DNA of 32,248 bases from Acidobacteriota bacterium. GTDB taxonomy: Bacteria; Acidobacteriota; Terriglobia; Terriglobales; Acidobacteriaceae. This document shows, one piece after another, positions 1 through 32,248 of the stretch (position 1 is its first letter; each line of letters starts with the position of its first letter). The stretch lies in the NCBI GenBank assembly GCA_021826695.1, contig JAKAYS010000016.1, positions 1 through 32,248 on the forward strand, read 5' to 3'. The notes beneath the pieces were generated by a model. It worked only from the letters and a program-made list of their open reading frames with translations, had not been told where the DNA came from and made no database searches. The translations under genes were made by a program, and so were the position numbers.

Positions 1-1
1 C

Positions 2-418
2 ATCGTGCGAGTCACCAATCTGGCGACGCATCAGTCCGCGGTCGTTACCATTACGGATCGAGGACCATTCGTTCCAGATCGAATGATCGATCTGTCGCGC
101 GCCGCCGCCATCAAAACCGGCGTCTATCGCACTGGCGTTGCAAGGGTGCGCATGGATGTGCTGCGAAGTCCACACCCCATCGCCGTTGGCGGACGATGGT
201 GCGTACAGATCGGCGAGTTTCGCCATGCGCGTACTGCAATTGAACTGCGCAATCGACTACAGCGTAAATTTTCGGACAGCAATGTGATCGAATTTAAGGG
301 TGCGACCGGTTACTGGGTACGCATCCGTCCTGCCGGAGAATCGCATCGAGCCGCAATCGACGTTGCCGATTCTTTACAAACGTCCGAAGGAAAACCTTAC
401 GTTGTTCGATTGAATTGA
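2..418 (+). CDS. RlpA-like septal ring protein with SPOR domain (5' truncated by window)
   Basis: This is the C-terminal part of an RlpA-family protein; the reading frame is open at the window edge, so the true start lies upstream. The visible part begins inside the double-psi beta-barrel, with the conserved VTITDRGPF segment followed by RMIDLSRAAA. The Asp of DRGPF is a conserved active-site residue in RlpA lytic transglycosylases. A SPOR-like domain follows (WCVQIGEF to about WVRI), which in this family binds denuded glycan strands at the septum. By family knowledge the protein acts in the periplasm or outer membrane on peptidoglycan. It ends 28 nt before the M48 protease gene on the same strand, so the two may be co-transcribed. 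An apparent GTG at 5 falls within the conserved domain and is not the real start. Confidence 0.85.
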   Translation: MVRVTNLATHQSAVVTITDRGPFVPDRMIDLSRAAAIKTGVYRTGVARVRMDVLRSPHPIAVGGRWCVQIGEFRHARTAIELRNRLQRKFSDSNVIEFKGATGYWVRIRPAGESHRAAIDVADSLQTSEGKPYVVRLN

Positions 419-446
419 AAGTTTCGAAAAAACAATAAGGACGCTG

Positions 447-1826
447 ATGCGACGCGACTACGGGTTCCTGGTCTTTTGTTTCTTGATGGCTACGCTAAGC
501 TGCGCGGCGCAGAACTCGATTCCATCCTCCGCACATAACCAAAATCTTGACGCTGCCCTGCCGCAAGCACACGTTCAGAATTCCTCCGCAAATATCGCGA
601 CCCTGCCGACGGACGAGGCCACTTCCAACAGCAATGTGTACACGCTGCCCCCCGACCTGCTTGCCAAAGCCATTACCCTGACCCGCCTGCGCGCAATTCT
701 TTCTTTTGGCGGCACAGCCTGGTCGATTGCGGTTCTCCTTCTCGCACTTGCGCTGCGCTGGCCGGCGCGCCTGCGCGACTGGACTGAACGAATTACGCGC
801 CGCCGCTGGCTCCAGGGGCTTCTATTTCTTCCGCCCGCGATCTTATTTTTTATCGCGATGTCGTTGCCTCTGGAAATCTACAGTCAGCACGTTGAGCGGG
901 CCTATGGACTCTCCGTCCAGTCGTGGCCCAGTTGGACAGGCGATCAGTGCAAGGCATGGCTTATTTCGCTGGTGGTGTTTACGCCGATTCTTCTGCTGAT
1001 GTTCTGGATCATTCGTAAATCTCCGCAGCGATGGTGGCTCTGGTTCTGGCTATGCACGCTTCCGGTCATCGTCTTCGGCGTCTTTATTTCGCCAATGTGG
1101 ATCGACCCGATGTTCAATCATTTTTCTCCGCTGGAAAAAAGCGATCCGCAACTCGTCGTCCAATTGGAGCGATTGGCCCAGCACGCTGGCCTGGAAATTC
1201 CGCCCTCGCGCATGTTTCTGATGCGGGCCAGCGAGAAAGTGACCGGCCTCAACGCGTATGTCACTGGAATTGGGGCGTCCAAGCGCATTGTGGTCTGGGA
1301 CACCACGATCCAAAAGCTGCCGTCCGATGAGATTCTGTTCGTTGTCGGCCATGAAATGGGCCACTATGTGCTCGAGCATATTTACAAGGGTCTTGTTTTC
1401 ACCGCGTTGGTCCTGCTGGTTTTATTGGGTCTCACCTATCGATGCGTGGCGTGGCTGGTCCACCGCTACCGCGCGCAATGGGGCATTCGCGGAGTGGACG
1501 ATTGGGCCGCGCTTGCCGTTCTGCTGCTCGCCTTCACCTGCTTCAGCTTTCTCTTCTCACCGATCGCAAACTCCTTCAGTCGATGGGAGGAGCATCAGGC
1601 GGACATCTATGGGCAGGAGGCGATCCACGGCCTGGTCGCCAGTCCGCGGATGACGGCACAGAAGGCATTCGTCGCTTTAGGCAGCGTCTATCTGGAGGCG
1701 CCACACCCGAATCCATGGATTGAGTTCTGGCTGTACAGCCATCCGTCGATTTCGCGCCGCGCCAACTTCGCTGCGCATTACGATCCATGGCTTGCGGGGA
1801 GAAGCCCGCGATATTTCTCCAAATAA
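447..1826 (+). CDS. M48 family (Ste24-like) membrane metalloprotease
   Basis: A 459-residue zinc metalloprotease of the M48/CAAX-prenyl-protease-1 type. The N-terminus carries a hydrophobic signal-like segment (about residues 5-20), followed by a low-complexity stretch and several membrane segments (about 88-105, 122-142, 168-190 and 200-220). The zinc motif HEMGH is at residues 302-306. The downstream EEHQAD motif near 380-386 supplies the third zinc ligand, as in Ste24 and HtpX. More hydrophobic helices lie between the two motifs (about 312-375), as expected for the Ste24 fold. The family degrades or processes membrane and lipidated proteins; the bacterial substrate cannot be told from sequence. 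The ATG at 447 has an AAGGA-type ribosome binding site a few bases upstream. A 118-bp inverted-repeat element begins 40 nt after the stop. Confidence 0.9.
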   Translation: MRRDYGFLVFCFLMATLSCAAQNSIPSSAHNQNLDAALPQAHVQNSSANIATLPTDEATSNSNVYTLPPDLLAKAITLTRLRAILSFGGTAWSIAVLLLALALRWPARLRDWTERITRRRWLQGLLFLPPAILFFIAMSLPLEIYSQHVERAYGLSVQSWPSWTGDQCKAWLISLVVFTPILLLMFWIIRKSPQRWWLWFWLCTLPVIVFGVFISPMWIDPMFNHFSPLEKSDPQLVVQLERLAQHAGLEIPPSRMFLMRASEKVTGLNAYVTGIGASKRIVVWDTTIQKLPSDEILFVVGHEMGHYVLEHIYKGLVFTALVLLVLLGLTYRCVAWLVHRYRAQWGIRGVDDWAALAVLLLAFTCFSFLFSPIANSFSRWEEHQADIYGQEAIHGLVASPRMTAQKAFVALGSVYLEAPHPNPWIEFWLYSHPSISRRANFAAHYDPWLAGRSPRYFSK

Positions 1827-1866
1827 TATTCGCTGAATAAAGAAGGCCCAACTGCAACAAACCGCC

Positions 1867-1984
1867 TAGAGCAAGAGCACAGAAGGTGTAAGGTGGAAAG
1901 CCGCTCTCAACGCAGCCGTTCCTTCAAAGAACGGCTGCACACCATTTCAACTCGCCACATCACAGTATCTGTGCTCTTGCTCTA
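1867..1984. repeat. 118-bp element with 17-bp perfect terminal inverted repeats and a central hairpin
   Basis: The segment starts with TAGAGCAAGAGCACAGA (1867-1883) and ends with its exact reverse complement (1968-1984). Centred inside is a second perfect stem, GCAGCCGTTC (1912-1921) with GAACGGCTGC (1929-1938) and a 7-nt loop. It fills most of the gap between the M48 gene and the HIT gene and ends 10 nt before the HIT start codon. Each arm begins or ends at a TA dinucleotide, as would be seen for a miniature element inserted at TA, but that is inference. It could also act at RNA level as a long hairpin controlling read-through or HIT translation. No second copy was seen in this window. Confidence 0.75.
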
Positions 1985-1994
1985 ATATTTAGCT

Positions 1995-2333
1995 ATGGAT
2001 TGTCTATTTTGCAAGATCGCGGTTGGAGAAATCCCGGCTACGAAGGTCTATGAGGATGCGTCCTGCATTGCGTTTTCCGACATTCATCCGCAAGCTCCGG
2101 TGCATCTGCTGATTATTCCGCGCCAGCACATCGCCTCGCTGGACGAGGTCCGTGAGACATATCGGGAACTTCTGGGGCATCTGATGCTGGTCGCAGCGGA
2201 GTTGGCGAAACAGCAAAAGTTGTCGAAGGGTTTTCGGGTCGTGATGAATACAGGAGTCGATGGCGGGCAGACGGTAAATCACCTGCATCTGCATCTGTTG
2301 GGAGGCCGCGCGATGCACTGGCCCCCGGGATAA
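1995..2333 (+). CDS. HIT family hydrolase (HINT-like purine nucleoside phosphoramidase)
   Basis: A compact 112-residue histidine triad protein of the HINT branch. It opens with the typical MDCLFCKI and carries the catalytic triad HLHLHLLGG near residues 96-104, close to the C-terminal RAMHWPPG that is characteristic of bacterial HinT. The family hydrolyses adenosine phosphoramidates and related AMP conjugates in the cytoplasm. Length and motifs are complete. The ATG at 1995 begins right at the conserved N-terminus but has no clear Shine-Dalgarno sequence. Instead, the right arm of a 118-bp inverted repeat ends 10 nt upstream, so initiation may depend on local structure. A second, unrelated HIT protein lies at 7730-8638 on the other strand. 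Confidence 0.93.
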   Translation: MDCLFCKIAVGEIPATKVYEDASCIAFSDIHPQAPVHLLIIPRQHIASLDEVRETYRELLGHLMLVAAELAKQQKLSKGFRVVMNTGVDGGQTVNHLHLHLLGGRAMHWPPG

Positions 2334-2376
2334 AATTCCGGCGATCAGGTTTTGCGATCCATGTGGGTCACGACCG

Positions 2377-3363
2377 TCACGCCTCGATGACTTGCCGCTC
2401 ATCTTCCTCTTCCACCTCGATGCCATAGCGTCGCAGCAGGTTCGGCAGGGTCTGCGAAAAAGCGGAACGCGGCATTACAGTGTCGCAGCCAGCTTCAATG
2501 GCCTTCGCTTTCAGCTCCCCTTGAAGGTGCGAGAGAAATCCGACGATGGAAGTGGCGCGTTTCAATTTGAGCTTCAACTTGGGAATCAGCGTGAGAGGCT
2601 TGGCATTCGCGTTGTTCAAATCGAACACAATCAATGTCGGACGCTCCTCGTCCGGCAATGTGAACATCTGCGCAAGCGTCTCTTTGTCATTCTTGACGAA
2701 AGCCACTTTGATGCCGAGCTTGCGAGCTGTTTCCTGAATTTTGGCAATAAAGAACAGATCGTCGATGAAACAGTAAATTCGCGCCGGAGCGTTCGTGGAC
2801 GAGGCTGCCAGGCTGGCCGTCGCCTCAATGCCGTCCACCGGCAGCCCTGCACTGGACGTATTGGCGTACGACTGGCCATTCGGATTGCCGTTGAAGTTTC
2901 CGTTGCCATTGCCGTTGTAATGTGGATTGGAGTGGCCGCGTTGTAGCTCAATCGTCGAAGGCGGCGCGTCCGCATAGTTTCCATTCGCCGCCCGATAGCT
3001 GTGGTCCATGGGACCGACGAACACTTTGGGACGACGCTGCTTACCGTTCCGCCTCTGCTGGCCGTTGCCGCGAGCATTCGGCTGGCCCTGTCCCTGATTT
3101 TGACCTTGCCCGGAATTCTGATTTTTCTTGAAAAATCTCTTCTTGGGCTTCCGGGACTGGTTCTCATTGCGGGAGGCATTCGGCTGTGCGGGATTTGCCG
3201 ATGGATTGTTGGCCTGTGGAACTCCGGATGCGGACTGGGAAGGATTGCCCGCCCCTCCGCGGCGCTTACGGCGACGGCGAAAACTTTGCTTCTGTCTGGG
3301 GGCATTCGGATTCGCTTGCGGAGACGAAGGAGTCTCCTGTGGCGGCGTTGTATCGGTTGTCAT
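2377..3363 (-). CDS. Receiver-like domain protein with long basic, Asn/Gly/Gln-rich N-terminus
   Basis: A 328-residue protein in two parts. Residues 1-190 are low complexity and very likely disordered: a basic cluster (FRRRRKRRGG near 28-37), further Arg/Lys patches, and an NGNGNGNFNGNPNG run near 150-163. Residues 195-315 resemble a CheY receiver fold. An acidic pair (D201, D202) follows the first strand, D248 sits at the phosphoacceptor position (LIVFDLN), S278 is at the Ser/Thr switch position, and R299 (VMPRSAF) replaces the usual invariant Lys. Receiver proteins normally take phosphate from a histidine kinase; the Lys change makes that doubtful here. The basic arm suggests nucleic-acid binding, which is inference. 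No kinase gene is adjacent. The gene converges with the HIT gene upstream. Confidence 0.7.
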   Translation of the reverse strand: MTTDTTPPQETPSSPQANPNAPRQKQSFRRRRKRRGGAGNPSQSASGVPQANNPSANPAQPNASRNENQSRKPKKRFFKKNQNSGQGQNQGQGQPNARGNGQQRRNGKQRRPKVFVGPMDHSYRAANGNYADAPPSTIELQRGHSNPHYNGNGNGNFNGNPNGQSYANTSSAGLPVDGIEATASLAASSTNAPARIYCFIDDLFFIAKIQETARKLGIKVAFVKNDKETLAQMFTLPDEERPTLIVFDLNNANAKPLTLIPKLKLKLKRATSIVGFLSHLQGELKAKAIEAGCDTVMPRSAFSQTLPNLLRRYGIEVEEEDERQVIEA

Positions 3364-4257
3364 CGAGGCACTTCCTTGGAACTTACATGAATTGAACGCA
3401 AGGCTTTTCGAGGGACCGTAAGATCCAGACCTGCGAGGCTTCTTTCGAGCAGCATATGAGGTTTTTGTCTCAAATGTAGTTTCGCTTACCCACCTGTTTG
3501 TTCTGCCTCATCTGTACACGGCAACCGGGTGGATCCTGACAGTCGACGGTAGCTTCACGCTGTTGGAGCGCACACTTGCTGCGCTTCCGGACTGTACTTT
3601 TGTTCCTGTCCTAAAAGTATGTGATCGGCGAGCCACGGACACCAGAAAGGCGTGCGGCTACAGCCAAACGATGAGCAAGTCTGATGCTACTCCGACCGTA
3701 CAAAATCGGCAAGTAGCAGACACAAGGAAAAACCGGATTCTCAAACGCACCTGTCACAGTTGTCTGAAATACAAACTGATATCAGGGATTCTGAGTAAAA
3801 ATTGGATGTTGAAGATGATGAAAGCCAAGGCTGGAGAATCGACGCGCGGGATTCTCAAAACAAATAAACCATGGCCTAAATCAAACGGGTCACTGGCCTC
3901 CCGGTTACGTCGGGTAGACCCGCTTATAACGCCTCTTACAACTGTTCAATCTGGAGCCGTCCCGGTTTCCAGTCTTTTAGCTGGAAACTCGTATGGACGA
4001 CTCGACATAATCGAACTTGGTCTATGCTCCAGCCCATTGGGCTTGGATTGCGTCGTCTTGCCTCGCACTACCAATATGCACTTCGAGTACCAATTTGACA
4101 CTCAATAAAATCAACAACTTGCAGCAACCCCTAGCAAGAAAGTTCTAAAATTCCGTAGACGCAGTGGCCTTTAAATCCGCAAATTCATAGTCTTGTATCG
4201 AGAAATGGTGTTTTTAGAAGAGAAGAGGATATCCATCATTTCCTTGCGACAAAACCT
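3364..4257. other. Intergenic region, no gene supported
   Basis: About 890 nt between the divergent-side start of the receiver-like gene (3363) and the end of mutM (4258). A 181-codon forward frame exists at 3563-4108, but its translation has no recognisable domain, no good ribosome binding site and an odd composition. One perfect 8-bp stem with an 8-nt loop (GTTTCCAG / CTGGAAAC, 3965-3988) is the only clear structure. The stretch is more AT-rich than its neighbours, particularly 4090-4250. It should contain the promoter of the reverse-strand gene near 3364-3480. Confidence 0.5.
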
Positions 4258-5142
4258 TCAACGCTGGCAGTTGGGACAAAAATGAGTGCCGCGTCCCCCC
4301 AGGACGATTCTACGGATCGGCGTCTGGCAGACGAGGCATGGCTCGCCAGTTCTCATATACACTTTGTGTTCCAGTTGGAAAAAGCCGCGGACGCCATCCG
4401 CATCCACATAGTCGGAAACTGAGGAGCCACCCAGCGCGATAGCTTCCCGCAGCACACTCTGGAGCGATACATGCAGTCGCGCCATCTCTCTGGCGCTCAA
4501 CCCCGCGGCCTGCCTGCGCGGGCGAATTCCCGCGCGAAAGAGACTTTCATCGGCATAGATATTGCCCACTCCATGGAGTAGCGACTGATTCAGCAATGCA
4601 GACTTGATCGGCGTCCTTCGTCCACGAAAAAGGGCGCGAAAGGCATTCTCGGAAATTTCCAGCGGTTCCTGTCCGGTCCCAACAAAACTGCCGGATGCAG
4701 CATCCCGCAGTCTGAGCTTCTGGATCTCGGACGTGTTCGAAACGCTCTGGTCCGCGCTACTCAGCACCGACAGCCGACCGAAGCGCCGGGGATCGACGAA
4801 GCGAATCTCGCGGTGATCGTCCAGTTCGACAATGGCGTGCGTATGGGGAGGCACAGGCACATCGGGCTGCGATACCAGAAGCCGGCCAGTCATTCCCAGG
4901 TGGACCAGCCACTGCCCGCGTGAGATTTTTCCATCGCTTTCCAATATCAAATCCACCACAATATGTTTGCCCACGCGATGCACCCTATCCACGGTACGGC
5001 CTGTGAGAGCGGCGACGATTTCGGTCGGTTTCGATCGAAACGGCTCACGCTTGGAGCCAAGCCATACGGAAATAATTGTGCGTCCGCGCGCGCGCGCATC
5101 CACGCCACGCGCGATGGTTTCGACCTCGGGTAATTCTGGCAT
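4258..5142 (-). CDS. mutM: Formamidopyrimidine-DNA glycosylase (Fpg/MutM)
   Basis: Bifunctional DNA glycosylase/AP lyase that removes 8-oxoguanine and formamidopyrimidines. The N-terminus MPELPEVETI gives the catalytic Pro2 (Pro1 after Met removal) and Glu3. GKHIVV holds the conserved Lys near residue 61. The H2TH region is recognisable around LNQSLLHGVGNIYADESLF. The protein ends with a four-Cys zinc finger (CLVC then CPNC) that finishes at the C-terminus, as usual in Fpg. At 294 residues it is slightly longer than the typical 270-275, owing to an insert around residues 130-160. The start is fixed by the requirement for Pro next to Met. It appears to be transcribed alone. Confidence 0.96.
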   Translation of the reverse strand: MPELPEVETIARGVDARARGRTIISVWLGSKREPFRSKPTEIVAALTGRTVDRVHRVGKHIVVDLILESDGKISRGQWLVHLGMTGRLLVSQPDVPVPPHTHAIVELDDHREIRFVDPRRFGRLSVLSSADQSVSNTSEIQKLRLRDAASGSFVGTGQEPLEISENAFRALFRGRRTPIKSALLNQSLLHGVGNIYADESLFRAGIRPRRQAAGLSAREMARLHVSLQSVLREAIALGGSSVSDYVDADGVRGFFQLEHKVYMRTGEPCLVCQTPIRRIVLGGRGTHFCPNCQR

Positions 5143-5361
5143 CCTGGTATGTACCTGCTCCTGGCTGCGTGGCCCGCCGGAACTTTCACTCCGCTTTCTT
5201 CTTTTACAGAGCCACCCGCTAGTATAGGATTCTTAGTTGTGAGTGCTTCCAATGCTGGCATTTCAGCAGCGACCCTCCGCAAGACAATCGTGGCCACGCA
5301 CAATCGGCAATGCCTTCGAACTATGCGGTTTTTGTGTGTCCGGCCACGGAAATGAGTAAAG

Positions 5362-6681
5362 ATGCGAGCAAAAACAGCGATAGTGTTGGGTGCCCAGTGG
5401 GGCGATGAAGGTAAAGGAAAAATCGTCGACGTTCTGTCTGGGCGCTTTTCGGTCGTGGCGCGTTATGCCGGCGGTCACAACGCCGGTCACACCGTCATTA
5501 TCAGCGGCAAAAAGTTCGTTCTCCAACTGGTGCCTTGCGGCGTATTGCGGCCCGACTGCCGCGCCGTGATTGGCAATGGAGTGGTCCTCGATCCGATGGC
5601 GTTTCTGAAAGAAATTGACCGCCTGAAGGACCTCGGAGTCGATGTTGCCGGGCAGTTGTTTATCTCCGACCGCGCGCATGTCATTCTGCCCTACCATCGC
5701 ATGATTGAGCTGGCAGCGGAGAACGCGCCGGGCCGTATGAAAATCGGCACCACCAGCCGCGGCATCGGGCCTGCGTACGAAGACAAAATGAAACGCAGCG
5801 GCCTCCGGGTGGTCGATCTCTTGAATCCGGAAATCATGCGCACGCACATCCATAACGCCTGCCATGAAAAGAACACCATCGTGCGTGCGCTTTTTGGGAC
5901 CGATCCTTTGGACCCGAACAAGATGTATGAAGAATATGCCCGTGCTGCCGAGCGCATCGCCCCCTTCATCGCCGACACCTCGCGGATACTGAACCAGGCC
6001 TTGCGCGACGGCCAAAGCATCATGTTTGAAGGCGCGCAGGGCACCATGCTCGACATCGACCATGGAACGTATCCGTTTGTGACATCTTCCTCGGCCACCG
6101 CAGGCGGCGCGGTCATTGGCACTGGCGTTGGCCCGACGGCGATAGGCACTGTCATCGGCGTTACCAAGGCGTATGTTACGCGGGTTGGCGAAGGCCCGTT
6201 ACCCACTGAAATCCACTCGGAGCAGGGCGAACTTCTGCGTATCCGCGGGCAGGAGTATGGCGCCGTCACCGGACGCCCACGCCGCTGTGGCTGGCTGGAT
6301 CTCCCTCTGCTGCGCTATTCGACCGAGATCAACGGCACAGAGTGGCTGGTAGTCACCAAACTGGATGTCCTGGATGCTCTGAAGGAAATTCCTGTATGTA
6401 CCGCTTACAATATCAACGGGAAAATAACCGATTCGATTCCTGCGGACGTGCGTGGTCTGGAAGCGATCCAGCCAGTTTTGACTACAATGAAGGGCTGGTC
6501 CGAACCCACGGAGAACGTTCGAACATTTGAAGGACTCCCTGCCGCGGCAAAAGACTATTTGAAGTTTCTCGAAACCGAATCTGGGGCAAAGATCGGTATG
6601 ATTTCAATAGGACCCGACCGCGACCAGACGATCCTTCTGCCGGAGTTCGCGGCGACGCTCGATGCGATGGCCCAGAAGTAG
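5362..6681 (+). CDS. purA: Adenylosuccinate synthetase
   Basis: Catalyses GTP-dependent condensation of IMP and aspartate to adenylosuccinate, the first committed step of AMP synthesis, in the cytoplasm. The 439 residues match the family length. GAQWGDEGKGK at residues 10-20 is the glycine-rich GTP/IMP loop with the catalytic Asp15. ARYAGGHNAGHTV, IGTTSRGIGPAYEDK, FEGAQGTMLDIDHGTYPFVTSS and the late VTKLDVL (guanine-specificity motif) all follow in the expected order. The ATG at 5362 gives the canonical N-terminus. A GGA-type ribosome binding site lies near 5348. A neighbouring ATG at 5352 is out of frame. The gene is divergent from mutM and is followed by a small ABM-domain gene 83 nt downstream. 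Confidence 0.97.
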   Translation: MRAKTAIVLGAQWGDEGKGKIVDVLSGRFSVVARYAGGHNAGHTVIISGKKFVLQLVPCGVLRPDCRAVIGNGVVLDPMAFLKEIDRLKDLGVDVAGQLFISDRAHVILPYHRMIELAAENAPGRMKIGTTSRGIGPAYEDKMKRSGLRVVDLLNPEIMRTHIHNACHEKNTIVRALFGTDPLDPNKMYEEYARAAERIAPFIADTSRILNQALRDGQSIMFEGAQGTMLDIDHGTYPFVTSSSATAGGAVIGTGVGPTAIGTVIGVTKAYVTRVGEGPLPTEIHSEQGELLRIRGQEYGAVTGRPRRCGWLDLPLLRYSTEINGTEWLVVTKLDVLDALKEIPVCTAYNINGKITDSIPADVRGLEAIQPVLTTMKGWSEPTENVRTFEGLPAAAKDYLKFLETESGAKIGMISIGPDRDQTILLPEFAATLDAMAQK

Positions 6682-6764
6682 CCCGCAACCAAGTAATTTT
6701 CGTCGAGTCCATGACTCGCATTGCCGCTTGCTGACCCCAAAGCATGCCAAGGAGAAGTTTGACA

Positions 6765-7052
6765 ATGATTTCATTTATTGTTCGCATGCGTTTTTCCCAG
6801 GAAGATCGTGCTCAGGTATTAAGCGCTGTCCAGCATTTGGCGCAAGCCTCGCGTAAGGAGCCAGGTTGCGTCACTTACATTCCCCATGAAATGGCCGGCG
6901 ACTCAAGCCTGGTCATGATCTACGAGCAGTACCGGGATGAAGCGGCACTGGAGGCCCATCGCGCTTCCCCGCACTTCCACGAACACGCCATCGGTGGCCT
7001 GTACCAGTGGATGAAGGAGCGGCATGTGGAGGATTTGAACGCCTTGGCATAG
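6765..7052 (+). CDS. Antibiotic biosynthesis monooxygenase (ABM) domain protein, YgiN-like
   Basis: A 95-residue protein of the dimeric alpha/beta-barrel ABM family, related to YgiN quinol monooxygenase. It shows the family pattern: a first strand (ISFIVRMRF), a helix of alternating charged and hydrophobic residues, GCVTYIPHEM, then MIYEQYRDEAALEAHRASPHFHEH, the conserved region holding the E.W/Y and HxxxxHF elements. Members oxidise quinols or aromatic substrates without cofactor; the substrate here is unknown. I chose the ATG at 6765 over the one at 6744 because AAGGAG sits at 6749-6754, correctly spaced for 6765, and the shorter form begins right at the first beta strand. Confidence 0.88.
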   Translation: MISFIVRMRFSQEDRAQVLSAVQHLAQASRKEPGCVTYIPHEMAGDSSLVMIYEQYRDEAALEAHRASPHFHEHAIGGLYQWMKERHVEDLNALA

Positions 7053-7149
7053 GACTTCTCCGCCCATCCCATTTATCCGTACTGTTTCGTGCCAATGGGC
7101 TGCACATTCCCCCAGGTTCCGCATCCCATATTTGTGCAAAATTTAATTT

Positions 7150-7178
7150 TTGACTCTGGAGCGCGGGCGAACTACTAT
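7150..7178 (+). promoter_or_regulatory. Candidate sigma-70-type promoter with a very short leader
   Basis: TTGACT (7150-7155) and TACTAT (7173-7178) are separated by exactly 17 nt. A start of transcription about 7 nt after the -10 box would leave only some 6 nt before the ATG at 7191. No Shine-Dalgarno sequence precedes that ATG, so the mRNA would be nearly leaderless. This was found by eye and not tested. Confidence 0.45.
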
Positions 7179-7190
7179 CCCGATACAGCC

Positions 7191-7727
7191 ATGCGCGCGT
7201 ATTTCTTTTCATCCAGACACTTTGCAATCCGAGAAAAGGCAATCCATACCGGCGTATGGATTGTGCTGGCAATGTTGTCGGCGCCACCGGCCATCGCGGC
7301 CACAATCCCGCACCCTCACCACCAGCCAAAACAAATCGTCCGCATTATCGAAAGGAAAGAGCGGCACTTGCAGCAGGCGGAAGTTGAGGCCAACACAGCC
7401 ACCATTGCCTCCATGCTTTCCGATGACTATCTGGGGATTTATGCCGATGGCACACTGGCGACAAAACCGGAGACGATCGCCAGCTTTAAATCTGGCGCCA
7501 CACACTTCACCACAATCAATACATCCGATCGCAAAATTCGCATCTTCGGCAGCAGCACCGCAGTGGTGGTTTCAAAAGCGGTGGTCATCGGCAAGATCGG
7601 CGGCGAAGAAGTGAACGGACATTATCGCTATACGCGTGTTTATCACCGCGCCAACGGGGTATGGAAGGTCGTCAGCTTTGAAGCCAGCGCCCTGCGTGAA
7701 AAACCAAAGGCGCACATAAGCAAATAA
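7191..7727 (+). CDS. Secreted DUF4440 / SnoaL-like (NTF2-fold) protein
   Basis: A 178-residue protein with a hydrophobic signal segment (about residues 20-38, ending in AIAA) and an NTF2-like DUF4440 domain of about 120 residues. Typical features are the initial helix ERKERHLQQAEVEANTATIA, MLSDDYLGIYADGTLATK, the KSGATHF segment, strand pairs such as VVVSKAVVIGK, and a C-terminal HYRYTRVYHRANGVWKVVSF that matches the usual R.T.v..k.dG.W.v...h ending. Family members are small pocket proteins with mixed or unknown activities. The ATG at 7191 is preferred over an in-frame ATG at 7089, because a promoter-like pair lies between them and the later start places the signal peptide near the N-terminus. 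It converges with the next gene with a gap of only 2 nt and no visible terminator. Confidence 0.8.
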   Translation: MRAYFFSSRHFAIREKAIHTGVWIVLAMLSAPPAIAATIPHPHHQPKQIVRIIERKERHLQQAEVEANTATIASMLSDDYLGIYADGTLATKPETIASFKSGATHFTTINTSDRKIRIFGSSTAVVVSKAVVIGKIGGEEVNGHYRYTRVYHRANGVWKVVSFEASALREKPKAHISK

Positions 7728-7729
7728 GC

Positions 7730-8638
7730 CTATCGATCGGTTTTGAGCCATGCCTCGCGCAGCCGCTCCCAGGTAACTGCAAGGCTTTCCGGTAAGACCC
7801 GCGTTTCTCCAATCACCGTCATAAAATTTGTATCTCCGGCCCAGCGCGGCAGCATGTGAAGATGCAAATGTCCAGCAACGCCAGCCCCGGCAGCCTTGCC
7901 CAGGTTCATGCCCAGGTTGATCCCGTCCGGGCGATAGACGCTTCGCAAAATCCGCTCCAGCCGCTGCGCCAACGCCATCATCTCCTGCGCTACTGGCGGT
8001 CCCAGCCTGCTTAGCTCATCGATATGGGCATACGGCACGATCATGGCGTGGCCGGAGTTGTAGGGAAATGCATTCAGGCAGACGTAGCAGTGCTCCCCAC
8101 GATAGACGATATTGACGGAGCGATCGGCTTCGTCGGGCTGCATGTCATGTTCCACTGCATACGCCGTGGCCTCCAGCAGATTACAGAAAACGCAGCTGCA
8201 ATCCCCGGGCCATTCGGCCAATAGGGGAGGCACGCCCTGGCGTGTCGCCGAGTTGACAGTGCTGACATATTGGTAGCGCCAAGGGGTCCAGAGCGTGTCC
8301 ATAGGGAAAGTATAGAGCGGATTGGTTGACATTCTCCGTGTTCGCTCCAGCAGTTCGATACCTTTGTCCACGCGTTGCAGCACCAGTGCGGTGGACGCGA
8401 CCTTGGAGGTGCTGCACATGGAAAATCGCTCGTTCAACCGAATACCTGCACGCCTTCCGGTGAATGTGTCGAGTACGGCGCACCCCAATCTGCCGCCACT
8501 TTTCTTCTGGATATCTCTCAAATCGAAGGAAATATCTTCGGTTTGTTCCCCCATCAGAAAGGCGGGTGAGGACAGGGTCGCAAGGAACATAGAGGCGATA
8601 GCTGTGCGGCGCGTAATGAGGCTTGATTCAGATTCCAT
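7730..8638 (-). CDS. In-frame fusion of a class A beta-lactamase N-terminus to a HIT family hydrolase
   Basis: A continuous 302-codon frame with two unrelated parts. Residues 1-102 resemble the first third of a class A beta-lactamase: a twin-arginine-like signal (ITRRTAIASMFLATL), LGCAVLDTFTGRRAG, then FSMCSTSKV with the SxxK motif (S76, K79). It breaks off before the SDN, Glu166 and KTG motifs, so lactamase activity is not expected. From M103 or M113 the sequence is a complete HIT hydrolase: DTLWTPWRYQYVS, CVFC, FPYNSGHAMIVPYAH, and the triad HLHLHMLPRW near residues 257-266. The HIT part resembles the AP4A-phosphorylase/Fhit-like branch and probably starts at 8332 (M103, with GGAG-like bases upstream) or 8302 (M113). 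Export of a nucleotide hydrolase by the signal would be surprising, so the HIT domain is probably made from an internal start. Confidence 0.8.
   Translation of the reverse strand: MESESSLITRRTAIASMFLATLSSPAFLMGEQTEDISFDLRDIQKKSGGRLGCAVLDTFTGRRAGIRLNERFSMCSTSKVASTALVLQRVDKGIELLERTRRMSTNPLYTFPMDTLWTPWRYQYVSTVNSATRQGVPPLLAEWPGDCSCVFCNLLEATAYAVEHDMQPDEADRSVNIVYRGEHCYVCLNAFPYNSGHAMIVPYAHIDELSRLGPPVAQEMMALAQRLERILRSVYRPDGINLGMNLGKAAGAGVAGHLHLHMLPRWAGDTNFMTVIGETRVLPESLAVTWERLREAWLKTDR
8333..8638 (-). pseudogene. Class A beta-lactamase remnant (N-terminal third only)
   Basis: These 102 codons match the start of a class A serine beta-lactamase through the helix that carries the nucleophile (S76-T-S-K79) and the following VLQRVDKGIELLER helix. 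The remaining two thirds, with the SDN loop, omega-loop Glu and KTG strand, are absent, and a HIT hydrolase follows in the same frame. I read this as a deletion remnant upstream of the HIT gene. Because the frame is intact, a translated fusion cannot be excluded. Confidence 0.65.
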
Positions 8639-8705
8639 GCTCTCCGGACATCGGCTTTGATCTCAGCTCCAACTGCCCCCTTCAAAATCCGCTCAAGTCG
8701 GCGTC

Positions 8706-9716
8706 TTATACCCGAATCACCAGCTTGCCCATATGCGCGTCTCCGGAGCGCAGTAAGGAAATTAAAGCTCCGGGGGCCTGCTCGATGCCCTGGATGGCCG
8801 TCTCCTGATGCAGCAATTTGCCCGCGCGTAGGGCGGGAATCATTTCCGCTAGAAACATCGGCATGCGGTGGAGATGATCGACCACAATAAATCCCTCCAT
8901 GCAAAGCCGTCGAATGATAACGAGCGCCAGATTACGCGGACCCGGCACTGGCGTGTTGTAACCGGATATCGCGCCACACATCGCGATGCGCCCATGATTG
9001 CGCATCGCATAGAGAGCAGCTTCCAATTGCGGGCCGGCGGTGTTGTCGAAATACACATGCAGGCCATCCGGGGCCGCCTTCTGGAGCTGTTCCATCGGGT
9101 CCGACTCGCGATAGTTGAATGCGTGGTCCACCTTCAATTGATTTCTCAGGAATGCCACTTTGGCTGCCGAGCCAGCACTGGCGATGACGCGGCATCCACG
9201 CAGTTTTGCCAACTGGCACGCAACGCTGCCCACAGCGCCAGCGCCTCCAGAGATGAAAATCGTCTCGCCTTCTTTGACACTTGCAATATCGTTCAGCCCT
9301 ACCCACGCAGTCAGTCCGGTCGCGCCCAACACGCCGAGATACGCCGAGGCCGGGGCCAGATTGGCATCGATCTCGCGCAACTGCTGTGCCGGGGCAACGA
9401 AATAATCTCGCCAGCCACAAAGACTCTGCACCCAGGTGCTGACGGGAAAACCGGCGTCACGCGATTGCACTACTTGCCCTATGGCGGCGCCATCGAGCAC
9501 CTTCCCCACAGCAAAAGGAGGAACGTAGGATTTGCCCTCATTCATGCGCCCGCGCATATAGGGGTCGACGGAGAAAAATGCGTTTCGCACCAGGACCTGC
9601 CCCGGCTGCAACTCCGGCAAATCCACGGCCGCCAGTTCGAAGTTTTCTGCAGATGGCTCACCCTGCGGGCGTGAGGCGAGTCGAATCTCTTTTGCCTGGA
9701 GCTTGCTGATGGCCAT
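8706..9716 (-). CDS. Zinc-independent NADP-dependent MDR oxidoreductase (CurA/YncB, prostaglandin-reductase type)
   Basis: A 336-residue medium-chain reductase that uses NAD(P)H to reduce alpha,beta-unsaturated carbonyls. The N-terminal GroES-like domain has the family pattern RNAFFSVDPYMRGRMNEGKSYVPPFAVG. The Rossmann part shows the AYLGVLGATGLTAWVGL region and then VFISGGAGAVGSVACQLAKLRGCRVI, a variant of the AAxGxVG dinucleotide motif. DHAFNYRE and HVYFDNTAGPQLEAAL are also typical. No zinc ligands are present, as expected for this branch. The open frame extends upstream to 9869, but the ATG at 9716 (MAISKLQAKEIRLASRP) is where homology-like sequence begins. It lies 67 nt upstream of the beta-lactamase/HIT gene on the same strand and may be co-transcribed with it. 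Confidence 0.93.
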   Translation of the reverse strand: MAISKLQAKEIRLASRPQGEPSAENFELAAVDLPELQPGQVLVRNAFFSVDPYMRGRMNEGKSYVPPFAVGKVLDGAAIGQVVQSRDAGFPVSTWVQSLCGWRDYFVAPAQQLREIDANLAPASAYLGVLGATGLTAWVGLNDIASVKEGETIFISGGAGAVGSVACQLAKLRGCRVIASAGSAAKVAFLRNQLKVDHAFNYRESDPMEQLQKAAPDGLHVYFDNTAGPQLEAALYAMRNHGRIAMCGAISGYNTPVPGPRNLALVIIRRLCMEGFIVVDHLHRMPMFLAEMIPALRAGKLLHQETAIQGIEQAPGALISLLRSGDAHMGKLVIRV

Positions 9717-9889
9717 GGAAAAACACTCTTGAATGCTGGGATTCTTTGCAGTCACCCTGGCCCCAACCAGCGGTCGTCTCACATTGGTGACAGCATTCCC
9801 TCTCGGCATTATGCACCCTTTATAGGACAAAAAACCAACTTGAAAAAATCCGGGGCAGGCATGTTCCATGGGATTTGTTGTTCATTTCG

Positions 9890-9919
9890 TTGACACTGTT
9901 TTCCACCGGTTGGTATAGT
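9890..9919 (+). promoter_or_regulatory. Strong candidate promoter of rpsA
   Basis: A perfect -35 box TTGACA (9890-9895) and a near-consensus -10 box TATAGT (9914-9919) are spaced by 18 nt. Transcription would begin near 9926, giving a leader of about 240-300 nt before rpsA. This is the best sigma-70-type match I noticed in the window. Confidence 0.65.
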
Positions 9920-10164
9920 TTGAAGTGGCGGCAAAGTCCCTTGGACTCATGTGCTTTGCCTCCCATCGAGGGTTCTGCTCGTCCCCGGCTCAAAATTTCG
10001 TTCTGGCCTGCAGGTATAAGGTTGGAGTTGTCTCTAGCAAACTCCCCAGTTGCCTGCATCCCAAACCATATCGATGAGACCGAAAGACAGAAGCAGCCTT
10101 CGATTTCCCGCCGGTCGCAAAGACTTCCCTTCGGGGTAGACTTTAACAACTGGCGAGATAAGGA

Positions 10165-12216
10165 ATGCCATCAACCTCGGTAACGATCGTTGATGACAGC
10201 CCCATACAAAGCGCCAGACGCTTTGTAATGAGTCTGGAGCCCGCTGTCCCTATGGTAGACGTCCTCAATCCCGAACACACTGAGAGCAAACCCCTGAACA
10301 CAGAACTGGAAGCCACCGAAATCGCCACGGTCGCGGCGGAAGCCGACGCGCCTGAATCCACCCATAACTTTTCCGCTTCGGCGGAGAACCAACACGCGGA
10401 ACATAACCACGCCGACAATCAGATCGCCAAAAACCGAATTCCCGGCGTTTCCACCGCTTCGCCTTCAGAAGGCGCCTCGCAACATGAAGAAGAGATGGAC
10501 TTTGGCGCTCTTCTGGAATCGTTTGAAAACGAGCAGGCCGCCGCGGAAGCCGCGCAGGCCGTGGACGGCAACGTCGTCACTGGCACCGTAATCAAGCTGA
10601 CCGACAAGCATGTCGTCGTCGATGTGGGCCTTAAGTCCGAAGGACTGATACCCATTGAGCAGGTGCTCGACCATACCGGCCAGTCGAAGTTGCAGCCTGG
10701 CCAGGTGATCGAAGTGGTCGTAGAGCGCGAGGAGCCCGAAGGCGGCTATCTGCTGAACTACGACAAGGCGCTGCGCCATCGCGTATGGGACACCATCGAA
10801 AAAGCCGCCAATGACAAGACCCCCGTCAGCGGCATGGTTGTCAGCCGCGTCAAGGGCGGATTGACGGTAGACATTGGCATCAAGGCATTTTTGCCTGGTT
10901 CGCAGGTGGAGATTCGTCCGGTCCGCAATCTGGAATCCTACATCGGGCAGACCATTGAAGTTCGCGTCATTAAGCTGAATAAAAAGCGCGGCAATGTGGT
11001 CGTCTCTCGCAAAGAACTTCTGGAAGATGAGGTTTCCGTCAAGCGCACGCTGACGCTGGACCATCTGGAAGAAGGCACCATTCTGACCGGCACAGTAAAG
11101 AACCTGACCGAGTATGGCGCGTTCGTGGACCTGGGTGGCATCGATGGCTTGCTGCACGTCACCGACATGTCCTGGGGCCGCCTCACGCATCCCCGCGATC
11201 TGGTCAACGTGGCGGATGAGATTCAGGTAAAGGTGCTGAAGTTCGATCGCGAGAAGCAGCGCATTTCGCTTGGCTTCAAACAGTTGACTCCGGACCCATG
11301 GCTCGACGTAGCAGAGCGTTATCCCGTAGGCGCGCGGGTGCGCGGTCGCGTTCTTAGCGTCACAGACTACGGCGCATTTGTGGAACTGGAACAAGGCATT
11401 GAAGGTCTGGTGCACGTTTCGGAGATGACATGGTCCAAGCGCATGAAGCACCCGACCAAGCTGGTCAAGCCCGGCGAAGAAATTGAAACCATCATTCTGA
11501 ATGTCAACCCCGCCGACCGCCGCATCTCTCTTGGCATGAAGCAATTGCTGGAAAATCCCTGGGAGCACCTGTCGGAGCGGTACACCACCGGCAGCATCGT
11601 CGAAGGGCGGGTCCGCAACCTGACTGAGTTTGGCGCATTTATTGAAATTGAAGATGGCATCGACGGGCTGGTCCATGTCAGCAATATGAGCTGGACCAAG
11701 CGCATCAAGCATCCTTCGGAAGTGGTCAAAAAGGGCGACAAGATCAAGGCGGTCGTGCTCGGAATTGAAGCCGAGCATCGCCGCCTGTCGCTTGGCATCA
11801 AACAGCTTCAGCCGGACGTGTGGGAGTCGTTCTTTGCCCAGCACCGTATCAATGACGTGTTGCGCGGCAAGGTGCTGCGCATGGCGCAATTCGGTGCATT
11901 TGTCGAACTGGCCGATGGAGTCGAGGGTCTCTGCCACATTTCAGAAGCCACCGACATCCATGGCTCTCCAGTGAAGCTGGATGTGGACCAGGAACACGAA
12001 TTCAAGATCATCAAAATGAACGCGGAAGAGAAGAAGATCGGTTTGAGTATGCGTGCCGTTGGAGTAGAAGCCACTCGCGCGGATGTAGAAGCTTACAGGG
12101 GGCCCTCTTCCGGCCCGTCGCAGGCCACTTCCACTTCTTCGCAGTCTTCCTCGTCTTCGTCCTCTTCGACGACGCTCGGAGATTTGATCAACTGGAAGCG
12201 CAGCGAACGAGAATAA
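10165..12216 (+). CDS. rpsA: 30S ribosomal protein S1 with six S1 domains and an acidic N-terminal extension
   Basis: A protein of 683 residues from the first ATG, or 662 from the ATG at 10228. After an acidic low-complexity leader of about 130 residues come six S1 RNA-binding domains, roughly at residues 133-200, 217-285, 302-374, 388-461, 475-548 and 562-635. Domains 3-6 carry the clear signature TEYGAFVDL/IDGLLHVTDMSW and close relatives. The last is followed by a Ser-rich tail (about 650-672). S1 binds mRNA on the small subunit and helps place it for initiation. E. coli S1 is 557 residues, so the N- and C-terminal extensions are extra. The start is uncertain: the ATG at 10165 has AAGGA directly touching it, too close to be ideal, and the ATG at 10228 follows a hairpin. 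A clear terminator lies at 12240-12275. Confidence 0.93.
   Translation: MPSTSVTIVDDSPIQSARRFVMSLEPAVPMVDVLNPEHTESKPLNTELEATEIATVAAEADAPESTHNFSASAENQHAEHNHADNQIAKNRIPGVSTASPSEGASQHEEEMDFGALLESFENEQAAAEAAQAVDGNVVTGTVIKLTDKHVVVDVGLKSEGLIPIEQVLDHTGQSKLQPGQVIEVVVEREEPEGGYLLNYDKALRHRVWDTIEKAANDKTPVSGMVVSRVKGGLTVDIGIKAFLPGSQVEIRPVRNLESYIGQTIEVRVIKLNKKRGNVVVSRKELLEDEVSVKRTLTLDHLEEGTILTGTVKNLTEYGAFVDLGGIDGLLHVTDMSWGRLTHPRDLVNVADEIQVKVLKFDREKQRISLGFKQLTPDPWLDVAERYPVGARVRGRVLSVTDYGAFVELEQGIEGLVHVSEMTWSKRMKHPTKLVKPGEEIETIILNVNPADRRISLGMKQLLENPWEHLSERYTTGSIVEGRVRNLTEFGAFIEIEDGIDGLVHVSNMSWTKRIKHPSEVVKKGDKIKAVVLGIEAEHRRLSLGIKQLQPDVWESFFAQHRINDVLRGKVLRMAQFGAFVELADGVEGLCHISEATDIHGSPVKLDVDQEHEFKIIKMNAEEKKIGLSMRAVGVEATRADVEAYRGPSSGPSQATSTSSQSSSSSSSSTTLGDLINWKRSERE
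10169..10226 (+). promoter_or_regulatory. Structured leader segment upstream of the internal rpsA start codon
   Basis: Two hairpins lie between the two possible rpsA start codons. CATCAAC (10169-10175) pairs with GTTGATG (10189-10195). ACAAAGCG (10206-10213) pairs perfectly with CGCTTTGT (10219-10226) around a 5-nt loop, ending 1 nt before the ATG at 10228. No proper Shine-Dalgarno sequence precedes either start. In E. coli, S1 represses its own mRNA through a structured leader without a strong Shine-Dalgarno sequence, so a similar role is plausible but unproven. Confidence 0.4.
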
Positions 12217-12239
12217 GGACCTCGTAACCGTGAAATGCT

Positions 12240-12275
12240 GAAGCGCCGTCTGCAATGCGGACGGCGCTTCTTTTT
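12240..12275 (+). terminator. Rho-independent terminator of rpsA
   Basis: A perfect 11-bp GC-rich stem, GAAGCGCCGTC (12240-12250) with GACGGCGCTTC (12260-12270) around a 9-nt loop, is followed at once by five T residues. It lies 24 nt after the rpsA stop codon. Confidence 0.92.
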
Positions 12276-12331
12276 GCCTGTAACGTGACGCGTTTCTCGC
12301 AGACCTGGAGAACTATCTAAGTTGCAAAAAA

Positions 12332-12730
12332 CTACTTGCTGGTATCGATCGTGATGATCACACGGAAAACATTCCGACTGTCAAAAGAACTGATGGTCTT
12401 AATCTTGCTCTTTTTGTTGTCGAGCTGGGCCCACAGTTTGTAATCGTCGTTCGGCGAGAGCTGCTCAAAGCGATAGGCCCCGTCCTCTTGCGTTATATAA
12501 CTTTCCACGCTCAAAGTCCGCAGGTCGCTCAAGTAGACGATGGCGCTCCTGATTGGAGTGCCCGAGGCATCGATGACCCTGCCTTGCACGGAACGTTGTA
12601 CGTTCTCCGCGACGGCGCAAGTCGTCGAAAAATATTCAATCGCAGCGATAAGGCAAAAAATCGTACCGAGCAACCCGGCAAAAACCAGCAAACGCGTTTT
12701 AGAAGAACGCGCGGTTTGCATGCGTTTCAT
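12332..12730 (-). CDS. Signal-anchored protein with a carboxypeptidase regulatory-like (CarboxypepD_reg) domain
   Basis: A 132-residue protein. It has a basic N-terminus, one hydrophobic segment (about residues 13-31) that is a signal peptide or anchor, then a single beta-sandwich domain of the CarboxypepD_reg type. The recognisable pattern is VQGRVIDASGTPIRSAIVYLSD, then ITQEDGAYRFEQLSPNDDYKLWAQ, as in the transthyretin-like domains common in acidobacterial and Bacteroidetes envelope proteins. Such domains are usually structural or carbohydrate-binding and occur at the N-terminus of TonB-dependent receptors; here the domain stands alone. The gene starts 15 nt after the stop of the LysW-like gene, so the two probably form one transcription unit. 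The true start could also be the ATG three codons later (12721). Its function is unknown. Confidence 0.8.
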   Translation of the reverse strand: MKRMQTARSSKTRLLVFAGLLGTIFCLIAAIEYFSTTCAVAENVQRSVQGRVIDASGTPIRSAIVYLSDLRTLSVESYITQEDGAYRFEQLSPNDDYKLWAQLDNKKSKIKTISSFDSRNVFRVIITIDTSK

Positions 12731-12745
12731 CAGTTCTCAACCTCT

Positions 12746-12940
12746 CTATTCTTCCTCTTCATCCGTGAAAGCAATGGCGCTCTCATCGTATCCGCTTTCT
12801 TCCACTTTGCTCAACTCAATAGGGTCCGTGTTGACCACTTCATATTGGACGCCACACTCTTCGCAGAGAACGATTTCGCCTTCATCAACTTCATCTTCTG
12901 CAAACGTTAACGGATTTTCACACTCTGGACAGACATGCAT
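12746..12940 (-). CDS. LysW-like zinc-ribbon protein with acidic C-terminal tail
   Basis: A 64-residue acidic protein resembling LysW, the amino-group carrier of the bacterial lysine/ornithine pathway. Two CxxC knuckles (C4-C7 in CPEC and C26-C29 in CEEC) flank an [11 protein letters not shown] core, followed by [11 protein letters not shown], the part that looks most like LysW. LysW of Thermus ends in EDWGE, and the terminal Glu carries the substrate. Here the tail is DEEEE, still ending in Glu but without the Trp-Gly motif. No LysX/ArgX ligase or lysine gene is nearby, so the function could be a carrier in another pathway or simply a zinc ribbon. AAGGAG lies 6 nt upstream of the ATG. The downstream partner at 12332-12730 is only 15 nt away. 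Confidence 0.75.
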
Positions 12941-13207
12941 GACGGCTCCTTTAGCGTCTTTTCGTTAATGGGGATGGAAATGCCTGTTTAGCAAACATCC
13001 ATCGAGGATAGTTTATGAGAATGGCTGGTCACGTCAAGCGCATGATTTGCACAGCCACTCGATTTTTATACGGACAGAAAAACACTACACGAAAACATCG
13101 ACACATTCTTGTGTCCTCAACTTTTTAAAATTTCTTGCAAGCCCTTGGCCAGCAACCAGTACGTATCGACAACTCTAATTTACACAACCGACATTCCTGG
13201 TCATCTT

Positions 13208-13254
13208 GGAGTGACCGACCCACTGCACGGCCAGCGCAGTGGGCCGGTCACTCC
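13208..13254. repeat. Large perfect-type hairpin (19-bp stem, one mismatch)
   Basis: GGAGTGACCG-A-CCCACTGC (13208-13226) pairs with its reverse complement at 13236-13254, with one mismatch (13218 against 13244) and a 9-nt loop. It lies 10 nt before copy 1 of the 132-bp repeat. No T-run follows on either strand, so it is not a classic terminator. Confidence 0.7.
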
Positions 13255-13264
13255 ATATCAGAGC

Positions 13265-13396
13265 GTGTTTCATAAATACGGTTTGTATCAGGGCATGGCT
13301 TTCCGCCGCGGCGGATACTGCAAAATGCTCAAGAATCGTGGGCTTTAGCCCCTGAAGATTTTTAACTGATCCGGCCCAAAAGTATTTATGAAACAC
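13265..13396. repeat. 132-bp dispersed repeat, copy 1 (MITE-like, 15-bp perfect terminal inverted repeats)
   Basis: The element begins GTGTTTCATAAATAC (13265-13279) and ends with its exact reverse complement (13382-13396). Inside are the palindrome TCCGCCGCGGCGGA and the small hairpin GGGCTTTAGCCC. The same 132-bp unit recurs at 25364-25495 with about nine differences by eye, and a damaged copy lies at 18419-18517. It has no coding capacity of note. This looks like a non-autonomous element or a REP-type family; no matching transposase is in the window. Confidence 0.85.
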
Positions 13397-13656
13397 ATTC
13401 CCAATCAAATTCAACCAGCCGTTCGGTTCACGCAACACATTCGCCGTCCAATAGGGATTTCTAGCAATACCATCCGGATATTTCCAGTTTAGTCAGTTTC
13501 AGGAGCCACAGCACGCTTTCCGTGAAAGGAAAAAATTACCTGCCAGGCCGCTCTGATTATGGCGGATTGTTCGCATCCCAGTTTCTTGCCAAAATTCCAC
13601 ACCACCCCCATCAATCGAGTAGCGCAAGACGCCCTCAGGTCGTAGGCTGGAGAGGT

Positions 13657-14484
13657 ATGCCTCGTTCGAGTCCGATGATGTTGTCTTTCCCCCCGTTTGC
13701 GGGAATGGTCCGCAAGATCATTCTGGCTACCCTTGCGATTTTTTTCGCTCTCCTGTTGCTGCGCTGGATCGAGCCCGCCATTGTCGGCAGCATCTTTGCC
13801 GCGGCCGCGCTAACGCCTTCTATGGTGATGCACGGAGCGGTCTGGCAGTTGGTCACTTACAGTTTCCTTAGCGGCGGAATCTTCCAGGTCGCGTTCGACA
13901 TGCTTTCGCTTTGGTTCATCGGCTCGTATCTGGAAACGACCTACGGCACGCGCTGGGTGACGGAGCTTTACTTTATCTCCGTCGTTGGAGCTGCGCTGAC
14001 CACTGTGGCCGTTTCGTATTCGCACATCTTCCACATGACCCAGTATGCGACGACCTATGGCGCGGCTGGCGGCATTTTTGGCCTGATGGCTGCCTTTGGA
14101 GTACTGCTCGGCGACCAGACCTTTATGCTGTTCCCACTGCCCATTTCCATTCGCGCTAAATATCTGGTGATCATTTACATGCTGATTGCGCTCGCGAGCG
14201 TCATCCAAGGCCCCAGCGGCTTTGTGTACCTGGCATATTTAGGCGGCGCGCTGTTTGGGTACATCTACGTGAAGCACGCCCCACGTCGCGGCTATGCCTT
14301 CGCCGCATCGGAGCGGGCATTTTCCCTGCGCAACGGATATTATCGCTGGAAGCGGCGTCGCGCCGCTCGTAAGTTCGAGGTCTACATGCGCAAGCACGGT
14401 CGCAACGTAAAATTTGACGGCCAAGGCCGACTCATCGATCCCGACGAAAAGAACGATCCCAATGATCGCCGCTGGATGAATTAA
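13657..14484 (+). CDS. Rhomboid-fold membrane protein, predicted catalytically inactive
   Basis: A 275-residue protein with about six membrane helices (from about residue 18 to 206) and a basic cytosolic tail of some 70 residues. The fold is rhomboid: the WQLVTYSFLSGG loop, DMLSLWFIGSYLETTYGT, then YGAAGGIFGLMAAF and YLGGALFGY. In active rhomboid proteases the GxSG motif supplies the Ser nucleophile and an AHLGG-type helix supplies the His. Here the Ser position is Ala137 (GAAG) and the His position is Tyr194 (AYLGG). Two other usual conserved positions in the FLHGG...H..FN region are also changed. It should therefore be a pseudoprotease, perhaps binding or guiding membrane proteins. The frame extends to a GTG at 13522, but the ATG at 13657 is preceded by GGAGAGG and starts just before the first helix. 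Confidence 0.85.
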   Translation: MPRSSPMMLSFPPFAGMVRKIILATLAIFFALLLLRWIEPAIVGSIFAAAALTPSMVMHGAVWQLVTYSFLSGGIFQVAFDMLSLWFIGSYLETTYGTRWVTELYFISVVGAALTTVAVSYSHIFHMTQYATTYGAAGGIFGLMAAFGVLLGDQTFMLFPLPISIRAKYLVIIYMLIALASVIQGPSGFVYLAYLGGALFGYIYVKHAPRRGYAFAASERAFSLRNGYYRWKRRRAARKFEVYMRKHGRNVKFDGQGRLIDPDEKNDPNDRRWMN

Positions 14485-14789
14485 ATCCGATCGATCGTTA
14501 GTGCGGTCGGATGTCAAAAAAAGAGTCATTCTGAACCGAGGTCGTTCGCCGCGCCTGCCCGCTGCGGAGGGGCGACCGAAGAATGACACACTTTATTTTC
14601 GATGCAGTATCTGTAAATCCACATCTGGGGTTCAACAATCGGGTGGCCCATCCTTCGCGCCTTTTGCGAAGGGTAGAATCGAACTTTTTCGCTAAAGCCT
14701 ACCCTTGCTGCGCAAGGATAGAGCACCCTTCATCTATCTTTTTCCCAGATGAGCCGCAAAAAACGCGGCGCATCTGGGGCACCCAGGCT
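14485..14789. repeat. Intergenic cluster of short palindromic repeats
   Basis: About 300 nt between two convergent genes, filled with small inverted repeats. 14525-14587 is flanked by GTCATTCT and AGAATGAC and contains a GC-rich core (CGCCGCGCCTGCCCGCTGCGG) also found near 31871-31891. Perfect stems lie at 14652-14672 (CCTTCGC / GCGAAGG) and 14703-14717 (CCTTGC / GCAAGG). These resemble REP-type elements. They could help terminate transcription from both sides, but no classic terminator is visible. Confidence 0.6.
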
Positions 14790-16979
14790 CTACTTTGTTC
14801 CCGCCGTTTCATTCCACAGAAACGCCATCTCATCCGCATAATCATCGACAAGCTGCTTGATCGATACGCCAGAGCTATGTCCGGCCTTCAGTTCATAGTG
14901 CAACAGGATGGGCCGACCGCTCGCGCTGGCGGCCTGCATGGCAGCGGTCATTTTGCGCGCATGCAGAGGAGCGACGCGAGTATCGCTGTCGCCGGTAAAA
15001 AACATGATGGCGGGATACTTGGTTCCCGCCTTCACGTTCTGGTACGGCGAATACTGGCGAAGGTAGTTGAGCTGCGCCGGATCTTCCGAGGAACCGTACT
15101 CCGTCGTCCAGAAACGGCCAATCAAAAAGTTCTGATAGCGCAGCATGTCGAGCAGTGGGAACCCGCACCAGATCGCTCCGAAAAGGTCCGGGCGCTGGGT
15201 CATTGCCGCGCCCATCAGAAGGCCGCCGTTGGAACGGCCACGGATGGCCAGCAGTTTGGATGTTGTGTAATGGTTGGCGATGAGATACTCCGCTGCGCCA
15301 TAAAAATCGTCGAACACATTTTGCTTGTGCTCGAACATTCCGGCCTTATGCCATGCCTCGCCATACTCGCTGCCGCCGCGCAGATCGGGCAGCGCAAAGT
15401 AGCCGCCCTGCTGGAGCCACCATGCATATTCCGGGTCCCACTCCGGCGTCATGCTGATGTTGAAGCCGCCATAGGCGGTCATCAGCGTGGGTACGCTGCC
15501 GTCGCGAGGCAGACCCTTGCGGCCCACGATGAACATTGGCACACGCGTTCCGTCCTTGGAGCGGAAAAACATCTGCCGCACGTCATACTGGTCGCTGACA
15601 AAAGGTACTTTTTCCGCGAAGAACACATCGGACTTGCCGTTGGAAGTGTCGTAGCTGTAAATGGTCGGAGGCTGATTCAACGATTGAAAGGCGTAGAAGC
15701 CAATCTTCCGGTCGGCGCGACCCGACACCGGAGTACCGGTGCCAATGCCCGGATAACTCAGTTCCCCCACCTGCTTTCCATCCAGCTTATAAATCAAGGT
15801 CTGCGTCTTCACATCCACCAGTTTGGTGACGAACAGGCGCTTGCCGGTCACAGTAAACGCATCGATAACATTCGTGCCTTCCGGCACGATGGTCTTCCAG
15901 CCAGACTCTTCCGGATGCGCGATGTCGATCTTAACGATGCGTCCATTGGGCGCTTTGTAGTCTGTCTTGGCATAGACCGCGTCGTCCACAATATGCGCGC
16001 TGAATCGCGATTTGATTCCGTACACCACCTGCAGCCAGTCGCTGTCAGGATGGCGAAGGTCCTTCACCAGAATGTCTTCCTGCGTTGCGGGAACGCCGTG
16101 CGAAATCCGTAACACCAAATAGCGCTCATTCTCTGAGACCGATACGCTGGTCAGGTCGAGTGGGCCAAGTTTGCGGCCTTTATAGGAATCGCCGAAGATC
16201 ATTTTGTCCGTCGTTACCGGCGCGCCGAAGCCGTGGTAATAGACATGCGTTCCGGCCTTGGTGTAGGTCGCGTAATACAGTCCCTTACTCTTCGGGGCCA
16301 GGCTGACGCCAAAATATCGCGCGCGCGGCAGCACGTCGGCCAAGTCCTGCTGCGTCTTTGTGTCAAGTATGTGGATGGTCTCTTCGTCCGCTCCACCGAC
16401 GCGCACTCCGTAAACCAGAAATTTCGCGTCTTTGGCTGCGTCCCAGATTGTCGCAGACGTATTCTGGTCCGCGCTCAGCTTGCTGACGTCCACCAACAAT
16501 TCGTCGTGGCCCTGCAAACCGCGTCGCATGTAGATGGATCCCTGGTTCTGGTCTGCCATTTTCTTCTTGAAAAAGTAGACGTCCTTTTCCACGATAGGCA
16601 TTGTTTCGGTATCGACATTCATCAGTGCCGTCAGTTCGTGCGCGATCCGCAGTCTGTTTTTTACCTGTGAAAGATAAAGCTGCGTGTAGGCCATCTGCGC
16701 GCCAATCCATTGGCGCACCAGCGGATCGTGGTCGCTCTCAAGCCAGCGATAGTTATCGACAACCGTAATTTTTTCCGAGACTGCCTGCTCTTCCGGACAC
16801 GGTGACTGGTTGCAAGCGCTGACGGACTTGATCCGATATTGATCGACTACCGGAATGATGGGCGTCGGCGGTGGCGACGGCAGGGTGATGCCTCCTCCTC
16901 CGCGAATCATTGGCGTCGATTGTGCTGTCAGAAAAACTCCACTCAGTAAAAGGCATCCTAAAAATATCGCTGCGCGCAT
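14790..16979 (-). CDS. Secreted prolyl oligopeptidase family serine peptidase (S9A)
   Basis: A 729-residue enzyme with a signal peptide (MRAAIFLGCLLLSGVFLTAQ). The N-terminal segment includes VVDNYRWLESDHDPLVRQWI, the typical start of prolyl oligopeptidases. A seven-bladed propeller region (about 120-470) and an alpha/beta hydrolase domain follow. The catalytic Ser is S583 in GRSNGG, the Asp lies in GDSDTRV (about 666), and the His is H701 in KAGHSSG. DLRGGSEYGEAWHKAGM is another hallmark. The family cleaves short peptides after proline; the signal suggests periplasmic or extracellular peptide use. I chose the ATG at 16979, with AGGGGA upstream, over the frame's first codon at 17072, which would overlap the neighbouring gene. 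An extra insert with two Cys (ACNQSPCPEE) follows the signal peptide. Confidence 0.94.
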   Translation of the reverse strand: MRAAIFLGCLLLSGVFLTAQSTPMIRGGGGITLPSPPPTPIIPVVDQYRIKSVSACNQSPCPEEQAVSEKITVVDNYRWLESDHDPLVRQWIGAQMAYTQLYLSQVKNRLRIAHELTALMNVDTETMPIVEKDVYFFKKKMADQNQGSIYMRRGLQGHDELLVDVSKLSADQNTSATIWDAAKDAKFLVYGVRVGGADEETIHILDTKTQQDLADVLPRARYFGVSLAPKSKGLYYATYTKAGTHVYYHGFGAPVTTDKMIFGDSYKGRKLGPLDLTSVSVSENERYLVLRISHGVPATQEDILVKDLRHPDSDWLQVVYGIKSRFSAHIVDDAVYAKTDYKAPNGRIVKIDIAHPEESGWKTIVPEGTNVIDAFTVTGKRLFVTKLVDVKTQTLIYKLDGKQVGELSYPGIGTGTPVSGRADRKIGFYAFQSLNQPPTIYSYDTSNGKSDVFFAEKVPFVSDQYDVRQMFFRSKDGTRVPMFIVGRKGLPRDGSVPTLMTAYGGFNISMTPEWDPEYAWWLQQGGYFALPDLRGGSEYGEAWHKAGMFEHKQNVFDDFYGAAEYLIANHYTTSKLLAIRGRSNGGLLMGAAMTQRPDLFGAIWCGFPLLDMLRYQNFLIGRFWTTEYGSSEDPAQLNYLRQYSPYQNVKAGTKYPAIMFFTGDSDTRVAPLHARKMTAAMQAASASGRPILLHYELKAGHSSGVSIKQLVDDYADEMAFLWNETAGTK

Positions 16980-17052
16980 ACCATTCCCCTTTCGTTTCAA
17001 TCGGGCAAATATCCGACCATAGTAGCGAACGATGTGGGTCGAATTTTCTATT

Positions 17053-18291
17053 CTATTTGAGTTTCGGAACAATCGGCCATTCGACGTATGTGCCCTGATA
17101 AAGCGCTACGAATGGCTCCATGCGCTGCGTGCCATCGTGAACCAAAAATTTACGCCCGTCGCCGGCGGCGGAACTCCAGAGCGAAACCCCGGCGTACTCG
17201 CCATCGCGCCGCAGAATGTAATACTCCATGTCTACATACCGCAGCTTGCTCATGTCGCTGTTGTAATTGCGCGCGATTCGGCGCAACGTCGCCAGTCCCG
17301 CTTCCCTGGGCGACATCCCCTGCCGCATCAGTTCCACAATCGTATGCGCGCCAGCAACTTTAATGTTCTCCTCGCCGCTGCCGGTCGCTCCGGCGGAGCC
17401 CACGTCCTGGTCCGTGTAGCAGCCCGCCCCAATAATCGGAGAGTCTCCCACGCGGCCCGGGATCTTCCATTCGAGGCCAGAAGTAGTGGTCGCGCCGGAG
17501 ATTTCTCCCTTGGTGTTTACAGCCGAGGCATGGATCGTCCCAGTCGATGGGAACAAGACGCGCCGGACGGCATGCTGGCGGTCTGCGGGAGCGATGCCGA
17601 TGTCCGCGGCCATGGCGTAGAGGCGCTTGGCCTGTGCCTGGATTTGCGGAACATCATCCGGCTGCGGATTGCGCGGCGCAACATTGCGGGCCAACTCCGC
17701 GGGTGGCTTCCATTCGGGACTGTCCAGGCCCGGACCCCACCAGTCCTCATTGGACATGGTCTCTTTCCACAACAGCCATATTTTGCGCGAACGGTCGGTC
17801 AGCAAATTTTCTCTGGGAAATCCTTCTGCGACTGCGAAACGTTCCGCGCCTTCCCCGGCGAGCATCACATGCCCCGTGCGCTGCATGACGGTCCTGGCCA
17901 CCATGCATACGTTTTTGATATTGCGCACCGCCGCCACCGAACCGGCGCGCCGCGATGGCCCATGCATGCAGCAGGCGTCGAGTTCCACGACACCCTCTTC
18001 ATTCGGCAAACCGCCCAGGCCCACCGTGTCGTCATTGGGATCGTCTTCCTGCCCTTTACAGATGTGCAGAGCGGCGTCCAGCGTATCGCCGCCGTCGAGC
18101 AGCATCTGATACGCCTGGCCGACCGTCGGCAGGTTGGTATGGCGCGTGATGATGACTGGCTTTTTGGCGTTGCCAAAATTCGGAGTCGCCACGTTCGCGC
18201 TGGAATCGGCGGTCGCGGCTTGGCTAAGGACAAGTCCCGCAGTGGCGGCCATCGCGGAACGGGAAAGAAATTCACGGCGTGTGCTGGGCAT
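17053..18291 (-). CDS. Tat-exported N4-(beta-N-acetylglucosaminyl)-L-asparaginase / asparaginase 2 family Ntn-hydrolase
   Basis: A 412-residue autocatalytic threonine hydrolase. The N-terminus has a Tat signal (STRREFLSRSAMAATAGL). The alpha-subunit region contains TVGLGGLPNEEGVVELDACCMHG, close to the glycosylasparaginase pattern. The predicted nucleophile is T252 in STGTIHASAV, followed by the strongly conserved TTTSGLEWKIPGRVGDSPIIGAGCYTDQDVGSAGATGSGE region. The family removes asparagine from N-glycan stubs or hydrolyses isoaspartyl peptides after self-cleavage just before Thr. Usual glycosylasparaginases have Asp before this Thr; here Gly precedes it, as in isoaspartyl peptidases. The ATG at 18291 has GGAG 6 nt upstream and is preferred to a TTG five codons earlier. 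The next gene on this strand is the prolyl oligopeptidase 73 nt on, so the pair may serve scavenging of protein-derived material. Confidence 0.92.
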   Translation of the reverse strand: MPSTRREFLSRSAMAATAGLVLSQAATADSSANVATPNFGNAKKPVIITRHTNLPTVGQAYQMLLDGGDTLDAALHICKGQEDDPNDDTVGLGGLPNEEGVVELDACCMHGPSRRAGSVAAVRNIKNVCMVARTVMQRTGHVMLAGEGAERFAVAEGFPRENLLTDRSRKIWLLWKETMSNEDWWGPGLDSPEWKPPAELARNVAPRNPQPDDVPQIQAQAKRLYAMAADIGIAPADRQHAVRRVLFPSTGTIHASAVNTKGEISGATTTSGLEWKIPGRVGDSPIIGAGCYTDQDVGSAGATGSGEENIKVAGAHTIVELMRQGMSPREAGLATLRRIARNYNSDMSKLRYVDMEYYILRRDGEYAGVSLWSSAAGDGRKFLVHDGTQRMEPFVALYQGTYVEWPIVPKLK

Positions 18292-18418
18292 GATTGTCTC
18301 CGGCAAAAAGAAATGTGCCGAGAAGCATACCAGACAGGACCGATCCTACGCCGGGAAACTTGAAGAGCCTTCAGTCGCAACAAGGAACTCACGTAAGGTT
18401 TGCGAGAGCTGCGTCTTC

Positions 18419-18517
18419 AGCATGGCTTGAGCCATGCCGCAAAAAGCTCAAGAATCGTGGACTTTAGCCCCTGAAGATTTTTGACTGGTCCGGGCCAAAA
18501 GTATTTATAAAACACGC
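18419..18517. repeat. 132-bp repeat family, copy 2 (left end lost)
   Basis: From about GCATGGCTT to the right terminal repeat this matches copies 1 and 3, but the left terminal inverted repeat and the first 30 or so bases are missing. The right end has one mismatch (18509). The internal TCCGCCGCGGCGGA palindrome is replaced by CATGGCTTGAGCCATG, a different perfect hairpin. The right end lies only 2-4 nt from the mqnE stop codon. Confidence 0.75.
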
Positions 18518-18519
18518 AG

Positions 18520-19674
18520 CTAGACCGCGACGGTAAAGGTATCCCCGCTGCGTTCGACCGCGCGATATAACGTGTCGCGCTCGACCGGCACGCGTCCCGC
18601 CTCGGTGATAAGGCGGACGAGGTCGGCGCGGCGCATGCCCTGGGGCGTTTCCGCGCCAGCATCGTGATAGATTTTTTCTTCAATCACGGTCCCATCAATG
18701 TCATCCGCGCCGAAACGAAGCGCAATCTGCGCGATTTTGGCGGACATCATCTGCCAGTATGCCTTGATGTGGGAGAAATTATCCAGCATCAGGCGACCGA
18801 CGGCGATCTGGCGAATGTCGGTAAGCCCGCTGGTCTTGGGCAGGTGGTCGAGCGCAGTATTGTCGGGATGAAAGGCCAGCGGAATAAACGTCTGGAAGCC
18901 GCCGGTTTCGTCCTGCAAGCCGCGCAGGCGCAGCAGGTGATCGACGCGGTCCTCATCGTTTTCCACGTGGCCGTACAGCATGGTGGCGTTCGAACGCATC
19001 CCTAACTGATGTGCGATGCGCGCCGTCTCCAGCCACTCGCCTCCATCGATTTTGTGGTCGCAGATGATGTGCCGCACCCGGTCGGCAAAGATTTCCGCTC
19101 CGCCGCCCGGCATGGAATCCACGCCTGCCGCTTTCAGTTTTTCAATCGTCTCGCGGATACTCAGCTTGGAGCGTTTCGCGAGATACGCGATCTCCACCAT
19201 GGTGAACGCTTTGACGTGGACCTTTGGGAAGCGTTCTTTCAAGCCGCGAATCAGGTCCAGAAAATATTCGAGATGTAAGTCCGGATGAAGTCCGCCAACT
19301 AGATGAAATTCCGTGACTGCCTCGGAATAACCTTGCGCGGCGAGCTCCCATGCCTCTTCGAGCGCCATGGTATAGGCGCCCGGCGCATCTTTTTTGCGGC
19401 CAAACGCGCAAAGACGGCAGGCAGCGACGCAAACATTTGTCGGGTTGATGTGGCGATTGACATTGAAGTAGGCGATGTCGCCATGCATCTTCTCGCGCAC
19501 CCAGTTGGCGAGCCAGCCCACCGCGAGGATGTCCGGCGAGCGATACAGTGTTACTCCGTCGTCGAAGCTCAGGCGCTGCTCGGCAAGGACCTTATCGGCA
19601 ATCGAGCTCAACTGCAGATCGTCTGTCTGGAAAGAGTGACGCGACTTCTGGATTGTCTCCACGTTATCCACCAC
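18520..19674 (-). CDS. mqnE: Aminofutalosine synthase (radical SAM, menaquinone futalosine pathway)
   Basis: A 384-residue radical SAM enzyme that joins the MqnA product to an adenosyl radical to make 6-amino-6-deoxyfutalosine in menaquinone biosynthesis. The cluster motif is C82-x3-C86-x2-C89 (CVAACRLC), preceded by FNVNRHINPTNVC, and FGRKKDAPGAY follows. EFHLVGGLHPDL, MPGGGAEIF, RSNATMLYGHVE and the late FGADDIDGTVIEEKIYHDAG are strong MqnE hallmarks that separate it from the related MqnC and CofH. The start appears to be GTG (19674 or the next codon at 19671), with no obvious Shine-Dalgarno sequence. No other mqn gene lies in the window. Use of the futalosine route agrees with an acidobacterial origin. 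Confidence 0.95.
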   Translation of the reverse strand: MVDNVETIQKSRHSFQTDDLQLSSIADKVLAEQRLSFDDGVTLYRSPDILAVGWLANWVREKMHGDIAYFNVNRHINPTNVCVAACRLCAFGRKKDAPGAYTMALEEAWELAAQGYSEAVTEFHLVGGLHPDLHLEYFLDLIRGLKERFPKVHVKAFTMVEIAYLAKRSKLSIRETIEKLKAAGVDSMPGGGAEIFADRVRHIICDHKIDGGEWLETARIAHQLGMRSNATMLYGHVENDEDRVDHLLRLRGLQDETGGFQTFIPLAFHPDNTALDHLPKTSGLTDIRQIAVGRLMLDNFSHIKAYWQMMSAKIAQIALRFGADDIDGTVIEEKIYHDAGAETPQGMRRADLVRLITEAGRVPVERDTLYRAVERSGDTFTVAV

Positions 19675-19914
19675 AGCTTATGATAATCGACGCAACAATT
19701 TCGCGGCTGCACGAACTGTGGACCTCCTGGATTCCAAGCAATATAGCGGATTCGCACGGAGTACTTACCCTCCGACTTTCATCCGTGCAAGCGGTCAATT
19801 CGTGTTTCTCCGCATACGAAACCGGATCGCATATTTTTCTCTATGTTCTCCGAAAGACTGTTAGGCTGGGTTAGAAAGATGTTTCCAAGTTAACGCGCCA
19901 GAGACAGAGAATCC

Positions 19915-20460
19915 GTGCGACTTTTGCTAAGTTTATTGCTTGTTTGCCTTCTGTCTACTTCTGCGCTGCGCGGCCCGGTGTCGCCACCTGCTCCTGAGTT
20001 GGGCCAGTTCCCTGCAATAGAAGCGACCAGTTTGGACAATGTTCAGTTGCATCTGCCACAAAATTTTGCGGGCCAGATCAACTTAGTGATCGTCTCCTTT
20101 GCCAGAGAGCAGCAGCGGGAAGTAGATACCTGGCTTCCTGTCGCGCAACAGATCCAGCCCAGCCACAGTAAGTTTCGCTTCTACGAACTGCCGACCATGT
20201 CGCGTGAAAATCTGGTGTATCGTTGGTGGTTTAATTCGGCATTGCGGAGCAACACCACGGACAAGGACCTGCGGAGCAGAATTCTGACAGCTTACGTGAA
20301 CAAGCGTAAATTCCGGGATTCCCTGCATATCGGGAACGAAAAACATGTCGTGGCGATCCTGGTAGACCAGGCAGGCCACGTCGTCTGGCGCGCCAACGGG
20401 GCTTACACAGCAGAAAACTTGCCAGAATTGCTCTCTGCCATCACAGCAAACGGTGGATAA
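19915..20460 (+). CDS. Secreted thioredoxin-fold protein resembling ATP10
   Basis: A 181-residue protein with a short hydrophobic signal (LLLSLLLVCLLSTSAL) and one domain that looks like a thioredoxin-fold protein of the ATP10 type. The recognisable parts are FPAIEATSLDNVQLHLPQNFAGQINLVIVSFAREQQREVDTWLPVAQQI, a middle segment with YELPTMSRENLVYRWWFN, and the C-terminal KHVVAILVDQAGHVVWRANGAYT. No CxxC pair is present, so redox activity by that route is not expected. The mitochondrial ATP10 protein assists ATP synthase assembly; the bacterial role is unknown and this assignment is tentative. The start is GTG at 19915 with a weak AGAGA ribosome binding site. It converges with the GNAT gene across a 61-nt gap. 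Confidence 0.7.
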   Translation: MRLLLSLLLVCLLSTSALRGPVSPPAPELGQFPAIEATSLDNVQLHLPQNFAGQINLVIVSFAREQQREVDTWLPVAQQIQPSHSKFRFYELPTMSRENLVYRWWFNSALRSNTTDKDLRSRILTAYVNKRKFRDSLHIGNEKHVVAILVDQAGHVVWRANGAYTAENLPELLSAITANGG

Positions 20461-20521
20461 GATCCTTAAAACTGATGCGACATCGGTGGAGACCCTGGAG
20501 CCTGTTACCTTCACTTCCGAG

Positions 20522-21022
20522 CTAGGCGAATGTTTTCCCCATCTGCCAGGCATCGATCGCATTCAGATAATACCTTTGAATTAGGACCATCTTGCGATAC
20601 CCCATGCGCCCATAAAAATTCAACGCCGCCGTGTTGTCGATGGCAACATGCAATTGAATACCCTGTGCATTCCCCGCCCGCAGCCAATCTTCCATTGCCT
20701 GGTGGAGCCGCCTGCCGACACCCGCTCGGCGGAACTCTGGAAGGACATCCAAAGTAATCAGCTCGCCATACCACGACGCCTGTTGCACACTTTTCAGATC
20801 GCCTTGTCGATATAGATGCCCGACAGCAGTAAACCCAACGATCATCTTCTGCATTTCCGCCACCAGTGTTAAAACGGAGCGAGAATGGAGGAGTGCTGCA
20901 ATCTCTGCGCGGGGATACGCGATCCCAGGTGGAAAACACCTGGCGTCGATTGCAACCAGTGTGTCCAGATCGTGCAATACAGCCGGACGCACCGAGTAAG
21001 GGGTGTTGTCCGGCTGTATCAT
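20522..21022 (-). CDS. GNAT family N-acetyltransferase (RimI-like)
   Basis: A 166-residue acetyltransferase. It begins with the usual VRPAVLHDLDTLVAIDARCFPPG and has central strands around MIVGFTAVGHL. The acetyl-CoA loop is at about residues 99-104 (RRAGVG, a variant of Q/RxxGxG/A). ITLDVLPEFRRAGVGRRLHQAMEDW and IQLHVAIDNTAALNFYGRMGYRK match motifs A and B of RimI-type enzymes. The family transfers acetyl groups from acetyl-CoA to amines, often protein N-termini; the substrate is unknown. The start lies 6 nt after the stop of the BNR-repeat gene on the same strand, so the two are probably translated from one transcript. Confidence 0.9.
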   Translation of the reverse strand: MIQPDNTPYSVRPAVLHDLDTLVAIDARCFPPGIAYPRAEIAALLHSRSVLTLVAEMQKMIVGFTAVGHLYRQGDLKSVQQASWYGELITLDVLPEFRRAGVGRRLHQAMEDWLRAGNAQGIQLHVAIDNTAALNFYGRMGYRKMVLIQRYYLNAIDAWQMGKTFA

Positions 21023-21028
21023 GGCGTG

Positions 21029-23104
21029 TTAGAAGCTGCCTGCGGCAGACTCCCTTACAGGCTGCTCGACCACTCCGTGGAGTAGAGTAGCTCCGATGAG
21101 TCGTCCATCGATGGAAGTAACTATGTGAACCCGCCAGTCCGGGTTCCACCATATCCAATGCTTACCGGTCAGATCAATCCCAAACACCCGGTCGGAGTCG
21201 TATGAAGTCACAATCGTCCTCTTCAACTGTGGATCGTACTGTAGCCCACTGATGTTATTCATGGGAAGACCAGACGATTTCCAGCTCTGCCCCTGGTCAT
21301 CACTGTAGGCAACGCCGAGTCGTCCAGCGACCCATAGCCGGCCTGTGGAATCGATTGCCACGTAACGATCACGGCTCCAACCTGGTGGCAGCGTGGCGGC
21401 TTTCCACGTCTTCGCTTGGTCCTGCGAAACGTACACCTTGCCAGGCCCATTCGCGAGGACCGTGTTGCCACCGGCAGCTACATTCAAAAAGGCAGTCGTC
21501 GTATGACTGGCCTCCATTTTTGCCTCAAGCTCCGCTGCATGCTTTTCCTGTAGCTTCGTCATCCGGCTGGTAGACTTGCTGGCGGTTTCACCACTTGCGT
21601 TCATGTCGAAGATGGGGCCACCTTTCCAGACAAAACCATTGTCATCACTGGAATACAGCCCCTCAGAAGTGGCTGCGTACCATTCTCCATTGGCGAAGGC
21701 AAGACCATGAACCGCGCCCTGAATCTTGCCGTTCGGCACTTCCAACGTTTCCGTCGAGACGTAATGGCGCTTCCTGCTGACGCGTGTAACTTTGCGAGTG
21801 ACCTTCTTCAGGCGATTGCTGGCTTCGTCCCACCTGCCGTCCTTCCAGCGATAGATTCCGTGGTTTGTCCCCGCCAGCAAGTTACCCTGGGAAGAGATGG
21901 CAAGAGCAAAAACATCATGCTCGGCTAACCCATTGCTGATCTGACTCCAGGTTCTTCCGGCGTCCTTTGACACCAGCACGCCTCCAAAGCGCTTGTCGTT
22001 CAATACGCCAACGTAGATCGTATTTGAGTTCTGTGGATCAACCACCATGGAGGAAAGCTGGCGCTGGGCAAACCCATTATTGGAGTCGTGGAAGCTTTCG
22101 CCTCCATCTTCACTGTCGAGTATTCCACTTCGGTCAGTGGCCATCAAAATATGCTGAGAGTTTCTCGGATCGACATAAACGTCGTTGATGATGATGTCTT
22201 TCGGCGTCATGAGTGACCATTGGCTTCCCGCATCTGTCGTCTTGTAGAGACCTTCTGTGGTCCCGGCATAGACGACATTTGGATTCGTGGGATCCTGCTT
22301 GAGAACGCGTGTGCGCCGCGCTGTGGAAGGTATGCCCTGAATCTTATGAAACTGGGCGCCGGCATCGATACTTTTGTAAATACCCGAACAGGCACTGGCG
22401 TAAACCGTAGTGGGTGCGCGGGGATCGACAATGATCGAAAATACGTCGGAATCGTCGATCATGCCCTGCTTGATGTTCTGCCAGGTGCGTCCCCCATCCT
22501 GCGTTTTCCACGGCAAATGCCATGTGCCTACATAAATATCCTGCGAGTTCACGGGATCGATTGCGACTGATTCCACTTCGTGCAGTTCGGTGCTGCCAGG
22601 CGGGCTTATCAATGTCCACCGCAAGCCGCCGTCCTCGCTGCGATACACCCCCTTCAATGTTCCAGCGACAAAGACCTTCGGGTTCGATGGGGCCTGCGCA
22701 AGGGCGCGCACGGACTGGCCTTGCATGTCCGGCACCGACATCCAGTGATGGCCTTCATCCCCGCTGATGAAGATTCCACCATCGGGGCGGTCCAGCATCC
22801 ACGCGCCCACAATAACTCGTTTCGGGTCAGATGTGTCAAACAGGATGTGGTCGAGAACCAGCGAGTCTGAGGTTGAGATTTTGCTTAACCTACTCCACTG
22901 TATTCCATCATTTGTCTGATAAATCCAGCTGTCGGTCGTACCCATCAGGATGTGGGCAGGATCGACTGCGCTGTAGGCAAAGCTCCGAGCATCTCCGCCG
23001 TAAGGGCCAATCATAGTCCACGCCTGGGCGTAGGCCTGTTGTCCAAGAAAAATACTCAGCAAGCCGAGGATTGCTATCTGAATGAAATTTAGGGTCTGTC
23101 GCAT
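21029..23104 (-). CDS. Secreted BNR/Asp-box repeat beta-propeller protein (sortilin/YCF48-like)
   Basis: A 691-residue exported protein. A signal peptide (IQIAILGLLSIFLGQQAYAQA) is followed by a long series of about twelve Asp-box-like repeats of the pattern Y.S.DGG..W. Examples are YQTNDGIQWS, FISGDEGHHW, YRSEDGGLRW, WKTQDGGRTW, YKTTDAGSQW, LVSKDAGRTW and YSDDQGQSWK. Such repeats build one or two beta-propellers, as in sialidases, sortilin and the photosystem assembly factor YCF48. No catalytic residues can be named, and a binding or scaffold role is more likely than sialidase activity. The ATG at 23104 puts the signal at the N-terminus; the frame extends 25 codons further. A small hairpin (CCGCGG at 23148-23153 and 23164-23169) lies in the leader. 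Confidence 0.88.
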   Translation of the reverse strand: MRQTLNFIQIAILGLLSIFLGQQAYAQAWTMIGPYGGDARSFAYSAVDPAHILMGTTDSWIYQTNDGIQWSRLSKISTSDSLVLDHILFDTSDPKRVIVGAWMLDRPDGGIFISGDEGHHWMSVPDMQGQSVRALAQAPSNPKVFVAGTLKGVYRSEDGGLRWTLISPPGSTELHEVESVAIDPVNSQDIYVGTWHLPWKTQDGGRTWQNIKQGMIDDSDVFSIIVDPRAPTTVYASACSGIYKSIDAGAQFHKIQGIPSTARRTRVLKQDPTNPNVVYAGTTEGLYKTTDAGSQWSLMTPKDIIINDVYVDPRNSQHILMATDRSGILDSEDGGESFHDSNNGFAQRQLSSMVVDPQNSNTIYVGVLNDKRFGGVLVSKDAGRTWSQISNGLAEHDVFALAISSQGNLLAGTNHGIYRWKDGRWDEASNRLKKVTRKVTRVSRKRHYVSTETLEVPNGKIQGAVHGLAFANGEWYAATSEGLYSSDDNGFVWKGGPIFDMNASGETASKSTSRMTKLQEKHAAELEAKMEASHTTTAFLNVAAGGNTVLANGPGKVYVSQDQAKTWKAATLPPGWSRDRYVAIDSTGRLWVAGRLGVAYSDDQGQSWKSSGLPMNNISGLQYDPQLKRTIVTSYDSDRVFGIDLTGKHWIWWNPDWRVHIVTSIDGRLIGATLLHGVVEQPVRESAAGSF

Positions 23105-23241
23105 AGTGAGGGACCTATCGCAATCGTGTAAGTGTACATGGAAGAATCCGCGGCACAAAGAGGCCGCGGGCACAATCAATCATGCATACATAAATTGGGA
23201 GTTGCAATATGAACAAAACTCAACATCTTCTTCAAGGAAAA

Positions 23242-23267
23242 GGGTCGACCGGAAAACCGGTCGACCC
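23242..23267 (-). terminator. Rho-independent terminator of the OmpA-family gene
   Basis: A perfect 11-bp stem GGGTCGACCGG with a 4-nt A loop (T on the other strand) and CCGGTCGACCC. Read on the minus strand it is followed by TTTTCC, and it sits 24 nt after the stop of the 23291-25024 gene. Confidence 0.85.
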
Positions 23268-23290
23268 CAAGTTGCAGTCCTCATCGATAC

Positions 23291-25024
23291 TTACTGATTG
23301 GACGTGGATGCTTTCTTCGTCCGACGGTGATGATGTTTTGCTGTGGTAGTTTTCCGAGCGTGGCCATAGGCGTTGCGCGAAGCTTTCACAGTGGAGGTAT
23401 CGACCGCAGTCGTACCCTGCACATCGTTATCGAAGGTTGCGCCAGAAGGAACCAGATAATTCTGAACACTGTCGGTTCCAGCATTTCCAGTACGCACATC
23501 GATGCGGGAAGGATCGATACCCTTCTCGTTGACCAAATATGCCTTGGTGTTGACCGCGCGCTCAGCAGCGTTTGCGCTGGCGTGGCGCTCGGTTGGGGTG
23601 CTGTTGCCAACCAGTACTGCCTTGGCATCGGTACTGCGCTGGAGGTTCAGTGCAACATCATCCAGGCAGGCCTTCGCTTCGTTGTCCACGCGGGTCGGGC
23701 GGCGCTTGTCTCGACCAAAGCTGATCGAGCAGAGCGTCTCCGTCTTCGGTGCTGGAGGCGGTGGAGGTGCATTGACCGTTACGCTGGACGTCGAAGATGC
23801 TGTCTGACCCTTGTCGTCGGACACGTTGCATGTAACCGTGATGACTCCAGGTGCAACGCCAGTCGTATTCAGAGTAGCGGTTGTGTTGGATCCGCTCACC
23901 TGTCCCGAAGAAGCGCTGTAACTGTATGTCAACGGACGATTCTGCGGGCTGACGCCTTGCGCGGTGATCGTGGCGGAGTCGCCAGGAGCGACCGTTGTCG
24001 GGTTCGCCGTGCAGGAGACGGTCGGCGGTTCAAACTGCTTGACCGTAAAAGTAGTGCTGGCATCTGCCGACTGACCGGCCTTATTGCCTTCAGTAACATG
24101 ACCCGTTACGGTGTACGTGCCGGGGGCCAAGTCAGTCGTGTCTACAGTTGCTGTCGAAGAAGTACCACTCACTTTACCACCAGTACTTGTCCAGGTATAG
24201 GTAGCAGTTTTCTTGGGATTCAGGTTCTGTGCATTGCCGGTTACCGTTACAGGTTCCCCAGGATACACTTCCGTCGGGCTTGCTGACGCCGTGTAGGCCA
24301 CGGGTGGCGGCGGAATAATGCTGCCGATGTGATAGATAAGACCTGTGCTGAGCTGGGCCGCATTGATATTCGCACGGCCACCTTCGATATTGCTGGTGGT
24401 CGGCGGCTGTGTGTTTAGAGGGCCAAACGATGCATGCATGTATTGATAATCGGCCTGGAACAAACGCAGTCCAAGACGATGGTTCAGGAACGGCAGAGGG
24501 TAGTCCAAGCCGCCACCAACGGTGAGGGAGGTACCCCAGCGATATGGGTTCACAAAGTGCCCTGGATTCCCGTTTGCATAGAAGCCGTTATAGTTGGGAC
24601 CGCCAATTCGCGTCGTTCCAACGAGAGCGTGGATAAAAGGTGTCATGTCGACCATCGGGAAACGCGCGATAGGGCCGCCATTGATCGTGGTGAAACCATC
24701 GCCGTTGCCATCTGGATGTGAGGCCAAACTGGCTTCAGCGCCTAAAAATTTATTGAAGTAGTATGCACCGCTCCCGATAGCGCCAAGGTTTACCGCGTTG
24801 TACCTTTCTCCCTGGATGAAGCCATGGGGCGCCAGGTACGAGTAACCTGCAAAAATGTCCGCGCGGGATGGGTTCACTCCGGTTGCTGGCTTAGCAGCCG
24901 TGGTTGAACCTGATGCCGCTGTAGAAGTAGACGTCTGCTGCGCCAACATTGCTGTTGTTCCAAGCCCAAGAACGCATGCAGCTACAAGCCACCTGACATT
25001 TGACCGTAATTTTGAATGTTCCAT
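23291..25024 (-). CDS. OmpA family outer-membrane protein with two Ig/PKD-like repeats
   Basis: A 577-residue envelope protein. A signal peptide (about 1-29) and a Thr/Ser/Ala linker lead into an OmpA-type beta-barrel (about 53-233, from ADIFAGYSYLAP to LSTGLIYHIG). After a Pro-rich hinge come two similar Ig/PKD-like domains (about 243-329 and 333-418), both with V.PG...TVT and G.VSGS..TAT. An OmpA-C-like peptidoglycan-binding domain follows (about 429-525), with ISFGRDKRRPTRVDNEAKACLDDVALNLQ, NAAERAVNTKAYL and GIDPSRIDVRTG. The C-terminus is a basic, His-rich tail (KTTTAKHHHRRTKKA). Such proteins link the outer membrane to the cell wall. A strong GGAGG ribosome binding site lies 9 nt before the ATG at 25024. 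A terminator follows the gene. Confidence 0.93.
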   Translation of the reverse strand: MEHSKLRSNVRWLVAACVLGLGTTAMLAQQTSTSTAASGSTTAAKPATGVNPSRADIFAGYSYLAPHGFIQGERYNAVNLGAIGSGAYYFNKFLGAEASLASHPDGNGDGFTTINGGPIARFPMVDMTPFIHALVGTTRIGGPNYNGFYANGNPGHFVNPYRWGTSLTVGGGLDYPLPFLNHRLGLRLFQADYQYMHASFGPLNTQPPTTSNIEGGRANINAAQLSTGLIYHIGSIIPPPPVAYTASASPTEVYPGEPVTVTGNAQNLNPKKTATYTWTSTGGKVSGTSSTATVDTTDLAPGTYTVTGHVTEGNKAGQSADASTTFTVKQFEPPTVSCTANPTTVAPGDSATITAQGVSPQNRPLTYSYSASSGQVSGSNTTATLNTTGVAPGVITVTCNVSDDKGQTASSTSSVTVNAPPPPPAPKTETLCSISFGRDKRRPTRVDNEAKACLDDVALNLQRSTDAKAVLVGNSTPTERHASANAAERAVNTKAYLVNEKGIDPSRIDVRTGNAGTDSVQNYLVPSGATFDNDVQGTTAVDTSTVKASRNAYGHARKTTTAKHHHRRTKKASTSNQ

Positions 25025-25361
25025 CCGTTATATCCTCCGCAACTTTGTATAAACAAATTTCGCTAATTTATTTCGTTTTCTGCAGTGGTAAGCGTGTCGT
25101 GAAATCCTTAATATCTTTCCGTTGCGTGTTCCATCGTTCCACTTTTGTCCAGCGGGCGCTTCCCAGCATTACAATCTGAAGTCTTTTTAATTAGACCACA
25201 AGTAGATCGCAAAGGTCAGCATGCTTAACAGTCCCTATATAAAGGTATCCTAAGAGTTACCTAATCGCAAAGAAATTAAAGTATGCTTCAAGTTTGGAGA
25301 TTCCCAAAAGTAATTGCTTGGAGAATCTATCCGCTTGGGATTTTTCAAGCTGACTGTCAGA
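25025..25361. other. Intergenic region before the OmpA-family gene
   Basis: About 340 nt between the OmpA start and the right-hand repeat copy 3. It is AT-rich and should hold the reverse-strand promoter of the OmpA-family gene. I could not pick a convincing -35/-10 pair by eye, and I see no gene. Confidence 0.45.
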
Positions 25362-25497
25362 GCGTGTTTCATAAATACGGTTTGTATCGGGGAATGGCTT
25401 TCCGCCGCGGCGGATGCCGCAAAATGCTCAAGAATCGCGGGCTTTAGCCCCTGAAGGTTTTTGACTGGTCCGGGCCAAAAGTATTTATGAAACACGC
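25362..25497. repeat. 132-bp repeat family, copy 3 (17-bp perfect terminal inverted repeats)
   Basis: The most complete copy. GCGTGTTTCATAAATAC (25362-25378) and its exact reverse complement (25481-25497) bound the element; the part shared with copy 1 is 25364-25495, the same 132 bp. It contains TCCGCCGCGGCGGA and GGGCTTTAGCCC palindromes. It ends 27 nt from the nuoB stop codon and could act as its transcription end. Confidence 0.85.
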
Positions 25498-25524
25498 CCT
25501 ATGCATAAATTTTAAAAGCAAGTT

Positions 25525-26097
25525 CTATACAAGATTCATTGCCTTTTTCACGGTTCCGCGTTCTCGCAGGATTTTCTCCTGGAGAAGAGTCAGGGCGTAA
25601 ATCAATTGTTCTGGACGAGGCGGACACCCCGGGACGTACACATCGACAGGGATAATCTGGTTCACTCCCTGCACCAGTGCATAATTATTGAAAACACCTC
25701 CAGAAGTGGCGCAAGCACCCATGGAAATGACCCACTTGGGCTCCGGCATTTGGTCATATAGCCGTCGTATCACGGGGGCCATTTTGATCGACACCCGCCC
25801 GGCAATCACCATCAGGTCGGATTGACGCGGGGACGGACGAAACACCTCTGCTCCAAAGCGGGCCACATCGAAGCGAGAAGCGCCCATCGACATCATTTCA
25901 ATGGCGCAACAGGCAAGTCCGAATGTCATGGGCCAAATAGAACTCTTGCGCACCCAGTTCAGCGCCGTATCCAGCGAGGTCAAAATGATGCCCTCATTCT
26001 GTTCATTGCCGAAGTTGACCTCGCGCACTTTGCTCTGATTCAGAGCACTGCTTTCAAGATTTCCAAACATGTAACGATCTTTGGGTGTCTCGGTCAT
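25525..26097 (-). CDS. nuoB: NADH-quinone oxidoreductase subunit B
   Basis: The complex I subunit that holds the terminal iron-sulfur cluster N2, at the junction of the hydrophilic and membrane arms. All four cluster Cys are present: C63 and C64 ([10 protein letters not shown]), C129 (MGACATSGG) and C158 ([10 protein letters not shown]). [34 protein letters not shown] and the C-terminal [11 protein letters not shown] match the family. From the chosen ATG at 26097, which has AGGATGAAG upstream, it is 190 residues; the in-frame ATG at 26115 would give 196. An N-terminal extension of about 35 residues precedes the usual start region. No other nuo gene is adjacent, so nuoB is isolated here. Confidence 0.95.
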
Positions 26098-26263
26098 AGG
26101 ATCTTCATCCTGCATCTCCAGTATCTCGCATTTTTCGCTGGATGCAATGACACCACTCCCGCAAAATCACTGCCTGGTCCGCTCGAAGCGGTTGATTGAC
26201 AACAGGAATCCATTGGTGTATTTCTTCACAGTCTTTACAATTCAGTGTTGTTCGAGGTCATTG

Positions 26264-27280
26264 ATGGGCACGCTCGATACACCTTGTTTCGATACACTCT
26301 CTTCGCATCCACCTGACCCTCGAGTCATCAGCAACTCTGCCATGTGGCAGTCGGAGCGCTGGAACCTCGCTGTAAAAAAGGTTCCCACTAAAGAAAATTT
26401 AACAGGCGCCATCCAGCTTGCATTTCGACTGTTCCGCCAACGGCGTCATTATGACGTGGTATACACGGTAGGCGCCCGTGAGTCCGAGATGTACGGCTTT
26501 CTCTGCGCAATGCTTGGAACTGGAAAACAGCCCCATGTGGCCACGGAAATCCTGCTGGACGAGATGCAGCCGAACCGTCTCGCGTGGAGGATCAAGCGCA
26601 GGCTCCGAAGTTTTGCTTTTCGCAATACTTCTAAGATGATTGTCTTTTCCAATGGCGAGCGCGCTCTGTACAGCCGACAGCTCCAACTGCCTATCGAGCG
26701 GATCCATTTTGTCCCTTTTCATACCAACATACAGCAGCCCCGATTCACTCGGTTAGGCGCCTATGGGTTTGCAGCCGGGCGCTCGTTGCGCGATTATGAA
26801 ACATTCTTCGCAGCCGTTGAAAAACTCGACTTCCCTTTCATCGTGGTTGCAGATCGCGCCAGTGTCGCGCACTTGAACAAGCCGTCCAATGTCGAGCTGC
26901 ATTGCGACATACCTCGCGCGCGATATCTTGAGCTGCTGGAAAACGCTCGCTTCGTTGTTGTCCCTTTGAAGGCCGACTATCGATCCACCGGACAAGTTGT
27001 CGTCCTGGAAGCATCGTCTCTCGGCAAGCCGGTGATTGCCAGCGATGTGGTGGGAATTCGGGACTACATCTCCCACGGCGTCGATGGATTGTTGGTGGCT
27101 CCCGGAAATCCGGACGCGCTGATGGCGTCTATTCACATTCTTATGGCGGATGATGCGATCTGCCATAAGCTCGCCGCCGCGGCGATGCAGCGAGTGGAGG
27201 CAGACCATACTTTTTCCGCATTCGCCGCCAAATGCCTTAAGATCATGGCGGAGGCCAGCCAGCAACGTGGATCGATTTAG
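26264..27280 (+). CDS. Glycosyltransferase, GT-B fold (family 4-like)
   Basis: A 338-residue glycosyltransferase. The C-terminal half has the classic nucleotide-sugar site: NARFVVVPLKADYRSTGQVVVLEASSLGKPVIASDVVGIRDYISHGVDGLLVAPGNPDALMASI, where the Glu of LEASSLGKP is the conserved donor-contact residue. The N-terminal half contains YDVVYTVGARESEMYGFL and is less conserved. The family builds cell-surface polysaccharides or glycolipids; donor and acceptor are unknown. I chose the ATG at 26264 because GAGGT lies 6 nt upstream and the translation before it has no family features. It diverges from nuoB and seems to be alone, without a polysaccharide cluster in the window. Confidence 0.88.
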   Translation: MGTLDTPCFDTLSSHPPDPRVISNSAMWQSERWNLAVKKVPTKENLTGAIQLAFRLFRQRRHYDVVYTVGARESEMYGFLCAMLGTGKQPHVATEILLDEMQPNRLAWRIKRRLRSFAFRNTSKMIVFSNGERALYSRQLQLPIERIHFVPFHTNIQQPRFTRLGAYGFAAGRSLRDYETFFAAVEKLDFPFIVVADRASVAHLNKPSNVELHCDIPRARYLELLENARFVVVPLKADYRSTGQVVVLEASSLGKPVIASDVVGIRDYISHGVDGLLVAPGNPDALMASIHILMADDAICHKLAAAAMQRVEADHTFSAFAAKCLKIMAEASQQRGSI

Positions 27281-27675
27281 GTTTCGCCGCTAGACTTCCG
27301 TAACTTGATGCAGTCCGCTGAAATACCGGGGCCAGCCTCCACCGCAAAAATGTTTTTATCCAACAAGTTCAGGCGGTGGAATTGGCCGCTTGCGCGCGCT
27401 TTCTCGGCGTGCTAGACTCCGTCAACTTCCGGCAATGCAGCGTTGCCCGTCGCAAAATCTGGCGGCACCGCAGCGGCGCCACGCTACAACCGCCACGACT
27501 CCTGTAGAGACTGGCTTGGGGCATGCGATGGAGTTTGATTTCAAAGGTAGACCGTCAGCCAGCCGCCGCAATCGGCGGCCTTGCATTTTCCCTGCCTCCG
27601 CTTCCGACGCGAAATTCTCGTCGATCTGGCAGCCCCCCTCTTCATTTCCACGTTTTAATCTTTCGGAGATTCAAA
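27281..27675 (+). promoter_or_regulatory. Long leader region of the EF-G-like gene with a candidate promoter
   Basis: About 395 nt without a supported gene. TTGCGC (27390-27395) and TAGACT (27413-27418) are spaced by 17 nt and form a possible promoter, which would give a leader of about 250 nt. The open frame of the EF-G-like gene continues back to 27523, but that part has no family features. The segment GCTAGACT occurs twice (near 27289 and 27411). Confidence 0.4.
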
Positions 27676-29835
27676 ATGAAAACATACTCTGGCAAAGACA
27701 TCCGTAACCTCGCAATCGTTGGGCATTCTCACAGCGGAAAAACAACGCTGGTGGAGGCGCTTCTGGCAACCGCAGGCGCAATTCCCACCATGGGCGCGGT
27801 CGAAGAGGGCACTGCCGTTACCGCCTACGAGGAAGAGGAGATTGCGCGGCGCACCACGCTTGCAAACGCCGTGGCATTCTGCGAGTGGGAGGGCGTTAAA
27901 CTCAACCTGATCGATACGCCCGGCTTCAATATGTTTGTCCACGAAGCCCGCGCGGCCATGCTGCCTGTGGAAGCCTCCGTGATCGTCGTCGATGCCGTGG
28001 AAGGAATCCAACCGATCACGCAGCGCGTCTGGAGCTATGCGGACGAATTCAACCTGCCACGTATTCTTGTGGTCCATCGCGTAGACCGCGAGCACGCCAG
28101 GCCCCTTGCCGTGCTGGACAGTCTGCGCGCGGCTTTTGGACGCCAGGTGGCAGCCGTCGCCTTGCCGATTGGAACTGACCGGTCATTTCGCGGGATCGTG
28201 GATCTGGTCTCCATGCAGGCCTATGAATATCTTGCGGACGCCAGGGGGCGCGGTAAACGCATTCCCATCCCGCAGAACATGATGCAGGAGGCTTCCGCCG
28301 CGCATGACGCGCTGGTGGAGCTGGTCGCGGAGGGCAAGGATGAACTTCTCGAAGAGTTCGTCAATCTGGGCACTCTTCCAGAAGAACATCTTACTGTTGC
28401 CTTGCACGAGGCGATCCGCGAGGACCGAATTTTCCCGGTGCTTTTCGCCTCCGGCAGAAACAATATCGGCACGGATCACTTGCTAAATTTTTTCCACGAT
28501 TATGCGCCGGCGCCCGTCGAGCGTGAACCCGTTGCGGCAGTCGCGACCATGTCTTCCCACGGCAATGGGGCAGCAAAGCCCAACCATGGTGGGGTGGACT
28601 GGCCCCTGGAGATGGTGCATCGCCCGGTGTCCGATACGGAGCCTTTATCTCTATACATTTTCAAGACACTCTCCGACCCGTTCGCCGGACAAATCTCTTT
28701 CTTCAAAGTCTTCTCCGGCTGCGCGCGTAACAACGACGCAGTTTTGAATTACAAGCAGCAATCGCAGGAAAAGCTGGCACATCTCTCCATCATGCAGGGG
28801 AAACAACCGGTGCCAGTCACGGAGCTCCACGCGGGAGACCTGGGGGCGGTCGCCAAGCTGCGAAATACTCATACCGGCGATACACTCGGCGAAAGTCAGC
28901 ATCCCGTGTTGTTCGAGCCAGCCCAGCAACCGGAGCCGGCCATTGCCTTTGCCATTGAACCCAGGACGCGCGCGGACGAAGACAAGCTGGCCAACGCGCT
29001 CCATCGCATTATGGAAGAAGACACGCTAATTCGTTTCTATCGCGACGCGCAAACGCATGAGTTCCTGATTGCGGGCGCCGGGCAACAGCACATTGAAGTG
29101 GTGGTCTCCAAACTCCGTCGGCGCTATCACACGGAAGTCACCCTCAAAGCCCCGAAAATTCCCTATCGAGAAACAATACGCGCGCGCGCGGAAGGCCATG
29201 GCCGGCACAAAAAACAGTCCGGCGGACATGGGCAGTTCGGCGACTGCAAAATCCGCATCGAGCCGCTGGAACGCGGCGCGGGATTCGAGTTTGTCAACGA
29301 GATTTTCGGCGGCGCCATTCCGCGCAATTATGTTCCCGCCATTGAGAAAGGCATTCGCGAAGCTGCCGAGCGCGGCTTTCTCGCCGGGCATCCCGTGGTC
29401 GATTTCCGCGTGACCGTGTTCGATGGCTCCTTCCATGAAGTGGACTCGAACGAGATCAGCTTTCGCATCGCAGGCCAGCTCGCATTCCGCGACTGCATGG
29501 AAAAGGCGCGTCCCGCGCTGCTGGAACCCATCATGCGCGTCAACATCAACACGCCGGACGCCTTTGCTGGCGCCGTGATGGGCGACCTGCCCGGTCGGCA
29601 TGGCCGCGTGCTCGGCATGGAACCCACCTCGTCGGCGGGCCAGACCGCCATTCTGGCGGAAGTGCCGATGGCGGAGATGCTGACCTATGGCTCCGACCTG
29701 ACCGCCATGACGCAGGGGCAAGGCAGTTTTCATATGGAGATGGACCATTACGACTTTGTCCTGCCGCAGACGCAGGAAAAACTCATTGCCGCCGCCCGTA
29801 CCCACCAGGCTGTCGCCGTCGAGGACGAAGGTTAG
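27676..29835 (+). CDS. Elongation factor G-like GTPase (EF-G2/FusA2 type) with altered G4 motif
   Basis: A 719-residue translational GTPase with the EF-G domain order. The GTPase domain has G1 GHSHSGKTT (residues 16-24) and G3 DTPGF (80-84). Domain II includes PLSLYIFKTLSDPFAGQISFFKVFSG, and domain IV includes EGHGRHKKQSGGHGQFGD and the ISFRIAGQLAFRDC region. Domain V ends with PMAEMLTYGSDLTAMTQGQGSFHMEMDHY. The switch-I segment EEEIARRTTL differs from the RGITI of housekeeping EF-G, as in FusA2-type proteins. The G4 motif that reads guanine, normally NKxD, is HRVD here (134-137). The protein is therefore probably a specialised or modified EF-G rather than the main translocase. The ATG at 27676 has GGAG 8 nt upstream. 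lpxD follows 100 nt on. Confidence 0.93.
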   Translation: MKTYSGKDIRNLAIVGHSHSGKTTLVEALLATAGAIPTMGAVEEGTAVTAYEEEEIARRTTLANAVAFCEWEGVKLNLIDTPGFNMFVHEARAAMLPVEASVIVVDAVEGIQPITQRVWSYADEFNLPRILVVHRVDREHARPLAVLDSLRAAFGRQVAAVALPIGTDRSFRGIVDLVSMQAYEYLADARGRGKRIPIPQNMMQEASAAHDALVELVAEGKDELLEEFVNLGTLPEEHLTVALHEAIREDRIFPVLFASGRNNIGTDHLLNFFHDYAPAPVEREPVAAVATMSSHGNGAAKPNHGGVDWPLEMVHRPVSDTEPLSLYIFKTLSDPFAGQISFFKVFSGCARNNDAVLNYKQQSQEKLAHLSIMQGKQPVPVTELHAGDLGAVAKLRNTHTGDTLGESQHPVLFEPAQQPEPAIAFAIEPRTRADEDKLANALHRIMEEDTLIRFYRDAQTHEFLIAGAGQQHIEVVVSKLRRRYHTEVTLKAPKIPYRETIRARAEGHGRHKKQSGGHGQFGDCKIRIEPLERGAGFEFVNEIFGGAIPRNYVPAIEKGIREAAERGFLAGHPVVDFRVTVFDGSFHEVDSNEISFRIAGQLAFRDCMEKARPALLEPIMRVNINTPDAFAGAVMGDLPGRHGRVLGMEPTSSAGQTAILAEVPMAEMLTYGSDLTAMTQGQGSFHMEMDHYDFVLPQTQEKLIAAARTHQAVAVEDEG

Positions 29836-29837
29836 AG

Positions 29838-29890
29838 AAAATGCGGGTGCCCCAGGTTCGGGCGCCGCGGCGACCTAACCTGGTCCCTTC
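29838..29890. repeat. Short GC-rich palindromic repeat between the EF-G-like gene and lpxD
   Basis: GGGTGCCCCAGGTTCGGGCG is followed by CCGCGGCGACCTAACCTGG. CCAGGTT and AACCTGG form the outer pair, and a GC-rich centre resembles the repeats near 14525-14587 and 31850-31910. Confidence 0.5.
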
Positions 29891-29935
29891 CTTCCACAAA
29901 CTCTGAGAGGGGAAAACAAGCGATACAATCAGCCC

Positions 29936-30934
29936 ATGCAACTGGCGGAACTGGCGGTCTTGTTGAATGCGCGGCTGGAAGGCAATCCGGAAACGGAAGT
30001 GACCGGTGTCGCCGGGATTGAAGAGGCGGGCCCAGGCCATGTGACCTTCGTCGCCAACGCAAAATATGCGGCCCTGGCGCGCACCACTCGCGCCGCCGCC
30101 GTGCTGGTCACAGAGGACTTCCCCGCCATCGCCGCCGCCACGCTGCGAACGGCGAATCCGTACCTTGCCTTTGCCCGCGCCATCGAGCTTTTTTATCAGC
30201 CGCCCGCGTATCCGTCCGGCATTCATTCCACGGCAATCATTCATCCCACGGCCCGGCTGGGCCGCGACTGCCACATTGGCGCCTATGTTGTGATTGAAGC
30301 GAACGTGCAGATTGGCGACCATGCGGTCCTGCTGCCGCATGTCGTCATCTATCCCAATGTTCGGATAGGCAGTCGCTTTTTCGCCCACGCGCACGCCGTG
30401 GTCCGCGAAGGCTGTCGGCTCGGCGATCAAGTAGTCCTGCAAAATGGCGCGATCATCGGCGCGGATGGATTTGGCTTCGCTAAAGATGACGAGGGCCGTT
30501 GGCACAAGATTCTCCAGTCTGGCCCGGCAGTCCTGGAAGATGCCGTCGAGGTGCAGGCCAACGCCTGTATCGACCGCGCCAGCGTCGGCGAAACCCGCAT
30601 TGCCCAGGGAGCGAAGATCGACAACCTGGTACAGGTCGGGCACGGCAGCACGGTGGGAGAAAACACTCTATTGTGCGCGCAGGTTGGGCTGGCCGGTTCC
30701 TCGCATCTGGGCCGCAACGTCATTCTTGCCGGACAAGCCGCCGTGGCCGGACATTGCACCATTGGCGACGGCGCGATTTTGACCGCGCAGAGCGCCGTCT
30801 CGCACGATGTCCCGCCCGGCAAAATGATGAGCGGCTCTCCGGGCATCGACAATCGCCTGTGGCTGCGCTGCGTGGCCGCCTACAGCCGCCTGCCAGAGAT
30901 GGTGAAGGTTCTTCGCAAGCAAGGGAAAGAATAG
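29936..30934 (+). CDS. lpxD: UDP-3-O-(3-hydroxyacyl)glucosamine N-acyltransferase
   Basis: The third enzyme of lipid A synthesis. It adds a 3-hydroxyacyl chain from acyl-carrier protein to the glucosamine nitrogen, in the cytoplasm. The 332 residues match the usual length. An N-terminal uridine-binding domain (about 1-100, with GIEEAGPGHVTFVANAKY) precedes the left-handed parallel beta-helix of hexapeptide repeats (about 100-290). IIGADGFGFA is a conserved loop, and the catalytic His is H236 in NLVQVGHGSTVG. A C-terminal helix follows (LWLRCVAAYSRLPEMVKVLRK). The other lpx genes are not adjacent. No close Shine-Dalgarno sequence is visible before the ATG at 29936; GAGAGGGG lies about 23 nt away. 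It converges with the methyltransferase gene 27 nt downstream. Confidence 0.95.
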   Translation: MQLAELAVLLNARLEGNPETEVTGVAGIEEAGPGHVTFVANAKYAALARTTRAAAVLVTEDFPAIAAATLRTANPYLAFARAIELFYQPPAYPSGIHSTAIIHPTARLGRDCHIGAYVVIEANVQIGDHAVLLPHVVIYPNVRIGSRFFAHAHAVVREGCRLGDQVVLQNGAIIGADGFGFAKDDEGRWHKILQSGPAVLEDAVEVQANACIDRASVGETRIAQGAKIDNLVQVGHGSTVGENTLLCAQVGLAGSSHLGRNVILAGQAAVAGHCTIGDGAILTAQSAVSHDVPPGKMMSGSPGIDNRLWLRCVAAYSRLPEMVKVLRKQGKE

Positions 30935-30961
30935 GTTGCGGGTCGGTGTCCGGCTTGCCCG

Positions 30962-31714
30962 TCATCCATTCTTGTCCGCTCGAAATAGGATGATACCTAC
31001 ATACCTGTCCATCCATTCTGCCTTTTCGGGAGCAATCTCGCGGAATTCCTGTGTCACCGAAGGCTCCCTGCACACAGTCAAGCGTAGCCCCGCAAACGCA
31101 ATCGCATTCAGATAGTCGCTGATACGTGGCATCGGGTGCTCTAAAGTGACATCGGCGCTCCACGGCGAGGGGTAGCTGTAGGGTCCTGTTTGTTGATACG
31201 CAAAGCCATGGCCCCAACCCTCGATCTCATTGCGCAGGATAGCGAAGCGAAAAGGATGAGGTACGGAGAACACGAGTGCTCCATCGTCAGCGAGGATATC
31301 TGAAATCGCCTCCATCGTCGTCATTAAGTCATGCGCGTACATGAGCGCCTGGAAAGAAACGATCAGATCGAAGGTCTTCCCCTCAAGGCTGGGCAGAAAG
31401 GGCAACCTGTCGAATGAACCTTGAACAAGCTCAAGGTTCGAGCAGTTCGCATGTTCCGTCCAATTTTTTGCAAACCCGCTGCTCGCATCAATCCCAATGA
31501 CTGATGATGCGCCTTCCTCCGCGAAAAACCGAGCTTTGTCACCGGTTCCGCATCCAACATCCAAGACACGTTTTCCGCGAAAATCTCCGACTAATTCTCT
31601 TTGCGCGGGCCACTCGATTAGCTTGTCCACCGACACTTGCCTGGACTCTGCATATACCTGCGCGAGCGTCTCCCAAGCTGAACTGCTAGAAGTGGTCGAA
31701 GGTTGGTCTTTCAT
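30962..31714 (-). CDS. Class I SAM-dependent methyltransferase
   Basis: A 250-residue methyltransferase of the UbiE/BioC-like type 11 group. Motif I is KRVLDVGCGTGDKARFFAEEGA (about 48-69), motif II is VIGIDAS with acidic D76, and motif III-like DLIVSFQALMYAHDL is at about 115-129. LADDGALVFSVPHPFRF is the typical post-motif strand. The substrate cannot be inferred. The ATG at 31714 is the first in frame and agrees with the family; the ribosome binding site is weak (CAGG). The gene lies between lpxD (convergent) and a repeat-rich segment, with no obvious partner. Confidence 0.9.
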   Translation of the reverse strand: MKDQPSTTSSSSAWETLAQVYAESRQVSVDKLIEWPAQRELVGDFRGKRVLDVGCGTGDKARFFAEEGASSVIGIDASSGFAKNWTEHANCSNLELVQGSFDRLPFLPSLEGKTFDLIVSFQALMYAHDLMTTMEAISDILADDGALVFSVPHPFRFAILRNEIEGWGHGFAYQQTGPYSYPSPWSADVTLEHPMPRISDYLNAIAFAGLRLTVCREPSVTQEFREIAPEKAEWMDRYVGIILFRADKNG

Positions 31715-31800
31715 ACCTGAATCATAAACAATGGCTGTAATCCTGAGCGCAGGGTGTTTCGGACCCGTCTAAACTGTCTAAATTGAGCTGGATTTAAGGG

Positions 31801-31915
31801 ACCCGGTGCCCCATTCAAGCCCGCCTTTGGCTTGAGTGGGACGCGAAAATCCAGGTGCCCCAGGTCTCGGTCGCCGCGCCTGCCCTCCGCGGAGGGGCGA
31901 CAGCCCTGAGGCTGG
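31801..31915. repeat. GC-rich palindromic repeat cluster (REP-like)
   Basis: CCCATTCAAGCC (31810-31821) pairs with GGCTTGAGTGGG (31829-31840) apart from one G-T pair. Next, GTGCCCCAGGTCTCGG leads into CGCCGCGCCTGCCCTCCGCGG, which contains the palindrome CTCCGCGGAG. The core is nearly the same as that in the 14525-14587 repeat. It overlaps the end of the broken toxin frame. Confidence 0.6.
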
Positions 31916-31967
31916 TTCCGCCACTCACCGCTTCTTCCATTCCAGCCATATCGATGAGCAGCTTCAT
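31815..31967 (-). pseudogene. Truncated DUF5615 (PIN-like) toxin stump
   Basis: The ATG at 31967 overlaps the antitoxin stop codon by the 4-bp ATGA arrangement typical of toxin-antitoxin pairs. The first seven codons read MKLLIDM, the usual first strand of DUF5615 PIN-like toxins, which normally continues NLSP. Here the frame instead runs into AGMEEAVSGG and then through palindromic repeat DNA, stopping after 50 codons. I read it as a toxin gene lost by insertion or deletion. The identity rests on a very short stretch plus context. Confidence 0.5.
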
Positions 31968-32194
31968 GCCGAAGCCAGCACGACCTCACGTTCCTCAGCC
32001 CGCCACGCGGCATAGCGCAGCGCCTGCATCACGTCTTCCCGCTCGAGATACGGATATTCAGCGAGGATTTCATCGATACTGCTGCCTGCGCCAACCTGTC
32101 CGACGATCATGCCCACTGTGACACGCATCCCGCGGATGCAGGCTTTGCCGCCCATCATGCCCGGCTGCTGGGTGATGCGATTCAGTTCCCGCAT
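31964..32194 (-). CDS. DUF433 domain antitoxin
   Basis: A 76-residue protein of the DUF433 family, the usual antitoxin of DUF5615 PIN-like toxins. The family pattern is clear: RITQQPGMMGGKACIRGMRVTVGMIVG, then GSSIDEILAEYPYLEREDVMQALRYAAWRA. It has a winged-helix-like DNA-binding fold and should repress its own operon while neutralising the toxin. AAGGAG lies 6 nt before the ATG at 32194, so I prefer this start to an in-frame one at 32245. The expected toxin gene follows with a 4-bp overlap but appears truncated, leaving this antitoxin without a full partner. Confidence 0.88.
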   Translation of the reverse strand: MRELNRITQQPGMMGGKACIRGMRVTVGMIVGQVGAGSSIDEILAEYPYLEREDVMQALRYAAWRAEEREVVLASA

Positions 32195-32248
32195 GTTCCG
32201 CTCCTTCCACGCTGGGTCGAGAATATCATTTTCAGCGGCACGCACATC

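Follow-up and report, generated by a model that had tools for sequence, protein, structure and literature searches.

The window, i.e., the whole stretch of 32,248 nucleotides that was analysed, contains at 7730-8638 on its reverse strand an open reading frame of 302 codons (P0001) without an internal stop (Table 1). The sequence-only reading had described this frame as the N-terminus of a class A beta-lactamase joined to a complete HIT hydrolase. Comparison of the N-terminal 102 residues and of the remainder with family and structure databases confirmed both assignments. Residues 1-102 match class A beta-lactamases: the best model is the NCBIfam PAD family (3.5e-15), the class A equivalog model matches at 1.9e-13, and the ancestral lactamase GNCA4 from the PDB matches residues 36-99 at 3.3e-16. 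The C-terminal part matches Pfam HIT (3.8e-17; 63 bits with a cut-off of 21.5) and carries the H-x-H-x-H motif as HLHLHMLP. The closest solved HIT proteins by sequence are 6af2 (8.5e-37) and 3ano, an AP-4-A phosphorylase (9e-36); the next group follows at 2.5e-13. The protein appears to be of the Ap4A-phosphorylase (Rv2613c) type.

The window contains a second, short HIT protein of 112 amino acids (1995-2333), called HinT-like from its sequence only. There is also a dispersed repeat of 139 nucleotides, of which the window has three copies (13258-13396, 18377-18515, and 25357-25495) and the whole genome 17 complete or partial matches. This repeat produces look-alike small open reading frames with 'KYFWPGPVKNLQGLKP' and has no match in Rfam. 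It is perhaps a small non-autonomous mobile element.

Table 1. Features of the fused reading frame and its upstream neighbour (window coordinates)
Feature	Position	Strand	Basis or remark
Fused open reading frame	7730..8638	-	302 aa, P0001
Class A beta-lactamase remnant, codons 1-98	8345..8638	-	76% identity to the full gene of G004 (298 aa); NCBIfam and PDB matches
Deletion junction (coding strand GGAGCG)	8343..8348	-	comparison of the window with G004
Former intergenic leader of HIT, now residues 99-112; contains M103 (8330-8332)	8303..8344	-	comparison with G004 and relatives
Conserved -10-like box TATACT, probable promoter of a predicted leaderless HIT mRNA	8309..8314	-	6 nt before the HIT ATG
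HIT protein of the probable Ap4A-phosphorylase (Rv2613c) type, 190 aa from M113	7730..8302	-	family and PDB matches
NADP-dependent oxidoreductase-like gene (reductase)	8706..9869	-	name read from the sequence; true start probably inside the frame

The origin of the frame becomes clear from a sister genome of the same genus, G004 (metagenome-assembled genome DBS1-3.bin155, contig JAJYGR010000157.1), with approximately 95% identical DNA across the locus (L031). G004 has an intact beta-lactamase gene (bla) of 298 amino acids (L031:4248-5144, reverse strand) that carries STSK, SDN, EPTLN, and KTG and scores 344 bits on the class A equivalog model NF033103 (cut-off 200). HIT follows on the same strand as a gene of its own, at a position and in an order matching those of the window. 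Alignment of the window with G004 yields two collinear blocks, namely 4168-8348 and 8343-11997; they share 6 nucleotides in the window, and the register between them is offset in G004 by a single extra segment of 664 bp. The coding strand at the break reads GGAGCG in the window; in G004 it reads GGATCG on the bla side and GGAGCG on the HIT side, 664 bp apart. The sequences around the break are CTGGAGCGAACACGGAG in the window, CTGGATCGCAAG on the bla side of G004, and CCGGAGCGAATTCGGAG on its HIT side. Thus the microhomology at the break is 3-6 bp (GGA to GGAGCG), with one mismatch in G004. The segment absent from the window comprises codons 99-298 of bla, its stop codon, and about half of the spacer between bla and HIT. 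Both the intact state in the sister and the deletion are directly observed in this alignment, and a deletion of 664 bp almost certainly made the fusion.

Two claims of the sequence-only reading are affected by this result. It had suggested that a deletion fused two neighbours and that HIT is read from an internal start; the deletion is borne out by the intact pair in G004 and by its end points, and the internal start is the most likely mode of expression, as discussed below. It had also envisaged that relatives might show a full lactamase gene next to a separate HIT gene, with a frameshift from sequencing error in the window. The full gene and its separate neighbour are indeed present in G004. 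A sequencing frameshift as the cause was rejected, as what separates the window from the sister is a 664-bp segment rather than single-base differences. The same fusion, proposed as something to look for in relatives, was not found in the genomes and loci searched, G004 having only the separate genes: there was no second fusion among 61 genomes and 80 named loci where HIT was sought.

The comparison also moves the junction. It had been placed exactly at M103, but similarity to the intact lactamase of the sister stops at residues 97-99 (8343-8348). Residues 99-112 are translated former intergenic DNA, including the promoter-like box of HIT. The lack of stops across 102 codons had been called notable. 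This is not surprising, because 98 of these codons are real lactamase codons that were functional until recently, only 14 former spacer codons precede M113, and the spacer frame is already open in G004, for 46 codons upstream of M113. The length of the deletion equals 1 modulo 3, which brought bla and HIT into one frame, an outcome expected for one in three random deletions.

The remnant keeps the Tat-like signal (TRR), the first strands, and the S-x-x-K helix. The pair S70-x-x-K73 is present as CSTSK within residues 1-98, aligned with the intact gene. SDN130, E166-x-x-LN, and KTG234 are absent from the window frame and all lie within the deleted part, and the frame scores 50 bits on NF033103, below the cut-off. 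Because SDN130, Glu166, and KTG234 are gone, the remnant cannot act as a beta-lactamase. Since a homologue search found no other close class A lactamase in the window's genome (94.6% complete), the genome has probably lost its class A lactamase gene.

M103 and M113 had both been put forward as candidate starts of HIT. Among HIT relatives, conservation begins at MDxLWTPWRY, i.e., at M113 (MDTLWTPWRY in the window). M103 was rejected, as this methionine occurs in the window and G004 only and the codons upstream of M113 are not conserved. The first T of the TATACT box is exactly 12 nucleotides before the ATG of M113. TATAMT (TATACT or TATAAT) occurs 6-7 nucleotides before the HIT ATG in 15 of 68 distinct upstream regions, with an expectation of about 0.015 per position by composition, and 20-22 nucleotides before the HIT start in 12 more; these regions are related sequences, so the count is not to be read as a probability, and the bases around the box differ freely. 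A scan for two-box sigma-70 promoters found no -35 box upstream of HIT. The deletion ended 34 nucleotides upstream of the box and spared it.

In part of the family the box lies 18-22 nucleotides, and once 38, from the HIT start (L014, L074, L076, L078, L081, L082, L084, L085, L088, L090, L091, L093, L094, and L107), a pattern suggestive of shifts, in either the start codon or the leader, between a leaderless state and one with a short leader.

Leaderless bacterial genes are marked by a TANNNT box whose first T is some 12 bp upstream of the start codon; in three Acidobacteria genomes they were predicted to account for 9.7-19.4% of the genes (PMC3160421). We considered whether TATACT followed by ATG is a general leaderless signature of the window's genome and rejected this, since TATACT with 5-9 nucleotides before ATG shows no genome-wide enrichment (26 sites, with 25 in the control; 27 against 29 at shifted spacing). 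Therefore the leaderless reading rests on conservation at the HIT locus. We infer from this conservation that the HIT mRNA is leaderless and is started by the TATACT box. Because M113 is conserved, the box is conserved at leaderless spacing, and the deletion spared the box, HIT is very probably transcribed and translated from its own start M113, independently of the remnant.

Other loci of the family allow the history of the region to be outlined. The reductase and HIT genes are same-strand neighbours, 25-119 bp apart and without bla between them, in eight loci (L003 to L008, L012, and L070, seven within the genus and one in a different genus of the family; L005 and L071 share a contig, as do L003 and L069). 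In the window the HIT start is 407 bp away from the end of the reductase gene, and in G004 it is 1071 bp away. No fetched locus besides those of the window and G004 has bla and HIT together. Other genomes of the family have full-length lactamase homologues, 50-62% identical to the bla of G004, at other sites. The reductase thus appears to be the ancestral upstream neighbour of HIT. Because other members of the genus have reductase and HIT without bla, the simplest history would be that bla was inserted between them in an ancestor shared by the window and G004, with later truncation in the lineage of the window.

The sequence-only reading had also proposed to compare synonymous with non-synonymous changes in the lactamase part. 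Between the window and G004 the remnant has dS 0.41 and dN 0.11; HIT has dS 0.07, dN 0.011, and dN/dS 0.15. The ratio is 0.16 for the reductase and 0.08 for purA. The dN/dS of 0.26 for the remnant, which comes from this one pair and, with one fused genome, mixes changes from before and after the deletion inseparably, says that most of the divergence would predate the truncation and that the truncation would be recent; taken as a comparison of readings, it fits a young remnant and a young selected fusion alike. Several changes specific to the window fall at conserved positions. In the mature part of the remnant, P73S replaces a proline present in 21 of 24 relatives, and S59F introduces a phenylalanine found in none of the relatives compared. 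D98E, at the junction itself, replaces an aspartate present in 22 of 24. In this small sample such changes lean towards relaxed constraint on the remnant.

Identity to G004 is patchy along the locus: it is 74-89% in 8543-8842, 5268-5367, 5768-5967, and 6368-6567, and 95-100% around them. The first of these tracts covers the 5' part of the bla remnant together with the 3' part of the reductase gene. The pattern suggests recombination with a more distant lineage.

A competing interpretation builds on the other option of the sequence-only reading, a novel exported HIT protein: the frame would encode a new protein whose HIT domain reaches the periplasm by means of the Tat signal and helix of the lactamase, and selection would have retained the fusion. 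The frame is fully open, its signal region with the TRR motif is intact, an ATG with a GGAG-like site precedes the fusion start in the window, and the low dN/dS of the remnant would be expected under selection. However, our search gave this idea no positive support: the fusion is known from one genome only and is absent from every relative searched, HIT retains its own conserved start and its promoter-like box, and residues 99-112 come from translation of promoter and spacer DNA. Folding would not be anticipated for half of a lactamase domain, and the presumed substrate of HIT, Ap4A, occurs in the cytoplasm. We consider a selected exported fusion very improbable. Equally little probability is given to a weaker form of the idea, in which a second, Tat-exported form of HIT would be made from the old bla start beside the cytoplasmic form from M113.

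It is likewise highly unlikely that the organism has an intact bla and that 664 bp were lost in assembly or binning. The window's genome is fragmented (227 contigs), and the contig of the sister has a low coverage of 3x. But the sequence on either side of the junction is the window's own, about 3% and 12% different from G004, a 6-nucleotide overlap is too short for a mistaken join by a k-mer assembler, and there is no run of N, with flanking synteny intact on both sides over 8 kb. We infer that the assembly is correct at the read level. The reverse order of events, in which the fusion is ancestral and the sister later gained the missing part of bla, could appeal to the presence of any bla at this locus in two genomes only. 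Its probability is nearly negligible: the G004 gene is complete, collinear with the remnant, and similar over its full length to family lactamases found elsewhere, and an in-register gain of exactly 200 codons and a stop is far less likely than one deletion.

Thus we favour the following account, in which the normal HIT protein is the product in use and the fusion is an incidental remnant of a deletion; we regard it as highly likely as a whole. In the common ancestor of the window genome and G004, bla would have been located between the reductase and HIT genes. In the lineage of the window, a deletion between the short near-matching sequences would have removed the 664 bp and joined the remnant in frame with HIT by chance. 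HIT would most likely still be made from M113 as a cytoplasmic protein of approximately 190 residues of the Ap4A-phosphorylase type, on a leaderless mRNA started by the spared box. If the bla promoter is active, a little of the 302-residue fusion may be produced, but most likely it is not a selected product and would have no selected function. A remnant free of stops and frameshifts with dN/dS well below 1 counts against this account, as the same is expected of a selected fusion. For annotation, the 302-residue frame should be entered neither as a beta-lactamase nor as an exported HIT enzyme, and M113 is the proper start of HIT.

The remnant shares the signal region, first strands, and S-x-x-K helix with class A beta-lactamases (NF033103, Pfam Beta-lactamase2; PAD as the best model), but 200 of the 298 residues are missing from its C-terminal end, among them SDN, E-x-x-LN, and KTG, and it is not a functional member of this class. 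The HIT protein shares with the mycobacterial-type Ap4A phosphorylase (Rv2613c, PDB 3ano; 6af2) the H-x-H-x-H motif and a full-length match from the conserved start. It differs in scoring 155 bits on the actinobacterial ATP adenylyltransferase model NF052622, below its cut-off of 290, and in a frame that continues upstream into the bla remnant.

As in described leaderless genes (PMC3160421), HIT has a box with its first T 12 nucleotides before the ATG, conserved among relatives, and no Shine-Dalgarno sequence; its leaderless mRNA is a prediction from sequence. In Deinococcus such boxes have been tested, including boxes inside over-long annotated frames (PMC12340547), and the HIT box likewise lies within a longer nominal reading frame. 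Conserved TATACT beside its start makes HIT a modest example on which leaderless expression in Acidobacteriaceae can be tested. Finally, remnants of genes that a deletion has joined in frame to a neighbour share with our case a single deletion at short microhomology, intact sister alleles, and occurrence in a single genome. Our case shows no notable difference from them, and the fusion is most likely an ordinary evolutionary event that left an ordinary dead gene remnant.
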